NCBI RefSeq assembly: GCF_007744515.1
Contig: NZ_CP036268.1
Span: forward strand, 758,482 to 822,481
Direction of reading: 5' to 3'
DNA length: 64,000 nucleotides
Source of the DNA: Stratiformator vulcanicus
Lineage (GTDB): Bacteria > Planctomycetota > Planctomycetia > Planctomycetales > Planctomycetaceae
The notes below the pieces were generated by a model that was not told where the DNA came from, made no database searches, and was given only the letters and a program-made list of their open reading frames with translations. The translations under genes and the position numbers were made by a program. Below are positions 1 to 64,000 of the stretch, one piece after another (the first letter of the stretch is position 1; each line of letters begins with the position of its first letter).

Positions 1-480
1 CTCATCACCGCTCAATTCGCGTGCGGTTAATTGTGATTTCGGGTAAAAGGGGCGAAAGGAGTTCTCGTTTTTAATCTGGGCCTGAAGTTCGAGTCTAGAA
101 ATTGCCTTCGGCAAGTCGTCGCGAGGGTGAGCATTTCGTGGAACGAGTAGCTCGACGCGTCGAGCGGGTGTCCACTGGCGCACGAATTCGCTGCGGATGA
201 CTGATGGCATGATACCGTCGGTTTTTTAGAATCTAATACGGTCAGTCGGATTGACAAGAACACTTTTAGTATGGTTCGTGCCGGGTTTGCGACAACCTAC
301 TCATCAGTGTCAATTCGATTTCCGCTGGCGACACTGTCCCTCCGCTTTCGCCTCTGGGACAAATCGGTACCGCCAGGGGTCAGCCCCGGGGAATTGCCAG
401 TCGCAATCGAGGCTCTCCGTGAGTGACAGACAACCTTAACATCGCTCCAGCAATGCAGTTGCAGACCTCGCACCAGGAGC

Positions 481-588
481 CGATGAACTTGAAGGTACCA
501 AGGTTCCTCGTCGCACCATTGTGGTGGTAGCCTCGCACTTGATCGCCTCTTGTGCCTGCGGCACCCAGCCCGTTGGGCCGGGCCACCC
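481..588. repeat. 108-bp dispersed repeat, copy 1
   Basis: This block begins cgatgaactt and ends ggccaccc. It aligns without gaps to 1492-1599, and the last ~45 bases (gcctgcggcacccagcccg core) are almost identical. Both copies are intergenic and in the same orientation. No coding function is visible. Confidence 0.7.
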
Positions 589-613
589 ATTGCAAATTGG
601 GGCCCGCCACCAG

Positions 614-634
614 CCTTCTCCTCTCGGGAGAAGG
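614..634. repeat. Palindromic hairpin
   Basis: The arms ccttctc and gagaagg enclose a short loop. The hairpin lies about 135 bases from a second palindrome of related GC-rich type (769-788). It resembles widespread intergenic REP-like hairpins; no gene is close enough to call it a terminator. Confidence 0.5.
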
Positions 635-768
635 TGGCCGACAGGTCGGATGAGGGGGCGGTGGGGTGTTGATCGAACGGCACTGCGACGTTGCTCTTTG
701 CAGGTTCTCAGCGAGGAATCAAGATGCGGCGATGATATGAGCCGCCGCCGTGGGCCCCTCACCCCGGC

Positions 769-788
769 CCTCTCCCGAGGGAGAGGGG
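769..788. repeat. Palindromic hairpin
   Basis: The arms cctctccc and gggagagg form an 8-bp stem over a tiny loop, within a ctcaccccgg context typical of dispersed intergenic palindromes. No flanking gene ends nearby. Confidence 0.5.
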
Positions 789-1266
789 GTTCTTCTATTT
801 GAGATGGACACGACGGCAAGCGTGGCTCGGGCCTCGGCACCTTCAAGGAATTTGTCGGTTTATTGAAACGCCCTCAATCCTGTTGATCGAGGCTGTGATT
901 TCATGAACTGTTCGATCTGTCTGCCTTAACTCTGGGCTGTCGTTTTATGACGATAAAAATCCGAACGCGTTCGGGCAGTATGCCGCGGCATCCTCCGCCG
1001 CATGGGGTTGCGCAGCCGGTCGGCTGCACCCACCGGCGGGTTGGAGAGGCGGTGCACCATGGCCTCCAACTAAGAGAATCCAGTTGCGCGTAGAACTTCT
1101 GGAGGAGCAGTGAGACCTTCCGATTGCTTGAAAGCCGAGACCCATTGCTTGAGTCTGTATATTGCGATCGGTGTCGCGTACGCTGGCTACCTCGCTGAGA
1201 CCTCGTATCGGTGTGCGACCCTGACGGGTAGAGTCCGGGCCGCCCCTGGTTGAGTGAGACGATTTC

Positions 1267-1428
1267 GTGAAGGCTTTGATCGATCTCGGTATTGTCTACT
1301 GTCTCGGCTTTGGCGCCTGTGTCGTGCTGACCGGGCTATTCTCTGGTCTGCAGATTCTCCTCGTCGGACTTGTGCATGTCGCCATCGGAACCGGACTGAT
1401 CTTTGCCAGACGAACATCCCAAAAGTGA
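1267..1428 (+). CDS. Possible 53-residue small membrane protein
   Basis: A short GTG-started frame encodes 53 residues. It begins VKALIDLGIVYCLGFG, runs as one almost continuous hydrophobic stretch of about 40 residues (two closely spaced helices or one long hairpin) and ends in the basic tail ARRTSQK. That composition is unusual for a random frame in GC-rich DNA. The start has only a weak purine-rich stretch upstream (gagtgagac). It stands alone in a repeat-rich region next to copy 2 of the 108-bp repeat. I recognise no family. It may be a real small integral membrane protein or a chance frame. Confidence 0.35.
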   Translation: MKALIDLGIVYCLGFGACVVLTGLFSGLQILLVGLVHVAIGTGLIFARRTSQK

Positions 1429-1491
1429 GGCAATCCTGTGAAGCGGGTGGCCAGTCCCAAGCTTCGGGCCGGGTCGCGTAGCGACAAATGG

Positions 1492-1599
1492 CGATGAACT
1501 TCGAGGTCTTCATGTTCCTCGGCGCGGAATCTTCGTGGCAGCCTTGCAATCCATCGCCTCGTGTGCCTGCGGCACCCAGCCCGGTGGGCTGGGCTACCC
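1492..1599. repeat. 108-bp dispersed repeat, copy 2
   Basis: Gap-free partner of 481-588, in the same orientation. It ends just before the 3' end of the minus-strand ABA4-like gene. Similarity is strongest in the final third, which contains an inverted cagcccg/cgggctg core able to form a hairpin. Confidence 0.7.
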
Positions 1600-1635
1600 T
1601 CTATTGACTTTTTGACTCTTAACTCAAATGGCAGC

Positions 1636-2100
1636 TTATGCCGGTACGTCGTTGACGGGGCTGGCGGCAAGTTCCGGCTGTCGTGTTCTGATAATTAAGA
1701 CTCTGAAGACCAGGTAAATTAAGAGGCCGAGCGGGCCGGCGAGGAATGTTAAGAGAAGGCATGGGAGCACGAACCAGTGTGATAGACCGATGCGCTGCGA
1801 GTTTCGGACCTCCCATGAGCCGACGAAAATGTCGAATGCGAGGTAGTGAATCCAACCGGCGACGACGATAAATCGATTGGTAAATAGGTTTTCGACCGCC
1901 TCGAGGGAATCGAACCCACCTTCGACCCGGCCGACCTGAGAAATGAAGATCGCTAAGTAGGCAACGCCCAGTAGAGCCGGTATGGTAAACGCAGCAATCG
2001 GCTGTGTCCCTTTCCACCGAGGGGCGAAGACGAGCAGCAGCCAGCCGGGGAGGACAACCGCATTGACAATTTTGAAGACAAGGTCGGGGGTCATAAGCAT
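1636..2100 (-). CDS. ABA4-like (DUF4281) integral membrane protein
   Basis: The 154-residue protein has about four hydrophobic helices, at roughly residues 10-27, 37-54, 77-95 and 107-135. The segment with GWIHYLAFDIFVGSWE, followed by a second helix-rich half ending PLGLLIYLVFR, is the hallmark of the ABA4-like/DUF4281 family. That family is named after a plant chloroplast protein needed for neoxanthin formation. Bacterial members are uncharacterised, and a carotenoid or isoprenoid role is only a guess. Two possible ATG starts lie two codons apart (2100 and 2094). The gene is monocistronic, and its neighbour the phosphorylase is also on minus with a ~70-base gap. Length fits the family. Confidence 0.8.
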   Translation of the reverse strand: MLMTPDLVFKIVNAVVLPGWLLLVFAPRWKGTQPIAAFTIPALLGVAYLAIFISQVGRVEGGFDSLEAVENLFTNRFIVVAGWIHYLAFDIFVGSWEVRNSQRIGLSHWFVLPCLLLTFLAGPLGLLIYLVFRVLIIRTRQPELAASPVNDVPA

Positions 2101-2172
2101 TAACTTAATCGTGAGTGGCTAAATTCGATCTGATCTGCCATCGATCGCGATGCCGTAGCGATGGTTAGCATC

Positions 2173-2928
2173 TTAATTCAGCAGTTGCGGCACGGCGGCG
2201 GCTGTAAAACGGCCGAGGATGTCGGCGGCGGAGGTGGCCTGCTCGCGCAGTGTCCACAGATCGGTTGCGAGAGACGGTTCTTTCAGCAACGCCCCGGCGG
2301 CGGCCCCCCATTGGCGGGGGCCGCGCTGGGTCAGCATCTTTGCGACGTCGGGCGGCAGGTCACGGGACAAATCGTCGCTGATGGCCCGAATCGCCACGCA
2401 GGGGACGCCGGCATCACGGCAACAGGCTGCGGTGCCAAAAGTCTCCATATCGACGGCGAGCGCCCCGGTCTCTTCGCCCAAGCGTCGTTTTTCATCCACG
2501 CGCGTGATGACACGGCCTGACGTCAGCAGTTTGCCGACGAACAGCCGGCGCTCAATGTCCGGGGCGACCACGGGAGAGAGGTCGATTCGTCCTCCCTCGG
2601 TGTCGATCACGCCGTCGGCCACCACGATGGCGCCGAGTGGCAGTTCGTCGGCGAGTGCCCCGGCGAGACCGCAACTGACGACGCAGCCGATGGGGTGGGC
2701 ATCCAAAACGGCCTGGGTCGCGCGGCGGGCTTTCTCGCGCCCCGGCCCCGAGCAGGCGAGCACGATCGGTGTGTCGCCGAGAGTACCGGTCTCGAACGTG
2801 AAGTCCCGCGTTGTCGTCTTCGATTCGATCTGGCAGAGCCGGCGGATCGGGCCGAGTTCGAGCGCCAGCGCCGCAACGATTGCCACGGCTTCCCGCCGGT
2901 TTGAACTCTCGCTGAGGTGGTCGGTCAT
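2173..2928 (-). CDS. Nucleoside phosphorylase / MTA-SAH nucleosidase-family protein
   Basis: The 251-residue protein belongs to the phosphorylase superfamily that cleaves N-glycosidic bonds of purine nucleosides. Seen in sequence: an N-terminal strand VAIVAALALELGPI with the usual early acidic residue, a central CSGPGREKARRAT segment, the GLAGAL loop, and the diagnostic AVDMETFG motif near residue 165, followed by VAIRAISDD where the Asp acts as general acid in this fold. This could be a 5'-methylthioadenosine/S-adenosylhomocysteine nucleosidase, a futalosine hydrolase or a hopanoid-associated phosphorylase. The sequence alone does not decide the substrate. It is transcribed away from the ROK kinase gene; the intervening ~90 bases should carry both promoters. 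Confidence 0.8.
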   Translation of the reverse strand: MTDHLSESSNRREAVAIVAALALELGPIRRLCQIESKTTTRDFTFETGTLGDTPIVLACSGPGREKARRATQAVLDAHPIGCVVSCGLAGALADELPLGAIVVADGVIDTEGGRIDLSPVVAPDIERRLFVGKLLTSGRVITRVDEKRRLGEETGALAVDMETFGTAACCRDAGVPCVAIRAISDDLSRDLPPDVAKMLTQRGPRQWGAAAGALLKEPSLATDLWTLREQATSAADILGRFTAAAVPQLLN

Positions 2929-3020
2929 TACGGAATCCCTCGGTCGCGCAGCAGGGACAGCTTTATTTCGCTAGATTATCGCTATTCCAATCAACGAAAC
3001 GAGTGAGCAACGACTTTCCC

Positions 3021-3995
3021 ATGGCAAAAGACCAGCCGTACCGCGTGGGTTTCGATCTCGGCGGCACGAAGATGTACGCCGTCGTCTTCGACGAGGAGTA
3101 CAACATTCTCGGCAAAGCTCGCAAGAAGACCAAAGGTCAGCAGGGGGCCAAGCAGGGCGTGAGCCGAGTGATTGAGACGATCGAGGAAGCGATCGACGAC
3201 GCGAAGCTTTCCAAGCAGAAGCCGCTCGGCATTGGGGCGGGATGCCCGGGTCCGCTCGACTGGAAGGAAGGGGTCATCGTGAACACGCCCAACCTCGGTT
3301 GGAGAGACGTCAAAGTTCGAGCCGAGCTGGAGAAGGCGTTCGACTGCTCGGTCACGGTCCTCAACGACGTCGATGCCGGTGTCTACGGGGAGTACAAATT
3401 CGGCGCGGGCAAAGGGGCTCATTGCGTGCTGGGCGTCTTCCCCGGCACGGGGATCGGCGGCGGTTGCGTTTACAACGGCGACATCATTCGCGGCCGCAGT
3501 CTGTCCTGCATGGAGATCGGCCACATGCCGATTCTGCCGGACGGGCCACGCAGCGGCGTCGGGCATCGGGGTTCACTGGAAGCCGTCGCGAGCCGACTCG
3601 CGATCGCCGGCTACGCCGTCCAGGCGGCTTACCGCGGTCAGGCACCCTACCTGATGGACAAGACCGGCACCGACATCTCCGACGTTCGCAGCGGGGCACT
3701 CGAAGACGCCGTCGAGAACGGCGACTTGGCAATCAGGCAGATCATTATTGACGCGTCCGAGCAGATCGGCGCCGCGATCGGCGGCGTCGTCAACCTGCTA
3801 TTGCCCGACGTGGTGATTCTCGGGGGCGGATTGGTCGAAGCGATGCCGAAGCTGATCGTCGAAGCGACAGAGCGGGTGGCCAAACTTCAGGCGATGCCCG
3901 CCTATCGCGACCAGTTCAAAGTTGTCGCCGCCGAGTTGAGTGATGAAGCGACCGTGATGGGCGCCGCCGCGTGGCATGAGGCGCAGGCGGGGTGA
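3021..3995 (+). CDS. ROK-family sugar kinase (glucokinase-like), zinc motif lost
   Basis: This ROK protein has about 324 residues from the ATG; an in-frame GTG at 3003 would add six. The ATP-binding phosphate loop DLGGTK lies about ten residues from the start, and the catalytic LND motif (Asp near residue 116) and the PGTGIGGG phosphate-2 segment are present. After the conserved EIGHMPI helix, ROK enzymes normally show the zinc motif CxCGxxGCxE. Here the same place reads SGVGHRGSLE, so all three cysteines are gone while the His of GHM remains. Likely reaction: ATP-dependent phosphorylation of glucose or a related hexose in the cytoplasm. Sugar specificity cannot be read. No sugar transporter or regulator adjoins it. 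Confidence 0.85.
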   Translation: MAKDQPYRVGFDLGGTKMYAVVFDEEYNILGKARKKTKGQQGAKQGVSRVIETIEEAIDDAKLSKQKPLGIGAGCPGPLDWKEGVIVNTPNLGWRDVKVRAELEKAFDCSVTVLNDVDAGVYGEYKFGAGKGAHCVLGVFPGTGIGGGCVYNGDIIRGRSLSCMEIGHMPILPDGPRSGVGHRGSLEAVASRLAIAGYAVQAAYRGQAPYLMDKTGTDISDVRSGALEDAVENGDLAIRQIIIDASEQIGAAIGGVVNLLLPDVVILGGGLVEAMPKLIVEATERVAKLQAMPAYRDQFKVVAAELSDEATVMGAAAWHEAQAG

Positions 3996-4080
3996 TGGGA
4001 AATAGGGGATATGTGATTGGAAGCGGGGGATGAGGCAATCGGCACTTACCGATTCCTTCCATTCCGCGATCTGGCAACGA

Positions 4081-4533
4081 TCACGCTGTGCCGAACAGCC
4101 GCTGTAATTGGGCGTGCCGGAAGCGAAAGCCTTTCTCGAGTTGCGAGCGAATCAGCTTCTCGTTGACGACCATTCCGATCAATCCGCCCGGCGGTTGGAA
4201 GACGATGCGGTCCCGGACCGACGTGCCGTCCGAACCGTGCGATTCGAACTCGTGCTCGTTGCGGAACATTTTCATCGGGCCTTCAATCAGGACCTCAACG
4301 AACCGTTCCGGCCGCACGAACTCCGTCACTTCGTAGATGAAGGTCTGCGTCGGACCGAAGCCGGAGAATTTCAGCTTGTTGCGTGACCCCGGCTGCATCA
4401 CCTCGGGCGCATCGACCACGCTGACCCCGGCATCGGGCGCAGTGACCTGAATGACGTTCTCGGGCCGGGTCAGAAAGTCGAAGACTTCGTCGATCGGCGC
4501 GGCAACGCTGATGCTGGTATCAAATTCGTGCAT
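4081..4533 (-). CDS. SRPBCC-family (START-like) protein
   Basis: The 150-residue protein has the pattern of the SRPBCC/polyketide-cyclase-like helix-grip fold. The N-terminal strand FDTSISVAAPIDEVFDFL is followed by a PENVIQV segment, and alternating beta strands lead to a long C-terminal helix (KLIRSQLEKGFRFRHAQLQ) that would close the hydrophobic cavity. Such proteins bind lipids or other hydrophobic ligands, or act as coupling proteins; no catalytic residue identifies an enzyme. It is divergent from miaA with about 160 bases between starts and has no operon partner. The family call is fairly secure, the function unknown. Confidence 0.7.
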   Translation of the reverse strand: MHEFDTSISVAAPIDEVFDFLTRPENVIQVTAPDAGVSVVDAPEVMQPGSRNKLKFSGFGPTQTFIYEVTEFVRPERFVEVLIEGPMKMFRNEHEFESHGSDGTSVRDRIVFQPPGGLIGMVVNEKLIRSQLEKGFRFRHAQLQRLFGTA

Positions 4534-4694
4534 GGCGAAATCGTTCTAGAAATGGCAACAATTTGCAAGATTATGAAGGTCGAGAGCCGAGAGTCGAGGG
4601 TCAACAGAAAGCTTTTGACAGCCGGAAGCCTCGCGACAAAGAATAATCCTCGCGCCTATTTGCACTCGACTCTGGCCCCTCGCCCCTCGACCCC

Positions 4695-5636
4695 ATGCTC
4701 CTCCCTCCCGAACTCCTCCGCCGCTGCATCTTCCTCACCGGGCCGACCGCGTGCGGAAAGACCGCGGTCTCGCTCGAGCTGGCCGAGCGGATTGGCGCCG
4801 AGATCGTTGTGATGGACTCGATGACGCTTTACCGCGGCATGGACATCGGCACGGCGAAGGCGACTGCCGAAGAGCAGGCCCGCGTACCGCACCATCTGAT
4901 CGACATCCTCGAGCCGCACGAGGAATACACCGTCGCGGAGTACCTGAAGGCAGCGCAGCAGTGTTGCGAAGACATTCTCGCGCGGGAACGCCGACCGCTC
5001 TTTGTGGGAGGAACGGGGCTTTATCTGCGCTCTCTGCTTCGCGGCGTGTTCGAAGGTCCGCCGGCGAATTGGGAATTGCGGCGGAAATTGGAAGCGGAAG
5101 CCGAGGCGGAGGGCGTGGAGACGATTCATGCGAAGCTCCGCGAGCTTGACCCGCCGACGGCCGAACGACTGCACCCCAACGACACCCGCCGGGTCATCCG
5201 GGCGTTGGAGGTTATGGACGCCACCGGCCGCCCGCTGTCCGAACAGCAGCAACAGGGCCCGCTCCCCGAAGGCGAGCGCCCGCAACACGTCTATTGGCTC
5301 AGCCCGCCTCGCGACTGGCTCAGTGACCGCATCGACCGCCGCGTCGACCAGATGATTGAGGGGGGGCTCGTCGACGAAGTGCGGACACTCTTAAAAGCCC
5401 CGCACGGCCTCAGCCGCACCGCCAGGCAAGCTCTCGGGTATAAAGAGATAATCACTCATCTCGAAGAGGGCCTCACGCTGGAAGACGCCATCGCAACCTT
5501 AAAAACCCGCACCCGCCAGTTCGCCAAAAGACAATTCACCTGGTTCCGCAATCTCGAAGAATGCCACGAGCTCCCCATCCAAGCCGACGCCCCGGCGTCG
5601 GAGATTGTTGCGACGCTAATCGCCCAAATTTCATAG
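4695..5636 (+). CDS. miaA: tRNA dimethylallyltransferase
   Basis: MiaA transfers a dimethylallyl group to N6 of A37 in tRNAs that read codons starting with U. This is the first step to the i6A/ms2i6A modification that steadies codon-anticodon pairing. The 313-residue protein opens with the P-loop LTGPTACGKT (near residue 15), followed by the DSMTLYRGMDIGTAK region that binds substrate, the GTGLYLRSLLRG motif near residue 108, and the late RQFAKRQFTWFRN stretch typical of the C-terminus. Length matches the family. The last 6 bases overlap the 3' end of the converging hicA gene. Start chosen at the ATG about 14 residues ahead of the P-loop. Confidence 0.95.
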   Translation: MLLPPELLRRCIFLTGPTACGKTAVSLELAERIGAEIVVMDSMTLYRGMDIGTAKATAEEQARVPHHLIDILEPHEEYTVAEYLKAAQQCCEDILARERRPLFVGGTGLYLRSLLRGVFEGPPANWELRRKLEAEAEAEGVETIHAKLRELDPPTAERLHPNDTRRVIRALEVMDATGRPLSEQQQQGPLPEGERPQHVYWLSPPRDWLSDRIDRRVDQMIEGGLVDEVRTLLKAPHGLSRTARQALGYKEIITHLEEGLTLEDAIATLKTRTRQFAKRQFTWFRNLEECHELPIQADAPASEIVATLIAQIS

Positions 5637-5843
5637 CAATTGCCGAAACGATTCCGTGGTCAGCCCCGCATCTTTCACCAACTGCCCCATTGTAAATGCA
5701 TTGACCGGGTTCGATCTTGGAATCGTCAAGATGGCCAAGTCATTCGACATAATCACGTGCTTGCCCTGTCGAACAATTCGGAAACCAGCTTTCTCGAAAG
5801 CTCGAATTGCATCGAGATGATTGATCTCGGGCAGCTTCGGCAT
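5631..5843 (-). CDS. hicA: HicA-family mRNA interferase toxin
   Basis: The 70-residue protein reads as HicA (YcfA-like), a small double-stranded-RNA-binding-fold ribonuclease that stops translation by cutting mRNA. The pattern AIRAFEKAGFRIVRQGKHVIMS contains the conserved glycine and the catalytic histidine (His29); the usual form is G-x-x-x-x-x-x-G-S-H. C-terminal NPVNAFTMGQLVKDAGLT fits the family tail. It lies two bases downstream of hicB on the same strand, so the antitoxin is translated first. Its stop overlaps the end of miaA by six bases, so the two genes converge without any spacer. The exact Gly-Ser-His of many HicA proteins is Gly-Lys-His here. Confidence 0.8.
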   Translation of the reverse strand: MPKLPEINHLDAIRAFEKAGFRIVRQGKHVIMSNDLAILTIPRSNPVNAFTMGQLVKDAGLTTESFRQLL

Positions 5844-5845
5844 CG

Positions 5846-6055
5846 CTACATGGCAACTTCAAGATCACGGTAAACTATTTCGACATCCCAATCGTTTGCC
5901 TTCTCCGCCGCAACTTCCACGTACTCCCGAATCGCAATCTGAATGTTCATCAACGCTTCCTCCTCCGTTTTACCCTGCGAACAACAGCCTGGAAGCGCTG
6001 GGACCCAGATTGCAAATCCTTCGTCGGATTCAGCCAATGCTACGCGGTAATTCAT
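5846..6055 (-). CDS. hicB: HicB-family antitoxin, short form
   Basis: The 69-residue protein has the partial RNase H-like HicB fold: MNYRVALAESDEGFAIWVPALPGCCSQGKTEEEALMNI is the family core, and the helix IAIREYVEVA follows. It should bind and block HicA. Longer HicB proteins carry a C-terminal helix-turn-helix or ribbon-helix-helix for autoregulation. This one stops after the fold, so it either does not bind DNA itself or needs HicA to do so. A good ribosome site (aaaaggaaacgaacg) precedes the ATG. A TATACT box and a 13-base palindrome lie 30-60 bases upstream. Confidence 0.8.
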   Translation of the reverse strand: MNYRVALAESDEGFAIWVPALPGCCSQGKTEEEALMNIQIAIREYVEVAAEKANDWDVEIVYRDLEVAM

Positions 6056-6085
6056 CGTTCGTTTCCTTTTCCGTGCGACGATTTA

Positions 6086-6114
6086 AGTATATCTGATGAT
6101 TTTTCGAATCGAAA
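6086..6114 (-). promoter_or_regulatory. Possible hicBA promoter and palindromic operator
   Basis: Reading the minus strand, a TATACT -10-like box (6086-6091) lies 30 bases ahead of the hicB start. A near-perfect 13-base palindrome (tttcga-t-tcgaaa type, 6102-6114) lies just upstream, where a -35 box would be. No good -35 hexamer is seen. Placement suits an autoregulated toxin-antitoxin promoter, but this is inference. Confidence 0.3.
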
Positions 6115-6209
6115 GATGTCGGCACGCCTAAACTTCCCGCTTGACCCGCGGCCGAATCGCGTCAGAATCATTATCGGGGCCGGACCAATTCAGACGCGAG
6201 ACTCTTTCT

Positions 6210-7097
6210 ATGCGCAACCGTGCCTTTACGCTTGTCGAACTTCTCGTTGTGATCGCGATTATCGCGGCGCTGCTTGCGCTCCTGCTTCCTGCGGTGCAGC
6301 AGGCCCGCGAAGCCGCCCGGCGATCCGCCTGTTCGAATAATCTGAAGCAGATCGGGATCGCGATCCACAATTACCACGGGGCTCACAACGTCATCCCGCC
6401 CAGTACGACGACGTTTATCGAGTATGGCGTCTGGTTGTCGAATCCGCAGCAGTATCACCTGCATGGTTGGGCAAGTCTGCTGTTGCCGCAGCTCGATCAG
6501 TCGAGTTTGCAAAATCTCGTCGACTACAACGAAAGCGCCGTCTCGTCGGCCAACTTTGCCGCCGCGTCGACGGTCATCCCGGTCTACCGTTGCCCTTCGT
6601 TCGCCGGGACCGACTTCGCCACTAATCACCTCTACACCGATATCTATGACCGCTTTGCGATCCGCAACTATGTGGCGATCGGTGCGACGAATATCGACAA
6701 ATTGTGGAACGCGCCCAACGGGGCGATCTTTCCGGAGGGGGGTATTAAGTTTCGCGACGTGACCGACGGGCTTTCCAGTACGATGTTCGTTGCTGAAACT
6801 CGTGAGCAGGGTGTGGCCGTGTGGATCGACGGCAGCGTTTCCTCTATCGCCGCGCGACGGTATGACCGCGCCGACACAATTAATTACGCTGGACCAGAAT
6901 TGCCGATTAATTATACGCCTTATTACGACGAACCGAACGATATCACCTGCCTGTGGGGGCCATCGAGCTTTCACGCCGGCGGCGCGCAGCATTTAATCGG
7001 CGACGGGTCGGTCCGCTTTCTCTCGGAAAACATGGACGACAATGTCTACGAAGCCCTCGCCTCCCGCAACGGCGGCGAAGCCATCGGTGAGTTTTAA
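6210..7097 (+). CDS. DUF1559 protein with prepilin-type N-terminus
   Basis: The 295-residue protein is a type II secretion/pilin-like protein of the DUF1559 family that is greatly expanded in Planctomycetes. The start at 6210 gives MRNRAFTLVELLVVIAII, a classic prepilin peptidase site (cleavage before the Phe-Thr-Leu-Val-Glu stretch) and a hydrophobic helix. Conserved PAVQQAREAARRSACSNNL follows. The C-terminal HAGGAQHLIGDGSVRFLSE is the family's terminal motif. A 23-codon upstream extension to 6141 was rejected because it would bury the prepilin leader. The role is probably in an extracellular or envelope pseudopilus; the specific function of this paralogue is unknown. It stands alone. Confidence 0.9.
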   Translation: MRNRAFTLVELLVVIAIIAALLALLLPAVQQAREAARRSACSNNLKQIGIAIHNYHGAHNVIPPSTTTFIEYGVWLSNPQQYHLHGWASLLLPQLDQSSLQNLVDYNESAVSSANFAAASTVIPVYRCPSFAGTDFATNHLYTDIYDRFAIRNYVAIGATNIDKLWNAPNGAIFPEGGIKFRDVTDGLSSTMFVAETREQGVAVWIDGSVSSIAARRYDRADTINYAGPELPINYTPYYDEPNDITCLWGPSSFHAGGAQHLIGDGSVRFLSENMDDNVYEALASRNGGEAIGEF

Positions 7098-7249
7098 GCG
7101 TTTGCACAAGCCCGCAGCGCAAGCAAGGGATTCCACTCGACAAATTCCGCATTAGGAGTGGATTTCAAAACGTGATATATTCGCCGAACGATTTAATCCG
7201 CGATGACCCCAACGATTTGAACAAGAGCGTAAGCCTCAAGCATTCCAAC

Positions 7250-7915
7250 ATGCGGACGAAATCTATTTTCTCACCGCTCAAAACTTCCGTCATCGCGGTA
7301 TTAATCTGCGTGGCAATTTCAGGTTGCGATGCCGGTCTTTCATCTCAATTAAAAGCCCTGAATTCGGATGACCCCGAACAGCGACAGGCCGCAGCCCGCG
7401 AGTTCGCCGACGCTCAAGAGCCGATACCGCCGAAAGCCGTCGCGGCATTGATCGATCACGTGGGCGATCCGGACGAAGACGTTGCCCGGCTGAGCGTGCA
7501 TGCCCTGACAAAGCAGCGCGAGCCGAGCGATGCGACGATCGGAGCCCTTCGGCAAGCGGTGCGAGACGATCGCGAACCCGTCCGGCTCAACGCCGCCTTC
7601 GCGCTCGCAGACCTCCAACAGTCCGACGAAGCGACGGTCGAAGTCCTGATGACCGCCGCCGAGGACGGGCTCAACGCTTCCGCGGTGCGTCAGCTTGGTT
7701 TGACAGGTTCGACCGGAAAACCGGCTCTGCCGCTGCTGAGCCGATTGCTGCTGAAGTCTCCCGAACCGCTGGTGCGGTCTCAAGCCGTGCTGGCCATCGG
7801 CAAGATCGGGCCGGATCAGGCCGCGCGAGCGGCACTGAAGCAGGCGGCGGCGTCGGACCGTGTGGAGATCGTACGCACACGGGCCGAAGCGTTGCTGGAA
7901 TCATCAGCAGAGTGA
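7250..7915 (+). CDS. HEAT-repeat lipoprotein
   Basis: Starting at the ATG at 7250 gives 221 residues with a lipoprotein signal (ISGC, Cys26). The rest is a run of HEAT-type helical pairs, for example PPKAVAALIDHVGDPDEDVARLSVHAL and the later EPLVRSQAVLAIGKIGPDQAARAAL. HEAT repeats form curved superhelices used for protein contacts, and a membrane-anchored scaffold is the likeliest role. A 26-codon upstream extension in the same frame (to 7172) has no signal character and was dropped. The partner is unknown; the next gene, lutA, starts 93 bases downstream and may or may not share its transcript. Confidence 0.75.
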   Translation: MRTKSIFSPLKTSVIAVLICVAISGCDAGLSSQLKALNSDDPEQRQAAAREFADAQEPIPPKAVAALIDHVGDPDEDVARLSVHALTKQREPSDATIGALRQAVRDDREPVRLNAAFALADLQQSDEATVEVLMTAAEDGLNASAVRQLGLTGSTGKPALPLLSRLLLKSPEPLVRSQAVLAIGKIGPDQAARAALKQAAASDRVEIVRTRAEALLESSAE

Positions 7916-8008
7916 CCGAACGCCCTGTTCGATTGGGCAAAGGCGTAACCGACTCGTATACTTCAGAGGTCTCCGCTCAACCGAACAACTCCCCGAGACT
8001 TCCTGCTG

Positions 8009-8824
8009 ATGCGCGTCGCACTGTTCGTCCCGTGTTATATCGACCAATTGTATCCCGACGTTGCCATGGCGACGGTGCGGGTGCTCCGGCATTTCGGCAT
8101 CACCGACATCGACTTTCCTGAGGCACAGACCTGCTGCGGGCAGCCGATGGCCAACACCGGCTGCACGTCTGATGCCGCTCCCCTGGCAAGGCGGTTCTTC
8201 GACACCTTCCGCGGATACGACGCCGTCGTCTGTCCCTCCGGTAGCTGCACCGCGATGGTCCGCGAGCACTACGGCGAATACTTCGGCCCCGAGGACTCCT
8301 TCAGCGAATTCAAAAAGTCGGTCTACGAACTGACCGAGTTCTTGGTCGACGTGCTCAAGATCGAGCGACCGCCGGGCTCGTTCCCTCACAAAGTCGGCAT
8401 TCACAACAGTTGCCACGGCCTCCGCGAACTCCGCCTCGGTTCCGACTCCGAACGAATGGACGCCCCCTTCAGCAAAACCGGCATCCTACTCGAGGGCTTG
8501 GACGGCATCGAACTGGTCGATTTGAAGCGAATCGACGAATGCTGCGGCTTCGGCGGCACCTTTGCCGTCAGCGAGGAAGCCGTCAGTTGCATGATGGGCA
8601 CCGACCGCATCGTCGACCACGAACAGGCCGGGGCCGAAATCATCACCGCCGGCGACATGAGCTGCCTGATGCACATGGACGGCCTCATCCGCCGCCAAGA
8701 GCGCCCACTGAAAGTGATGCACATCGCGGAAATTCTGGAGCGAGCGATGCTCGCGGGAAGTCAGAAGACAGGAGCGCGTAGTCAGAATGAAGGTGCAAGT
8801 GTGACGGACGGGGCGACCCTCTGA
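8009..8824 (+). CDS. lutA: LutA/LldE-type Fe-S oxidoreductase subunit
   Basis: The 271-residue cysteine-rich protein has two CCG domains, the first at TCCGQP (residues 41-46) and the second at ECCGFGG (177-183), with accessory cysteines at CPSGSC. Such CCG pairs bind a [4Fe-4S] or heterodisulfide-type cluster in LutA, GlpC and HdrB. In Bacillus, LutABC oxidises L-lactate to pyruvate in the cytoplasm. A lutB-type gene lies 530 bases downstream with two small genes between them. The stop codon overlaps the start of the first small gene (ATGA). A lutC-type gene is not present in this stretch. The electron acceptor cannot be read from sequence. Confidence 0.85.
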   Translation: MRVALFVPCYIDQLYPDVAMATVRVLRHFGITDIDFPEAQTCCGQPMANTGCTSDAAPLARRFFDTFRGYDAVVCPSGSCTAMVREHYGEYFGPEDSFSEFKKSVYELTEFLVDVLKIERPPGSFPHKVGIHNSCHGLRELRLGSDSERMDAPFSKTGILLEGLDGIELVDLKRIDECCGFGGTFAVSEEAVSCMMGTDRIVDHEQAGAEIITAGDMSCLMHMDGLIRRQERPLKVMHIAEILERAMLAGSQKTGARSQNEGASVTDGATL

Positions 8825-9039
8825 TGCCGCATCGACACGCGGGCCTTAGCGTTCGTGAAATCTTACAGGTAAAGAAAGCGTCGATTCGCCGGGCTCCATT
8901 GCCCAAAGGCTCACCAAGTTTCGACTCAATCTTGAATCTGCTATGGGAAGAAGTCGCTGAAAAAGCTCAGCAGCGAATGACAGGCTACCCCACAATTTAT
9001 AAATTGTTGAACGATCACCGGTTCGATAAGGATTCCTAG
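8824..9039 (+). CDS. Small conserved-looking protein, unknown function
   Basis: The 71-residue basic protein starts inside the lutA stop (ATGA overlap), which argues for coupled translation. It begins MPHRHAGLSVREILQVKKASIRRAPLP and ends in a helix-rich stretch with a central tryptophan (LLWEEVAEKAQQRM) and GYPTIYKLLND. No signal peptide, membrane helix or cysteine is seen. I recall no named family. It is followed two bases later by the next small gene, so the pair is very likely co-translated. Gene overlap, codon use and the matching partner make it probably real. Confidence 0.65.
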   Translation: MPHRHAGLSVREILQVKKASIRRAPLPKGSPSFDSILNLLWEEVAEKAQQRMTGYPTIYKLLNDHRFDKDS

Positions 9040-9041
9040 CC

Positions 9042-9293
9042 ATGGCAATTTCGACACTGACCGGAGTGAGTAAAGTTCACGACCTTACGACCGAGCTGAG
9101 TGCCGCTGGTATTCATTTCACGCTTCGACACTCTGAAGAAAATGTCGTGTCCATCGATTGCGCCGTTCCCGGTCAACGTTGGGAGATCGGAATTCACGCC
9201 GATGGTCGCGTCGAGGTCGAGATATTTAAGAGTGACGGTGAGCTACACGACGAAGAAACACTCAAATCGCTCATCAACGAGTTCCGAGATTAA
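9042..9293 (+). CDS. Small acidic protein, unknown function
   Basis: The 83-residue acidic protein is predicted to be mostly beta strands with a C-terminal helix. The middle reads WEIGIHADGRVEVEIFKSDGELHDE, followed by a helix ending LINEFRD. The strand-turn-strand pattern with ADGRVEVEIF and SDGE turns suggests a small sheet that may pair with the basic protein encoded two bases upstream. No enzyme motif is seen. It sits between lutA and lutB on the same strand. A basic/acidic pair of this kind could be toxin-antitoxin-like or a two-part adaptor, but this is only a suggestion. Confidence 0.65.
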   Translation: MAISTLTGVSKVHDLTTELSAAGIHFTLRHSEENVVSIDCAVPGQRWEIGIHADGRVEVEIFKSDGELHDEETLKSLINEFRD

Positions 9294-9355
9294 CAATTCT
9301 TTCTAACTACTGACTCCTGTCTTCTCCACTAGCCTCTCGCCCCTAGCCCCTCAAC

Positions 9356-10738
9356 ATGGCCACCCACGCCCTCAACGCCGCCGAGTTCATTAAGAATCCT
9401 GAACGCACGCGCTGGCACGACGAGTCGCTGTGGTTTGTCCGCATGAAGCGCGACAAGCAGGCGCAGTCGGTTCCCGAGTGGGAGTACCTCCGCGATTGTG
9501 CCTCGAACATTAAACAGCATACGGTCAGCCGGTGGGGCGATTATCTGGAGCAATTCGAGCGCAACGCCACTCGGCTCGGCGCGAAGGTGCATTGGGCGAA
9601 AGACGCCGCCGAGCACAACGAGATCGTCAATGACATCTTAAAGTCACACGAAGTGCGGCGCGTCGTGAAGAGCAAGTCGATGCTCACCGAGGAGTGTCAT
9701 CTTAACCCCTTCCTCGAGCGCCACGGCTACGAGGTCGTCGACACCGACCTCGGCGAGCGCATCGTGCAATTGCGGAAGGAGCACCCGAGCCACATCGTCC
9801 TCCCGGCGATTCATATTAAGAAGGAAGAAGTCTCGGAGCTGTTTCACGAGCACCTCGGCACTGAGGCCGGTAACAACGACCCGACCTACCTCACCCGAGC
9901 CGCCCGGCAGCACCTCCGAGAGCAGTTCCTCGCCGCCGACGCCGGGATCACCGGCGTGAATTTCGCGGTCGCCGAGACGGGGGGCATCGTGATCTGCACG
10001 AACGAAGGCAATGCCGACCTCGGGGCGAGCCTGCCGAAGGTCCATATCGCGTCGATGGGACTCGAGAAGCTGATCCCGCGCGCCAGTGACCTCGCCGTGT
10101 TCACCCGGCTGCTCGCGCGGAGTGCCACCGGACAGCCGATCACGACTTATACGAGCCACTTCCACGGCCCGGTCGAGGGGGGCGAGCTCCATATCATTCT
10201 GGTCGACAACGGCCGCAGTGAGATCGCCTCCGACCCGCTCTATAAAGAAGCCCTGAAGTGCATCCGCTGCGGGGCCTGTATGAATACCTGCCCGGTTTAT
10301 CGTCGCAGCGGCGGCCACAGCTACGGCACCACCGTCCCCGGCCCGATCGGCTCGGTCTTAAACCCCTTGATGGACGCCAAGAGTCACGCCGACCTGCCGA
10401 ACGCGTGCAGCCTGTGCGGCTCCTGCACCGATGTCTGTCCGGTCAAGATTCCCCTGCACCATCAACTGCTCGCCTTCCGCAAGGAAATTAAGGCTCAGGG
10501 TCATCTCCCTTGGACGAAACGGGTCGGCATGTGGGGTTTGGGGAAACTGCTCGGCTCCCCTGCCCTGTATCAACTCGTCGGCAAAACGAGCCGCTTCGTC
10601 GTCCCCAAACTCCCCCGCTGGAGCATCTACCACGGCCTCAACCCCTGGGGCAAACAACGCGAGATGCCGGAGATGCCGAAGCAGAGCTTTCGAGAGATGT
10701 GGCGGAAGGAATTGAAGAACGGGCCGTCAGAGAATTAA
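9356..10738 (+). CDS. lutB: LutB-type iron-sulfur protein (LUD domain plus 2x[4Fe-4S])
   Basis: The 460-residue protein has an N-terminal LUD (lactate utilisation) domain of about 290 residues, including VAETGGIVICTNEGN, which resembles a nucleotide/CoA-transferase-like loop. It ends in two ferredoxin-type clusters, CIRCGACMNTCP from about residue 302 and CSLCGSCTDVCP about 50 residues later. In LutABC the LutB subunit passes electrons from lactate oxidation through these clusters. The C-terminus ends in a basic tail (KQSFREMWRKELK). Length matches the family. No ribosome site is obvious, which is common here. The gene closes a four-gene run beginning with lutA. Confidence 0.88.
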   Translation: MATHALNAAEFIKNPERTRWHDESLWFVRMKRDKQAQSVPEWEYLRDCASNIKQHTVSRWGDYLEQFERNATRLGAKVHWAKDAAEHNEIVNDILKSHEVRRVVKSKSMLTEECHLNPFLERHGYEVVDTDLGERIVQLRKEHPSHIVLPAIHIKKEEVSELFHEHLGTEAGNNDPTYLTRAARQHLREQFLAADAGITGVNFAVAETGGIVICTNEGNADLGASLPKVHIASMGLEKLIPRASDLAVFTRLLARSATGQPITTYTSHFHGPVEGGELHIILVDNGRSEIASDPLYKEALKCIRCGACMNTCPVYRRSGGHSYGTTVPGPIGSVLNPLMDAKSHADLPNACSLCGSCTDVCPVKIPLHHQLLAFRKEIKAQGHLPWTKRVGMWGLGKLLGSPALYQLVGKTSRFVVPKLPRWSIYHGLNPWGKQREMPEMPKQSFREMWRKELKNGPSEN

Positions 10739-10751
10739 GCTGACTATCCGT

Positions 10752-10826
10752 CATTCCTGCGCACGCAGGAATCTATTTCCGATCGAGTGTCACACCGCCC
10801 AATGGATTCCTGCTTCCGCAGGAATG
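10752..10826. repeat. Pair of palindromes forming a larger inverted repeat
   Basis: Two hairpins (cattcctgcg...cgcaggaatc and gattcctgct...gcaggaatg) sit about 32 bases apart and are also inverted copies of each other, so the unit can fold as two small hairpins or one long one. It follows the lutB stop by 13 bases and could serve as transcript end or REP element. It lies directly next to the 159-bp element. Confidence 0.6.
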
Positions 10827-10832
10827 AAGACC

Positions 10833-10991
10833 GGGTGGCTGGGGTCGGTCTCGCAGAGCCGCCCCCAGCGAGCGCGGAGTGGTCTTCGAGTCGGCGAACA
10901 CGCCCGAAAACCGGGGGCGGGCGTTTTGATGATTCTTCAAGGTGACGTGGTCGCTGGTGATCGCTTGATTCGCGCCCGACCCCAGCCACCC
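10833..10991. mobile_element. 159-bp MITE-like element with 16-bp terminal inverted repeats
   Basis: The left end gggtggctggggtcgg (10833-10848) and the right end ccgaccccagccaccc (10976-10991) are perfect 16-base inverted repeats. The interior ggtctcgcagagccgcc recurs in the element at 19314-19438. No protein is encoded. The ends resemble REP-associated palindromes that a RAYT transposase could move; a RAYT remnant lies at 19035. The rest of the gap to 11108 shows nothing coding. Confidence 0.65.
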
Positions 10992-11108
10992 GCCGAGTCA
11001 CGACGAGATTGCCGCGGCTCCGATTTTTCGCTGTACGATCGCCACCGGACAACGTCTGTACTACACGGATGAGTTGAAGCGGGTCGATCGGCTCCGGTCG
11101 CGAGTCGT

Positions 11109-11915
11109 TCATTTGTACCTCTCGTTGTATTCGGTGACCTTTCCGACGATCTCTTCGACATTCGATTTGTAGGCCGAACGCTTAATTTTTCCGATATCCG
11201 CACCGTAAAGGGTTTTCAGCCAGAGCAGTGATGACACCTCAAGCATCATGGGTCCGCCGTGACCGATCAAGCCGTCGCGAAACAGGGCTTCATCACCCAG
11301 GCCGGAAATCTTTGTGACATCGGGAAGGCGCCCTTCTTCAAAGCGGCCTTTCAACTCGGAGGCTACGAACCCATAGTTGATGAAGTAGATGTGGCTCTTC
11401 GGGTATGCCTTGCGCAGTTCCGTTGCGGTCTTAAAGTTTTGGTCGCCGCTCGCTTCGATTGCCATGTTATACCGATCGCTCTCCATCCTCGGCCCGCCGA
11501 AAAACCAGGGGACGCCGATGAAGAACCGCGTCTCGCGGTTGTGTTTCAGAGCCAAGTCAATCCATCGCTGGTAGTCCTCGAACTTATTGCCACCTCCTAC
11601 GGTCATGCCCATCAAGTCGATCTTGCCAGTCGCCAAGGCCTCGTCGATTCGTTTCCTCTGCCTCGGGTTGCTCCACAGTCTGCCCGGTGACCCACCAGGG
11701 CCGGGGGAGAAGACAAGCTTCACTTCATGGGACGTGAAGCCACTCTGGCGGGCGATCCTGTCGAACGATTTGGCCACCGGGATGAAGAAGCTGTGGCCGA
11801 TGAAGAGACAGCTGGCCCCATCTTTGAAAATTGGCTCTGACTCAGGGACGTCTGATTTTGCAGTGGACGCCAGACCGAGGAGCCAGAGTGCGAGAATCGC
11901 GAAGGTTTTCGGCAT
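11109..11915 (-). CDS. Secreted SGNH-hydrolase-like protein
   Basis: The 268-residue protein has a signal peptide (residues 1-20, ending near ASTAKS). The segment ASCLFIGHSFFIPVAK gives a Gly-His-Ser block where SGNH esterases carry the nucleophile serine (Ser42). A late GLIGHGGPMMLEV could hold part of the remaining catalytic set, but a clear Asp-x-x-His is not obvious. It resembles the EF-hand protein encoded just upstream (12623), which carries the same GHSF block, so both are probably paralogues. Likely a secreted carbohydrate esterase or a non-catalytic relative; activity is unproven. Confidence 0.55.
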   Translation of the reverse strand: MPKTFAILALWLLGLASTAKSDVPESEPIFKDGASCLFIGHSFFIPVAKSFDRIARQSGFTSHEVKLVFSPGPGGSPGRLWSNPRQRKRIDEALATGKIDLMGMTVGGGNKFEDYQRWIDLALKHNRETRFFIGVPWFFGGPRMESDRYNMAIEASGDQNFKTATELRKAYPKSHIYFINYGFVASELKGRFEEGRLPDVTKISGLGDEALFRDGLIGHGGPMMLEVSSLLWLKTLYGADIGKIKRSAYKSNVEEIVGKVTEYNERYK

Positions 11916-12401
11916 TGGAATCTCCGAGTTGGGAAACAGGCACTGTGAGGAGAACCCCTGCCAAGTCGAGAAGTTTCGTTGTCAAGCGGCGCTGTACCCG
12001 TTGACGGCCCTCCACGACTGGTACGGTGTAGGGCGGCAGGGATGTTTGCAAGACAGCCCCGGTGATGCGAGCGCCGGGTGCCGGGGGTGCCGGGGGCGGC
12101 TCACCCCCCCTGGTGCGGCCTGCCATCGCGGGTGGCTCCCACACCGCTGAATACTCATCAACTTTGCTGTGACGAGGTGTCAGAGCGACAGTTCCCTAAT
12201 ACGCATCGATCGCCCAGTGAGCAATGTCGGCCTCCTGGTCACCTCTCTTGAAGTACCAATCCCAGGCCATCATCGCAGACTTACTAATTCGAGATTGCAG
12301 GAATGTGCAAAAGGTCTGGTCGCGCATCTGGTCCGCAGATTCTATTTGGTCAATTGTTTAGGCTGGTGGCCCATAGGTTACCACCTGCCCACGGAGGGTA
12401 G

Positions 12402-12496
12402 CGGGTCTGAACCGTAGGGCCCGGCCCGGATCGCTACGTCTGGTCTCACCGCAAAGGTTAATGGAACGACTTAACCCGCACACTTCGGGGCTCGCC
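12402..12496. repeat. ~95-bp intergenic repeat, copy A
   Basis: Shares the frame tctgaaccgtag ... tcgctacg ... cacttcggggctcgcc with copy B at 13868-13961, with many substitutions. The middle tctcac..gc..aaggt plus tggaacgac is also shared with 18825-18880 (copy C). All copies flank genes of the secreted-hydrolase block. Confidence 0.6.
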
Positions 12497-12512
12497 TTTC
12501 AGTCGAGCCCCG
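12486..12512. terminator. Strong 9-bp hairpin, possible transcript end
   Basis: Arms cggggctcg (12486-12494) and cgagccccg (12504-12512) pair perfectly over a 9-base loop. It lies 110 bases past the end of the minus-strand EF-hand gene. There is no T-run on either strand, so it may be only a structured repeat end. Confidence 0.3.
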
Positions 12513-12622
12513 CCGCACGGCGAAGGCTTGACGATCCCCTTGCCACCTTCCGGCCGTTGTGGTCGACCTCTATTGAGTGGCCGACTTGGAAGCAGAGGCT
12601 TGCCGGGGAATCGGGCGGCAAC

Positions 12623-13810
12623 TTAAGGCTCCTCGCGATTGTCGTCGACGCCGTCGGAATCGCGATCGGTTACGCCGGTGAGCGGGTTGTTGATGACCGC
12701 CTGCCAGGCGATCTTGCGAAAGGCGCGGTCGAGTTCGTCGCTGGGATATTCAGAACGGTCCTTAAAGGCGACCGACCCTTCAATCAGTTCGGGAGAACGA
12801 CCGTAAAGTGTCGCGTAAAAGACATATCCTTCCAGGCGGCCGAAGCCCGGCCCCAGGTGCCCGAGTCGGTCACGCCACAGCGATCGCTCTTGGCCTCCCA
12901 CCGAAGTGTGCAGTCCTTCCACGCCCGGCAGCTCGCCGCGATGATAGTACTCCGCGGCAATCACCATCGCGTCGCTCGTCGGCAATACGAATACCTTGCC
13001 GGGGTACTCGCGGTTGAGCGTTCCGATGATTTTCGCGTAGATCGCGTGCTTTTCCGTTCCCATGCGGGCGATGACCTCCGCGGAAAGTTCCTCTTCCGAC
13101 GAGGGGACCGACTTCAATTGATAGAGCTGAGGCCACGCGTCGGAGAGATAGAACTTCATCTCGGGATTGTACTTCAGGCAGAAGTCGATCCAGCAGCGGT
13201 AGTACTCGGGGCGATCGTTGAAGTAGGGGCCCCACAGCATCGTGTCCCACTTGGCGTTCGAAATCGATGCGAGGAGTTTCGGCGTCGGCCGGCCTTTGAA
13301 CTGGAAGATGCCGTTCTCCTGCTCCCACTTGAAACGAGCGCTGCCCGTGATCCCGCCGCCGACATGGGTCAGGAGTGTCTGCTGCTCGAAGCCTCCCGCC
13401 TTGGCAATCGCGGGCAAGGTTCGGAATCCGGGTGCCATGAAGCTGTGGCCGGTGGCGACGATGCGGAGTGATCCGTCTTTCGGCGTCTCCGGTCGCGTCA
13501 CACGCCTGTAGAGCTTTGCGATCTCCTCCGGCTGCAGATAACAGACCGCGTCATCCGGAAAGCGATCGGCATCCCATCCGGCATCGACCGAAAAGGTTCG
13601 CGGGGCGCCGCCGGCCTCGGGGCGCCCTTTGGTGACCTTTTGCCGATAGGTCGCCGCCTCCTCGGCCGTCAGCCGTCCGTCCCCGTTCGTGTCGGCTTCC
13701 GGGAATCGCTTCAGCCAGGCGTCAAGCTGCCGCTGCGACGGCTCTGCCCAGAGCGATCCATTAAGAGCAACTGTTATTACGAAGCAAAACAGAATTGAGA
13801 AGCGATTCAT
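12623..13810 (-). CDS. Secreted EF-hand and SGNH-like protein
   Basis: The 395-residue protein has a signal peptide (residues 1-22). An EF-hand-type loop follows at DTNGDGRLTAEE (residues 40-51), which normally binds calcium. The core carries RIVATGHSFMAPGF (Ser123), the same GHSF block as the shorter paralogue downstream. The C-terminus ends DRDSDGVDDN, a thrombospondin-type-3-like calcium loop. Probably exported and calcium-stabilised; an esterase-like role on polysaccharides is inferred from the GHS block and the sulfatase neighbours, not shown. It precedes the shorter paralogue by about 700 bases on the same strand. Confidence 0.6.
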   Translation of the reverse strand: MNRFSILFCFVITVALNGSLWAEPSQRQLDAWLKRFPEADTNGDGRLTAEEAATYRQKVTKGRPEAGGAPRTFSVDAGWDADRFPDDAVCYLQPEEIAKLYRRVTRPETPKDGSLRIVATGHSFMAPGFRTLPAIAKAGGFEQQTLLTHVGGGITGSARFKWEQENGIFQFKGRPTPKLLASISNAKWDTMLWGPYFNDRPEYYRCWIDFCLKYNPEMKFYLSDAWPQLYQLKSVPSSEEELSAEVIARMGTEKHAIYAKIIGTLNREYPGKVFVLPTSDAMVIAAEYYHRGELPGVEGLHTSVGGQERSLWRDRLGHLGPGFGRLEGYVFYATLYGRSPELIEGSVAFKDRSEYPSDELDRAFRKIAWQAVINNPLTGVTDRDSDGVDDNREEP

Positions 13811-13867
13811 AAATAGTCCCTGTGCGTCTTACTGTGGAATAAGTTCGTCGCGGCGACGGCGGACGGC

Positions 13868-13961
13868 GGATCTGAACCGTAGAGCCGGAGCCGGGTCGCT
13901 ACGCCTGGTTCACGAGCGACGGTTACTGTATCGACCTAACCCTGACACTTTGGGGCTCGCC
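13868..13961. repeat. ~95-bp intergenic repeat, copy B
   Basis: Partner of 12402-12496. It sits in the short gap between the EF-hand gene and the end of the first sulfatase gene, beginning atctgaaccgtagag and ending tggggctcgcc. It could act at RNA level between the two genes; no function is known. Confidence 0.6.
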
Positions 13962-13978
13962 AGACGCTGTCATCATAC

Positions 13979-16333
13979 TTAATTCAGGCGCACATTGATG
14001 TGCTTGATGGTCCCATCAAAAGCAAAGGGCTTGCGTTTTGTGTAATTCGTTGAAACCGGTGAGCCGAGGTCGACGCCGACATCAAATGTCTCGCTGGCGG
14101 TAAATGCTACGGGAGCGGAACGCTTGGTGACCAAGGTTGCTACTTTTTCTCCATCGACTTTTAAAACAATCGTCGCAGGTCCGCCCGGACGGGGCACCTT
14201 CGTATCGACCACGATTTGATGCTTACCCGCCGGTATCCGCTGCTTCGATTTCACCGTATAGCGTTCGACGATGAACAAATTATATTCGTAGCAAAGGTAG
14301 CCGTCGTCCATATAGCAGGTGAGCCCCGCTGATGCGCCGCCCAAGGCGTATAGAACACCCTTGGATTTTTCTCGTGTCGTTAAGTCGATTTCCAACACGT
14401 TATCCTTCTTGCCCAATCCCGGTGCGGTGAACTCGGGCATCCGGCGAGTTTTCCCATGGAAGGTCCACTCCTTGTATGGCGTGGCAATCACATCTTCGGG
14501 ATGCAATCGCGTCCACAGTGCCGCTCCAATGGGGAGGTCCTGATTTTCTTCGGCCAGTTCGAGGAATCGCTTCTTTAGAGCGGTGAGCTTTTCCGGGTGC
14601 TCTTGTGCCACATCATTGGCTTGTGAAAAATCAGTTCGTAAATCATAGAGTTCCCAGCGATCGCTCGCCGAGTCCCATTCCCTGATCCGCTGTGGATTGT
14701 TGGCCGGATCCCAGGGCAACGTTGGTCCAATCGTGCAGGCCATCCAGCCGTTTTTATAGATGCCGCGACTGGCGTAATTATCGAAGAACTGCTCTTTCTT
14801 GGCCGTGGGCGCCTCAGCGTGATCAAAGGTGTAAACCATGCTCACACCGTCCAGGGGAATCTGTTCGTGCCCATTGACAACTTTGGGCGGCGTAATTTCG
14901 AGGAGGTCGTAGATCGTGGGAGCAATGTCGACCACGTGATGAAACTGCGAGCGGATTTGCGCGCTCGGTTTAATTTTCTTTGGCCATGAAATCACCAGCG
15001 GATTTCGAGTTCCCCCGAAATAAGAGGCAACCAGCTTGGTTCCCTTAAAGGGAGTGCCGCCCGCCCATGCCCAACCGGCGTGATACATATTATCGACTTC
15101 CGGCGAGCCCAGAACCTCTAGACCACCCAACTCGTTTAACGCCGCAATCTGCTGTTCGTAGGGTGCGTCCAACTGATTTTGAGCGAGCAATTCACTGATT
15201 GTCCCTTGTACTCCTTCGCTGCTGGAGCCATTGTCACCCCAGATGTACATCACGATGGTATTTTCGCGGAGACCCCGCTCCTCAAGACCTTCGACTAATT
15301 TGAGCACTTGAGCATCGGTGTGTTCCACGAAACCGGCGAAGACTTCCATCAGTCTTTGCTGAAACGGACGTTGCTTTTCCGTAATGTCATCCCAGCCCTG
15401 CATGGATTGATCGCGCCGGGTCAACTTCGTTTCGGGCGGGACGATGCCCATTTCGACCTGTCGTTTGAAGACCCGTTTTCGGTACGCGTCCCACCCGTCA
15501 TCGAACTTACCCTTGTACTTGTCAGCCCACTTGGCGGCGACATGGTGAGGACCGTGCGCGGCGCCGGGTGCCCAGTACATGAAGAAAGGTTTGTCAGGTG
15601 AAAACGCCTGATGGTTGTCCATCCATAACAACGCTTGGTCGACCATCCCCTCGGTCAAGTGGTAGCCGTCCTGTTCGGGCGGTTCGATGTGCAAGGTGTT
15701 GTGAGTCAGCCGAGGTTCCCACTGCGAAGTCTCGCCCGCAATAAAACCCCAAAAGTGGTCAAACCCATAACCGGTCGGCCAGCGATCAAACGGGCCGATC
15801 GAAGTTGTTTCCGTTGCGGGCGTATTATGCCATTTGCCGAAGGCCGCGGTTCGATAGCCGTAATTCTGCAACACGTCCGCGACGGTAGCGGCGGTCCTCG
15901 GTATGACTCCGGTGAACCCGTCAAAGGCAATCGCGCGTTCGGCAATCGTTCCCGAACCGACTCGCGTATGATTCCGCCCGGTCAGCAGCGACGCCCGGGT
16001 CGGCGAGCAAATCGCCGTGGTATGGAAGCAATTATAGCGGATTCCTTCGGACGCCAGCTTCTTGAAAGCCGGAGTTTCGACCTCGCCGCCAAACACTTCG
16101 GAGACACCGAAACCGACGTCATCGAGCAGGACGATTAAAATATTCGGGGCGTTCTGCGGAAGTCGTTGCGGTTGCTCGGGCCACTTCATCGTGGAGTCTT
16201 GCAGCCGTGGCTTAACGACACTTTCCATCCGCGATGGAGGAAAGGGCAGCACACTGCCGTCGTCCTCGGCCCACAAATCCGTCGCAGTAACAATGGAGAG
16301 GACGATCACCCAGCGAATCGAGATGCGACTCAT
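13979..16333 (-). CDS. Secreted sulfatase, family S1 (large arylsulfatase type)
   Basis: The protein has 784 residues from the ATG at 16333, which has AGGAG five bases upstream; a GTG two codons earlier is the alternative. After a signal peptide ending near LWAE, the metal-binding pair VLLDD (about 71-72) leads to the formylglycine motif CSPTR (Cys near 109), whose cysteine must be oxidised to the catalytic formylglycine, then TGRNH. A C-terminal beta region of ~150 residues follows. The size and the FGGTRNPLVISWPK core resemble the ~785-residue AtsA/AtsD-type arylsulfatases. It should release sulfate from sulfate esters in the periplasm. Its start lies nine bases from the stop of the upstream sulfatase gene: a two-gene operon. 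Confidence 0.9.
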   Translation of the reverse strand: MSRISIRWVIVLSIVTATDLWAEDDGSVLPFPPSRMESVVKPRLQDSTMKWPEQPQRLPQNAPNILIVLLDDVGFGVSEVFGGEVETPAFKKLASEGIRYNCFHTTAICSPTRASLLTGRNHTRVGSGTIAERAIAFDGFTGVIPRTAATVADVLQNYGYRTAAFGKWHNTPATETTSIGPFDRWPTGYGFDHFWGFIAGETSQWEPRLTHNTLHIEPPEQDGYHLTEGMVDQALLWMDNHQAFSPDKPFFMYWAPGAAHGPHHVAAKWADKYKGKFDDGWDAYRKRVFKRQVEMGIVPPETKLTRRDQSMQGWDDITEKQRPFQQRLMEVFAGFVEHTDAQVLKLVEGLEERGLRENTIVMYIWGDNGSSSEGVQGTISELLAQNQLDAPYEQQIAALNELGGLEVLGSPEVDNMYHAGWAWAGGTPFKGTKLVASYFGGTRNPLVISWPKKIKPSAQIRSQFHHVVDIAPTIYDLLEITPPKVVNGHEQIPLDGVSMVYTFDHAEAPTAKKEQFFDNYASRGIYKNGWMACTIGPTLPWDPANNPQRIREWDSASDRWELYDLRTDFSQANDVAQEHPEKLTALKKRFLELAEENQDLPIGAALWTRLHPEDVIATPYKEWTFHGKTRRMPEFTAPGLGKKDNVLEIDLTTREKSKGVLYALGGASAGLTCYMDDGYLCYEYNLFIVERYTVKSKQRIPAGKHQIVVDTKVPRPGGPATIVLKVDGEKVATLVTKRSAPVAFTASETFDVGVDLGSPVSTNYTKRKPFAFDGTIKHINVRLN

Positions 16334-16341
16334 ACTCACTC

Positions 16342-18705
16342 CTACTTCGATTTCTTAGTATAGCGAATGTGTGTCCGGCCGATCTTTCCATTAAATGAGT
16401 ACGGCGCCTCGTCATAATAGTCGAGCGAGACCGGCGAATCGCGATCAGTTCCGATGTCAAATGTCGCATTGCTGGTGAAATGCAATGTCATGCCGTTGGG
16501 AACTCGTCCCGATCCTACCTCTTTGCCATCAACACGAAGCGTTACATTAATCGGCCCGCCGATCTTGTCGACCAACTCGGATTCGACCTCAATTTTATGC
16601 TTGCCCGGCGTCAGCCGTTTGTTCGCTTTAATCTTTGTCCGTCGCACGGTGAACAAATTGAACTCGTAACGCAATTGGTTGTCGCGTACGTAGCAGACGA
16701 GACCGCCGGAAAAACCCGCGAGAGCATACAACACGCCGTTGGCATCTTTGGGGACGTCGACATCCATCGACACGAGACTGCTGACCTTGCCGAGTTTCGG
16801 AGCCGTCGACTCGGGCATGTTGGTGATCGGATGGTCGAAGGTCCATTTCGTGTAGGGTGATGCGGGCGCGTCTTCGGGATGATAGAGCACCGTCGACCAC
16901 AATCCGCCGCCGATCGGCAGGTTCTTATTTTTGGCTGACTCGGTTAAGAACAGTGCCTTTAATTCTTCGAGTTTCTCGGGGTGCTCGCCGGCCACGTCGT
17001 TGGCTTGCGACCAGTCTTTGTCAATGTGGTAAAGCTGCCACTTCTCGGTGAGAGGCGACCACTCACGAATGCCCGGTGGAATGCCACCGACCCACGGTTC
17101 GCGCGGGCCACGCGCGGAGGCGAACCAGCCATCGTGGTAGATGCCCCGGCTGGCCATGATGTCAAAAAACTGGGTCTTTCTCTGTCCTTCCGCCGACGGA
17201 TCGTCGAATGTGTAACGCATACTGACGCCATCAAATTCGTCTTGCTCAAAACCATTCACGACCTTGGGCGGAGTGATCTCGAGGAGTTCATAGATCGTCG
17301 GGACCACGTCAATCACGTGATGGAATTGCGATCGAGGCTTCGTGTCGGGTCGAATGCCTTTTGGCCAAGATACGGCCATGGGATTCCGCGTCCCCCCGAA
17401 ATAAGCGCCTTGTAATTTGGTGCCCTGATAGGGCGTGCTGCCCGCCCAGGCCCACCCGGCGTGATACATGTTGTCCGTCTTGGCCGACCCGAGGGCATCG
17501 AGCCCGCCAAGTTCCTCCAGCGCCGTAAGATGCTCGGAGATTTTCGTCGGGATTCCATTCTGCGCGAGTTGCTCACTGATGGTGCCGTTAAGACCCTCGG
17601 AGGATGATCCGTTGTCTCCCCAGATATAGAGCACAATCGTATTTTTAAGATCATCCTGCGCTTCGATTTCGTCGATGATCCGGCCAACCTGAGCATCCGC
17701 GTGTTCGGTAAAGCCGGCAAACACCTCCATCAGGCGACGCTGGAAGGGCTTCTCCTCCTCGGGAATTGATTCCCATGAGGCCATGCTTTCCGGACGGGGA
17801 GTCAGCTCGCAATCGGCTGGCACCCAACCGATTTTCTTCTGGTTATTAAAGACGCGCTCACGATATTGGTCCCAGCCGTCATCGAACTTGCCCTGATACC
17901 GATCCGCCCATTCCTTGGGGACCTGGTGTGGGCCGTGCGACGCCCCGGGCGCCCAATAGACAAACCACGGCTTGTCGGGCGCGTAGGCGCGTTGCTCACG
18001 CAACCAGTGAATCGCATCATCCGCGATGTCTTCGGAAAGATGGTAGTCGTCGTTGCCGCCGGATGTATGCGGGTGGTCGACGTAGGTCGTGTTGCGAACC
18101 ATTGTCGGCTCGTACTGAGACGCTTCACCCGCAAGGAATCCGTAAAAGTATTCGAAACCGTATCCGGTAGGCCAATAGTCGAAGGGCCCTTTCGAAGTGA
18201 TCTGGTCTTCCGGCGTGTTGTGCCACTTGCCAAACGCAGCGGTGTTGTAGCCGTAAGCCTTCAGAACCTCAGCGATCGTGGCGGAGGACTTCGGGATGAC
18301 ACCACTAAATCCGTCGAAATCATTCGCAATCGCGGCAATCTGCCCGTTGCCCACGCGAGTGTGATTCCGCCCCGTCAGCAACGCGGCACGCGTCGGTGAA
18401 CACATCGCCGTGGTATGGAACCGGTTGTAAGAAATACCCATTCCGGCGATCCGGTCGAGTGTCGGCGTATGCACCTCACCACCGTAGGCGCTCGGCAGTC
18501 CGTTCCCGACATCATCGATCAATACGATCAGGATATTCGGCGCGTCGGCGGGCAATCGCTTCGGTTCGACGCGCTCTTGATAGTCCGAACTTTCAATGGT
18601 GACACCGGCCCGAGAGCCCGACGGAGTGGGAGGAAACGGTAGAATACCCTGACCGAATCCCTGGCTCGGAATCGCCACCAGAAAGAGCACGAATAGCGAC
18701 TTCAT
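16342..18705 (-). CDS. Secreted sulfatase, family S1 (large arylsulfatase type)
   Basis: This 787-residue paralogue of the sulfatase encoded next to it shares the same domain order. A signal peptide ends near FGQG. Metal residues lie at VLIDD (64-65), the formylglycine cysteine at residue 102 in CSPTR, followed by TGRNH, and the QFHHVIDVVPTIYELLEI region comes near residue 470. A C-terminal beta region completes it. An AGGTG ribosome site sits eight bases before the ATG. The pair likely acts on related but different sulfated substrates. No formylglycine-generating enzyme is encoded in the window, so maturation must rely on one elsewhere. Confidence 0.9.
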   Translation of the reverse strand: MKSLFVLFLVAIPSQGFGQGILPFPPTPSGSRAGVTIESSDYQERVEPKRLPADAPNILIVLIDDVGNGLPSAYGGEVHTPTLDRIAGMGISYNRFHTTAMCSPTRAALLTGRNHTRVGNGQIAAIANDFDGFSGVIPKSSATIAEVLKAYGYNTAAFGKWHNTPEDQITSKGPFDYWPTGYGFEYFYGFLAGEASQYEPTMVRNTTYVDHPHTSGGNDDYHLSEDIADDAIHWLREQRAYAPDKPWFVYWAPGASHGPHQVPKEWADRYQGKFDDGWDQYRERVFNNQKKIGWVPADCELTPRPESMASWESIPEEEKPFQRRLMEVFAGFTEHADAQVGRIIDEIEAQDDLKNTIVLYIWGDNGSSSEGLNGTISEQLAQNGIPTKISEHLTALEELGGLDALGSAKTDNMYHAGWAWAGSTPYQGTKLQGAYFGGTRNPMAVSWPKGIRPDTKPRSQFHHVIDVVPTIYELLEITPPKVVNGFEQDEFDGVSMRYTFDDPSAEGQRKTQFFDIMASRGIYHDGWFASARGPREPWVGGIPPGIREWSPLTEKWQLYHIDKDWSQANDVAGEHPEKLEELKALFLTESAKNKNLPIGGGLWSTVLYHPEDAPASPYTKWTFDHPITNMPESTAPKLGKVSSLVSMDVDVPKDANGVLYALAGFSGGLVCYVRDNQLRYEFNLFTVRRTKIKANKRLTPGKHKIEVESELVDKIGGPINVTLRVDGKEVGSGRVPNGMTLHFTSNATFDIGTDRDSPVSLDYYDEAPYSFNGKIGRTHIRYTKKSK

Positions 18706-19034
18706 GACATTGCACCTGAGGTGGATGAATGACTTCGACTCGGCAGACTCTCAGCGAGACGACATGATAACAGCCGATGGCGGCAAGTGGTGGATGTAAA
18801 TTGCAGGGGGCGAACCCGAATCGCGCGATCGAGTCTCACGGGCGAAGGTGAGTGGAACGACCCGACCTCCACACTTCGGGGCAAACGAGTGGCCCAAGGT
18901 TACTACCTCCGGACTACCCGCCAGACACGCGCGACTGGGGGCAGTCAAAAGCGCCTGTCCCCAGCCACCCACCGCCGCCATCGAACTGCTCCGTCACCAA
19001 ACCCCCGGCTCCGGCCTTTCCTTGAACGGCCAAA
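18706..19034. other. Intergenic repeats upstream of a sulfatase operon
   Basis: Contains copy C of the dispersed repeat (about 18825-18880) and an inverted REP half-element (18934-18970). The sulfatase operon promoter should be within the first 100 bases, but no clear boxes were recognised. No coding frame is convincing. Confidence 0.55.
18934..18970. repeat. REP-like half element (actggggg...ccagccaccc)
   Basis: Begins actgggggca and ends gtccccagccaccc. It is the inverted form of 61892-61930 and 63025-63060, and matches 19402-19438 closely. The inner gcg...cgc bases form a hairpin. Confidence 0.65.
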
Positions 19035-19312
19035 TTAATTACCCCCGCGGATGCCGGGGGCGGCTTGCCCTCGCATCTGGATGCTCGATTGCTTCTTGCA
19101 CATCAGCCACGCGCCCCCGCGTTGATTGAGCCAGTCCGGCGGCACTCGGTCGACTCGGAGCGGTCCGGGTCGCTCGTCGATTAACTCCGCCGCACTCGAC
19201 CCCTTCCAATCATTCGGCCGTTCCACCAACCCACGACGAAGCGGGTTGGCGTGGATATAGTCGACCATCTTCAACAACGTCTTCGGCTCAGTGATGTTGC
19301 GGTCGTAGCCGG
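19035..19312 (-). pseudogene. REP-associated tyrosine transposase (RAYT) remnant
   Basis: Only the C-terminal third of a TnpA_REP (IS200/RAYT-like) transposase survives. The frame can be read from about 19309 as GYDRNITEPKTLLKMVDYIHANPLRRGLV, then PNDWKGSSAAELI and RPGPLRVDR, a typical RAYT tail. The part carrying the catalytic His-x-His and most upstream sequence is absent: the coding sequence stops where a REP/MITE element (19314-19438) begins. RAYT enzymes move short REP palindromes, and this window is full of such repeats. A second, shorter relic of the same 3' end lies at 21550-21610. Not functional as it stands. Confidence 0.7.
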
Positions 19313-19313
19313 G

Positions 19314-19438
19314 GGGTGGCCGGGGACGGTCTCGCAGAGCCGCCCTCGGCGAGCGCGGGGAAACGCGGCCTTGCTGGAGGGGTTATCTTCAAACGCACTC
19401 AACTGGGGGCAGGCGAAAGCGCCTGTCCCCAGCCACCC
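19314..19438. mobile_element. 125-bp MITE/REP element abutting the RAYT remnant
   Basis: Ends are gggtggccggggac (left) and gtccccagccaccc (right), inverted with one mismatch. The interior ggtctcgcagagccgcc is shared with the element at 10833-10991. It carries an actgggggcaggcg half unit at its right end (19402-19438). It borders the truncated transposase exactly. Confidence 0.65.
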
Positions 19439-19811
19439 GCCGTTCCACGTCTTCGCGAAAACAACAACGGTTGGGGTGTATTAAAGACGAGCGATTTCAC
19501 CCGCCCCGTTTAGCCGCGACCGCCAGGGAGCGCTCTTTATTCAAAGGTCATCAAAATGTCGCGGATGGCCCGGAGGTCACACCTCCGGGTCGCAAAGCGA
19601 CAAGAGGTCTCAGGGCAGTGTTACTAAAGGCGACGCCGGCTGGTAATACAGTAACGGTCGTCGCAGACCTCGCTCGGTGATCAGTTTCGCCGTTGAAACT
19701 CCCCGCTGAACCTCTTGCGGCTCCGCCGCCCGGACGTAGTAACGTCCGGGCCACCCGCGTTGTGTGAGTTTGAATTGGGGATTCAGTTTCGTTGATGTTG
19801 CGGCACGGGCC
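19439..19811. other. Intergenic stretch, no gene seen
   Basis: No convincing frame. It contains an inverted pair near 19570-19760 (cggaggtcacacctccgg, and cggacgtagtaacgtccgg), both small palindromes of the dispersed type. The DUF1254 gene ends at 19812 on the minus strand. Confidence 0.5.
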
Positions 19812-21449
19812 CTACTCGACCGGCTCAATCTCGCCAGGACGCCAAGTCTTGTCGAAAAAAGACTCGAGTGGGCTGTAGAGTCGGAGGATGACAAACCACC
19901 CCTTGCCTGGATCTGTCTGAATCCAGTTGCCTCGGTCGACTCCGTCAGGCTGTTCGGGTGCGAAGTAAATCGTTGTCGAACCGTCCGCGTTCAACTTCGC
20001 GGCTGGACTCGGATAACTCTGACTGCCGGCCCGAGGGTATTTTTGCGGCGTCTGCAGCATCGATCGGGACTGATTGTCATACACGGTGAAAGACCAAAAA
20101 CGCGCCGCTGGGATGTCTTTAGGAAGATCGACCTTGTAGGTCTTCGCACCATCGAATGGGACACCCTTCGAATCGATGTTGGCGAACAAGTACTGCGACC
20201 CAACGTTGGTCAAGTACATGCACATGGCAGGAGTAATCCCGGTTGCCGTGTAAAAGAACCCTGTACGCGAATGGAGTCGGCGTGCACCTTGATTGGGAGA
20301 CTGCTTCACGCCACCATCTGCTAGAATCTCTGGTGGTGGGTTGAGAAACTGGTAGCCGCCCTCGAACAACATGTTCCACCATGCCGAAGAATCGTCGTAG
20401 AAACGCCAACGATCTGTGGGATGAGCTCCCATACCGATCGTGCGGGACGCAGCATTACCTACCACGACCGCCTTCTCCAATATCTTCCGCATTCGAGCAT
20501 CGGGGGCGAATTTCTTCCCCTTGACGATACCGATCGCCGCAAACTGACCAGCAAGTTCCGGATCCAGAGCTTCAGCAGGCTCCATCTGCACCAATTCGTT
20601 TAGCATTTCAAAGTGACCGAAGTCGTTGGGCGCGACGGTATTGACGACAAGACCTGATCCTTCGACGAAACGCGGAGTGGTCCGCTCCGGCATTGTTTTA
20701 TTCAGCGGAGCATCGCCGGACAAATAGCTACCCACGCTGTTGCCAAAGCCTCCCGCTTGATACGGATATATCTTCAACGTTTCTTTGGTCCGGGCGATTG
20801 AAGGAGCTGGGTCATTGTCCTCGAGAAACGCGCGAAACAACATCGTGACATGGTTTGTACGCGACTTTCGAACAAAGTAGCCACCTTCAGGAAGCGGACC
20901 ATCGTAGCCAGGACCGACGAGCAGAAACGTTCCTCCCTTACCCTTGTCCGGACCGGCGAGGCCGAAATCTCCGACCCACCTGAACCAGAAGTCATCAAAA
21001 ATGCCCAGAACCATCGGTGGCGTTTCGACGACGAGTGGGCCAGAGCTAAGATCGAGATTGCCCCAAAAATAGACCGTGTCTGCATTGGCTGTCAGCAGCA
21101 GTGAATTCGAATCCAGCAGCTTCGATGTGTAAAAGAATTCTCCGTCCTTGATTCCGACGTCTCCAAGCCCCTGCCTCAGTGCGTATACCGAAACACCCTG
21201 AATCGAATTCGTGAATGCCTCGACACCGTGAAGGTAATCGAGTTCCTCACGCAACTTCTCAGCCGTTTCCTTGGAGGGATATCCGTCTTTGAAATCCAGG
21301 TTTCCAAGCTTTGATTGAACGCGATCCGGCGTCGTGATCTCGGTGGGGATGCCATCCTGGTAAGCGACGGCATCTTGAGCCCAACCGGCCTCCGCCAGCA
21401 GAGCGACGAATGCCACTGTGATAAATGATGTAAACCAGTTAATTCTCAT
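19812..21449 (-). CDS. Secreted DUF1254/DUF1214 protein
   Basis: The protein has 545 residues from the ATG at 21449, supported by an AGGAGA ribosome site; a 111-codon upstream extension was rejected because it is arginine-rich and overlaps the sulfatase gene. A signal peptide ends near AGWAQ. The N-terminal half (ANADTVYFWGNLDLSSGPLVVE) fits DUF1254 and the C-terminal half (SFTVYDNQSRSMLQTP, WIQTDPGKGWFVILRLYSP) fits DUF1214, two domains usually fused. Function is uncharacterised; such proteins are often found near exported hydrolases. It lies between two sulfatase genes on the same strand. Confidence 0.8.
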   Translation of the reverse strand: MRINWFTSFITVAFVALLAEAGWAQDAVAYQDGIPTEITTPDRVQSKLGNLDFKDGYPSKETAEKLREELDYLHGVEAFTNSIQGVSVYALRQGLGDVGIKDGEFFYTSKLLDSNSLLLTANADTVYFWGNLDLSSGPLVVETPPMVLGIFDDFWFRWVGDFGLAGPDKGKGGTFLLVGPGYDGPLPEGGYFVRKSRTNHVTMLFRAFLEDNDPAPSIARTKETLKIYPYQAGGFGNSVGSYLSGDAPLNKTMPERTTPRFVEGSGLVVNTVAPNDFGHFEMLNELVQMEPAEALDPELAGQFAAIGIVKGKKFAPDARMRKILEKAVVVGNAASRTIGMGAHPTDRWRFYDDSSAWWNMLFEGGYQFLNPPPEILADGGVKQSPNQGARRLHSRTGFFYTATGITPAMCMYLTNVGSQYLFANIDSKGVPFDGAKTYKVDLPKDIPAARFWSFTVYDNQSRSMLQTPQKYPRAGSQSYPSPAAKLNADGSTTIYFAPEQPDGVDRGNWIQTDPGKGWFVILRLYSPLESFFDKTWRPGEIEPVE

Positions 21450-21549
21450 GATGGTTTCTCCTGTAGCCTGTTTGAAATAAGAGGTACGTCGTTGTTGACC
21501 GAATTCGAACCCGGGCCCGTCTAGATTTAGCCGGGTCGCCCTCGCCGAC

Positions 21550-21610
21550 CGCCGGGTGCGGCTCGCCCTCGCATCTGGTTGTCCGATTGCTTCTTGCACA
21601 TCAGCCACCC
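21550..21610. repeat. Short relic of the RAYT 3' end
   Basis: A block with gcggctcgccctcgcatctg and tgcttcttgcacatcagccac closely matches 19065-19111 inside the RAYT remnant. It is therefore a second, shorter copy of the transposase 3' end, or a repeat derived from it, sitting upstream of the DUF1254 gene. Confidence 0.55.
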
Positions 21611-21660
21611 GCCACCGGCCGCTGACCTTAGGGTGGGTAGCCACCGAACCTGGCACCTGA

Positions 21661-24003
21661 CTAATCGAGCAGCTCCACCAACACCTTCTCGATCGTCCCC
21701 GTGAATCGGGTCTCGTCGCGACCGATGCCGATGTCTGAGGCGACCGGGGTTTGATTATCGAGGCCGATATCAGCGGTTTCATCGGCGGAGAACATCAGAG
21801 GCTGCGTCTTCTCGATCTTCCCTTTCGCGGCTTCTTTACCATTGACGGTCAAAGTCGCCGTGCCTCCCTTGCCGAGTTCGCCTTCTGATCCCTCGTATTC
21901 GAAATCAACGACGATTGTGGCGTCCCCGGCCGGAACCGGTTCCTTGGCCGCGACGGTGTCCCGCGACAGGCCGAGGAAGTTATAGGTGTAAACCGGCTTG
22001 CCATCCTTCATGTAAAGGCACCAGCCGCCGAACCGGCCGCCTTGGGTTAAAATCACACCGTCGGCACCCCCTTCCGGGATCGTGACCTTCGCCGTGATGC
22101 GGACCGATTGGTTCTTCACGTTGATGAAGGTGTTTTCCAGCATCCCGTTCATGCCGTCATAGAGCGTCAGCGACTTACGATCCCCCAGGATGTCGGGCCG
22201 CCCCGCGAGCGCCGGGTTGACGCGGGCGATCACGCGGTCATCGATCGGCAGGACGTGATACCTCTCCGCCTCTTTCATAAAGAGGTCCCGCATCGCCTTC
22301 AATTTCTCAGGCTCGGCCGCCGCGAGGTTGTTCGTGAGATTAAAGTCTTCGCGCGTGTTGTACAGATCCCACACGTCGTCCTCCAGCGGACGCATCTTTG
22401 TCGTTTCCCACGGGGCGCGGTGCAGCGTGCGTGCGAGCCAGCCTTCGTGGTAGATCGCGCGGTTGCCGAAGATTTCAAAGTACTGCGTCGTGTGCCGCTC
22501 GGGGGCGTCCGCGTCTTCGAAGGTGTAGACCATGCTCGTGCCCTCGATCGGCGTCTGCGGCGTGCCGTTGACGCTCTTCGGTTCGGGGAGTCCGGCCGCT
22601 TCGAGAACCGTCGGGGCGACGTCAATCACGTGGGTGAACTGCGACCGGATCTCGCCCTGAGATTTAATGCCCTTCGGCCAATGGATGACGGTGCCGTTCC
22701 GTGTGCCGCCGAAGTCGGAGGCGACTTGCTTGGTCCAGGAGAAGGGCGAATCGAACGCCACGGCCCAGCCGGCGGCCATGTGCGGGAAGGTCTCAGGCCC
22801 GCCCCACTTGTCCATCAGGGGCAGCAGGTCTTCCACCTTTTCCGTGACATTATTGAAGTAGGTCATTTCGTTGTACATGCCGACGAAGCCGCCCTCAGCG
22901 CTCGTTCCGTTGTCGCCGGCGATATAAATAAAGAGCGTGTTGTCGAGCTCTTCGATCTCTTCAATCGCACTCACGAAGCGGCCGATCTCGTGATCGGTCT
23001 GTTCGAGGAAACCGGCGAAGACCTCGGCCTGGCGGGCGAAAAGTTTCTGACGGTCGGCGTCCAGCGCGTCCCAGTCTTCAATGTCTTCCGGCTTCGGCCC
23101 AAGTTCCGTTCCTTCCGGCACCAGACCCATCGCGATTTGTCGCTTGATCGACGCCTCGCGCACGGAGTCCCAGCCTTGGTCGAACTTTCCTTGATATTTA
23201 TCGGCCCAGCGCTTCGGCACGTGGTGTGGCGCGTGCACGGCACCGGTCGCATAATAAACGAAGAAGGGTTTATCGGGCGTCATCGACTGTTGCGCCTTAA
23301 CCCAACCGATGGCCTGGTTCGTCATGTCGACGGTGAAGTGATACTCCTCCATCTCGGGCGGCGTAACGCGGGTGACACCGTCGTAGATTAACGGGTACCA
23401 CTGGTCGGTTTCGCCGCCGATGAAGCCGTAGAATTTGTCGAACCCCTGTTGGGTCGGCCAGCGGTCGAAGGGGCCGGAGACGCTCGTCTCCCACGCCGCG
23501 GTTTCGTGCCACTTGCCGAAGGCCGCGGTGCTGTAACCGTTGAGCCGCAGCATCTCGGCCAGCGGGGCCACGCTGTTGGGCAGTTGCCCCGTGTTGCCGG
23601 GGAAGGCGGTCGCGGTCTCCATGATGGAGCCGGTGTTGCAGGTGTGGTGATTCCGCCCTGTCTTCAGCGCCATCCGCGTGGGCGAGCACAACGCCGTCGT
23701 GTGGAAGTTGTTATAAACCAATCCACTGCCGGCGAGCCGATCGAGCGTCGGCGTCGCGATCGGCCCGCCGAAGGTGCTCGGCCCGCCGAACCCGATATCA
23801 TCGATCAGCACGATCACGACGTTCGGCGCCCCATCGGGGGCGGTGACTTCGAATCGCGGCGGCTTCTCGACCTTGCGGGCGTCGAGTTCCGTGTAAGTGG
23901 GCGGCTTCGGTTCCGGGATCGGCAGAACCGTGCGGTCGAGTTCCGCTGCATGGATCGCGAGCGCAGGCAACAACAAGAAGGGCAGCGTGGACCAGAGACG
24001 CAT
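21661..24003 (-). CDS. Secreted sulfatase, family S1 (large arylsulfatase type)
   Basis: The 780-residue protein has a signal peptide (residues 1-20). Metal pair VLIDD (near residue 68) and formylglycine motif CSPTR (Cys106) are present, followed by KTGRNHH. It differs from the other two sulfatases by the insert HTCNTGSIMETAT just after the active site and by a C-terminal beta region with GYEGSEGELGKG-type turns, so its substrate may differ. GGAG six bases before the ATG supports the start. The DUF1254 gene starts about 210 bases downstream on the same strand, with a repeat between, so one transcript is possible but not clear. Confidence 0.9.
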   Translation of the reverse strand: MRLWSTLPFLLLPALAIHAAELDRTVLPIPEPKPPTYTELDARKVEKPPRFEVTAPDGAPNVVIVLIDDIGFGGPSTFGGPIATPTLDRLAGSGLVYNNFHTTALCSPTRMALKTGRNHHTCNTGSIMETATAFPGNTGQLPNSVAPLAEMLRLNGYSTAAFGKWHETAAWETSVSGPFDRWPTQQGFDKFYGFIGGETDQWYPLIYDGVTRVTPPEMEEYHFTVDMTNQAIGWVKAQQSMTPDKPFFVYYATGAVHAPHHVPKRWADKYQGKFDQGWDSVREASIKRQIAMGLVPEGTELGPKPEDIEDWDALDADRQKLFARQAEVFAGFLEQTDHEIGRFVSAIEEIEELDNTLFIYIAGDNGTSAEGGFVGMYNEMTYFNNVTEKVEDLLPLMDKWGGPETFPHMAAGWAVAFDSPFSWTKQVASDFGGTRNGTVIHWPKGIKSQGEIRSQFTHVIDVAPTVLEAAGLPEPKSVNGTPQTPIEGTSMVYTFEDADAPERHTTQYFEIFGNRAIYHEGWLARTLHRAPWETTKMRPLEDDVWDLYNTREDFNLTNNLAAAEPEKLKAMRDLFMKEAERYHVLPIDDRVIARVNPALAGRPDILGDRKSLTLYDGMNGMLENTFINVKNQSVRITAKVTIPEGGADGVILTQGGRFGGWCLYMKDGKPVYTYNFLGLSRDTVAAKEPVPAGDATIVVDFEYEGSEGELGKGGTATLTVNGKEAAKGKIEKTQPLMFSADETADIGLDNQTPVASDIGIGRDETRFTGTIEKVLVELLD

Positions 24004-24699
24004 GATCGGCTCCGTGAATGGAATAGTGAGAATGGGCCAATGAGTGAACTGTATGGCGCGGGTTGAATCAAGCGAGATCGCGTATACCGGGGGCGCTTCG
24101 CCCTCACAGCAAGCGAGCCACTCGTTATTCGCACAATATCTTCTCCAAGCAATTTAAGGCGGCCTCCAAACTCCCGTCACCAAAACTGAGACAATCTCAG
24201 GCTCGCCGACCAATTCACCCTTTCATGCGAACTCACAGCGCATGCCAATCGCTGGCACCGAGGGCATGTCGCCCGCGTAGCATAGCCGCAGCTCGGTCGT
24301 TGCATCGCGTCCAACAGAAAGTCAAATCCCTTTCGGGACGCAAAGTGGTGTAAGAAGCTCACGAACCCCCAGATGAGGGGGCGACACGCACCCCGGCACT
24401 CATCCCGAAGTAGCCGAGGTTCCTGTGAACCGCGGATCGAGCGAGCGTTCAAAGTTTGATAATCCAACAGGCTTCCCCCACGCTCAATCACAGCTTCTCA
24501 GGAAGCGGTGATTTTTATTGCCTTCCCTCACAAGTCGAGGTCCCTAATAACCGCGGGTCAAACGCCGAGCAACTATCTTTAAAGGGGCGCCGGGTGGGCA
24601 TGTCACCCGACAATCAACTGTCCTCACGTGCGAACCCCCGCCCGCCTGATTAGACTTCAGGTACCCGTTCATTCGCCGTACCACACAACGGATTCCGTT
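24004..24699. other. Intergenic stretch with dispersed palindromes
   Basis: Lies between divergent genes, so it should hold both promoters. It contains the repeat ccgaggttcctgtgaaccgcggatc at 24413-24440 and a related, more decayed unit near 24489-24560. No convincing coding frame; the one in-frame extension of the downstream gene (24628-24699) was not used as start. Confidence 0.55.
24413..24440. repeat. Palindromic dispersed repeat (ccgaggttcctg... type)
   Basis: The core ggttcctgtgaacc is palindromic. Related units occur at 28348-28380 and, inverted, at 62947-62977 and 63925-63955. Confidence 0.6.
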
Positions 24700-26142
24700 A
24701 TGAGAACTTTCTTCACGTTCGCGCTGTTAGCGCTGCTCCCGCTTGGCCTTTTGCGAGCCGAGGAGTCTGAATTCCCGGAGCCGACCAATCGCGGCGACGC
24801 GAGCCGAATGGGGAAAGACATCCAACGCACGATGACGTTGTTGGCCACCAGCACGCCGGAGCAGAAAAACACGGTCACTATTTTGCTCTACGGGCAATCG
24901 ATCACCGCGGGCAAGTGGGGCATTTATTTAGAAGAACATCTGCGGGAAACCTATCCTGACGCGAACCTGATCTACGTCCGCAAACCGCTCTCGGGCTTTG
25001 CCTCCCATCTGCTGAGCAAGACGTCGGAGTTCGACATGTACCCCGTCTATCCCGACCTGGTGATCTTTCATGATCTCGGCAACGACAAAGACTATGAGAC
25101 AATGATTCGCAACTTGCGCGAACGGACGACCGCGGAGGTGATCATTCAAGCCGACCACCTCAGACGTAACCAGAAAGTGATCGACGAATCCGACCCGGCG
25201 AAGGTTAAGGATCGAAGTCAGCAGATCAGTGCGTTCCGCAATTACCGTTTCCTGCCTGAAGTGGCTCGCAAATATGGGTGTGCGTTCGACGCAAGACGCG
25301 ACCTGTGGAAAGACTATTTAAGGGAACACAATTTGGAGCCGGGCGTTATGGTGGCCGATCATGTCCACCCCAACGAGCACGGCACCTACTTGATGACGGA
25401 ATTAATCAAAGCCTACCTCGTGAAGCGGGAAGACGTCAAAATTGACCCGATGAATTGCGGCTATGTCACAACGATCCCCGTTACCGAAGATATGCGAACA
25501 GATGACGGGGCGCTTCAATATCAATTTGACGGAAACCGTATTGACGTGATTTTCTCGAAGGATGCGACTCAGGCCTGTGCCGCTCAAATCGATGGAGCCC
25601 AGCCGCTCGATATCCCGGCAATGAGATATCACGGGCGAAATCGCGTGAAATGGCGGGGCACGCCGATCCCGCCCGGACCATGGCCGGCCGTGCTTAAGGT
25701 CGGCTTCGAGCAGCCCTTAATCGACGAATCATGGACGCTGACCGCCACGCAGGATCAAGCCGACCCAAAGCTTTATCTGTTCGAAGTGAGGGGCTCCAAA
25801 ACGGGGGCAGACGGCAGCGGCCGCACCGATCAACGATTCGTGTCGAACTCCGGCCGGGTTGTGATCGAACCTGACGACTGGGAGATTAAATTCGCAATTA
25901 CCGACCTGCGTCGACTCAAGGAATTGCCCAGCGAGTTTGAACTCAATTGGACTGTGATGAAACAGGCGACGAACGATGTGACGCCACCTAAAGCCAAGAA
26001 GGGAGTCGAACGTGCCGTGACCGTCGCTCAATTACTGACCGACGAAAAACACACGCTGATTCTGACCGGCGGTATTGAAGGTGTTCGGGCCTTGCGTATC
26101 TATTCACCATCCAAGTTCCCCTGCCCTGCGAATGGCAATTAG
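24700..26142 (+). CDS. Secreted SGNH/GDSL-type hydrolase
   Basis: The protein has 480 residues from the ATG at 24700, chosen because it gives a signal peptide ending near LLRAE. The N-terminal domain is SGNH-like: TILLYGQSITAG holds the nucleophile (Ser67), and VADHVHPNEHGTYL has the Asp-x-x-His pair near 225-233. A C-terminal beta-rich region (residues 270-480) has no recognised motif. Family members deacetylate or otherwise de-esterify polysaccharides; the substrate here is unknown. It lies between the sulfatases and the ADP-ribosylglycohydrolase-like gene, converging on the latter. Confidence 0.75.
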   Translation: MRTFFTFALLALLPLGLLRAEESEFPEPTNRGDASRMGKDIQRTMTLLATSTPEQKNTVTILLYGQSITAGKWGIYLEEHLRETYPDANLIYVRKPLSGFASHLLSKTSEFDMYPVYPDLVIFHDLGNDKDYETMIRNLRERTTAEVIIQADHLRRNQKVIDESDPAKVKDRSQQISAFRNYRFLPEVARKYGCAFDARRDLWKDYLREHNLEPGVMVADHVHPNEHGTYLMTELIKAYLVKREDVKIDPMNCGYVTTIPVTEDMRTDDGALQYQFDGNRIDVIFSKDATQACAAQIDGAQPLDIPAMRYHGRNRVKWRGTPIPPGPWPAVLKVGFEQPLIDESWTLTATQDQADPKLYLFEVRGSKTGADGSGRTDQRFVSNSGRVVIEPDDWEIKFAITDLRRLKELPSEFELNWTVMKQATNDVTPPKAKKGVERAVTVAQLLTDEKHTLILTGGIEGVRALRIYSPSKFPCPANGN

Positions 26143-26320
26143 AGAGGTTTACCACGAGATATGGAATTCTACGGGACAAGCGGGCTGAATACTCTCCCGC
26201 TGCCGACCTCGAAACAAATCAGAGCCTCGTCACCGCGGTCGTCTTCAAAAAGCCGGACGGCTTCTCAGTGAGCCTGTCCTATGATTGCTCTTCGCTGTGG
26301 TTCGAAGGAGAAATCCTGTG

Positions 26321-27790
26321 TCACTGTTTCTTGACCACAAGCCCGGCGGCGGTCGCTCGCCGTTTCAGGTCGTGGTGCATCGGTGTCAAAGGTCGGTCGC
26401 TGAATAGGTATTGGACGAGGGGTTGGAACTCGTTGAGCGCCGCCACGGCGGCCGCCCACTGTTCCGGGTGTTCCGCGGCGAACGTCGGTGCGGTCTTCAG
26501 ACAGATCGCGAGATACGCCGCGCGGGCACGCTCTCGATCCGACTTGGGATTCAAAATGCCGGTCCTGACCTCGTCGCCGAGTTCTTTGGCGAGTTGAGCG
26601 GTCCGCCCCTTGGGACTTTCGAGCGCGCGAATGTTCGCCGGTGACTCGGCTTTGATTTGATATTCGACGCTTCCCTGTTCCCAGCGACGTTCTCCGCCGG
26701 CGTCGAGCACGATACGTTCGGCGAGCTCGACGAGCCGGTCGGCAAAGCTCGTGATCGTCTCGTCGTTGGGCATGCCTTCGCGGGTGGTGTTGCGGTAGCG
26801 GTCGACGATCTGCCATTCCTGGGCGAGAAAGCTGCGGTACCCCTTCATGACGCCGACGATCGCACCGGCCGTCGCGGCCGAGTTATCGCAGTCCCAGCCG
26901 AAGTTGAAGGCGATCTCGAGCGTCTTCGGGAGATCACCCTCACCGTAGAGAAGCGCCGCGACGGTCGATCCGGTGGTCAGCTCGTAACCGTTGCGGTCGC
27001 GCATCCCGCCATCGGCTTGCGTGTATTTTTCTTTTAAGAGCCGACGCGTCTGACGCCAGTCGTCCGGGTATTGCTGATGCCAGCCTCGGACATCCGCAAT
27101 GATCTCTCGCTGGAGGCTCTTCGGATCGATCGCTTCGACGCCGCGATCGAGGAGGACTTCGAGATCGTCGACGACGAACGCGAGGGCGATCATCGTGCAG
27201 AACAGCTGCGTCGTTTGAGCCGGCTCATCGTCGATCGCCACGCGGGTGTAATGCAGGCCGATCTTCGAAGCCGTCTGCGGCATTCCGGGAGCAGTCAGGG
27301 CGAACGTCTCGCATAAAAACTGACCGGAGATGTTGAAGTCGGCCCACGGGTTCAGCACGATCGATCCGGTCATCGGCGGGTCGATGCCGAGGTCCATCAG
27401 GCGACGGGCATAGAGGTTCGAGCACCAAATCGCGCGATTGATCCGGGCCGTCCACAGTTCCGTGATGCGTTCGTGAGGAAGGAATATCTTCCCTTCATCT
27501 TGCATGGCGACGATGTAGACCCATTCGAAGTCGGTGTCGTCATCGGTGCGGGCTCCTTCCGGCAGCGACGGCGTGTAGCCTTCGACACTTCCCGGCTCAT
27601 CGACGTATTTCATCTCGTGCGGGAGGCCGTTCAGATTCCCGAGCAACTGTCCGAGCAGCCCGCCCCGGATCTTGTCCTTCAACACATGAGCGGGAATCTC
27701 GAACGACTCTGTCTGATCACGCTCACCGGCGGATGCCATCGAAGCGAAGACCGAAAACAGCATCAGCAAGCAGATCTTCGACTTGTTCAT
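26321..27790 (-). CDS. Secreted ADP-ribosylglycohydrolase-family protein
   Basis: The protein has 489 residues from the ATG at 27790; the 27 upstream in-frame codons lack signal character. The signal peptide ends near SMASA. The fold markers are KIRGGLLGQLLGNLNG, the metal-binding RTDDDTDFEW (Asp83-85) and the late FGWDCDNSAATAGAI, which supplies the second set of magnesium-binding aspartates. ADP-ribosylglycohydrolases remove ADP-ribose from proteins inside cells; an exported version suggests another substrate such as a glycoside or nucleoside. Planctomycetes carry many exported members. Partner genes: secreted hydrolases upstream. Confidence 0.8.
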   Translation of the reverse strand: MNKSKICLLMLFSVFASMASAGERDQTESFEIPAHVLKDKIRGGLLGQLLGNLNGLPHEMKYVDEPGSVEGYTPSLPEGARTDDDTDFEWVYIVAMQDEGKIFLPHERITELWTARINRAIWCSNLYARRLMDLGIDPPMTGSIVLNPWADFNISGQFLCETFALTAPGMPQTASKIGLHYTRVAIDDEPAQTTQLFCTMIALAFVVDDLEVLLDRGVEAIDPKSLQREIIADVRGWHQQYPDDWRQTRRLLKEKYTQADGGMRDRNGYELTTGSTVAALLYGEGDLPKTLEIAFNFGWDCDNSAATAGAIVGVMKGYRSFLAQEWQIVDRYRNTTREGMPNDETITSFADRLVELAERIVLDAGGERRWEQGSVEYQIKAESPANIRALESPKGRTAQLAKELGDEVRTGILNPKSDRERARAAYLAICLKTAPTFAAEHPEQWAAAVAALNEFQPLVQYLFSDRPLTPMHHDLKRRATAAGLVVKKQ

Positions 27791-28037
27791 CAGCGTGCCA
27801 CCTTTACTTAAATAGTAGAGACCAAAGCGAATTTGAGTTCGGCTCGTGCCGAACCCATTTAAAATACACATTGACGAGGGACTGTCGTCTTTTCCAGCGC
27901 TGCCGCGTTTGCGATGACGATCGCTGATGCCCGTGGCTTCAAGCTTTTCGCCCTAACCGCCGCCGGGGAAGTGCCGATAGACGGTCTTCGCGCTGACCTT
28001 CATTCGTTGGCCGTAGTCGTTACGCGACATTATCGCG

Positions 28038-28334
28038 TCAAGCAAATCGGGCTGACGTTAAACTGCGGGCCCACCTCGACCAATCGCTACCGCGGGTCGA
28101 GGTCGACGTGACTCTCATGCAGCAGATGCTGCCCAACCTGGCGTTGAATGCCACGCAGCCAATGCCCGAGGGCCAGTCGCTCGAATTGATTACCCGATTC
28201 GGGATAGAGGGCCACGAACTGTTCGTGATTGACAACGGCCCCGGCATCGTCGCCGCCCACGGCGGCACGATCAATGCGAAAGCGAAGTAGGCACGGGCAC
28301 GAAGTTCAGAGTCTGGCTCCCCGCCGCTGATTGA
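28038..28334 (+). pseudogene. Histidine kinase ATPase-domain relic, frameshifted
   Basis: The frame DVKLRAHLDQSLPRVEVD leads into VTLMQQMLPNLALNATQPMPEG, the N-box of a histidine kinase ATPase domain, then VIDNGPGI, the G1 box. The reading frame is broken: after HGGTINA the kinase pattern continues in another frame as ESEVGTGTKFRVWLPAAD and stops at 28334. The catalytic region is shortened between the G1 box and the HGG block. No start codon, dimerisation domain or partner regulator is seen. This is a decayed sensor kinase. Confidence 0.6.
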
Positions 28335-28347
28335 GGCCGCGATTTAC

Positions 28348-28380
28348 AAGCCGAGGCTCCTGTGAGCCGCGGATCGCGCG
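28348..28380. repeat. Palindromic dispersed repeat (ccgaggctcctg... type)
   Basis: Core ggctcctgtgagcc is palindromic, matching the unit at 24413-24440 with compensated changes. It lies just after the histidine-kinase relic. Confidence 0.6.
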
Positions 28381-28526
28381 CGGGGATACATTGCGAGTGC
28401 ATATTCCGGCTTCACACCGTATTCGATCCGCAATTCACAGGAAGTGCGGCTTGTTAATCCGCGGGCTGTCTGCCTTCAAGAGGTCGTTGGTATTGTTAAA
28501 CGACGCTTCGGCCGAAGCCCCGATTT

Positions 28527-31157
28527 TCAGTTTCCCCGAAGTGAAAACGTCTGTGTGTTGAGGTTGCCGTCGATGGTGTGAAGCTTGATTGCCCCGCCGG
28601 ATTTGTCTCCGGCGAGGAAACCGGCGCGGCTGCGGTTGGCCAAGTGGAGGCCGACGTTTCCTCGCTGCGTGCGGATGCCGCTGAGTTCTTTCGGCCCGGC
28701 GATCCGATTCCCGCTCTTGTCGATGATCATTCCAAACGTCTTTTGATAAGCCGCGTTCCAGCCGCCTCTCCACTGCTCATACAGAACGACGAGCCGCCCG
28801 TTCTTGAGGTCAATTAATCGCGGGCGCACGAAGTTACTTCCGGTCGGCGGTGAGGCGAGTTGTCGCTGACTGATGCCGGGCCCCGTCGAGCGATCACGCC
28901 AATTAAATGCGGGTAGAGCACTGATGTCCTGCGGGAGTGTCATCAGATAGAGCGCCGCTCCGTTGGCATCGGCTTCCCACTCTCGCTCTTGAGGCCCGAA
29001 CGCCCAACCGTTTTCGACGTAAGTATAAAGCAAGGCCGGCCCGGAATTCATGCTTGCGAAATTGCCGAGACGGTAGAGGTGTTTGAGGCCCTCGCGAGCG
29101 GCTCCGGCGCCCATTTTGTCGTCACTCCAGACCCACTTGCCGTTCTGCTGTTCTAACTCGGAGACCAGGATGCCTTGATCGCCGACCTGTGCACGCAAGA
29201 AGCGAGATCCGTCGTAGAACAGCCGAGTTTCCATCGCGTGGTTCTCGGCGCCGTTGGTGTAGACCGCGTTACCGTTCGTATCGACGGCGAGCAGGCAGCC
29301 TGTGTTGTGGAGGAGTCCATCGCCGCCGATGTTGGGGCTGGGAATGTTATGAATAAACGATGCGGCCAGCACGCCTCCGCCTTGCAGCAGTTGGGCATTG
29401 GTCGAAACATTTCCGCTGTGGAGGATCGGATTAAAGATGCCCCACTTCGTATAGAACGTTCCTTGCTTTGTGCCAGCCTGTGATGGCGCATTGAGGTCGG
29501 CGAGAAGTTGAATGCTGCGTTGGCCCGCAGGGATTTTATGAATTTGAAGAACTCCGCGGCGTCTTAATCTCGGCTGCGCTCCGGCACCTGCTTTTGAATG
29601 CTCACGTCGGGCGCTTAACACGTAGCCGTTACCGGCAGAGTCTTTCGTGAAGCCGCCTAAGAGCGAGAGCAGCCCGTTCAGCGGGGTGTGCGTCGCATTT
29701 TGAAAATTCTGTCCGGAGTAGGTCGAATATAAGGTCCTCCCGTCGCTGCGTTGCCAGACGACATCGATCGAGCCGTCGGAATTGGCGACGCCGATCAGGT
29801 TTGGGATAGGGCTACTGGACGCGACGTCCACAGGCCCGGGGCCCGCTGGTTGGGCGGGACCGCCGCCGCCTGAGCCGGTGGTTCCGGTCGTTCCCGTGTT
29901 CCCGGTCGTTCCACTGGTGCCCGAGTTATTTGTCGTCTGCTCGTCGCCGATTCTTAGTGAGAAATTCGGCGGATTGGTGCCGTCGACTCGAACGACGAGC
30001 GTTTCAGCCGTGTACCAACCGGAGCCGGGCGTGAAGTCTTTCCGGATACTGGTCAATTGTTTGGCGAAGGCTTGATAGGCACCATTAGTCTTAACATTGA
30101 CCCAAGTCTGTCCCATGCCCTGACCAGAGACGAAGGTTAAGGTTCCGCGGCCAATGGTATCGTCGTTCCAGCCGATGTTGTGTTTATAGAATGTTCGCTT
30201 TTGGCCACCGGCGTCCTGCTGAAAGGTTGCGAAGCCGGGCGCGGCGTTTGTTTGGTTTAAGATGAGTTTTTGAACGACATCGTCCGGAACTCGCGTCTTA
30301 AACTGGGTTACCAGTCGATTGGTGCGACCGCCTTCGCGTGCGGGAATCCCGAGCCAGTATGTCGGTCCTTGGGCCTGCTCGCCGTTGTTGCCGCCGACAT
30401 TGTTGCCGCCGATATTGTTACCGCTCGGATTTCCCTGATTTCCCCCGCCCTGACTTCCTCCACTATTACCTTGCCCGCCGCCGGGTGTTCCGCGTCCATT
30501 AATCGGTAGCTGCAATGTTTGGGACTGTTGGACGACGTTTACGGCGGTTAGTTCCTGCCCCGAGCCTGCATCCTTAATGACCCAGACGTTCTTAAGACCG
30601 GTGATCTGTCGCCGCGATTCACCCGGTTGCAGGCGACCGTACGGCTTTTCGTTCCCTTCAAAGTCGATCCAGAATACGTTGACGGCCTGCTTGGAATTGT
30701 TGGTGATCTGCAGTGTCGCCCGCGAGCCGCCCGGAATCGATTTTCGACCTTGAGCGTTAGCATCTTGTTGACCACCGCCGCCTTGCTGGCTGCCGTTACC
30801 TTTCGGCGGGTTGTTCTGTTGCGGATCTGCCTTCGGTCGGCGAACGACGACATTGATGAGTTGTCTTCCGCCGCGCGCCGTGACCCGCTGCAATTCATTG
30901 CCGGCATTATCCCGGATGATCCAGGTGTGTCCCGTAAAAGTCGGTTGCTCGACTTGGGTTTTTGGCTCGACCGTAAAGTACTCTTGTGCATTGTTCTGAC
31001 CGTCGAGCCAGAACCCTTTCACGGCAACGGAGGTATTGTTGACGAAAACTAATGTCGCGTTCTGAGCCGCGGCGATTGAGCCGGAGGTGAAGACAGCGAA
31101 GAGAATCGCGAATCCGATCAGCCGAGTAGTGGTCTTGCCAAACATCAAACCCGTCAT
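28527..31157 (-). CDS. Secreted protein with two VHL-beta-like domains and a large C-terminal region
   Basis: The protein has 876 residues from the ATG at 31157, with AGGA six bases upstream. A signal peptide (residues 1-32, ending AAAQ) is followed by a first von Hippel-Lindau beta-type domain (about 34-106: TLVFVNNTSVAVKGFWLDG, then TFTGHTWIIRDNAG). A Gln/Gly-rich linker comes next, then a second such domain (about 147-218: LQITNNSKQAVNVFWIDFEG, then LKNVWVIKDAG). A Gly/Asn-rich linker leads to a larger C-terminal region with propeller-like strands (for example KWGIFNPILHSGNV). In animals the VHL beta domain binds hydroxylated proline. Bacterial versions are uncharacterised. Likely an exported binding protein. 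Confidence 0.75.
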   Translation of the reverse strand: MTGLMFGKTTTRLIGFAILFAVFTSGSIAAAQNATLVFVNNTSVAVKGFWLDGQNNAQEYFTVEPKTQVEQPTFTGHTWIIRDNAGNELQRVTARGGRQLINVVVRRPKADPQQNNPPKGNGSQQGGGGQQDANAQGRKSIPGGSRATLQITNNSKQAVNVFWIDFEGNEKPYGRLQPGESRRQITGLKNVWVIKDAGSGQELTAVNVVQQSQTLQLPINGRGTPGGGQGNSGGSQGGGNQGNPSGNNIGGNNVGGNNGEQAQGPTYWLGIPAREGGRTNRLVTQFKTRVPDDVVQKLILNQTNAAPGFATFQQDAGGQKRTFYKHNIGWNDDTIGRGTLTFVSGQGMGQTWVNVKTNGAYQAFAKQLTSIRKDFTPGSGWYTAETLVVRVDGTNPPNFSLRIGDEQTTNNSGTSGTTGNTGTTGTTGSGGGGPAQPAGPGPVDVASSSPIPNLIGVANSDGSIDVVWQRSDGRTLYSTYSGQNFQNATHTPLNGLLSLLGGFTKDSAGNGYVLSARREHSKAGAGAQPRLRRRGVLQIHKIPAGQRSIQLLADLNAPSQAGTKQGTFYTKWGIFNPILHSGNVSTNAQLLQGGGVLAASFIHNIPSPNIGGDGLLHNTGCLLAVDTNGNAVYTNGAENHAMETRLFYDGSRFLRAQVGDQGILVSELEQQNGKWVWSDDKMGAGAAREGLKHLYRLGNFASMNSGPALLYTYVENGWAFGPQEREWEADANGAALYLMTLPQDISALPAFNWRDRSTGPGISQRQLASPPTGSNFVRPRLIDLKNGRLVVLYEQWRGGWNAAYQKTFGMIIDKSGNRIAGPKELSGIRTQRGNVGLHLANRSRAGFLAGDKSGGAIKLHTIDGNLNTQTFSLRGN

Positions 31158-31614
31158 CTCAATTCCTTCGAAAACCTGGAACTGTGGCCCGACTGCTGCA
31201 AATTCGAAACGTCTACAGCACGGTGAGACAGCCAGCCTATCGCCAATGGGATTGGCGACGAACATGAAACTGATTTTTCTTCGATAATTTCCGGAACGTC
31301 GTGAGGATCGACGGCAGGCAGCCCCGCGTGCACCACGTGCATCAACGCGGCAGCCGATGCAGGCAACCGAACGTATCCGAGAGAGCGAAGGAGATTTCGA
31401 AGTCTGTCCGGCGTTCAACCGAGTTGCCAACGACCTGACTCTAACGAAGCAGCTTTGGGGAATGCCGAACGGTTAACGCAACTTTACTGATTCACGCGGA
31501 TTGCCGGGAGAGGGCAGCGAACTTAATCCTTCAAAGCTTAAGTCTCTGGGCGGCGTGGCGGGAATGATTGAGTGAAGAGAAAGTACAGAGGCGACGATTG
31601 ATTGAGGGGAGTCC
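31158..31614. other. Divergent intergenic stretch, no gene seen
   Basis: Lies between the minus-strand VHL-domain gene and a plus-strand membrane protein. It must hold both promoters. No clear promoter boxes, RNA gene or repeat was recognised; one short GC-rich stem (gccgggagagggc region near 31503) was seen. Confidence 0.5.
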
Positions 31615-32463
31615 TTGCAGCAGGTCGCGGCTTTCGTTTGGGCGATGTGTGACGTTTGGTCGCGGCTGATGATTCAATATGTTAATTTGGCACCGGAGAG
31701 CACTTCAGGGATATTCTTCAGCGGCAGGGCGGCGATCATCAACAGTTATCTTCAAGCATTGGTATCGGGCCTCCAAGCGGGTCGGCGGACGTTGAAATCG
31801 CCGAGTGCTGTCCGCTTCGTTCCACTCTCGCTCGGCCTAGCCGCAGTAGTCGCGATCTATATCGTAATGGCGATTGCGTTGGTGCCGCCCGGGCAACCCC
31901 GGCAATTTAATTTTGTCGATGAACGCGGTGCGATTACGGCCCTCTCGGCCATATTTCTGGCGATCGGCTGCGGCTTCGGGTCGGCCACGTTCTTACTCTC
32001 GGCAGGGTCGTCCCGCGCGGTCCGGCTCTATTGGATGGTCGTGTCGGCTGCGCTGGGGTTCGTTGCTCTGGACGAGCTGCTCGAGTTTCACGAGCGGATT
32101 GGAGATCGCCTCGACCGGCTCGATCTGCTGGGACTGACCAGCTCTAAAACGATACGGGGCTGGAATGACGTGATCGTGATCCTCTACGGTGTCATCGCAG
32201 TCGTGTTCGGGCTATTGCTGCTGCCGACAGTACTCAGGTATTTGTCGTTTCTCCGATTGATCGGAGTCGCCGTGGCGTGTTTCGTGGTGCATACGGCAAT
32301 CGATACGTTGACCGAGCCGCCGACGTTGGTTTCGGTGATCGTCGAAGAGTCCGCGAAGCTCTACTGTTCACTGTTCATCGCCATCGCCTGCCTGGCAGGC
32401 TTGATGGTTCATGCGGGGATGAGTTCGACGGCTGAGGCCGGTCAAGATTCTTCAAAGGCCTGA
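31615..32463 (+). CDS. Polytopic membrane protein, unknown family
   Basis: The frame has 282 residues from a TTG; an ATG at 31669 (MIQYVNLAP) is another possible start. About six hydrophobic helices are visible, including LSLGLAAVVAIYIVMAIAL, ITALSAIFLAIGCGFGSATFLL, YWMVVSAALGFVALDELLEF, VIVILYGVIAVVFGLLLLP and CSLFIAIACLAGLMVHAG. A conserved-looking block, DELLEFHERIGDRLD, lies between helices and has the charged pattern of a family seen in other bacteria, but I cannot name it. The gene runs opposite to the HEAT/PQQ gene and ends about 170 bases from that gene's end. Function unknown. Confidence 0.65.
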   Translation: MQQVAAFVWAMCDVWSRLMIQYVNLAPESTSGIFFSGRAAIINSYLQALVSGLQAGRRTLKSPSAVRFVPLSLGLAAVVAIYIVMAIALVPPGQPRQFNFVDERGAITALSAIFLAIGCGFGSATFLLSAGSSRAVRLYWMVVSAALGFVALDELLEFHERIGDRLDRLDLLGLTSSKTIRGWNDVIVILYGVIAVVFGLLLLPTVLRYLSFLRLIGVAVACFVVHTAIDTLTEPPTLVSVIVEESAKLYCSLFIAIACLAGLMVHAGMSSTAEAGQDSSKA

Positions 32464-32634
32464 GCGTGCTCTTCGCCGTCTCGCATCATCGAGCCGATGG
32501 AACGGATCGGCGATTAAGCCACCCGGGCCCGCTCAGGTCGGGTTTGAAAAGCTTTAATTTATTCAGCCGACCTCTTGCTGATCAATCGAAGATTTGAGCG
32601 TTCATTTGTGGCGGCGGACCGCATCGGCGACGTA

Positions 32635-35600
32635 CTACGGTGAAGCCGCCCCGCGTACGGCTTCGACCGGCTCGTCGTCCCGGGCGGCTCGGACAACCAG
32701 CCGCTCTTGGGAGGTTCTTACTTCGATGAGGCCATCTTCGGCGGCCTCGTATCGATAACAGACGTTGTAGCGTGCGTTCTGCTCGTGCTTGTGGAGCACG
32801 GCACCGGATCGCCGATCGAGCATCAATGATGAGTATTTGGCAGATCGAATTGAGGTCCTGCCGTTGAGCACCGTAATCGGCGAATACCGACCGCAGAAGA
32901 ATACGAACGGCAGGCCGGTCGGTTGGTCAACCAAGGCCGATTGGGCCTTTACTAACTTCGACCATGCCAATTTTCCCTTTGCGGTGTCGATGCCGAGGCA
33001 GATCGCCGAGGCAGCCGATACCGATCCGCGATTATATCGATTGTTAATGCGCCTGTCCTGCGATTGATCGGGTACTTCAACCAACAGAACCGGGGTCGCT
33101 CCACCGCTGATGACGTGCAGGTTGACGAAGTCTTCGAGACCTTCGGTTTGTAAGACGGCTTCGACATCGCCCTCGGCAAGATCGATCAATTGCAGTTGAC
33201 CGCGCTCATTTAATGCGTAGAGGCGCGATGCGTCTGCATCGAGACATGTGCCGACCTCTAGTGTCTTCTTCCACACGTAAGCCTCGGTGACCGGGTCGTA
33301 GAGCCCGACGCAGCGTTCCGGTCCGTCTTCGACCACCCGCACAATTAGGCCGTCGTAGTACTGTCGTCGCTGTGCAAACGGGACGGCTGAGACCTCACGC
33401 AACAGGCTCCCGTCCAACGCATCGAGTACATAAGCACGCTCAGACAGCGGCGGCGAGACGACCAAGCGTCCTCGACTCACCAACAGATCGCAGCCGGAGT
33501 CAAAATCGTCGCGTTCCCAGCGTACTTGTCCGGTTTGGGGGTCGACAGCCCTTAAGATTTGCGATTGCTGAAAGAATACGGCCTCGGCGTTTGCGGCGAT
33601 CGGCCAGAAGGTGACCCGAGGCCTCGCCCGATTTTGGTTCAGGACTCCGCTGAGCAACGTCGTCTCGAGTGGCTGACGTCCGGCGTCCCACCGATCAGCC
33701 TTCCAGAGGATGCGGTTCTCGCCTTCGGTTTCAGAATCAACGACCGGTTTCTCGCTGAGGTCGAGGGCGAAAATCGCGTCTCCTCGAGCGACGGCAAGCA
33801 CCTGGTCGATCTGCACGCCCGGGAGTCGCGCGTAGAGATCGACATTGCTGATGCGTGCGGCCGGTGTGGGCAATTTTGCCTCAAACAAGCTGCGAAGTTT
33901 TCCGTCCCGCACATTTAGTTTTCGTTGCCGGGGATCATGTACGGCAATGACGGGTGAGCCGTCGCCATAAAAGTTCCGAATCGCGACCTGCGAAGTGATG
34001 CTTCTGGAAAGTACCGCATCGGGCTTTTGCTCGGCATCGACTTTAAGCCGTGCGGGCCAGTCATGTGCGGGGACATTGATGACAGGCTCTTGAGAGCTGG
34101 ACGATATTTGGGTGGTCTTGCTCTCGATTTCGACGTGCTGGCGCAATTTCTTCAGCCAGACGTGCGGGCGAATGCGATAGCCGGCGGCCCGGCGAATTGG
34201 CTCCAAATCAGTCCATTCGGTCGGATCGACTTCTGAGAGCAGTCGGGCCAATTCATCTTGGGCGCCTCGACTTTGAAGGGCGGCAGCGGTGTGCAGCAAG
34301 GTCGCGCACAATTCGGGGACCGCTGCGATCTCTTTACAGAAGCGATCGAACTGTTGATCGAACCCGGTCGTTTGCTCTGCAAATAACGATGCGAGCAACT
34401 TCAGGCGTGTTCGGTCCACTTCCGGGGTTCGAGAATCTTCATCGGTTCGATGTAGTAGGTCGATCGCGGTCGCCGGGTCTCCGGCAAGTTGGGCGACCCT
34501 TGCTGAGCGAATCCATGAGGGACCGGCGGGACCGTTGCCGTCCCGCTCGTTCGCCGGTTGAAATTCGGAGACGGCTTTCGTGTCGACAACCAACAATCCC
34601 CGCTCGAGTGGGAACAAGCCAGTCGGACCGGCGAGTGGGCGGTCCGACGCGAGGACGGCGAGACTTCCGTCGAAGAGCGCGACTCGGCCGATCTCGCCGG
34701 AGTCGAATGGAAGGTAAAAGTCTTTCCCATAGACTGCTCCGGGGCCGGACGGCTGTCGGCGTCCGAGGCGGACTCGGGCGACCTGTGTTGGCGTCCCGTC
34801 GGCAAGATCGAACAGACGAACGGTCCGGCGTCCGACAATGATGAGCCGATCGCCATGCACGCTGATGTCGATCCCGTCCTCGCGACGGATCGTCCAACGG
34901 GATTCCCCGTTGGTCGCATTCACGGCGATCAACTCATCCGATCCGATCGCCGTAAGCAAGATGGTCTCGCCCGTGATCAGGGCACGATTGCTGATCCAGC
35001 GATCGGGTCGCGCGATGACCCAGAAGTCTTTTTCGGCTCCGCCTGAAATCCGCCGGACCGAGGCGGTCGTGGGTGACTCAGGAAGGATCACATTGCGTGA
35101 CCAGCGCACGGCTCCCAATGCAAAATCGATACAGGCGAACTGTCCGTCGGGGGCGGCCGCGACGCCGTAATCTTTGTCGACGGTCGGTGCGGCCAATCGC
35201 CGAGTTTGAAGTCCGGCAGGAATGCCGCGATAGACATAGCGGGACGGCTGTGCGTAGGCCAACGGCAGCGCAATGGGCCACGAGCGGGTCTGCCGACCCG
35301 ACTCAGGATCGATCAGGATCAGCCGGGTTTCACTCTCTGTTTCGGTGACGACAAGCACGCCGTAATTGCTCACCGCCGGGGGCGAAATAATTCGCCCTTG
35401 AGGCTCATTTTTTGCGCGATCGCTCGAACGTCCGAGTGACCAGGCGAGCCGACCGGTTACGGCGTCGTAAGCCCGCAACTCCGGATCACGTTCTTCGCTG
35501 GGCCACGCAATTCGAACCCTGCCGGACCGGTTGACGATGATCGATGCTTCGAGCGGGCCGAGTCCTTCGAAACGATCGGCAGTGGCGTAGATGCGGTGGC

Positions 35601-37770
35601 CGTCATGAACGACCGCGTCGGATAGCGGGTCGAGCCGACACCATTTGGGAAGACTATTCCAACTGGCTTCAGAAGAGGCCCCAAGGTCTCTCAATTCTCG
35701 CTGTGGGAATTGCGCCGTCCACATGTGCTCGCCCGAGGTCGTATCGAATGCCGACAGTTCGGAGGTGCGGGCCACCGCAACGACTTCGCTGCCGATGCCG
35801 GGACGAACCGACGCAAAATTGGGGCCTTGAGCGCTGTGATATTCCGATCGCAGCGACCGGTCAAAGGGCTTCGACCATTCCGTGACCAGATAGGGGTTTC
35901 GGCTCTTGTTCGGATCCGCTTCACCGACCGATTGCCGGTCGAGGCGTTTGCCGGTTCCACCGAGCGGTCCTCGGGCTTCAAGATCGGCGACGATAGCTGG
36001 CAGTGACGGTCGCTCCTCTCCGCTCATCACGTCGTCCATCCGCTCGGCCCGCCGTGCGAGGATCAGTGCTTCGGAGAACTCTCCCCGATCTCGCAGGTGC
36101 AGCGAGAGCCGCACCAACGCTTCGAGGCCAGCCTCGGTGTACGGGTATTGAATCGCGACGTCGGCGATCGCTGACGGGCCTTCGTTTGTCGCCTGCTGAA
36201 GCGCGGCCTTGCCTGTTGCACCGAAGAGGATCTGATATTGCCTCAGTTCGTCAGGAGAAAGCATCAGGAACAGATTCTCGGCCCAAACGACGAGCGTCCG
36301 GAAGACGCGGGGCGATTCGAACACCAGCGCCTCGGGCGGACCGGCCTTCTGCAGTGAGGAAAGCACCGCCAAGGCCGACTGGAGGTCTCCGTCCTCGATC
36401 GCGGCAGCGGCGCGGCCGAGTTGGCGGGCGATCAATGCTTCCACGATCGGGTAGTCGGGTTCCGGCGCGGCCTTGGCACGGGCGGTGAAGGAAGTTCGTT
36501 GCGATTCGTACTTCACCGAGCCTGTTGCTTTGGGCGTAACAACCGGTCGAATCGACTCAACGGGGTACGGCCGCGACTTCAGCTTCGCTTCGATTTTCGC
36601 GATGAGTTTGGGCCGCTCGTCGTCAGTCTTGAGTCGATAATTGGAGTAGTGAATTGCCGAATGGGGGCTGCGTTCGATGTTCTTCACAAAATTCTTGACC
36701 TGCGTTGCCCAATGCTCGTCGGTCGGAATTTCCAGCGAGCGTGCGATCCAAAAGGCCGCGATGTCACTGACCTGGATCGATGCGTATTGCCGTGAGCCAC
36801 GTTTCATCGCCCCTGTGACGATGCGGTGATCGTGCAGGAAGGATTGAAGAGCCGGGATCGATTTCTCTTTGTGAATGGAGCCAACCGCTCCGAGGGCGGC
36901 GGCGAAATATTGGGGCCGGGTTTTCACTCGCCCGGACAGAATCGATGCCGCCATTTTGAGCGTCGCTTGCTCGCAGTTGAGCGACGCTGCCAGCGATAAG
37001 GTGGAATAAACTCGACTGTCGTTGTTCTGAGTGCCTGCCAATCGCATCAGTCCTGCGTCGAGAATCTCCCGGTAGATCGGATTGGCGGTGATCTCTTTGA
37101 GGTGCCGCCGCGTGTTGCTGAGCACCTGCTGCAAATCGTTTGCGACCGACGCCGGATCGATTCGAGGATCACAAAGCAAAAAGATCATCGCCAGCATCGA
37201 TTCGAGGTCGGCCGTCGGTTGCCTGATCGACACGAGATACGTTCGCGGGCGGTAGAGCATTCGCGCAAACCGCTCCGAGACGGCTTCGGCTGCCGACTCC
37301 AAGCCCTCCGTGTAAGCCAGAAATAGTTCCGGCTCTGCCAGCATGAGTTCGGAGAACGCCTTGCGATGAGCTTCGCTGTCCCCGATCTGTTCGCGGAACC
37401 GTTTCCAGGCGAGTTCGGAAAGGGGGTCGCCGCCTTCTTCAAACTCCTTCAATCGGCGACGGAAGTCGTCAGCGATTAACCGCTCGAGAATTCGTTGGCA
37501 AACGTCACTGACGTGGGGCGAGCCCGTCTTGATCGCCGAGGTCAACGCGGGCTTGGCGGCGATCCCCAACGCGACCAATTTCGATTCGGCCGATTGCCGC
37601 ACGTCGTACGACGGATCGTTCAACTGCGCGATTGACCGCTTCGCGACCGCGGCGACCGGCTCTGCGTCGGCGCACCGTGCCTCAATCGAGAGAACGCATA
37701 CAAGCATCGTCGCGAGCACAGGAACGACCGCGACGCTTCTTTCGAGCGGGAGCCGAAAGTTTCTTGGCAT
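32635..37770 (-). CDS. Giant secreted HEAT-repeat and PQQ-type beta-propeller protein
   Basis: The protein has 1711 residues from the ATG at 37770, which opens a signal peptide ending near EARCA; the 61-codon upstream extension lacks signal character. Domain order: HEAT-like pairs at about 25-90 (LNDPSYDVRQSAESKLVALG), a helical region to about 650, and a PQQ-like beta-propeller (blades such as SAFDTTSGEHMWTAQFP, RAYDAVTGRLAWSLG and IAVNATNGESRWTIRRE). A shorter helical stretch of roughly 150 residues separates it from a second propeller (RAVDPQTGQVRWERDDF, IDTAKGKLAWSKLV). No enzyme motif is seen. The propellers may be scaffolds rather than quinoprotein enzymes. The gene ends ~170 bases from the converging membrane-protein gene. 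Confidence 0.8.
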   Translation of the reverse strand: MPRNFRLPLERSVAVVPVLATMLVCVLSIEARCADAEPVAAVAKRSIAQLNDPSYDVRQSAESKLVALGIAAKPALTSAIKTGSPHVSDVCQRILERLIADDFRRRLKEFEEGGDPLSELAWKRFREQIGDSEAHRKAFSELMLAEPELFLAYTEGLESAAEAVSERFARMLYRPRTYLVSIRQPTADLESMLAMIFLLCDPRIDPASVANDLQQVLSNTRRHLKEITANPIYREILDAGLMRLAGTQNNDSRVYSTLSLAASLNCEQATLKMAASILSGRVKTRPQYFAAALGAVGSIHKEKSIPALQSFLHDHRIVTGAMKRGSRQYASIQVSDIAAFWIARSLEIPTDEHWATQVKNFVKNIERSPHSAIHYSNYRLKTDDERPKLIAKIEAKLKSRPYPVESIRPVVTPKATGSVKYESQRTSFTARAKAAPEPDYPIVEALIARQLGRAAAAIEDGDLQSALAVLSSLQKAGPPEALVFESPRVFRTLVVWAENLFLMLSPDELRQYQILFGATGKAALQQATNEGPSAIADVAIQYPYTEAGLEALVRLSLHLRDRGEFSEALILARRAERMDDVMSGEERPSLPAIVADLEARGPLGGTGKRLDRQSVGEADPNKSRNPYLVTEWSKPFDRSLRSEYHSAQGPNFASVRPGIGSEVVAVARTSELSAFDTTSGEHMWTAQFPQRELRDLGASSEASWNSLPKWCRLDPLSDAVVHDGHRIYATADRFEGLGPLEASIIVNRSGRVRIAWPSEERDPELRAYDAVTGRLAWSLGRSSDRAKNEPQGRIISPPAVSNYGVLVVTETESETRLILIDPESGRQTRSWPIALPLAYAQPSRYVYRGIPAGLQTRRLAAPTVDKDYGVAAAPDGQFACIDFALGAVRWSRNVILPESPTTASVRRISGGAEKDFWVIARPDRWISNRALITGETILLTAIGSDELIAVNATNGESRWTIRREDGIDISVHGDRLIIVGRRTVRLFDLADGTPTQVARVRLGRRQPSGPGAVYGKDFYLPFDSGEIGRVALFDGSLAVLASDRPLAGPTGLFPLERGLLVVDTKAVSEFQPANERDGNGPAGPSWIRSARVAQLAGDPATAIDLLHRTDEDSRTPEVDRTRLKLLASLFAEQTTGFDQQFDRFCKEIAAVPELCATLLHTAAALQSRGAQDELARLLSEVDPTEWTDLEPIRRAAGYRIRPHVWLKKLRQHVEIESKTTQISSSSQEPVINVPAHDWPARLKVDAEQKPDAVLSRSITSQVAIRNFYGDGSPVIAVHDPRQRKLNVRDGKLRSLFEAKLPTPAARISNVDLYARLPGVQIDQVLAVARGDAIFALDLSEKPVVDSETEGENRILWKADRWDAGRQPLETTLLSGVLNQNRARPRVTFWPIAANAEAVFFQQSQILRAVDPQTGQVRWERDDFDSGCDLLVSRGRLVVSPPLSERAYVLDALDGSLLREVSAVPFAQRRQYYDGLIVRVVEDGPERCVGLYDPVTEAYVWKKTLEVGTCLDADASRLYALNERGQLQLIDLAEGDVEAVLQTEGLEDFVNLHVISGGATPVLLVEVPDQSQDRRINNRYNRGSVSAASAICLGIDTAKGKLAWSKLVKAQSALVDQPTGLPFVFFCGRYSPITVLNGRTSIRSAKYSSLMLDRRSGAVLHKHEQNARYNVCYRYEAAEDGLIEVRTSQERLVVRAARDDEPVEAVRGAASP

Positions 37771-38165
37771 AGGTAACACCAGGTGTGATCTGTCGGTGGC
37801 GGCGGGCGTTCGGTGCGGTCGTGTTGGTGTAGTCGTCTCGGTGCAGTTGTCTCGGTGAAACGGGGTTGGCGAGCCACCCATCGCAGCGACACGTGGGGGA
37901 CTCTCAAGTCCGAGCATGTCGCGAACAGCCGAGTGCAGTTCGTAGCGACGCACAGCGTTTTACGCGGAGATACATTTTGACCGCACCACTCGCCCGTGCA
38001 AAGGGGCGAAACGTCAGATCGGTCGGCATCGACCAAAGTCGTCTGCGCGCATTTCAGCGTATCCGTGACCTCGGACTCGCGTCCGCGTGAGAAGCGGGGG
38101 CGCAGAGCGGCACGCTGCGGCGCGACAAAAATATAACGCGGTGCGAGGCGGTCGAGAGACTTGGT
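37771..38165. other. Intergenic stretch between rpoN and the HEAT/PQQ gene
   Basis: No convincing gene. Both flanking genes run on minus, so the promoter of the HEAT/PQQ gene should lie near 37780-37850. A GC-rich inverted stretch follows the end of rpoN near 38095-38125 and could end transcription, but it lacks a clear T-run. Confidence 0.5.
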
Positions 38166-39644
<1,479 letters not shown>

Positions 39645-39753
39645 GGCATTTGCGGCTCGAGACCGCCTCGCAATGAGATGGTGGGGGCTGCCGACCGATT
39701 GGAACATCGGAAGAAGAATGGCAGACCGAAGTTGAAGGGAGTCGGAAGTGTGT

Positions 39754-40104
39754 TCATGAGCCGCCCAAGCCGCCCACGATGTTCTCAAGACCGGGGATGT
39801 TCATCCCACCGGCCATTTCACCCGTCGCTTCGCGGGCCAGTTCTCGGGACTTGTCGAGCGCATCGTTCGTCGCGGCGGCAACAAGATCGCTGAGCACTTC
39901 GGCATCAGGCGTTTCCATCAGCGCCGGGTCGATCGTGACAGCCAGCACTTTCTGCTGCCCCGACATTTCGACGGTGACCATCCCACCGCCCGACGCACCG
40001 GTCACGCGGGCTTCGGCCAGCTTGTCCTGCATTTCCTTCATGCGGGCCTGCATTTGCTGAGCCTGTTTCAGCAGGCCCGCCATGTCACCCAATCCTTTAA
40101 ACAT
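39754..40104 (-). CDS. ybaB: YbaB/EbfC nucleoid-associated protein
   Basis: The protein has 116 residues from the ATG at 40104, preceded by GGGAG. YbaB/EbfC proteins are small dimers that bind DNA without strong sequence preference and affect gene expression. Seen: helix [19 protein letters not shown], then [18 protein letters not shown], the strands [22 protein letters not shown], and the long helix with [11 protein letters not shown]. The short Gly-rich end ([12 protein letters not shown]) is common. It lies 59 bases after dnaX on the same strand, the conserved dnaX-ybaB order of many bacteria; recR, often next, is replaced by rpoN here. Confidence 0.92.
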
Positions 40105-40163
40105 TTTCGTGCTCCCTGAGATCCGAAAGGCGGTTGCGATGCCCACCCCGGTCTGCGGCGGGG

Positions 40164-41879
40164 TCACGCGTCGAACAGCCGGCGAACTTCTCTGACATCA
40201 AACACCCGGACGGCGTCCTGTAAGAATGGGTCGTCCGGTATCTCCTTCAGCAATTCCGATCGTGAGGATCGCCCTTTCGGGCGAGATCGATTCGATGGCG
40301 GCTCCGCGGTCTTCGAATCGTCAATCCGTGCGGTCACCCGAACGGGCTTCCCAGTCAGCGACTCCAGATGTTTTTCGAAACGGGCGCGGTTCGGCGGATC
40401 GTCGAAGTAAGCCCGCCCGAAACTATAGCTCTTGGGAAAGACCAACTCTAGGTGATCTGGCCCGAGAATTGCTATTGACGCCGTCTGCAAGTGGGCGCGA
40501 ATCGCATCTACCGATTCTGAAACAAGTTGCGCCTTCAATTGCTCTTCCTGCCCGGCCTGTAGTCTAACAAAATCAGTAGAATCCCTACCCGCAGGAGCTA
40601 CTTCGGGCGACTTTTCGACGCTCTCGTCACTTTTTTTTTGCGGCCCAGGCTCGTTCGCAGCCGGTTGTGGCGGCTGTTTGCGCGGCGGCGCGGGCGCCGC
40701 GATGCGGTTTTGACTCGTCTCGACCGCAACGGCTTCGCCGTTTTTGAGCGACGCGATCAATGCGCCGAGATCGTCGAGCGAACCGAGCGAAGCCATCCGC
40801 ACGAGGGCCAATTCGACGAGCGTTCTGCCGAATGCCACGCGGGCCATTCGCAGTTTCACCTCGGCTGCGATTTGCAGGGCGGCCGTAACGGAATCGAGCC
40901 CCCACGTCTTCGCCTGAGTGAGAAGGGCAGGCCGCTGCGACTCGCCAACCGAACTCAAGCCGACGGTCTCAGCACCCGCCGCCAGCAGCATCAGATCGCG
41001 CAAGTAGGCGACGACCTGATCAATCAACTCGCCGATCTGCACGCCATCGACGAGCGCCTCGTCGAGTTCTCGTAAGACGTTGTCGGGTCGTGATTCGATG
41101 GCGGCTGCGATCAGGGCGGTCAGTCGATCGTCGGAGGCGGTCCCGAACAGTCGATTCACATCAGCGACTGAAATGACATCGCCACCGAATGCGAGCAACT
41201 GGTCGAACAGAGACTGGCTGTCCCGCATCGACCCGCCGGCTCGGCGGGCGACAAGCTCGAGCGCTTCGGCTTCGACCTCGAAACCCTCGGCGGTCGCGAT
41301 CTCCTTCAAACGCAGGACGATCTTTTGAGTGTCGACGGTGCCGAAGTCGAATCGCTGGCATCGCGACCGAATTGTATCGGGCACCTTCGTCGGCTCGGTG
41401 GTGCAGAAGACGAACTTCACTCCCGGCGGCGGCTCTTCCAGCGTCTTGAGCAACGCGTTGAACGCTCCCCGCGACAGCATGTGAACTTCATCGATGATGT
41501 AAACTTTGTATCGCGACCGCATCGACTTCACGTTGACATTCGCCCGCAGCGAGCGGACATCTTCGACTCCGTTGTTCGAGGCTCCGTCGATCTCGATGAC
41601 GTCGACATCGCTGCCCGCGGAAACCGCCTGGCAGAGGTCGCAATCATTGCAGGGGACGCCGTCAACGACGTTGGGGCAGTTGAGCGCCTTGGCGAAAATG
41701 CGGGCCGTCGATGTTTTTCCAACGCCGCGGGCGCCGGTGAAGAGATAGGCGTGGGCGACCCGATCTTTACGGATCGCGTTGAGCAGAGCTCCGGCGACGT
41801 GCGATTGCCCGACGACCTCGTCGAACGTTTGGGGCCGATATCGTCGGGCCAGAACGGTGTAATGTCGGCTCGGTTCCAC
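40164..41879 (-). CDS. dnaX: DNA polymerase III subunit gamma/tau
   Basis: The protein has 571 residues (tau form) from the GTG at 41879. The clamp-loader ATPase opens HYTVLARRYRPQTFDEVVGQ. Walker A GARGVGKT lies at 49-56 and zinc cysteines at 68, 77, 80 and 83, followed by the DEVHM Walker B. The frame runs open upstream to 42044, but that part covers the SRP RNA and has no coding character, so it was not used. An A9 run (40631-40639) can cause a -1 slip. The next codon in the -1 frame is TGA, giving a 417-residue gamma form. Tau's C-terminus (from ~417) carries a domain for the polymerase and helicase. Confidence 0.93.
   Translation of the reverse strand: MEPSRHYTVLARRYRPQTFDEVVGQSHVAGALLNAIRKDRVAHAYLFTGARGVGKTSTARIFAKALNCPNVVDGVPCNDCDLCQAVSAGSDVDVIEIDGASNNGVEDVRSLRANVNVKSMRSRYKVYIIDEVHMLSRGAFNALLKTLEEPPPGVKFVFCTTEPTKVPDTIRSRCQRFDFGTVDTQKIVLRLKEIATAEGFEVEAEALELVARRAGGSMRDSQSLFDQLLAFGGDVISVADVNRLFGTASDDRLTALIAAAIESRPDNVLRELDEALVDGVQIGELIDQVVAYLRDLMLLAAGAETVGLSSVGESQRPALLTQAKTWGLDSVTAALQIAAEVKLRMARVAFGRTLVELALVRMASLGSLDDLGALIASLKNGEAVAVETSQNRIAAPAPPRKQPPQPAANEPGPQKKSDESVEKSPEVAPAGRDSTDFVRLQAGQEEQLKAQLVSESVDAIRAHLQTASIAILGPDHLELVFPKSYSFGRAYFDDPPNRARFEKHLESLTGKPVRVTARIDDSKTAEPPSNRSRPKGRSSRSELLKEIPDDPFLQDAVRVFDVREVRRLFDA
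40627..40640 (-). promoter_or_regulatory. Programmed frameshift/slippage site making gamma
   Basis: On the minus strand the zero frame reads CAA AAA AAA AGT, and the -1 frame reads AAA AAG then TGA (40629-40627). An A9 run in dnaX is the transcriptional slippage site known from Thermus thermophilus, and E. coli uses A-AAA-AAG ribosomal frameshifting. No clear downstream hairpin or upstream SD-like element was checked in detail. The inserted stop yields a 417-residue gamma subunit. Confidence 0.7.
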
Positions 41880-42015
41880 GTCAGCCTCGATCAAGTTCGG
41901 CTTCGCGAGAGCCCGCTCGAAGGCCTGAATGTGATCCTCTTCGAGCTGCGAACGGTCCGAATCATCATTCGCCCGGCGTTGCGAACGATTTGGGCGAATG
42001 TTTCCCGCGAGGGCG

Positions 42016-42111
42016 AAAGGCGGCCCCAAGCACACCCGGAACACCTAGCTTAGGGCTGCTCCTGTTACGGCCTGACCCGGTTCACCGATGCCCGCCGCAC
42101 TTGAGACCGCC
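42016..42111 (-). ncRNA. ffs: Signal recognition particle RNA (small bacterial type)
   Basis: Read on the minus strand, the core is ggtgaaccgggtcaggccg, then taacaggagcagcc: the conserved SRP RNA domain IV with a GUAA tetraloop and the asymmetric loop that binds Ffh. The ends pair as ggcggtctcaag (42111 side) with cttggggccgcc (42019-42030), a 12-bp helix with two G-U pairs, followed by a short T-run. Total about 96 nt. It lies ~137 bases upstream of the chosen dnaX start on the same strand. SRP RNA guides Ffh to nascent membrane and secreted proteins. An upstream-extended dnaX frame would overlap this gene. Confidence 0.9.
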
Positions 42112-42174
42112 TTGCGACCCCGCGGGAGGAACGACGCGAAGTGAGCTATGACGCTGCCCATACGCGAACCGCCC

Positions 42175-42202
42175 ATTATCGCTCTGCAAATGCATACGTC
42201 AA
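42175..42202 (-). promoter_or_regulatory. Sigma-70-type promoter for the SRP RNA / dnaX unit
   Basis: On the minus strand, TTGACG (42197-42202) and GATAAT (42175-42180) are spaced by 16 bases, each matching consensus at five of six positions. Transcription would start near 42168, about 57 bases before the SRP RNA, so the RNA would need 5' processing, or the true start lies lower. It points toward dnaX. Confidence 0.45.
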
Positions 42203-42383
42203 CGATGCAGCGATTCTGCGGGTTACTGGCTCGAATCGAGCCACGGGCGCAGTCCGGCAAAGTCACGCGGCAGATTGACATCGGTTGATTTGTGACGAGA
42301 CTCACTCTCGATTCATCAAAAGTTAACATTCGCCGCGACGATGCGGTCTGAGCCCCAAGTTTCCCAATTTCCCATGGAGACAA

Positions 42384-43373
42384 ATGATGCTGCGTCAGTT
42401 CCTGACATCATCGACCATCGCCGCCGCGGTCGTCTTGACCACCGCCGGCTCTGTCGCCTTCGCCCAGGCCAAGGTTGATCCGAAGCTGCCGGAATATAAG
42501 CCGGTTCCGGGTATTTCCGGTACGATTTCGACCGCCGGTTCCGACACGATGGCGAATCTCGCCACCTACTGGACCGAGGGTTTTCTGAAGTTTTACCCGA
42601 ACGTCAAAGTCGACAGCGAAGCGAAAGGGTCGAGCACCGCACCCCCGGCTCTGACCGAAAGCAAAATCAACTTCGGCATGATGAGTCGCCCGCCGAAGGA
42701 AGCGGAAATGTCCGCCTTCGCCAAGAAGAAAGGCTATAAGCCGACGGTTCTGAACTCGAGCATCGACATGCTTGCCGTCTTCGTTCACAAGGACAACCCG
42801 GTCGACGCCCTGTCGCTGCCGCAACTCGATGCGATCTTCTCTAAGACCCGCAAGCTCGGCCACAGTGATGACATCACGATCTGGAGTCAGGCTGGGGTCG
42901 ACGGACCTCTCGCTCGTCGGAAGATCAGCCTCTACGGACGCAACGCCGCCTCGGGCACCTACGGTTACTTCAAAGACGTGGCGTTGGGCGACGGTGATTT
43001 TAAAGACATCGTGAAAGAACAAGCCGGCAGCGCCTCGGTCGTGCAGGGCATCGCCGGTGACAAGGCGGGGATCGGCTACAGTGGCATCGGTTACAAGACG
43101 CCGGGCGTGAAAGCGATCGCGGTTGCCCCATCGGCCGGTGGGGAAGCGCTCGAGCCGATCGAAGAAAACGTCTACAGCGGCAAGTACCCCTTATTCCGCT
43201 TTCTGAATCTGATCGTCGACAAGCAGCCGAACAAGGATCTCGATCCGCTGCGTCGTGAATTCGTTAAGTACATCTTCAGCAAGCAGGGGCAGGAAGCCGT
43301 CGTCAAAGATGACTACTTCCCCGTGCCCGCCGTCTTCGCCAAGCGGCAGTTGAAGAGCGTCGGGATTGAGTAA
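42384..43373 (+). CDS. pstS: Phosphate ABC transporter substrate-binding protein
   Basis: The 329-residue periplasmic phosphate-binding protein has a signal peptide ending near SVAFAQA. The Gly-Ser-Asp-Thr patch TISTAGSDTMANL (near 50) and SEAKGSSTAPPAL form the first part of the phosphate pocket. A GRNAASGTYGYF segment (near 190) is the conserved R-x-x-x-S-G-T phosphate site of PstS/SphX-type proteins. Ribosome site ggaga precedes the ATG. No Pho box is evident in the 270-base leader. It is followed by pstC after 232 bases, which include a 9-bp hairpin. Binds phosphate for the PstC/PstA/PstB transporter. Confidence 0.92.
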   Translation: MMLRQFLTSSTIAAAVVLTTAGSVAFAQAKVDPKLPEYKPVPGISGTISTAGSDTMANLATYWTEGFLKFYPNVKVDSEAKGSSTAPPALTESKINFGMMSRPPKEAEMSAFAKKKGYKPTVLNSSIDMLAVFVHKDNPVDALSLPQLDAIFSKTRKLGHSDDITIWSQAGVDGPLARRKISLYGRNAASGTYGYFKDVALGDGDFKDIVKEQAGSASVVQGIAGDKAGIGYSGIGYKTPGVKAIAVAPSAGGEALEPIEENVYSGKYPLFRFLNLIVDKQPNKDLDPLRREFVKYIFSKQGQEAVVKDDYFPVPAVFAKRQLKSVGIE

Positions 43374-43555
43374 ACCGATGGGCCGCAGGCAGCCGGACGG
43401 GGGCCGATTGCGTTCCGCGTTCGGCTGCTTTAGCGTCTTGAATACCTCACACTCCCTCAGCGAACCGCTCCCCAGTGAATAACGCCTGAGCGAACTACGC
43501 CATTTTGTAAAAGCCCCCCTTGAAGCAGAACGCCGGATTGCGTTCGGGGAATATA

Positions 43556-43580
43556 GTCAGCCCGCATCAACCGGGCTGAC
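43556..43580 (+). promoter_or_regulatory. Strong hairpin in the pstS-pstC gap
   Basis: Arms gtcagcccg (43556-43564) and cgggctgac (43572-43580) pair perfectly over a 7-base loop, 25 bases before the pstC start. No T-run follows, so it is more likely a stability or attenuation element that lets pstS be expressed above pstC than a terminator. Inference. Confidence 0.45.
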
Positions 43581-43605
43581 GCGATCCCGACCGAGTCAGG
43601 GAGAA

Positions 43606-46317
43606 ATGCACTCGGTCCGGGCTGATCGACCAGAGACTATGGCAGAGAAAACTTCCGCATTTACCGGCCGGAAACGACAGCTCAGCACGCGCCGCACGGT
43701 CAAATTTGCGGACCAATTCGCCGCGTCGGTCATCACCGTGGGCGGCATCGGGACGATCGGTGCCGTCTTTCTCGTCGGCGTGTTGCTGGTTTGGGAAGTG
43801 GTCCCTCTTTTTCAGCCGGCTGAAATCACTCCAGTCGCTCTCCCGCAGACAGACTCCTCACTCGACGTCAGTCGCGGGTTCCGCGTTGACGAGTACGACG
43901 TGATCGGCTGGGGGGCCGGCGAAGACGGGTCAATCACCAGTTTTTCGACGCGCACCGGGGAATCGATCAGCACGCGCAGCGTCGTTTCAACGCAGGATGA
44001 CGGCCGAGATGTCACCGCGTTCTCGATCGCCTTTGATCAGCCTGACATCGCGTTCGGATTTGCGGACGGTAGCGTCGTTACCGGACTAGCGGCCTTCAAA
44101 ACCGATTTTCTCGAAGCTGAGTCGGTGCCTGAAGAGGTTCGGTCTCTCGCGACGAATCAAACCCGAATCTATGACGGCGGAATTGTTGAAGTCACCCCGC
44201 GAGGGCAATTTCGAGTGCAACGGGTCGAGTTCGATCTCCCCGACGAACCGCTCGACGTTGCCGATTCGCCGGTGACGTTGATCGACGTCGTGGGAACGTC
44301 AAGCGGCCCGGTCGTGGCCGTCTGGTCGGAAGAGCGACGGCTGCTCCTGTTCCGCATTAAGCAGTCGGAAAACATCTTCACGGGAGAAGTCACGTCGGAA
44401 CCGGCCGATCAAGTCGAGTTGCCGGTCGATGGCGCCCCAACGTCACAACCGAACTTCCTGCTGATGGGCGAGTCGGGATCGCGTTTGTATTTGATTTGGG
44501 AAGACGGGACGCTGTTTCGGTATTCGCTCGACGATTCGAGAAAATGGTATCTCGCCGAGAGCTTGAAGGTCGTGCCGGCGGGGCGCACCGTGACCAGCGT
44601 GAAGCTTGCCGCCGGTCGAACGACGCTGTTGATCGGCGATTCCGAAGGCGACCTCACGGGTTGGTTCCCCGTCCGCGATACGCCCGACTTCGCCGGTACG
44701 AATCGGCCGGTCGAAGACGAAACCGAAACAGTCTTGCCGGATGACGGCTACCTGCTGACGCGGGCTCACGAATACGGCCGAGGTCCGACCGAGGCGGCCG
44801 TGTCGGGATTGGGTCCCTCGCCTCGAGATCGCACCGTCGCCGTCGGCTACGCCGACGGTTCACTGAGCCTGATTCAGACGACCAACGAACGGCGCATGGT
44901 CGACTTCGTTCGCGACGGCCCTCCCGCGAAGCACCTCGCGCTGACGCCGCAGGCGGAGCGATCGTCGATTTACGGCGTGTCCGAAGATCACGATCTGTTT
45001 CGGGGCAAAGTCGAAATCGGTCATCCCGCCGCGAGTCTCGCCGGACTCTTTGCGCCCATTTGGTATGAGGGATACGCGGCACCCGCGAGCGTGTGGCAGT
45101 CGACGTCGGCCAGCGACGCGACCGAACCGAAGTTCGGCCTCGGCCCGATCATCTTCGGGACGCTCAAGGCCACGTTTTACTCGATGCTGTTTGGCGCGCC
45201 GCTCGCGCTGATGGCCGCGATCTATACCAGTGAAATTATGCCGTCGCGTTGGCGTCCGGCGATCAAGCCGACGATCGAAAACATGGCCAGCTTGCCGAGT
45301 GTCGTCCTCGGTTATGTCGCGGCCATTGTGATCGCTCCGTACGTCGAGAAGTGGCTGCCGATGATTCTGCTCGTCCCGTTCATCGTGCCGCTGGCGTTGT
45401 TGACTGGTGCCTACCTGTGGCAGATGCTCCCGGTCCGCGTCGCGCTGCGGCTTGAGAATGGTCGCATGTTTTTCGCTGCGGTGACGGCCTTGGCCGGCGT
45501 GTTCGCAGCCTACCTGTTGGGGCCGATCGTTGAAGACGTGTTGTTTCGAGGAAACATCCTGCTCTGGTTCTCGGAACGAAAAGGGAGCGGAATCGGCGGT
45601 TGGTTTTTGATCCTGACGCCACTGGTCACGCTGGTCGTCGCGTTGCTGGCCCGAACATTCGTGACGCCTATTTTGATTAACGCTACAAGAAACTGGTCCC
45701 GTTCTGCCTGCACGGCAGCGGACTTGGGCAAGTTCGCTGTCGCCGGGCTGATCGTGCTCGCCGGAACGTACTTACTTTCATGGGCGCTCATTCAATTCGG
45801 ATCGCTGACCGGCCTCGACCTCGACCCGAGGAATTCGCTGATCGGCAGCTTCGATCAGCGAAATGCGTTCATCGTCGGTTTCGTGATGGGATTCGCGATC
45901 ATCCCGATCATCTTCACACTCGCGGACGACGCCCTGATGTCCGTCCCGCAGCAATTGCGCTCGGCCTCGTTGGGTTCGGGGGCGACCCCCTGGCAGACCG
46001 CCATGAGAGTGGTTCTGCCCACGGCGATGAGCGGTTTGTTTTCCGCACTCATGGTGGGCCTGGGACGCGCCGTCGGTGAGACGATGATCGTGCTGATGGC
46101 CGCGGGTAACACGCCGATCCTTGATTTCAATATCTTCAACGGCTTTCGCACGCTCTCGGCGAACATCGCCGTTGAGCTTCCTGAAGCCGTCAAAGGGAGC
46201 ACGCACTTTCGGATTCTGTTCCTGTGCGCCCTGCTGCTGTTCATCCTGACCTTCATCGTCAACACCGTCGCGGAAATCGTACGCATTCGGTTCCGCAAAC
46301 GCGCGTCTCAGCTATGA
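43606..46317 (+). CDS. pstC: Phosphate ABC transporter permease PstC with inserted beta-propeller
   Basis: The frame has 903 residues, about three times a usual PstC. The ATG at 43606 has GGGAG close by; an ATG at 43639 is also possible. Helix 1 (about 38-70) is followed by ~430 residues of beta-rich sequence with propeller-like blades (VVAVWSEERRLLLFRI, RLYLIWEDGTLFRYSLD, LLIGDSEGDLTGWF, AVGYADGSLSLIQ). These should fold outside the membrane. The permease proper starts near 507 (FGLGPIIFGTLKATFYSML) and includes a coupling loop (LRSASLGSGATPWQTAMRVVLP) and GRAVGETMIVLMAAGN, the PstC/PstA signature. The stop overlaps the pstA start (ATGA). Forms the phosphate channel with PstA. Confidence 0.88.
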   Translation: MHSVRADRPETMAEKTSAFTGRKRQLSTRRTVKFADQFAASVITVGGIGTIGAVFLVGVLLVWEVVPLFQPAEITPVALPQTDSSLDVSRGFRVDEYDVIGWGAGEDGSITSFSTRTGESISTRSVVSTQDDGRDVTAFSIAFDQPDIAFGFADGSVVTGLAAFKTDFLEAESVPEEVRSLATNQTRIYDGGIVEVTPRGQFRVQRVEFDLPDEPLDVADSPVTLIDVVGTSSGPVVAVWSEERRLLLFRIKQSENIFTGEVTSEPADQVELPVDGAPTSQPNFLLMGESGSRLYLIWEDGTLFRYSLDDSRKWYLAESLKVVPAGRTVTSVKLAAGRTTLLIGDSEGDLTGWFPVRDTPDFAGTNRPVEDETETVLPDDGYLLTRAHEYGRGPTEAAVSGLGPSPRDRTVAVGYADGSLSLIQTTNERRMVDFVRDGPPAKHLALTPQAERSSIYGVSEDHDLFRGKVEIGHPAASLAGLFAPIWYEGYAAPASVWQSTSASDATEPKFGLGPIIFGTLKATFYSMLFGAPLALMAAIYTSEIMPSRWRPAIKPTIENMASLPSVVLGYVAAIVIAPYVEKWLPMILLVPFIVPLALLTGAYLWQMLPVRVALRLENGRMFFAAVTALAGVFAAYLLGPIVEDVLFRGNILLWFSERKGSGIGGWFLILTPLVTLVVALLARTFVTPILINATRNWSRSACTAADLGKFAVAGLIVLAGTYLLSWALIQFGSLTGLDLDPRNSLIGSFDQRNAFIVGFVMGFAIIPIIFTLADDALMSVPQQLRSASLGSGATPWQTAMRVVLPTAMSGLFSALMVGLGRAVGETMIVLMAAGNTPILDFNIFNGFRTLSANIAVELPEAVKGSTHFRILFLCALLLFILTFIVNTVAEIVRIRFRKRASQL

Positions 46318-48860
46318 GCGAACCCACCCCCCAAAGTCCCGATCACGGTGAGCGTTCAGCCCGAACGGTCCGACGCGATCCGAAAGGTCGCCCGGGACCT
46401 TTTTCGGCCATGGCTGCTCGTAATGAGCCGATGCTTTGGTTGTGCAGTGGCGCGCTCATTGCCTGCCTCGCGATGATTTTGCTGCTGCTGGCAAAGATCA
46501 TCTACGAAGGTGCCCGCACGTTTTGGCCCGGTCGCATCGAGGCGATCACCGTCTACATGCCGGAGGATGGCCAGCCGCACGAGTTACTGGGCGAAACCGT
46601 CGACCAGTCCACATTCATACTGACGCGAGACTTTGCCAAAGGGCTGCCGGCCGCGACCCAAGCCGTCGCGATGGAGTTGCTCGGCAAGGAAGATCAGGCC
46701 CGCATTTCGCAGACGCTGATCCGCGTCGACAATAAAGACGTGACCGGAAGTCCTTACCGATATGTCCGGGAATTCGAGATTGTCGATGGGTCGACCAGTA
46801 CTCCCGAATGGGCGGTTGTCGCGGAGCGATACTCGTGGGGCAGGCTGATCGGAATCCCAATCGCATTTGAAGCGCGGTTCGAACGTCAACCTTCCGCGGA
46901 TGAGGAGCAGTTGCAACAACTCGCGGCGTTTATTGACGGCAACGTCTATCGTCTCGACGAGCAGCAGCAGGCGACCCTCTCCGAAATCGGCGAGTCGCTG
47001 CGAGATCGGTTGGCAGCGCTTCGGGTCGAAAACTCGAAGTCATTTCTTGACCAATATGCGGCCAAGACCGGTGCTGAGGCCGAACTGTCCGCAGTCGTTG
47101 ACGGCGGCGATCCCCTCCCTCTTGCTGAATTACCTGAAGGATCGACGGTCGATGCGATCATTAAATCGACAAACGGGTCCGCTGAGGCGTGGGAGCGTTT
47201 TTCGGTACTGCACGACTCAATCGCCGAGCGAGTTCATGAGCAGAAGCGACTGGGGAAATTCGAGATCGGCGAACTCAGCCAGGAAACCGAAGCCGCTCGC
47301 CAGGAGGTTCTCGACGCGGAACGCGAAACCGGTCAGCGGGCCGACGCAATTCGGGGCGAGGCGGTCGAGAAGATTGTGTTCCTCGACGCACTCGAAGACT
47401 CGATGGAGAGCAACGACCAACTCGCCTCCGCATTCACAAGACGATTTGGCGAGTCACGCCCGCAGGCCGCAGCGGCGTTTTCGAAGTTGGCTAAAGAAGC
47501 GAACGACGAAGTCGAAGCAGCCGCCGAGCCGGTGCGGGCCGAGTTGAAAGAATTGTTGGCATCGCTGACCGGCGAAGCACGCCGAGCCGTTGATAGCTAT
47601 TTGGAGACTGAGAAACGGCTAAAGTTTCCCAACGAGGAGATCGTTCAGAAGATCGAATCGTTGAAACAGATGAACGAGCCGTACGCTCTCGTATTTGAGA
47701 TAGCTGGAGGTCCGGGCGTGCCCGAAACGGTTTCCGCTCCGATCGCGGAAATCATCAGGGCCTATCCTGCGAATCAACTTACGACGCAGGGGCGGGCCGG
47801 CGTTTATTTTTCTCGTTGGGGTGAGTTCCTGACGACCGAGCCCCGCGAAGCGAATACCGAGGGCGGGGTTCTTCCGGCGATCTGGGGGACGGTCGCGATG
47901 ACGCTCGTCATGACGATCGCGGTCGTTCCGTTCGGCGTACTCGCGGCACTGTATCTCCGCGAATACGCGAAGGGCGGCGTGATCGTCAGCATCATTCGCA
48001 TCGCAGTCAACAATCTCGCGGGCGTGCCAAGCATCGTGTTCGGCGTGTTCGGGCTGGGCTTCCTGATCTACACGATCGGCTCATTTATCGACGGTGGACC
48101 GAAAGAAATCGGATTGCGTCCATGGAGTGGGCCGATTTGGATCGGGGTACTCCTCGCTTGGGCTGTGATTTTCGCGGGCGGCGTGGGGTTATGGTTCAGC
48201 GTCCTTCGCGCCAGTTGGCAGAGTGCCGGTTGGACCCAGCGTGCGATTCTGTGCGGCGTGATCGGTGTCTGGGCGACTGCCGTATTCGGTGGATTGTTTG
48301 TGATTCTCGGGCACGTGCCGTTTTTCGACGGGTTCTTTCGAGCCAGTCCAAGCCCCGTCTTCGGTGGCGGCGGCGTTCTCTGGGCCTCGTTGACGCTGGC
48401 ACTGCTGACTCTGCCTGTCGTGATCGTGGCGACCGAAGAGGCGCTCTCAGCCGTCCCCAATACAATGCGAGAGGGTTCATACGCGTGCGGCGCCAGCAAA
48501 TGGCAAACGATCAAGAAAATTGTTCTGCCGCGGGCCTTGCCCGGCATTCTGACCGGAACAATTCTCGCCGTCGCGCGAGGAGCCGGCGAAGTCGCGCCGC
48601 TGATGCTCGTCGGAGCGGTCAAGTACGCACCGGAACTGCCGATCGATACCGAGCCGCCGTTCCTCCACGTCGAACGACGGTTTATGCATCTCGGCTATCA
48701 TATATTCGACGTCGGAATGCTCAGTCCCGATGTCGAAGCCGCCAAACCGATGGTCTTTACGACGACGCTGTTACTAATCACCCTGGTCGCTTTACTCAAC
48801 GTGGCGGCGATCTGGCTCCGCAGTAAATTAAGGGCTAAGTTCAAAGGCAATTCGTTTTAA
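46314..48860 (+). CDS. pstA: Phosphate ABC transporter permease PstA with large periplasmic insertion
   Basis: The protein has 848 residues from the ATG that overlaps the pstC stop (ATGA); an upstream frame to 46224 was dropped. Helix 1 (about 40-62) leads to an extracytoplasmic region of ~450 residues with coiled-coil-like helices rich in Glu and Ala (for example IGELSQETEAARQEVLDAERE, FSKLAKEANDEVEAAAEPV). The permease domain starts near 520 (GGVLPAIWGTVAMTLVMTIAVVP). It contains the EAA-type loop (TMREGSYACGASKWQTIKKIVLP) and GTILAVARGAGEVAPLMLVGAV. PstA is normally ~280-300 residues. The ATGA overlap implies translation coupled to pstC. Confidence 0.88.
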   Translation: MSEPTPQSPDHGERSARTVRRDPKGRPGPFSAMAARNEPMLWLCSGALIACLAMILLLLAKIIYEGARTFWPGRIEAITVYMPEDGQPHELLGETVDQSTFILTRDFAKGLPAATQAVAMELLGKEDQARISQTLIRVDNKDVTGSPYRYVREFEIVDGSTSTPEWAVVAERYSWGRLIGIPIAFEARFERQPSADEEQLQQLAAFIDGNVYRLDEQQQATLSEIGESLRDRLAALRVENSKSFLDQYAAKTGAEAELSAVVDGGDPLPLAELPEGSTVDAIIKSTNGSAEAWERFSVLHDSIAERVHEQKRLGKFEIGELSQETEAARQEVLDAERETGQRADAIRGEAVEKIVFLDALEDSMESNDQLASAFTRRFGESRPQAAAAFSKLAKEANDEVEAAAEPVRAELKELLASLTGEARRAVDSYLETEKRLKFPNEEIVQKIESLKQMNEPYALVFEIAGGPGVPETVSAPIAEIIRAYPANQLTTQGRAGVYFSRWGEFLTTEPREANTEGGVLPAIWGTVAMTLVMTIAVVPFGVLAALYLREYAKGGVIVSIIRIAVNNLAGVPSIVFGVFGLGFLIYTIGSFIDGGPKEIGLRPWSGPIWIGVLLAWAVIFAGGVGLWFSVLRASWQSAGWTQRAILCGVIGVWATAVFGGLFVILGHVPFFDGFFRASPSPVFGGGGVLWASLTLALLTLPVVIVATEEALSAVPNTMREGSYACGASKWQTIKKIVLPRALPGILTGTILAVARGAGEVAPLMLVGAVKYAPELPIDTEPPFLHVERRFMHLGYHIFDVGMLSPDVEAAKPMVFTTTLLLITLVALLNVAAIWLRSKLRAKFKGNSF

Positions 48861-48897
48861 TTGACCGCCCCGTCATGTGTTCGTGACAGATCACGAA

Positions 48898-48912
48898 ACA
48901 TCGTTTCGAAGC
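48898..48912 (+). terminator. Small hairpin between pstA and pstB
   Basis: Arms cgaaac and gtttcg form a 6-bp stem over a 3-base loop, about 35 bases after the pstA stop. There is no T-run, so readthrough into pstB is likely; it may balance transcript levels. Confidence 0.3.
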
Positions 48913-48988
48913 AAATTTCGTCGATAGCTCGCATTAAACCGAAGCCGCCTCCGACCGAACCCGATTCCACCTAGTGATTGTTAGATCG

Positions 48989-49921
48989 ATGGCACAACCG
49001 AATTTTGGTTCCGAACTTCGTTCCCCGGCTGACGGCATGGGTGCCGGGCTGCTCGGCGGTGGTCCGGCCGTTTCTGATGACCAGTCCAATGACCCGCAGT
49101 CGCGGCTGGAGGCGATCGAACGGGGCGAATCGTTTCCCGCCGACGTGCATCGCGCCACGCTTGAGGAAACACACGTCCTCGATATCGAGGAGTTCAATTT
49201 ATGGTACGGCGAGAAAAAAGCCCTGTTCGATGTCTCGATGGGCATCGCACTGAATAAGGTGACCGCCCTGATCGGGCCGTCCGGTTGCGGTAAGAGTACG
49301 TTGCTTCGATGCGTTAATCGGATGAATGACTTGCTCGACAACGTGCGTATTGAAGGCCAAATGAAGCTCAACGGAGACTCGATCTACGACCCCGCCGTCG
49401 ATGTGATCGAGTTGCGAAAACGAATGGGCATGGTGTTTCAAAAGCCGAATCCCTTCCCGATGAGTATTTTTGAAAACGTCGTTTACCCCCTGCGAATCGA
49501 TGGGGAACGACGGCGATCACTTTTGGAAGAAGTGTGCGAACGCAGTTTGCGCGGAGCGGCGCTTTGGGACGAAGTGAAAGACCGGCTTAAAGAGAGTGCC
49601 CTTGGTCTTTCGGGCGGACAACAGCAGCGGCTGTGCATTGCGCGGGCGATCGCCGCGGAGCCGGAAGTTCTACTGTTGGACGAACCCTGCTCCGCACTTG
49701 ATCCGGTCGCGACGGGGAAAATTGAAGATCTCATTCAGGAACTGCGCGGCGAGTATTCGATTCTCATCGTGACTCACAACATGCAGCAGGCGTCTCGCAT
49801 CAGCGATTACACCGCGTTTATGTACTTGGGCCGCATGATGGAATATGGCCCGACGGCCGATATTTTTACCGCCCCGCACTTGCCCGAGACAACCGCCTAC
49901 GTCACCGGTCGATTCGGCTGA
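48989..49921 (+). CDS. pstB: Phosphate ABC transporter ATP-binding protein
   Basis: The protein has 310 residues from the ATG at 48989; an in-frame GTG at 48974 would add five. An N-terminal extension of about 60 residues ([19 protein letters not shown] and following) precedes the ATPase core. Walker [10 protein letters not shown] (about 96-104), the Q-loop region [15 protein letters not shown], the signature [15 protein letters not shown], Walker [14 protein letters not shown] and the H-loop [16 protein letters not shown] are all present. It drives phosphate import through PstC/PstA. phoU, often next, is missing; the gene faces sixA with a pair of hairpins between. Confidence 0.95.
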
Positions 49922-49928
49922 TGATTGC

Positions 49929-49969
49929 CGACGATAAAAATCGTCGATTCGATAAAAATATCTATCGAA
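49929..49969. terminator. Two hairpins between convergent pstB and sixA
   Basis: Hairpin 1: cgacgat (49929-49935) with atcgtcg (49940-49946) over an AAAA loop. Hairpin 2: ttcgata (49948-49954) with tatcgaa (49963-49969). Both can form on either strand, as expected of a bidirectional end between converging operons. A-rich and T-rich loops replace a classic T-tail. Hairpin 2 overlaps the last codons of sixA. Confidence 0.55.
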
Positions 49970-50510
49970 GGTCTTTTGGAGTCCAAAGCTGCTCGAGCTG
50001 ACCGACTCCCACCACATTGTCGCCGGCGACTTCTTCGCCCCGCTGAAACTCAGCCCATGCGGCCACAGGCAGCGTGACATGCGCGATGGCCGCGGTGGGT
50101 AAATGGCAGGCTTGGCCGGTCAGCACGGTGACAAGGTTCTCCAGACCGGGGTTGTGGGCAATCAGAAGTACCCGCCGGGCCACGCCCCCTTCGGCCGCAA
50201 TCGTATTAACGTGTGTCGTCCAGTCAGCGAGATAAAGGTCCTCAAGATATCGGACCTCAGGCTCATGATCTTCGACTTCGCGAAGCGTGTTTAAGAATAA
50301 TTCGGTTGTCTCTCGCGTCCGCTTCGAAGTCGATGACAGAACCAGGTCCGGCAGGAGCCCGGCCTGCGCGAGCTGCCGGGCCATGAGCGGAGCCTCCCGT
50401 CGGCCGCGGTCCTTCAGCGGGCGATCGAAATCAGAAAGCGTCTCATCGTCCCGCGAAGCTTTCGCGTGCCGCATGATCAACCATTCGAGGTCGGCGGTGT
50501 CGTCCGACAT
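49962..50510 (-). CDS. sixA: SixA-type phosphohistidine phosphatase
   Basis: The 182-residue histidine phosphatase (phosphoglycerate mutase-like fold) carries the catalytic LIMRHAKAS (His15, Arg14) and the second histidine in LIAHNPGLE near residue 120. SixA removes phosphate from histidines of phosphotransfer proteins. The family pattern LKDRGRREAPLMARQL, LVLSSTSKRTRETTEL also fits. It lies two bases downstream of ppk on the same strand, so it should be co-translated. In this context it may act on phosphate-related phosphohistidine; the substrate is unknown. A general histidine phosphatase (cobC/gpm type) is less likely given the RHAKA motif. Confidence 0.85.
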   Translation of the reverse strand: MSDDTADLEWLIMRHAKASRDDETLSDFDRPLKDRGRREAPLMARQLAQAGLLPDLVLSSTSKRTRETTELFLNTLREVEDHEPEVRYLEDLYLADWTTHVNTIAAEGGVARRVLLIAHNPGLENLVTVLTGQACHLPTAAIAHVTLPVAAWAEFQRGEEVAGDNVVGVGQLEQLWTPKDLR

Positions 50511-50512
50511 GC

Positions 50513-52672
50513 TTAATTCTCCGCCGCACGGTAAGGCTCGAAGACCGTGCGACGTGCCTGCTCGGTTTCTCGCATTCGTTCGACAGCCTGATCATTTAAG
50601 ATCGCTTGGCTTCGAATGGGGTCGCCCTCGCTCTTGACTCGCTCATACTCGCCGTTGGAGAGAAGTCGTCGGCTCTTGACGTTCTCTTTGAAATACAAAT
50701 CAAGAATTCGTGAGAGGCGTTTGCGGTGCGTTCGCCGCTCGACGGGTACGAGTAATTCGACCCGGCGATCAAGATTCCGCGGCATCCAATCGGCGCTGGA
50801 AATATAAAATAACTCATCGCCGCCATGATGAAACTGCAGAATGCGAGCGTGTTCCAGGTACCGATCGATAATGCTGACGACGCGGATATTCTCGCTCAGA
50901 CCGGGAATTCCGGGCCGGAGGCAGCACACACCGCGAACGTTGAGATCGACTTTGACCCCCGCCGTCGATGCTTCGTAAAGGGCATCGATCAACTCCGGGT
51001 CGACGACGGCGTTGAGTTTCACGCGAATGCGGGCCTTGAGTCCTTGACGGGCCCGATGCGTTTCCGCCTCGATTAATTCGCGAACCCGATCCCGCAGGCC
51101 CAACGGCGCCGCTTCCAACTTGCGAAATTGCTGTGGCTGGGAATAACCGGTGATGGCGTTAAAGAAACTGATCGCATCGGCGGCCAGGTCGTCGTTGCAT
51201 GTCAGCAGGCTCGCGTCGCTGTAAATCCTCGCAGTCTTCTCATTGTAGTTGCCGGTGCCGAAGTGCAGGTAACGTCGGATGCCCGCCGGTTCGCGACGGA
51301 CGACCACGCAGACTTTCGCGTGAGTTTTTAAGCCGCGCACGCCGTAGACGACCTGCACACCGGCGCGCTCCAAATCTTCGGCCCGAGCGATATTTCGCTC
51401 TTCGTCGAATCGGGCTTTCAATTCAACGATCGCCGTGACTGCTTTACCCGCTTCGGCAGCGAGGGCCAGTGCGGCGACGATTGGGCTGTTGCGGCTGGTC
51501 CGGTAAAGAGTTTGTTTAATCGCGAGAACGTCAGGATCGGCCGCGGCCTCTTCGATAAAGCGGACGACCGGCGAGAAGCTTTCGTAAGGATGGTAAAGCA
51601 AAACGTCGCCATCGGCGATTGTCTCGAAAATTGACCGGGTCGGGTCAATCGCGGGTGAGGGATGCGAGGTCCAGTCCGGATATCTCAAGTGGCCGAATCC
51701 GCGTTGCTCGGCCACCGGGAAGAACGCGGAGAGATCGAGCGGGCCCGGGATCTTTAATACATCGGCCGAGTCGACGCGGAGACCGGCCTGCAGGAACTCG
51801 ACGAGCTCTTCGCTTGCGTTGTCTTCGATCTCCAGCCTGACACAATGGCTTTCTTTTCGAGCCTCAAGGACTCCGCGCATCTCACCGAGGAGGTCCGAGG
51901 CGGCGTCCTCACGCACGCTCAGATCGGCGTCGAGCGTGACCCGAAATGCCACGACTTCGACGACGGGTGTCCCCGCAAAAAACCGCTCAACAAACATCCG
52001 CACGGCGTCTTCAAGCAGAATAAAAGAGTATCCCCCGTCGGAGGGCACTGTAATGACGCGTGAGCCGGCAGTCCCAAAAGGAATAATGGCATACCGAGTC
52101 TGTGGCTCGGTCGACGGCGGTTCGGCCGGGTCATTCGGTTCGTCGGTCGGGCGGTCTCTGAATGGGCGATTGGGATCAACCGAGAGTTTCACGCACAGAT
52201 TCATCGTCCCGCCGGTCGGTCGCGGGAACGGTGCTTCGTCGACGACCGCCATTGGTGTGTAAACGCCGTAAATCTCGTTCGAGAACAATCGCTCCAGAAC
52301 TCGCGACTGATCGGGATTGGCGTTGTTGTGATCGACTCGCGTGAGTCTCGACTCCGCGAGCAATTTCATTAAGCTGTCGAACAAGCCGTATTGATCGCGG
52401 GTCATCTCCGCAACGCGTTCGCGAATGGCCGAGAGTTGTTCGGAAGGAGTCATGCCGCTCGGGTCGCGCTTCGCAACGCCGCTGTGGGCGAGTTGCTGCA
52501 ACCCGCCGACCCGAACTTTATAAAACTCGTCGAGGTTGGACGACGTGATCGCCAGAAATTTTAATTGCTCCAACGGCGGCACTTCGCCGTCAGCTGCTTC
52601 ATCGAGCACGCGCTGATTGAACTCGAGCCAACTCAGCTCTCGATTCAAGTATCGTTTTTCCTCAGTCGCCAT
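50513..52672 (-). CDS. ppk: Polyphosphate kinase 1
   Basis: The 719-residue protein is Ppk1, which reversibly moves the gamma phosphate of ATP onto polyphosphate chains. N-terminal helices include ELSWLEFNQRVLDEA, a conserved family opening. The catalytic phospholipase D-like domains hold KTHAKVCVVVR (autophosphorylated histidine) and HFGTGNYNEKTA; the second histidine lies in EHARILQFHHGG. The C-terminus carries ISSADWMPRNLDRRVELLVP. Start chosen at the ATG giving EEKRYLNRELSWLEFN. It lies 119 bases after ppx on the same strand and two bases before sixA, so ppx, ppk and sixA form a polyphosphate operon converging on pstSCAB. Confidence 0.95.
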   Translation of the reverse strand: MATEEKRYLNRELSWLEFNQRVLDEAADGEVPPLEQLKFLAITSSNLDEFYKVRVGGLQQLAHSGVAKRDPSGMTPSEQLSAIRERVAEMTRDQYGLFDSLMKLLAESRLTRVDHNNANPDQSRVLERLFSNEIYGVYTPMAVVDEAPFPRPTGGTMNLCVKLSVDPNRPFRDRPTDEPNDPAEPPSTEPQTRYAIIPFGTAGSRVITVPSDGGYSFILLEDAVRMFVERFFAGTPVVEVVAFRVTLDADLSVREDAASDLLGEMRGVLEARKESHCVRLEIEDNASEELVEFLQAGLRVDSADVLKIPGPLDLSAFFPVAEQRGFGHLRYPDWTSHPSPAIDPTRSIFETIADGDVLLYHPYESFSPVVRFIEEAAADPDVLAIKQTLYRTSRNSPIVAALALAAEAGKAVTAIVELKARFDEERNIARAEDLERAGVQVVYGVRGLKTHAKVCVVVRREPAGIRRYLHFGTGNYNEKTARIYSDASLLTCNDDLAADAISFFNAITGYSQPQQFRKLEAAPLGLRDRVRELIEAETHRARQGLKARIRVKLNAVVDPELIDALYEASTAGVKVDLNVRGVCCLRPGIPGLSENIRVVSIIDRYLEHARILQFHHGGDELFYISSADWMPRNLDRRVELLVPVERRTHRKRLSRILDLYFKENVKSRRLLSNGEYERVKSEGDPIRSQAILNDQAVERMRETEQARRTVFEPYRAAEN

Positions 52673-52791
52673 TTCAGTGAGTTTAACTCCAACGAATGTT
52701 CAATCGATTTTCGAACGGCTCAAATTAATGGCAACGCTCGATATATGTCGCGTGAGTTCGAGTGGTCGACTCATGCTTAACGGCTCTGACG

Positions 52792-54465
52792 CTAAGGTCG
52801 GCGCTCTCGTGAAGCGGTTCTGAGCAGCACACGACGACCAAAAACTTCTTCGAACAGCGTGCCGCTTTGGTTAATGGCCAGTTGTTCGAGCGATAGGTCG
52901 TCGACGTCGTCGACCGTAATCAGCATTCGATTTTTTTCCCACAGCACTTGGAACTCCGTGATCCGCCGGCTGTGCGATTCATCAAGGGCGATCGCGATCC
53001 GCAGCATCGCGGCCAGTTTGGCGACGACGACCCGCTCTCGACGATCGAGGGAACTGATATATTGATGCGACGGCTTCGGCGATGCCCGGCGGTGATAGCG
53101 GGCGACGAGCGCGACAAGCAGCAGCTCTTTCTTGCCCAGCCCGAACAGGTCGCTGTTTTGAATCAGGTACATCGAATGCTTGTGATAGCCCGTCGTGCCG
53201 ACGTACTGCCCGATCGCATAGAGCAGCGAAGCGAGCCGCAAGATCATCCGGTATCGCCTGTCGAGCAGGTGCTCTCGCTGCATCAAATCGAATAAACGGG
53301 CCGCCAGAGAGGCGACATGCGTGGCGTGACGTTCGTCGAAGTCAAATTTGCGTCCGAGTTCGACGGCCGAATTGATCACCTGTCGGCCGGCCTGCTCGGT
53401 CCACACCCGGGTCGCTGCCAAATCGAGAAGCAGCCCGTCACGCAGATTGACGTCGGAAACGAGAACACGCGACAGGCCCAGAACGCGGGCGAGAGAGAGA
53501 TTAGCCAGCAAGGCTGGTCCGAGCGTTTCGGCGTCAGGCAGCGCGAGGTGATATTCGCGCATTAACTCGTCTTCGTTCATGCCGAGCATGCGATCGGTCA
53601 GTTCGGCGAGCGCTTCGACGTTCACTTCCGTGAAGTCGCGCGGCACACATTCTCCCGCAATTTCCTGGGCGGCGAATCGCATGTCAGCACCGAGGACGAC
53701 CAGTTCGGTCGACGTTCCCGGCCGCGCCTCCGGCAGTTGACGCACGATCTGACCGACCGCGCGGTCGATTTGCCGGCTCATGATCTGCCGGGCCGTCGAG
53801 GATGGCGTATGAAACTTGTCGAGCATCTCCTGCAGTCGGAGCGTGCCGAGCCGGTAATTCTGACTCGTGACGACGTCGCCGTCCTGAATGGCGACGAGTT
53901 CCGTACTTCCGCCGCCGACCTCTGTAACGATGCAATAAGCCGGGCGCAAATCTTCACGCCGCTGAAGAATGGGCAGGATGCTCAGATAGGTGACGCGGTT
54001 GGCTTCCGATTCATCGATCGGTTCGACCTGCAGACCGGTGGCACTGTAGATTCGATCGAGAAAAGTCAGGCGATTGGTCGCTTCTCTGACCGCCGAGGTG
54101 GCGACGATTCGCATCCGCTGCGGCCGGTCGGGGAGGCCGTATTGCTTCAGCAAGTGTTGATAATCTCGCAGCACACGGACGCATTGTTCGGTCGTGCCGG
54201 TCGAAATCGAGCCGTTCGTGAACGTGTCCTTACCGAGGTGGACGGCCTGAGAGAGCCGCTCGAGAATTCGCAACTCTCCGTCGGTCGTCACCTCCGCGAC
54301 CGCCATGCGGACCGATGCCGTGCCGATGTCGATCACGGCGACCGGGCCTTCGGCTACTGCGGGGGTCGTGCTGGGTTTGGTTTTCGTTGGCAAGGGTCTT
54401 CGGTCCAGTTTCCGTGTGGCGCGGTCGCCATCGAGGATCGACCGGTCGCCGCACGCAGACGACAA
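52792..54465 (-). CDS. ppx: Exopolyphosphatase (Ppx/GppA family)
   Basis: The frame has up to 557 residues from a TTG; the true start may lie up to about 25-40 codons further in, since the first ~40 residues look uncoded and no ATG precedes the ATPase core. The ASKHA-type ATPase opens VAVIDIGTASVRMAVAEV. EVGGGSTELVAIQDGD gives the second phosphate loop. A C-terminal HD-like region starts near 390 (ERHATHVASLAARLFDLM). Ppx releases phosphate from polyphosphate; GppA cleaves pppGpp; sequence alone does not separate them. Ppk downstream makes the polyphosphate reading more likely. Confidence 0.85.
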   Translation of the reverse strand: MSSACGDRSILDGDRATRKLDRRPLPTKTKPSTTPAVAEGPVAVIDIGTASVRMAVAEVTTDGELRILERLSQAVHLGKDTFTNGSISTGTTEQCVRVLRDYQHLLKQYGLPDRPQRMRIVATSAVREATNRLTFLDRIYSATGLQVEPIDESEANRVTYLSILPILQRREDLRPAYCIVTEVGGGSTELVAIQDGDVVTSQNYRLGTLRLQEMLDKFHTPSSTARQIMSRQIDRAVGQIVRQLPEARPGTSTELVVLGADMRFAAQEIAGECVPRDFTEVNVEALAELTDRMLGMNEDELMREYHLALPDAETLGPALLANLSLARVLGLSRVLVSDVNLRDGLLLDLAATRVWTEQAGRQVINSAVELGRKFDFDERHATHVASLAARLFDLMQREHLLDRRYRMILRLASLLYAIGQYVGTTGYHKHSMYLIQNSDLFGLGKKELLLVALVARYHRRASPKPSHQYISSLDRRERVVVAKLAAMLRIAIALDESHSRRITEFQVLWEKNRMLITVDDVDDLSLEQLAINQSGTLFEEVFGRRVLLRTASRERRP

Positions 54466-54774
54466 TCAGTCCTGAGTTTAACGGATCACGTCGCAATTTT
54501 CGCCTGCCGGTCGAGATGTCGGCTCAAGCAGCGGAAAACGTGGGCCGCACAATTTTTGCCAAGAATTACGCGCAACAGTCGATAGGGGATTCTCACCGAT
54601 ACTCTCACCCGGGATGTCGAGGTAGCCTACTTCCTGCAACTACCATCAATGGTCAGGTACGGTCAGTCGCCCGGCTGGAAGTCTTGTTGATCTTTGGCTT
54701 TGACCTCTGTCTGAGCCGAGACCATCAGCAGTCTTTCGAGTCGCGTGCATCGGTGACCGTCGGGTCGATTCAGC

Positions 54775-56139
54775 ATGAAGACCAATGTTCTATATGTCGT
54801 CGACGTCCTCCGCGACAGCTTTTGGTTCTTACCGATCATCGCCGTCCTCGGCACGTTATCCGCGGCTTGGGGCGTCCTGCAGATCGACGAAGCCATCCGG
54901 CTCGAAGATTTGCGGGCATTCGGGTGGGAGCCGACATCGCGGGAAGCAGCCCGATTAATTCTGACGACGCTGATCGGGGCGTTGGTGTCGGTTACCGGCG
55001 TGGTGTTTTCCGTCCTGATGCTCGTGCTCGCTCAAACCTCGGCTCAACTCGGCCCGCGCGTGATTCGCACGGTGATCGGCAGCAACATTCAGCAAGGCAC
55101 GCTGGCGGTGTTACTCGGAACGACTGCGTTCTGCCTTGTGACACTGCGTTCGATTCGTGACGAATTCGACTCGGCAGATCCGTTTCTCCCCGAGATCGCC
55201 CTCTCGATTTCGATCGTCGCCTTTTTCTTTTCGATCGGGATGCTGATCTACTTTGTGCATGACGTCTCGCGGATCATTCAGGTTCCGCATTTGATCGAAC
55301 GCATCTCTTACGAACTTCATAAGGCGATTACCAATCGGCTCAGCGGAAACTCTCGGCAGGCTGCCTCCGAGGTAGGCCCTTCGGAAAGCTTCGCGATGTC
55401 GACGGCGATCACAACGAAGCGGTCAGGCTACGTTCAGGCCTATAGTCGTGAGGCGATCGCTTCGATTGCTGAAAAGGAAAACCTGCGGGTACGGCTTGAT
55501 GTGAGGACCGGCGATTTCGTGACGACGGAGCGACCATTCGCCGAGTTTCTTGGAGATAACTCGCCGTCGCAGGATTCGATCGACAAAGTCCGGGAATCGT
55601 TAATCGTCGGACCACAAGGCACGCCACGAGACGATATCGAGACGTCAATACTGCAAATCTCGGAAATCGGGATGCGTGCGCTCTCGCCCGGGATTAACGA
55701 CCCTCGCACAGCACAAATGTGCCTCGACCGTCTGACGGTCGCCCTAACCGAACTAGCCGGCCACGGCGCTGATGCCTGGCGTCCGCCACAGGAGTATCGA
55801 CTGGTTGACGAACCGTCGTTCGACTTCGATCGGATGTTGAATTCCGCCTATGGAGGGATTCTGTTCTACAGTGCGGGATTTCCGCCAATCTTACAGAGCC
55901 TCGCCGATGGCCTCGAATGCATTGCGGGTAAATTAGTCCTTGACGATGCATTGCCCGCAATGCGGAGTTTTGTCGAAGAGATGCTCGATACTATTCGCAG
56001 AGAAGTGCCACCGGGCCGCTTCCGCGAAGCGATCGTCGTGCAATTAAAAAATTTAGCCGAGCAGTTGACGCCGGTGAAAGCGGATCAGGCTGAAGAGACT
56101 CCGTCGGGGGACGACCGGCATACCTCAAATGGCGACTAA
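54775..56139 (+). CDS. DUF2254 membrane protein
   Basis: The 454-residue protein fits DUF2254, predicted inner-membrane proteins of unknown function. Helices: about 13-33 (RDSFWFLPIIAVLGTLSAAW), 62-85 (LILTTLIGALVSVTGVVFSVLM), 108-125 and 140-160. A SAQLGPRVIRTVIG block after helix 2 is the family's most conserved point. The later part is largely soluble (SPGINDPRTAQMCLDRL). It starts opposite ppx with ~310 bases between, where no clear promoter was found. It is not part of the phosphate operons. A channel-like or stress role has been suggested for related proteins only by context. Confidence 0.75.
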   Translation: MKTNVLYVVDVLRDSFWFLPIIAVLGTLSAAWGVLQIDEAIRLEDLRAFGWEPTSREAARLILTTLIGALVSVTGVVFSVLMLVLAQTSAQLGPRVIRTVIGSNIQQGTLAVLLGTTAFCLVTLRSIRDEFDSADPFLPEIALSISIVAFFFSIGMLIYFVHDVSRIIQVPHLIERISYELHKAITNRLSGNSRQAASEVGPSESFAMSTAITTKRSGYVQAYSREAIASIAEKENLRVRLDVRTGDFVTTERPFAEFLGDNSPSQDSIDKVRESLIVGPQGTPRDDIETSILQISEIGMRALSPGINDPRTAQMCLDRLTVALTELAGHGADAWRPPQEYRLVDEPSFDFDRMLNSAYGGILFYSAGFPPILQSLADGLECIAGKLVLDDALPAMRSFVEEMLDTIRREVPPGRFREAIVVQLKNLAEQLTPVKADQAEETPSGDDRHTSNGD

Positions 56140-56165
56140 AGTTGCGTTGCCATTCGAGTCACTTT

Positions 56166-56774
56166 TTAAATCGGATCGCTCAGAAGCGTTTCGGTAATCA
56201 CGATTACCAAGAGCAGCCCCCAAGCAATTGACGCCCCGCGCCACGTCGCGATTTCTAAGACACGCGCCAGCCCGAAGTAAGGGCCGAGCCGTTGAAACAT
56301 GATGCCGCCCGCGATTAATCCGACGGCGCCGAACGTTCCGAGCAGCCAGCGGGGCGACCCGTGATGGAGCATCATCTCCGCGTCGCCGGCCGGAGTGAAC
56401 ACGCCCAAACCGATGTAGGAGGCATTCGCCACGAGGCAATACGCGGCGAAGAAGCCCGACAGATGTCGCGTTTGAATCCAACGCCGTGGCACCGCTAATG
56501 CAACAAACAACGGGATTAAACTACCGACGATCGGGCCCGCCCACAGTGTGATGAGCGGTCGCGGGTTCGGTGATACATCGGTCCGCGAGATGGTCAGCGG
56601 ATGCATCACGACCTTCGTCACCGTTCCGCCTGAGATCACCCCGCCGACAACATGCCCGCATTCATGCACGACCTGCATGCCGAGCCAGCACAGCGGGAGG
56701 AGGGCAACGCCGGTAAGGACCCCGGCAGCGACGTTGCGGGAACGGTCGTAGTTGCGATCCGTCGATGGGATCAT
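56166..56774 (-). CDS. M50-family membrane metallopeptidase-like protein
   Basis: The 202-residue polytopic protein has an HExxH zinc motif in its first membrane helix: VVHECGHVVGG (His37, Glu38, His41), typical of peptidase M50 (site-2 protease/SpoIVFB-like). A second conserved block, TLWAGPIVGSLIPLFVAL (about 85), resembles the NPDG region in place but lacks a clear Asp. Four to six helices are seen. Its start overlaps the stop of the upstream gene by one base (TAATG), so the two are translated together and probably act together. The substrate is unknown; an inactive family member is possible. Confidence 0.7.
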   Translation of the reverse strand: MIPSTDRNYDRSRNVAAGVLTGVALLPLCWLGMQVVHECGHVVGGVISGGTVTKVVMHPLTISRTDVSPNPRPLITLWAGPIVGSLIPLFVALAVPRRWIQTRHLSGFFAAYCLVANASYIGLGVFTPAGDAEMMLHHGSPRWLLGTFGAVGLIAGGIMFQRLGPYFGLARVLEIATWRGASIAWGLLLVIVITETLLSDPI

Positions 56775-57460
56775 TAATTCGCTTTGGTCCCAACGATCAG
56801 CCGCGTGTGCACATCGCAGTCGGGCAGGCAGTGAGCCAGCAATAGGATCGGGCCGTCAATCAGCATGCCGAAAAGATTTGGAGGCCAGTACCAATTCACA
56901 GGACGCCGACTGTCGGCAGCGGGTCGGTAAGGCTGCTTACGAAAATCGGGAGCCGCAGCGACGGCGTCGGCGATCTCCCAAACCGAACCGAATGGCCAGA
57001 TGTAGTACGTTCGCGTGATCTCCGTGTCACGATCCGTATGAGTCGGCCTCATGTGGTCCAAGAGAAAATAAACGATCCCGGCAGATGCCGTGACCAATAA
57101 GAATTCGGGGACGAATCCGATCCGGCAGAACAACACCGCACAAATCACAAAACCGATCAAAGCGATCGCTTGGCGTAGTGACCAGATGCGGCGCCGCCTT
57201 ACCTCCATTACCGACCCGGACATTAAAACCAATTTCAGGCGCTGTACCAGTCCCCAACCCTGCCTGTGGCGAATCACGAACTTGTCAGAATCCTCGTCGT
57301 AGAATCGCCAGAGTATATGATAGACCTCAGTGACCGTTTCGTCTCCTGAATGGATCGGAATATCTTCCATCGCCTCTCCGGAAGAGAGCGTCGATGCTCT
57401 CTCGGAGAATACATCATCGATCGCATCGCAAAGCGCTTGCCGTGCCTCCCAGTCGATCAT
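56774..57460 (-). CDS. Membrane protein with a cytoplasmic N-terminal part, unknown family
   Basis: The protein has 228 residues from the ATG at 57460, preceded by GGGAG; a TTG frame to 57493 is the other option. N-terminal ~95 residues look soluble and mixed alpha/beta (DWEARQALCDAIDDVF and EVYHILWRFYDED). Two membrane helices follow around 105-145 (IALIGFVICAVLFCRIGF, LVTASAGIVYFLLDHM). The C-terminal part has no recognised motif (YIWPFGSVWEIADAVAA). Stop overlaps the start of the M50-type gene. Unknown function; a partner or substrate of that peptidase is a fair guess from the one-base overlap. Confidence 0.55.
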   Translation of the reverse strand: MIDWEARQALCDAIDDVFSERASTLSSGEAMEDIPIHSGDETVTEVYHILWRFYDEDSDKFVIRHRQGWGLVQRLKLVLMSGSVMEVRRRRIWSLRQAIALIGFVICAVLFCRIGFVPEFLLVTASAGIVYFLLDHMRPTHTDRDTEITRTYYIWPFGSVWEIADAVAAAPDFRKQPYRPAADSRRPVNWYWPPNLFGMLIDGPILLLAHCLPDCDVHTRLIVGTKAN

Positions 57461-57586
57461 TCCGAGCTCCCGGTCCGGACCTTTGATCTTCAAACTCTTA
57501 AATTCCCCACGAGGCGGCGCGCTTCCTGCCGGTGGCGCCTAAACAATTCTCCCCTCAATCCGCAATCCGCTGCGAAGCGGTGCCTT

Positions 57587-58648
<1,062 letters not shown>

Positions 58649-58650
58649 GG

Positions 58651-59169
58651 CTATTCTCTTCCTGTCTCTTTGAGGCGGCCTAGTGACTCGTTTATCAGTC
58701 GCGGATCGAATTCGTAACGCTCCGGCTCGGCAATCGAGACGACATCGTCAAACTTCGGATGAAGAGGGTTGAGCAGGATGTTCCTGTCCAGTGAACGCGA
58801 CGCTGTCGATGTTAAAACCGCCGAAGGAACCGTCAGCGCGACGGTCGAATTACTCTTCAGCCAACGCTCGCCAGCCTGAACGCATTCTGAATACTTTTCC
58901 GTGAGATGCCAGCCTGAACTGAGCGAGCGGTCATCGAATATTCCCACTTCCCTATCAGGCAGCGAGGCACTCATGCAGACCCAATCGGTTCTCGGAAGCT
59001 GTTGCAAACGGAAATGGACGAGTACTTCCAAGGTCGCCAGACTGAGGCTATTGGAAGCATACACCATCGGACTTCCGATGCCGTTCCAACGTCCACCGTG
59101 GATTGCTGCCCCACGCCCAGAGAAGGCTGTGTTCGCACGACGAGCTGCGCAAATGCGGAAAAGCTTCAT
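58651..59169 (-). CDS. RES-domain NAD+ phosphorylase toxin
   Basis: The 172-residue protein is a RES-domain toxin, a family that destroys NAD+ and so stops growth. Seen: the opening [21 protein letters not shown], then [15 protein letters not shown] (with Arg27) and [13 protein letters not shown] (Glu48), and a serine in VPSAVLTS near 115. These match the Arg-Glu-Ser set for which the family is named. It lies six bases downstream of the ParS-like gene on the same strand, which supports a toxin-antitoxin pair. The normal partner is an Xre/MbcA/ParS-type protein, and that is what the upstream gene resembles at its C-terminus. Confidence 0.85.
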
Positions 59170-59175
59170 GAGCGC

Positions 59176-59688
59176 TTAGCTGTACACGCTGTGTTCGATT
59201 CGGCCGAGAATTGTGCTTAACCACTCTCGATCCTGATCGGTTCCCGTCAGCAATGCGAGGGGGGAGCGGCCTCCGAAGACATGTCGCGATTCGAGCAGCC
59301 AGTCGGCCAACCGTCCTCGATCTTCGAATGTCTCGACGGCCTGCAGCAGGATTTCCGGCACCGTGCTTTTGATTGACTCTGTCGGATGATTTGGCACCTC
59401 TACGCGACCCAATGCGTCCTCCAAAACGACGCGCGCCGCGTCCCGCTCGACCTTCCCCTGTTGCCAATTCTCCGCGAGCGCTGTCAGCGTCGCGATGGCG
59501 GGAACGTCCGGCTCCGCTTCCGACAACGGGACAGAACCAGTTTGTTGAAAACGCGACGAAATGACGGCGATTTCTTTGTCGATTTCGGCAAGTTCCGCAG
59601 CAATCCGCTGGCGACGAGCGAGGGATGACCTCAGTGCTTCGACCGCTTCCCGCGTTGTTTCGGCGGAGTCGGTGATACCGGCGCTCAT
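59176..59688 (-). CDS. ParS/MbcA-type antitoxin with an unusual N-terminus
   Basis: The 170-residue protein has a C-terminal toxin-binding domain: ADWLLESRHVFGGRSPLALLTGT followed by LGRIEHSVYS resembles the Xre/MbcA/ParS (DUF2384) family. Family members usually carry an N-terminal helix-turn-helix. Here the N-terminal ~50 residues look like a coiled coil (ETTREAVEALRSSLARRQRIAAELAEIDKEI) and the middle is loosely structured. No helix-turn-helix was recognised. It precedes the RES toxin by six bases on the same strand and should neutralise it. Autoregulation may depend on a different DNA-binding surface or be absent. Confidence 0.7.
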   Translation of the reverse strand: MSAGITDSAETTREAVEALRSSLARRQRIAAELAEIDKEIAVISSRFQQTGSVPLSEAEPDVPAIATLTALAENWQQGKVERDAARVVLEDALGRVEVPNHPTESIKSTVPEILLQAVETFEDRGRLADWLLESRHVFGGRSPLALLTGTDQDREWLSTILGRIEHSVYS

Positions 59689-59807
59689 TGGGTTACTCGC
59701 GAATTGAATACGTGTGACACTTTCAAATGATACCTTCGGATGTCAGAACTGTAAAAGACCGTCCGTCGCCTGAAACCATGACTTCGAACTCCTGACACCT
59801 CCCGCCG

Positions 59808-61235
<1,428 letters not shown>

Positions 61236-61264
61236 GGCTCGACTGACCCAAAGGCGTCGACCAC

Positions 61265-61672
61265 TCATTCCGGTGATGCCTCGTTATCGCTAACTTGGTA
61301 ATGAACTCGTTTCTCCGAAATCGAGATTTGTTCCGCTGCAATGAAATAAGGGTGGCTGAATAATTCGGGTGAGCTCACGATGCGGAAAAGCGTTTCCTCT
61401 TGGAGGTCAAGTTGAGCGTGTTGCTCTTGCTCCAATTTGGTGGCGATAGAGAAGATTGGCGAGTCGATGCCATACACGGGGAGATTGATATACGTGACTT
61501 TGTGAAAACGAACTTCTAAATCATGGTAGTAAGCAAGGTTGAAACTTCCAATGAGCAGCAATGAGTCATTCTGAAACGAACAGATTTGGAAGTCGGTTAC
61601 TTCCTTCGCTTGGATAGCCTCATTGATTCGTTCAATTAAGCGCTGAACGGGTCCATCAACGTGATCGCTCAT
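61265..61672 (-). CDS. Small acidic protein, unknown family
   Basis: The 135-residue protein is rich in acidic and hydrophobic residues. It looks like a mixed alpha/beta fold: VQRLIERINEAIQAKEVTDFQICSF, then DLEVRFHKVTYINLPVYGID, then LDLQEETLFRIVSSPELF and the C-terminal EQISISEKRVHYQVSD. No signal peptide, cysteine pair or enzyme motif was recognised. It converges on purB with a 29-base gap, so its transcript ends close to that of purB. It may be a DUF of the host lineage; I could not place it. Confidence 0.55.
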   Translation of the reverse strand: MSDHVDGPVQRLIERINEAIQAKEVTDFQICSFQNDSLLLIGSFNLAYYHDLEVRFHKVTYINLPVYGIDSPIFSIATKLEQEQHAQLDLQEETLFRIVSSPELFSHPYFIAAEQISISEKRVHYQVSDNEASPE

Positions 61673-61764
61673 GGACGCAATCCTGAGGCATTTATATTAA
61701 GTGTGGCGAACCCAACGGCATTTCCAAGTTACGCGCTGATATCCCCTGCGTCCCGTCTAATAAT

Positions 61765-61844
61765 TGGGCGCGTACGGAATCGAACCGCTTAGCACGAGAC
61801 ACCGGGGTTACAGCCCGGGAGAATTCCGACATTCAAGCGCTCCC
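61765..61844 (-). tRNA. Degenerate tRNA-like sequence, anticodon GTA (Tyr)
   Basis: On the minus strand an acceptor half gggagcg can pair with cgcgccc except for one A-G mismatch. A 4-bp D-stem gaat/attc, a perfect 5-bp anticodon stem ccggg/cccgg with loop ctgtaac (anticodon GTA) and a T-loop ttcgatt with stem gcgg/ccgt are present. The variable region is ~12 nt, short for class II tRNA-Tyr, and its stem is weak. The D-loop lacks the usual length. No CCA is encoded. It may be a decayed tRNA or a weakly conserved active copy. Confidence 0.4.
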
Positions 61845-61891
61845 GTAATCAGATATGGCGACACGCTGAAAGGTCTTGAGGTTCGCCCGCC

Positions 61892-61930
61892 GGGTGGTTG
61901 GGGACAGGCGCTTTCGCCTGCCCCCAGTCG
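61892..61930. repeat. REP-like half element
   Basis: Begins gggtggttggggacaggcg and ends cctgcccccagtcg. The inner caggcgctttcgcctg is a perfect hairpin. Matches 63025-63060 almost exactly and, inverted, 19402-19438 and 18934-18970. Confidence 0.75.
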
Positions 61931-61973
61931 ATTAGTCTGGCGGTGGAGCGCTGCACATCTCGCGATCCAACGC

Positions 61974-62062
61974 AGCCGCGACTGGTAAGGAGCGGATCAC
62001 GTCGCCGATCGGCATGACGTGAGGCCGTGTCCACCCCGGTCCGCTTACTGCCGTGCGCGGCT
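61974..62062. repeat. Hairpin element, copy 1
   Basis: The outer ends agccgcgactggtaaggagc and ccgcttactgccgtgcgcggct are close inverted copies, so the unit folds into one long imperfect hairpin. Related copies at 62825-62933 and 63805-63911. Confidence 0.75.
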
Positions 62063-62133
62063 GAAATGGGGGGCGACTTTTATCAAGTGGCAATTCCCAG
62101 CTGAGCGATCGGAACGACTCAGAACTTTTTGCT

Positions 62134-62697
62134 TTACTTGAGAAAAGTGCGGCCGGCGGCGGGGTTCATCCCCTGCTGGGGAAACACGCCACTCCGGTCG
62201 GCAGGGGGGCCGACTTCCAGTTGCGTATATCCCCAGGACCACCAGAACCAGCGGTCGGGGCGGCGTTCGAACGAGGCGACTTTGGCCTCCCAACCGAGGA
62301 GGTGTTTGGGGCGATAATTCTTTACGGACAGGGTAAACGTCCTCGATTCACCGCGACCGAGATCCTCGAAACTCACGGCTCGCCTCAAGGGGAAATCGAA
62401 GCCGGGATGCGGGTAACGCGACCCGAAACCGCTTTGCACTCGCGGGGCTGGGAAAGGCTTGATCTCGAACGCCAGCTTCAGTTTTACCAGTGGTTCGTAA
62501 GGATCGTTTCGGATCCTGTACTTTACGATTGAGCCCGCATCGTCCGGCTCGATCCCCAGAAACTGAAGACGAACGTCACTATGATTGCGGCCGTAAAGCG
62601 CCTGCTTGAGCGTCACCTGATCGGTGATGACGCCCGTCGCCAAATAGGCGATCGCGGCCACCAGAATTCCGATACCGATCCACGATCTGACGTTCAT
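62134..62697 (-). CDS. Exported or membrane-anchored protein, unknown family
   Basis: The protein has 187 residues from the ATG at 62697; the 27-codon upstream extension lacks signal character. Residues 1-25 (MNVRSWIGIGILVAAIAYLATG) form a signal anchor or signal peptide. The rest is beta-rich, for example VRLQFLGIEPDDAGSIVKYRI, LGRGESRTFTLSVKNYRPK and WWSWGYTQLEVG, and looks like an immunoglobulin-type or jelly-roll sandwich. No enzyme motif. It ends near a repeat unit. Function unknown. Confidence 0.55.
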   Translation of the reverse strand: MNVRSWIGIGILVAAIAYLATGVITDQVTLKQALYGRNHSDVRLQFLGIEPDDAGSIVKYRIRNDPYEPLVKLKLAFEIKPFPAPRVQSGFGSRYPHPGFDFPLRRAVSFEDLGRGESRTFTLSVKNYRPKHLLGWEAKVASFERRPDRWFWWSWGYTQLEVGPPADRSGVFPQQGMNPAAGRTFLK

Positions 62698-62824
62698 TTC
62701 GACTGGTCCAGACAGATACGATAAGGGCGATCCTAAATGATCGGGACCTGCAATCAACCGGCCATGGCGGAACTTCACTCGAAGTTCACCATCCGACCCA
62801 TCACCTCTTACTGGCCGCTAATGC

Positions 62825-62933
62825 AGCCGCGACTGGCAAGGAGCGGATCACGTCGCCGGGTGGAATGGCGGGAGGCGGGGAACGATCAACGCGCGGGGCG
62901 TCCTCCGTGATCCGCTTACTGCAGTGCGCGGCT
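62825..62933. repeat. Hairpin element, copy 2
   Basis: Same inverted ends as copy 1 (agccgcgactggcaaggagc and ccgcttactgcagtgcgcggct). It is followed directly by ttattggcgtgctcgatcc and the ctcaggaac repeat, as in copy 3. Confidence 0.75.
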
Positions 62934-62946
62934 TTATTGGCGTGCT

Positions 62947-62977
62947 CGATCCGCGGTTCTCAGGAACTTCGGCTTGT
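62947..62977. repeat. Palindromic dispersed repeat (gttctcaggaac type)
   Basis: gatccgcggttctcaggaac followed by ttcggcttg is the inverted form of the units at 24413-24440 and 28348-28380. The same block follows hairpin copy 3 at 63925-63955, so the two repeats travel together here. Confidence 0.6.
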
Positions 62978-63024
62978 TGCTGTGACGTTTCCCAACTTGA
63001 CTCACCTGACGGATCGATTACGCC

Positions 63025-63060
63025 GGGTGGCTGGGGACAGGCGCTTTCGCCTGCCCCCAG
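63025..63060. repeat. REP-like half element
   Basis: gggtggctggggacaggcg with hairpin caggcgctttcgcctg; same orientation as 61892-61930, and the shared tcgat(c)...agtctggcgg flank shows the homology extends further. Confidence 0.75.
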
Positions 63061-63286
63061 TCGATCAAGTCTGGCGGCGAAATGCCTCGCAGCGCATCAC
63101 ACCCGCACGATCGCCGGCTCGACTTCTAAGGTTCCGGGTGTAAATTAGTGGTAGACGAGTTTTGCATCACAGATGCCAAAATTCTTAGCCAGCCTCTCTG
63201 TCGCCGAGTTCGGAAGGAACTTACTGCCTAATGCGTGGTTTTCTCTGGCTACTTCGAGCATTTAATTCTTATTACCGCTAAGAATC

Positions 63287-63745
63287 ATGATTAGGCGAAA
63301 GCCAGCTTCCAATCGCCAGAAATTCGTCGCTAGGTCCGCGCTCGCATTCTTATTAATCGCTATTTGGGAATTCGTGTCGACTCCGCTCGTCAGTACGAGC
63401 GACGGCAAACAGGGGATGTTCATCTCGCTTCTTGCGATTTGCTTTGCGGCGACATGCCTTTATCGAGTTGCTCCGAGACTCAGTTGGATGTTCATCTTTG
63501 GAACAGCGTGCTCAGTGCTGTTTGTCTTCCGCTTCGTGAACATGCCCAAATTTTCATTATGGATGCGTTACCAAGCCCCCGACACGACGACCATTCTTGT
63601 TTCGTGGATTGCCTTCGCCGTTGGCTTGGGCGCCGTTTGTGCCTTGTTAGGCTATTGGGGCAACTTGGCGGACGAAAACCGCGACCATCGCTGGAACAAA
63701 CAGAGTTCGGAAGATTCAAACAATCAACCCGATTTGATGGAGTAA
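63287..63745 (+). CDS. Small polytopic membrane protein, unknown family
   Basis: The 152-residue protein has a basic N-terminus (MIRRKPASNRQKFVARS) and four hydrophobic helices: SALAFLLIAIWEFVSTPLV, ISLLAICFAATCLYRVA, MFIFGTACSVLFVFRFV and LVSWIAFAVGLGAVCALLGYW. The C-terminal tail is acidic and polar (DSNNQPDLME). No conserved motif was recognised. It stands alone amid repeats at the right end of the window. The hydrophobic pattern and the positive-inside N-terminus support a real gene; the ATG has no obvious ribosome site. Confidence 0.6.
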   Translation: MIRRKPASNRQKFVARSALAFLLIAIWEFVSTPLVSTSDGKQGMFISLLAICFAATCLYRVAPRLSWMFIFGTACSVLFVFRFVNMPKFSLWMRYQAPDTTTILVSWIAFAVGLGAVCALLGYWGNLADENRDHRWNKQSSEDSNNQPDLME

Positions 63746-64000
63746 GACCGATCGCCGGGTGGCCGGGAACAAGCGGCGAAGCCCTACACCGCGCTCACAA
63801 TTACAGCCGCGACTGGTAAGGAGCGGTTCACGTCGCCGGCTGGATTGATGGTAGCGGGCGTTGATTGGCGGGTGGGCTTTTCCCGCGATCCGCTTACTAC
63901 CGTGCGCGGCTTTGATGGCGTGCTCGATCCGTGCTTCTCAGGAACCTCGGCTTGTGCACACTCATCCCGGCGATCAATCTGGAAATTACCTTTCGCGCAC
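63746..64000. other. Right-end intergenic stretch
   Basis: Holds a decayed gggtggccgggaac half element near 63758-63773, hairpin-element copy 3 (63805-63911) and a ttctcaggaacctcgg unit (63925-63955). No gene seen. Confidence 0.5.
63805..63911. repeat. Hairpin element, copy 3
   Basis: Ends agccgcgactggtaaggagc and ccgcttactaccgtgcgcggct pair as in copies 1 and 2. Length 107 bases. Confidence 0.75.

Follow-up and report, generated by a model that had tools for sequence, protein, structure and literature searches.

A long class of PstC with a predicted beta-propeller after helix 1 in the pst operon of Stratiformator vulcanicus

Introduction

The textbook model of the phosphate importer PstSCAB is that of Escherichia coli, which has small permeases. 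The complex has been solved (9k3s, 9k3x, 9k3y); its PstC and PstA comprise 319 and 296 aa, respectively. The route by which Pst reports on phosphate to PhoR is still debated; one paper proposes that in E. coli the conformation of PstSCAB provides the signal via PhoU and PhoR (PMC5775613). Phosphate permeases can carry additional domains. DUF3708 and DUF3333 are such cases; part of PMC3597751 describes them as Pfam domains, which occur beside BPD_transp_1 and are prevalent in Alphaproteobacteria.

Here we analyzed a pst operon in a stretch of 64,000 nucleotides (the window) from the planctomycete Stratiformator vulcanicus (GCF_007744515.1, contig NZ_CP036268.1, positions 758,482 to 822,481).

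Results

The operon and its long PstC

The genes follow the order pstS-pstC-pstA-pstB, with the long pstC as the open reading frame 43606-46317. The pstC stop and the pstA start overlap as ATGA. The features are as follows:

42384-43373, + strand: pstS, phosphate-binding protein, 329 aa (PF12849, 113.3 bits; TIGR02136, 218.0 bits, cut-off 206.6)
43606-46317, + strand: pstC of the long class, 903 aa, ATG start (TIGR02138, E 1.4e-54; groups with PstC in the tree)
43693-43812, + strand: PstC helix 1, residues 30-69 (AlphaFold2 model and charge count)
43822-45015, + strand: predicted WD40-like seven-bladed beta-propeller, residues 73-470, probably periplasmic (AlphaFold2, Foldseek, VIA; sub-threshold WD40-type matches in relatives)
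45016-45141, + strand: conserved linker from the propeller to helix 2, residues 471-512 (mean majority fraction; consensus)
45142-45354, + strand: permease helices 2-3 with the PSVVLG stretch, residues 513-583 (AlphaFold2 model, alignment)
45355-45840, + strand: second PstC insertion with four additional helices, residues about 584-745 (manual count)
45841-46314, + strand: C-terminal half of the PstC permease with the EAA-type coupling loop, residues 746-903 (PF00528, 25.7 bits, slightly below the cut-off of 26.4; phmmer 4.5e-22 to E. coli PstC 9k3s_B)
46314-48860, + strand: pstA of the long class, 848 aa (TIGR00974, 229.0 bits, cut-off 193.45; predicted model)
46524-47834, + strand: PstA insert, residues about 71-507, probably periplasmic (pLDDT 84-98)
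48974-49921, + strand: pstB, ATPase subunit, 315 aa, putative start (PF00005, 103.6 bits)

The long PstC occupies the place expected of a PstC, i.e. between pstS and pstA and followed by pstB. Its TIGR02138 score of 185.2 bits is below the curated cut-off of 196.45, which serves for naming, was set on 296 positions and marks no biological feature; among other long PstC proteins, that of P. aeruginosa is annotated and also under the cut-off (191.8), and that of Aeromonas is over it (209.4). In a tree of PstC and PstA the window protein falls with PstC (SH-aLRT 100; 67 PstC rows versus 10 PstA rows, short search without bootstrap).

The original prediction took about 300 residues as the normal size of PstC, which agrees with the E. 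coli protein and with the short PstC frames in the window's own family (mostly 300-360 codons). It also held that the insert is in frame and no fusion artefact. This was borne out, because 45 homologues align with the insert and 130 of the 294 genomes of the phylum (Planctomycetota) carry it; the same data rule out a genome-specific oddity, chance, and a frame or assembly artefact. The permease signature had been described as intact. The permease is nevertheless not otherwise normal: it contains another inserted stretch of about 160 residues (about 584-745), which adds four helices and had been missed.

A predicted propeller and a conserved linker

A 19-residue hydropathy scan detected one segment at PstC residues 51-69 and the next only from 560; the AlphaFold2 model puts helix 2 at 513-544. 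This model (mean pLDDT 83.3, pTM 0.78) was computed from an input alignment of 31 sequences, the window's own included. Between residues 71 and 470 the pLDDT per ten-residue block was 76-96, with the exception of 361-370 (44) and 371-380 (60). Read by eye, the predicted strands form seven four-stranded blades in a ring that is closed by residues 73-77. The domain matched WD40 propellers with a Foldseek E of 2e-10 and, in VIA, with a Z of 25.9 over 293 residues at 3.4 A. By structure prediction, residues 73-470 thus have a WD40-like fold, a closed ring of four-stranded blades that matches solved propellers over the whole domain. Ciao1 (3fm0), Ski8 (1sq9) and eIF3i (3zwl) share this fold (Z 25.5-25.7, 310-320 residues aligned, 3.7-4.0 A); they differ in being eukaryotic and intracellular, with 11-13% identity. 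The compact propeller that had been expected between helix 1 and the permease is therefore present in the model. Its expected length of about 430 residues has to be corrected to about 400, since 471-512 constitute a separate linker.

The Pfam/NCBIfam scan of the insert gave no model over its cut-off, and in the Pfam scan of the window PstC neither the WD40 repeat PF00400 nor DUF3708 gave a match at E up to 1. Sub-threshold WD40-type Pfam matches occur in the relatives L048 (E 1.6e-8), L033 (1.7e-5) and Aeromonas (7.6e-5); PF00400 is among them in L033 and L048.

In the alignment of the window protein with its 45 homologues (46 rows) the conservation of the propeller is low (mean majority fraction 0.37). 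The linker is strongly conserved in comparison (0.67), with the consensus HPE....LF..VWYEGY..P..VWQS...DDFEP. Identity of at least 80% was reached in 21 of the 398 propeller columns, nine of them Gly; so few conserved columns suit a scaffold role. No invariant polar cluster stood out in this alignment, and an enzyme-like propeller was rejected on this ground.

Membrane side of the propeller

As had been anticipated, the propeller most likely projects from the inner membrane into the periplasm, the compartment in which PstS works; the accompanying suggestion was that it may sense, present or gate phosphate. PstC residues 1-35 contain 9 K/R and 3 D/E, so the N-terminus is probably inside; K+R before helix 1 outnumber those after it in 44 of the 46 long PstC proteins. 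A manual count on the AlphaFold2 model gave an even number of helices between the N-terminus and the cytoplasmic EAA loop. The alignment places the propeller in the position of the helix 1-2 loop of E. coli PstC, and the absence of Cys from residues 75-495 was counted in favour of a periplasmic location. A cytoplasmic propeller would fit the best solved matches, which are intracellular WD40 proteins of eukaryotes; the charge bias, the helix parity and the position in the helix 1-2 loop make it highly improbable.

In L021, PstS and PstC form a single in-frame reading frame. This is awkward for an N-inside topology unless it reflects an assembly error or an internal PstC start.

The domain in PstA

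PstA has an insert of about 430 residues (about 71-507) at the same predicted position as the PstC propeller, i.e. after helix 1. The prediction shows an alpha/beta base with long helical hairpins at 289-454, the helices of which have 34-51 residues (289-339, 343-378, 383-416, 420-454); over 71-500 no ten-residue block had a pLDDT outside 84-98. The domain probably faces the periplasm. With the insert folded within full-length PstA, Foldseek returned four rows at E <= 0.001, all E. coli PstA/PstC; two of the 50 VIA matches listed were confined to the insert, both helical with Z 8.6-8.7. DUF3333 scored 12.2 bits near helix 1, below its cut-off of 26.5. The length of PstA varies, since the central helical part is absent from many relatives. 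In some operons with a short PstC, too, helix 1 of PstA is followed by a domain or a long loop; additions on the periplasmic side therefore do not have to imply a common role.

Distribution of the long class

The window PstC has the homologous helix 1-2 insert and the WYEGY/VWQS linker of the long class. The insert occurs also in Pseudomonas aeruginosa and Aeromonas, and hence in at least two phyla (Planctomycetota and Pseudomonadota), plus one Krumholzibacteriia MAG; in the phylum of G346 it was found in 1 of 199 genomes, G346 alone. A family search across gammaproteobacterial long PstC proteins had been suggested, and it is through the insert that these proved to be homologous (24% identity; E 8e-23 and 1e-24). 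The class is therefore widespread and not peculiar to this genome.

Calculated from permease columns without the insertions, all 46 long PstC form one clade (SH-aLRT 100); these rows were selected for the presence of the propeller and are thus unable to show losses. The window protein belongs to a 26-row subclade together with L063, L065, L066 and L067 from its own family. With a support of 89 this subclade falls short of the starred level, and few of its internal branches are firm. A recent acquisition from a distant phylum is unsupported because these own-family proteins share the subclade. In G258, what looked like a stand-alone propeller gene proved to come from a tandem duplication, which comprises pstS and a truncated pstC.

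Long PstC and long PstA go together in 30 of 31 loci; the one miss, L067, has no PstA within the fetched stretch. Long PstC occurs in 13 of the 61 genomes of the window's own family, and manual reading found a long PstA-type frame in all 13, on the same contig in 11.

A matching class of PstS

The window locus combines its long PstA with the PstS of the same class. This PstS is 50-63% identical to 41 PstS frames from long operons, versus 27-31% for 16 frames from short operons; E. coli PstS gave no match to it at E 1e-3. The contrast is weaker for the cytoplasmic PstB, where the ranges overlap (long operons 56-77%, short 50-61%). Among rows with at least 1.1 kb upstream, and with one locus counted twice, pstS adjoins pstC in 34 of 35 long rows. 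The miss is Aeromonas, in which pstS is about 480 kb away from pstC, yet belongs to the same class (50.5%). Of 40 PstS in the plasmid collection, the two most similar ones come from the two records that have a long PstC; an Alteromonas plasmid has a long-class PstS (46.6%) on a record without long PstC. At equal permease divergence PstS was more conserved in long than in short operons (medians 57.3/50.7, 60.8/52.0 and 64.4/56.5; pairs not independent, from 28 long and 19 short loci).

Discussion

We tentatively favour, at just short of an even chance, a reading in which the protein serves as PstC in a phosphate importer PstSCAB that belongs to a separate, long class, and in which the propeller and the PstA domain provide a periplasmic cradle for the matching PstS class. 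The two domains would surround the mouth of the transporter, and this cradle would capture and orient PstS; phosphate would then pass from PstS to the permease as usual, powered by ATP hydrolysis in PstB. The propeller would be a protein-binding scaffold, neither an enzyme nor a phosphate-binding site. We count in favour of the cradle the predicted propeller, its periplasmic placement, the pairing of long PstC with long PstA, the single clade and the PstS class match. Against it, the PstS pattern may merely reflect common descent of the transporter, and PstB leans the same way, with overlap; the low conservation of the propeller gives no sign of a constant surface for PstS binding, importers of the short class work with no such domain, and the Alteromonas record has the PstS but not the long PstC.

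Several other roles have to be weighed against this cradle. The propeller could be a signalling domain, which senses a periplasmic cue or touches PhoR and reports the state of the transporter to the Pho system. This would be in line with the conformation-based signalling proposed for E. coli (PMC5775613). The genome has a PhoU gene, with an adjoining PhoR-like kinase and PhoB-like regulator (both read from translations), about 1.07 Mb away, and in P. aeruginosa phoU belongs to the same operon. The window operon lacks phoU, however, the propeller has no standout invariant polar cluster, and the short Pst system of E. coli signals without any propeller-type domain; a signalling role is therefore unlikely. 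We give a similarly low rating to an envelope tether. In this case the propeller, together with the PstA hairpins, would hold on to peptidoglycan or to a porin or lipoprotein of the outer membrane, and the importer would come to lie below a phosphate channel. Propellers commonly bind proteins, PstA helices of 34-51 residues could reach far, and the variable length of PstA would be compatible with this function; but PstC, PstA and the scanned neighbours gave no peptidoglycan-binding Pfam match, and the separation of the PstS classes would be left unexplained.

More doubtful is a periplasmic vestibule of PstC propeller and PstA hairpins, which would enclose a PstS class of its own and work as a gate or relay signals. 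In contrast to E. coli, control over phosphate hand-over and Pho signalling would then be exerted outside the membrane, in a class spanning at least two phyla and including P. aeruginosa. Quite improbable, finally, is a structural decoration with little function of its own, for example in stability or assembly of the long permease. The poor conservation of the propeller would suit it; its occurrence in at least two phyla and the Krumholzibacteriia MAG argues against it, as does the fact that the one partial copy inspected is the remnant of the tandem duplicate in G258.

A search of titles and abstract openings, which covered few subscription journals and preprints, found no description of a PstC propeller class. 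The annotation of P. aeruginosa WP_003123734.1 goes no further than 'ABC transporter permease subunit', which makes the class easy to miss; the long PstC of Aeromonas caviae is unannotated in NZ_AP026896.1.

These two gammaproteobacterial proteins are the closest known counterparts. They have the same insertion point and a homologous insert and linker, and are accompanied by long PstA and the same PstS class; in P. aeruginosa the operon order is also that of the window, with phoU after pstB. They differ in a shorter insert (about 380 versus 437 residues over the same span), in the absence of window residues 658-748 from both aligned rows, i.e. two of the four extra helices, in a smaller PstA (558 and 549 versus 848 aa) and, for Aeromonas, in a pstS that is not beside pstC. 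E. coli PstC shares the core (29.8% identity over core columns; phmmer 4.5e-22), but E. coli PstC and PstA have neither propeller nor extra helices nor PstA domain. The P2 domain of MalF in the maltose importer MalFGK2 may offer an analogy in how it works, without any claim of homology: this periplasmic domain is inserted among the permease helices and contacts the binding protein, although its place in the series of helices is another one and its fold is no propeller. The PstC propeller is a simple domain that can be tested by deletion. Should the propeller and the PstA domain indeed influence signalling or the docking of PstS, the model from E. coli would not extend to Pseudomonas-type or planctomycete-type systems.

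A predicted propeller domain within PstC

The pst operon of the window comprises four genes; a phoU gene (locus L072) lies elsewhere in the same genome (G000).

42384-43373, + strand: pstS, first gene of the operon
43606-46317, + strand: pstC, 903 open codons
46314-48860, + strand: pstA, its start overlapping the pstC stop
48974-49921, + strand: pstB, last gene of the operon
G000:C1:1873500-1882500: phoU locus, away from the pst operon

Directly after pstB, the minus strand (49962-52672) carries a SixA-like histidine-phosphatase gene and a polyphosphate kinase gene.

The window pstC is the sole PstC found when the genome was searched with the NCBIfam PstC model TIGR02138; the three matches at E ≤ 1e-15 all fall within this pstC and pstA. 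On the window PstC, TIGR02138 scores 185.2 bits, slightly below the naming cut-off of 196.45, and PF00528 25.7 bits against a cut-off of 26.4; we attribute both near misses to insertions that split the models. In the tree described below the protein falls among PstC, not PstA.

In the AlphaFold2 model (alignment of 31 sequences; mean pLDDT 83.3, pTM 0.78) helix 1 spans residues 30-69, the next long helix begins at 513, and residues 73-470 between them are for the most part beta strand. We read this predicted region as seven four-stranded blades, with residues 73-77 closing the last one. The best solved structures among the 50 Foldseek matches listed were WD40 propellers, e.g. G-beta and eIF3i (E 2.1e-10 to 2.4e-9). 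VIA-align 2 gave a top row with Z 25.9 over 293 residues at 3.4 Å, and Z 25.5-25.7 over 310-320 residues at 3.7-4.0 Å for Ciao1, eIF3i and Ski8. The model and these matches bear out the original prediction, made from sequence alone, of a beta-propeller between helix 1 and the rest of the permease. Sub-threshold WD40-type Pfam matches in relatives (E 1.6e-8 and 1.7e-5 in the fetched loci L048 and L033, 7.6e-5 in Aeromonas) appear to offer support independent of the structure matches; the window PstC has such a match at E 0.003 only, and the annotated P. aeruginosa protein has none at E 0.1. The likeness in fold says nothing on function. Only 21 of the 398 propeller columns are at least 80% conserved, nine of them Gly, and the mean majority fraction is 0.37 in the propeller versus 0.78 in the C-terminal half of the permease.

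Two other insertions had been overlooked. One, of about 160 residues (584-745), adds four helices within the PstC permease; the propeller-containing (long) PstC of P. aeruginosa and Aeromonas differ in lacking 658-748 of the window protein, hence two of these four helices. The other, of about 430 residues (46524-47834), follows the first helix of PstA. For PstA residues 71-500 the predicted structure is an alpha/beta base with long helical hairpins (pLDDT 84-98); confidence drops in the permease part, where ten-residue blocks score 38-83. At E ≤ 0.001 Foldseek matched the PstA model to E. coli PstA and PstC alone, both aligned to the permease part. PstA size varies much among relatives, from 517 to 1090 aa with our start choices. 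By prediction, then, PstC and PstA, the two permease subunits, each carry a large extra domain, inserted at an equivalent position.

Membrane topology

In E. coli PstC, the loop between helices 1 and 2 corresponds to the site of the propeller. The first 35 residues of the window PstC include nine K/R and three D/E, and 44 of 46 long PstC, that of the window among them, have more K+R ahead of helix 1 than behind it. The EAA-type loop, which is cytoplasmic in such permeases, lies at about 779-800. From the N-terminus to this loop we count eight helices in the model (30-69, 513-544, 565-582, 584-607, 617-647, 663-693, 699-735 and 751-778), taking 565-582 and 584-607 as separate by our reading. 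Since the count back from the loop is even, the N-terminus would lie inside and the propeller outside the membrane. The annotated start of P. aeruginosa PstC (L068:1393-3798, + strand; 677 aa) omits helix 1, which an upstream in-frame ATG would include.

Distribution and origin of long PstC

A family search, of the kind that the original prediction had suggested as a check in Planctomycetes and gammaproteobacterial long PstC, found homologues of the insert in the window's phylum and in the long PstC of P. aeruginosa and Aeromonas. The search model, an alignment of 46 rows, many from this phylum, is suited to it. Of the phylum's 294 genomes, 130 have the insert (78 of the 155 better genomes), a few positives being partial, e.g. 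genome G059, where the match is confined to the linker end, towards helix 2. It is a minority form in the window's own family (1/17 genomes of the phylum sample; 13/61 in a family search, by our reading), where most other genomes have an insert-free (short) PstC. Other carriers are a Phycisphaerae MAG, a Krumholzibacteriia MAG and bacterium RSA8; in the phylum of genome G346, the insert occurs in 1 of 199 genomes, G346 itself. We take the window's phylum to be, presumably, Planctomycetota, the nearest named relative being the Phycisphaerae MAG. In the tree, the Krumholzibacteriia sequence is placed amid those of this phylum, so this case may reflect a binning error. Of 96 records with a match in the plasmid collection, two have the insert, one from P. 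aeruginosa and one from Aeromonas caviae; these inserts align to that of the window at 24% identity (E 8e-23 and 1e-24, respectively). The A. caviae record, 4.94 Mb, is labelled a plasmid.

The tree was computed from 226 permease columns without either insertion for 46 long PstC, 21 short PstC and 10 PstA, using a short search without bootstrap; several outgroup rows are long-branched. All long PstC fall on one side of a branch (SH-aLRT 100), FastTree concurs (support 1.000), and the four long PstA group together (95). These sequence comparisons suggest one origin for the long PstC class. Long PstA accompanies long PstC in 30 of 31 loci, the exception being L067, with no PstA within the fetched stretch. 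The reverse fails: in the window's own family, some operons with a short PstC encode, by our reading, a PstA whose loops far exceed 100 residues. One such PstA (L102:1785-3245, - strand) carries an EF-hand-like pair behind helix 1 (PF13405, E 1.1e-4, below cut-off). In Haloferax, the PstA gene of a short-PstC operon is 1,623 bases long.

Two loci are unusual. In L021:480-4049 (- strand), from a fragmented genome, PstS and PstC appear to be joined in one reading frame of 1190 aa, possibly an assembly error because pstS and pstC are separate genes in its genus-mate L012. L094 has, beside an intact pst operon, a tandem duplication that comprises pstS and a pstC truncated to a 391-codon frame; a PhoU-like frame follows pstB.

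Pairing with PstS and possible role

The window PstS is 50-63% identical to 41 long-operon PstS frames (P. aeruginosa 52%), among which L093 repeats the locus of L033, L094 contributes a tandem pair, and L048, L050-L052 and L060 are partial, versus 27-31% for 16 short-operon PstS. Eight further short loci gave no match to it at E 1e-3; upstream sequence exceeds 1.3 kb in three of them, E. coli (L035), L036 and L037, whereas L098 and L101-L104 have at most 0.9 kb before PstC. PstS lies upstream in 34 of the 35 long-locus rows with at least 1.1 kb upstream. The exception is the pstC-pstA-pstB locus of A. caviae, with no pstS in 4.7 kb upstream; the record has its pstS at a distance of about 480 kb, yet this PstS is of the long-operon class (50.5% to that of the window). 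Among 40 plasmid-collection records the best matches were P. aeruginosa (52.0%) and Aeromonas (50.5%), both with long PstC, followed by Alteromonas macleodii (46.6%) on a plasmid without it (plasmid record only); the rest are at most 34% (best 30 of 40). The contrast is smaller for PstB: identities range from 56-77% for long operons, with P. aeruginosa at 65%, to 50-61% for short ones, with E. coli at 54%. PstS thus seems to belong to the long-class transporter unit.

Common descent alone could produce this PstS pattern. When operon pairs are matched for permease divergence, PstS identity is higher by 6.6-8.8 points between long than between short operons in three bins of non-independent pairs (57.3/50.7, 60.8/52.0 and 64.4/56.5%). 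The main rival reading of the propeller is a role in signalling. The genome has PhoU, a PhoR-like kinase and a PhoB-like regulator adjoin phoU by our reading of the translations, and one study proposes that the conformation of E. coli Pst signals to PhoR (PMC5775613). The kinase beside phoU has a stretch between two helices by our reading.

We favor a role in docking. The PstC propeller and the PstA domain would flank the periplasmic mouth and, further, might seat the matching PstS through hypothetical contacts, because PstS accompanies long permeases even when unlinked and because the propeller is poorly conserved, its conserved columns often being structural residues.

Databases already contain the long PstC of P. 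aeruginosa, as a permease subunit without a specific name. A description of the propeller was found neither among the papers listed in searches of open-access literature nor in Pfam or NCBIfam. We therefore regard the system as one variant among Pst transporters, a kind already known, instead of a transporter of a new kind. The proposed seating of PstS by the PstC and PstA domains would resemble the maltose system, in which MalF-P2 meets MalE.
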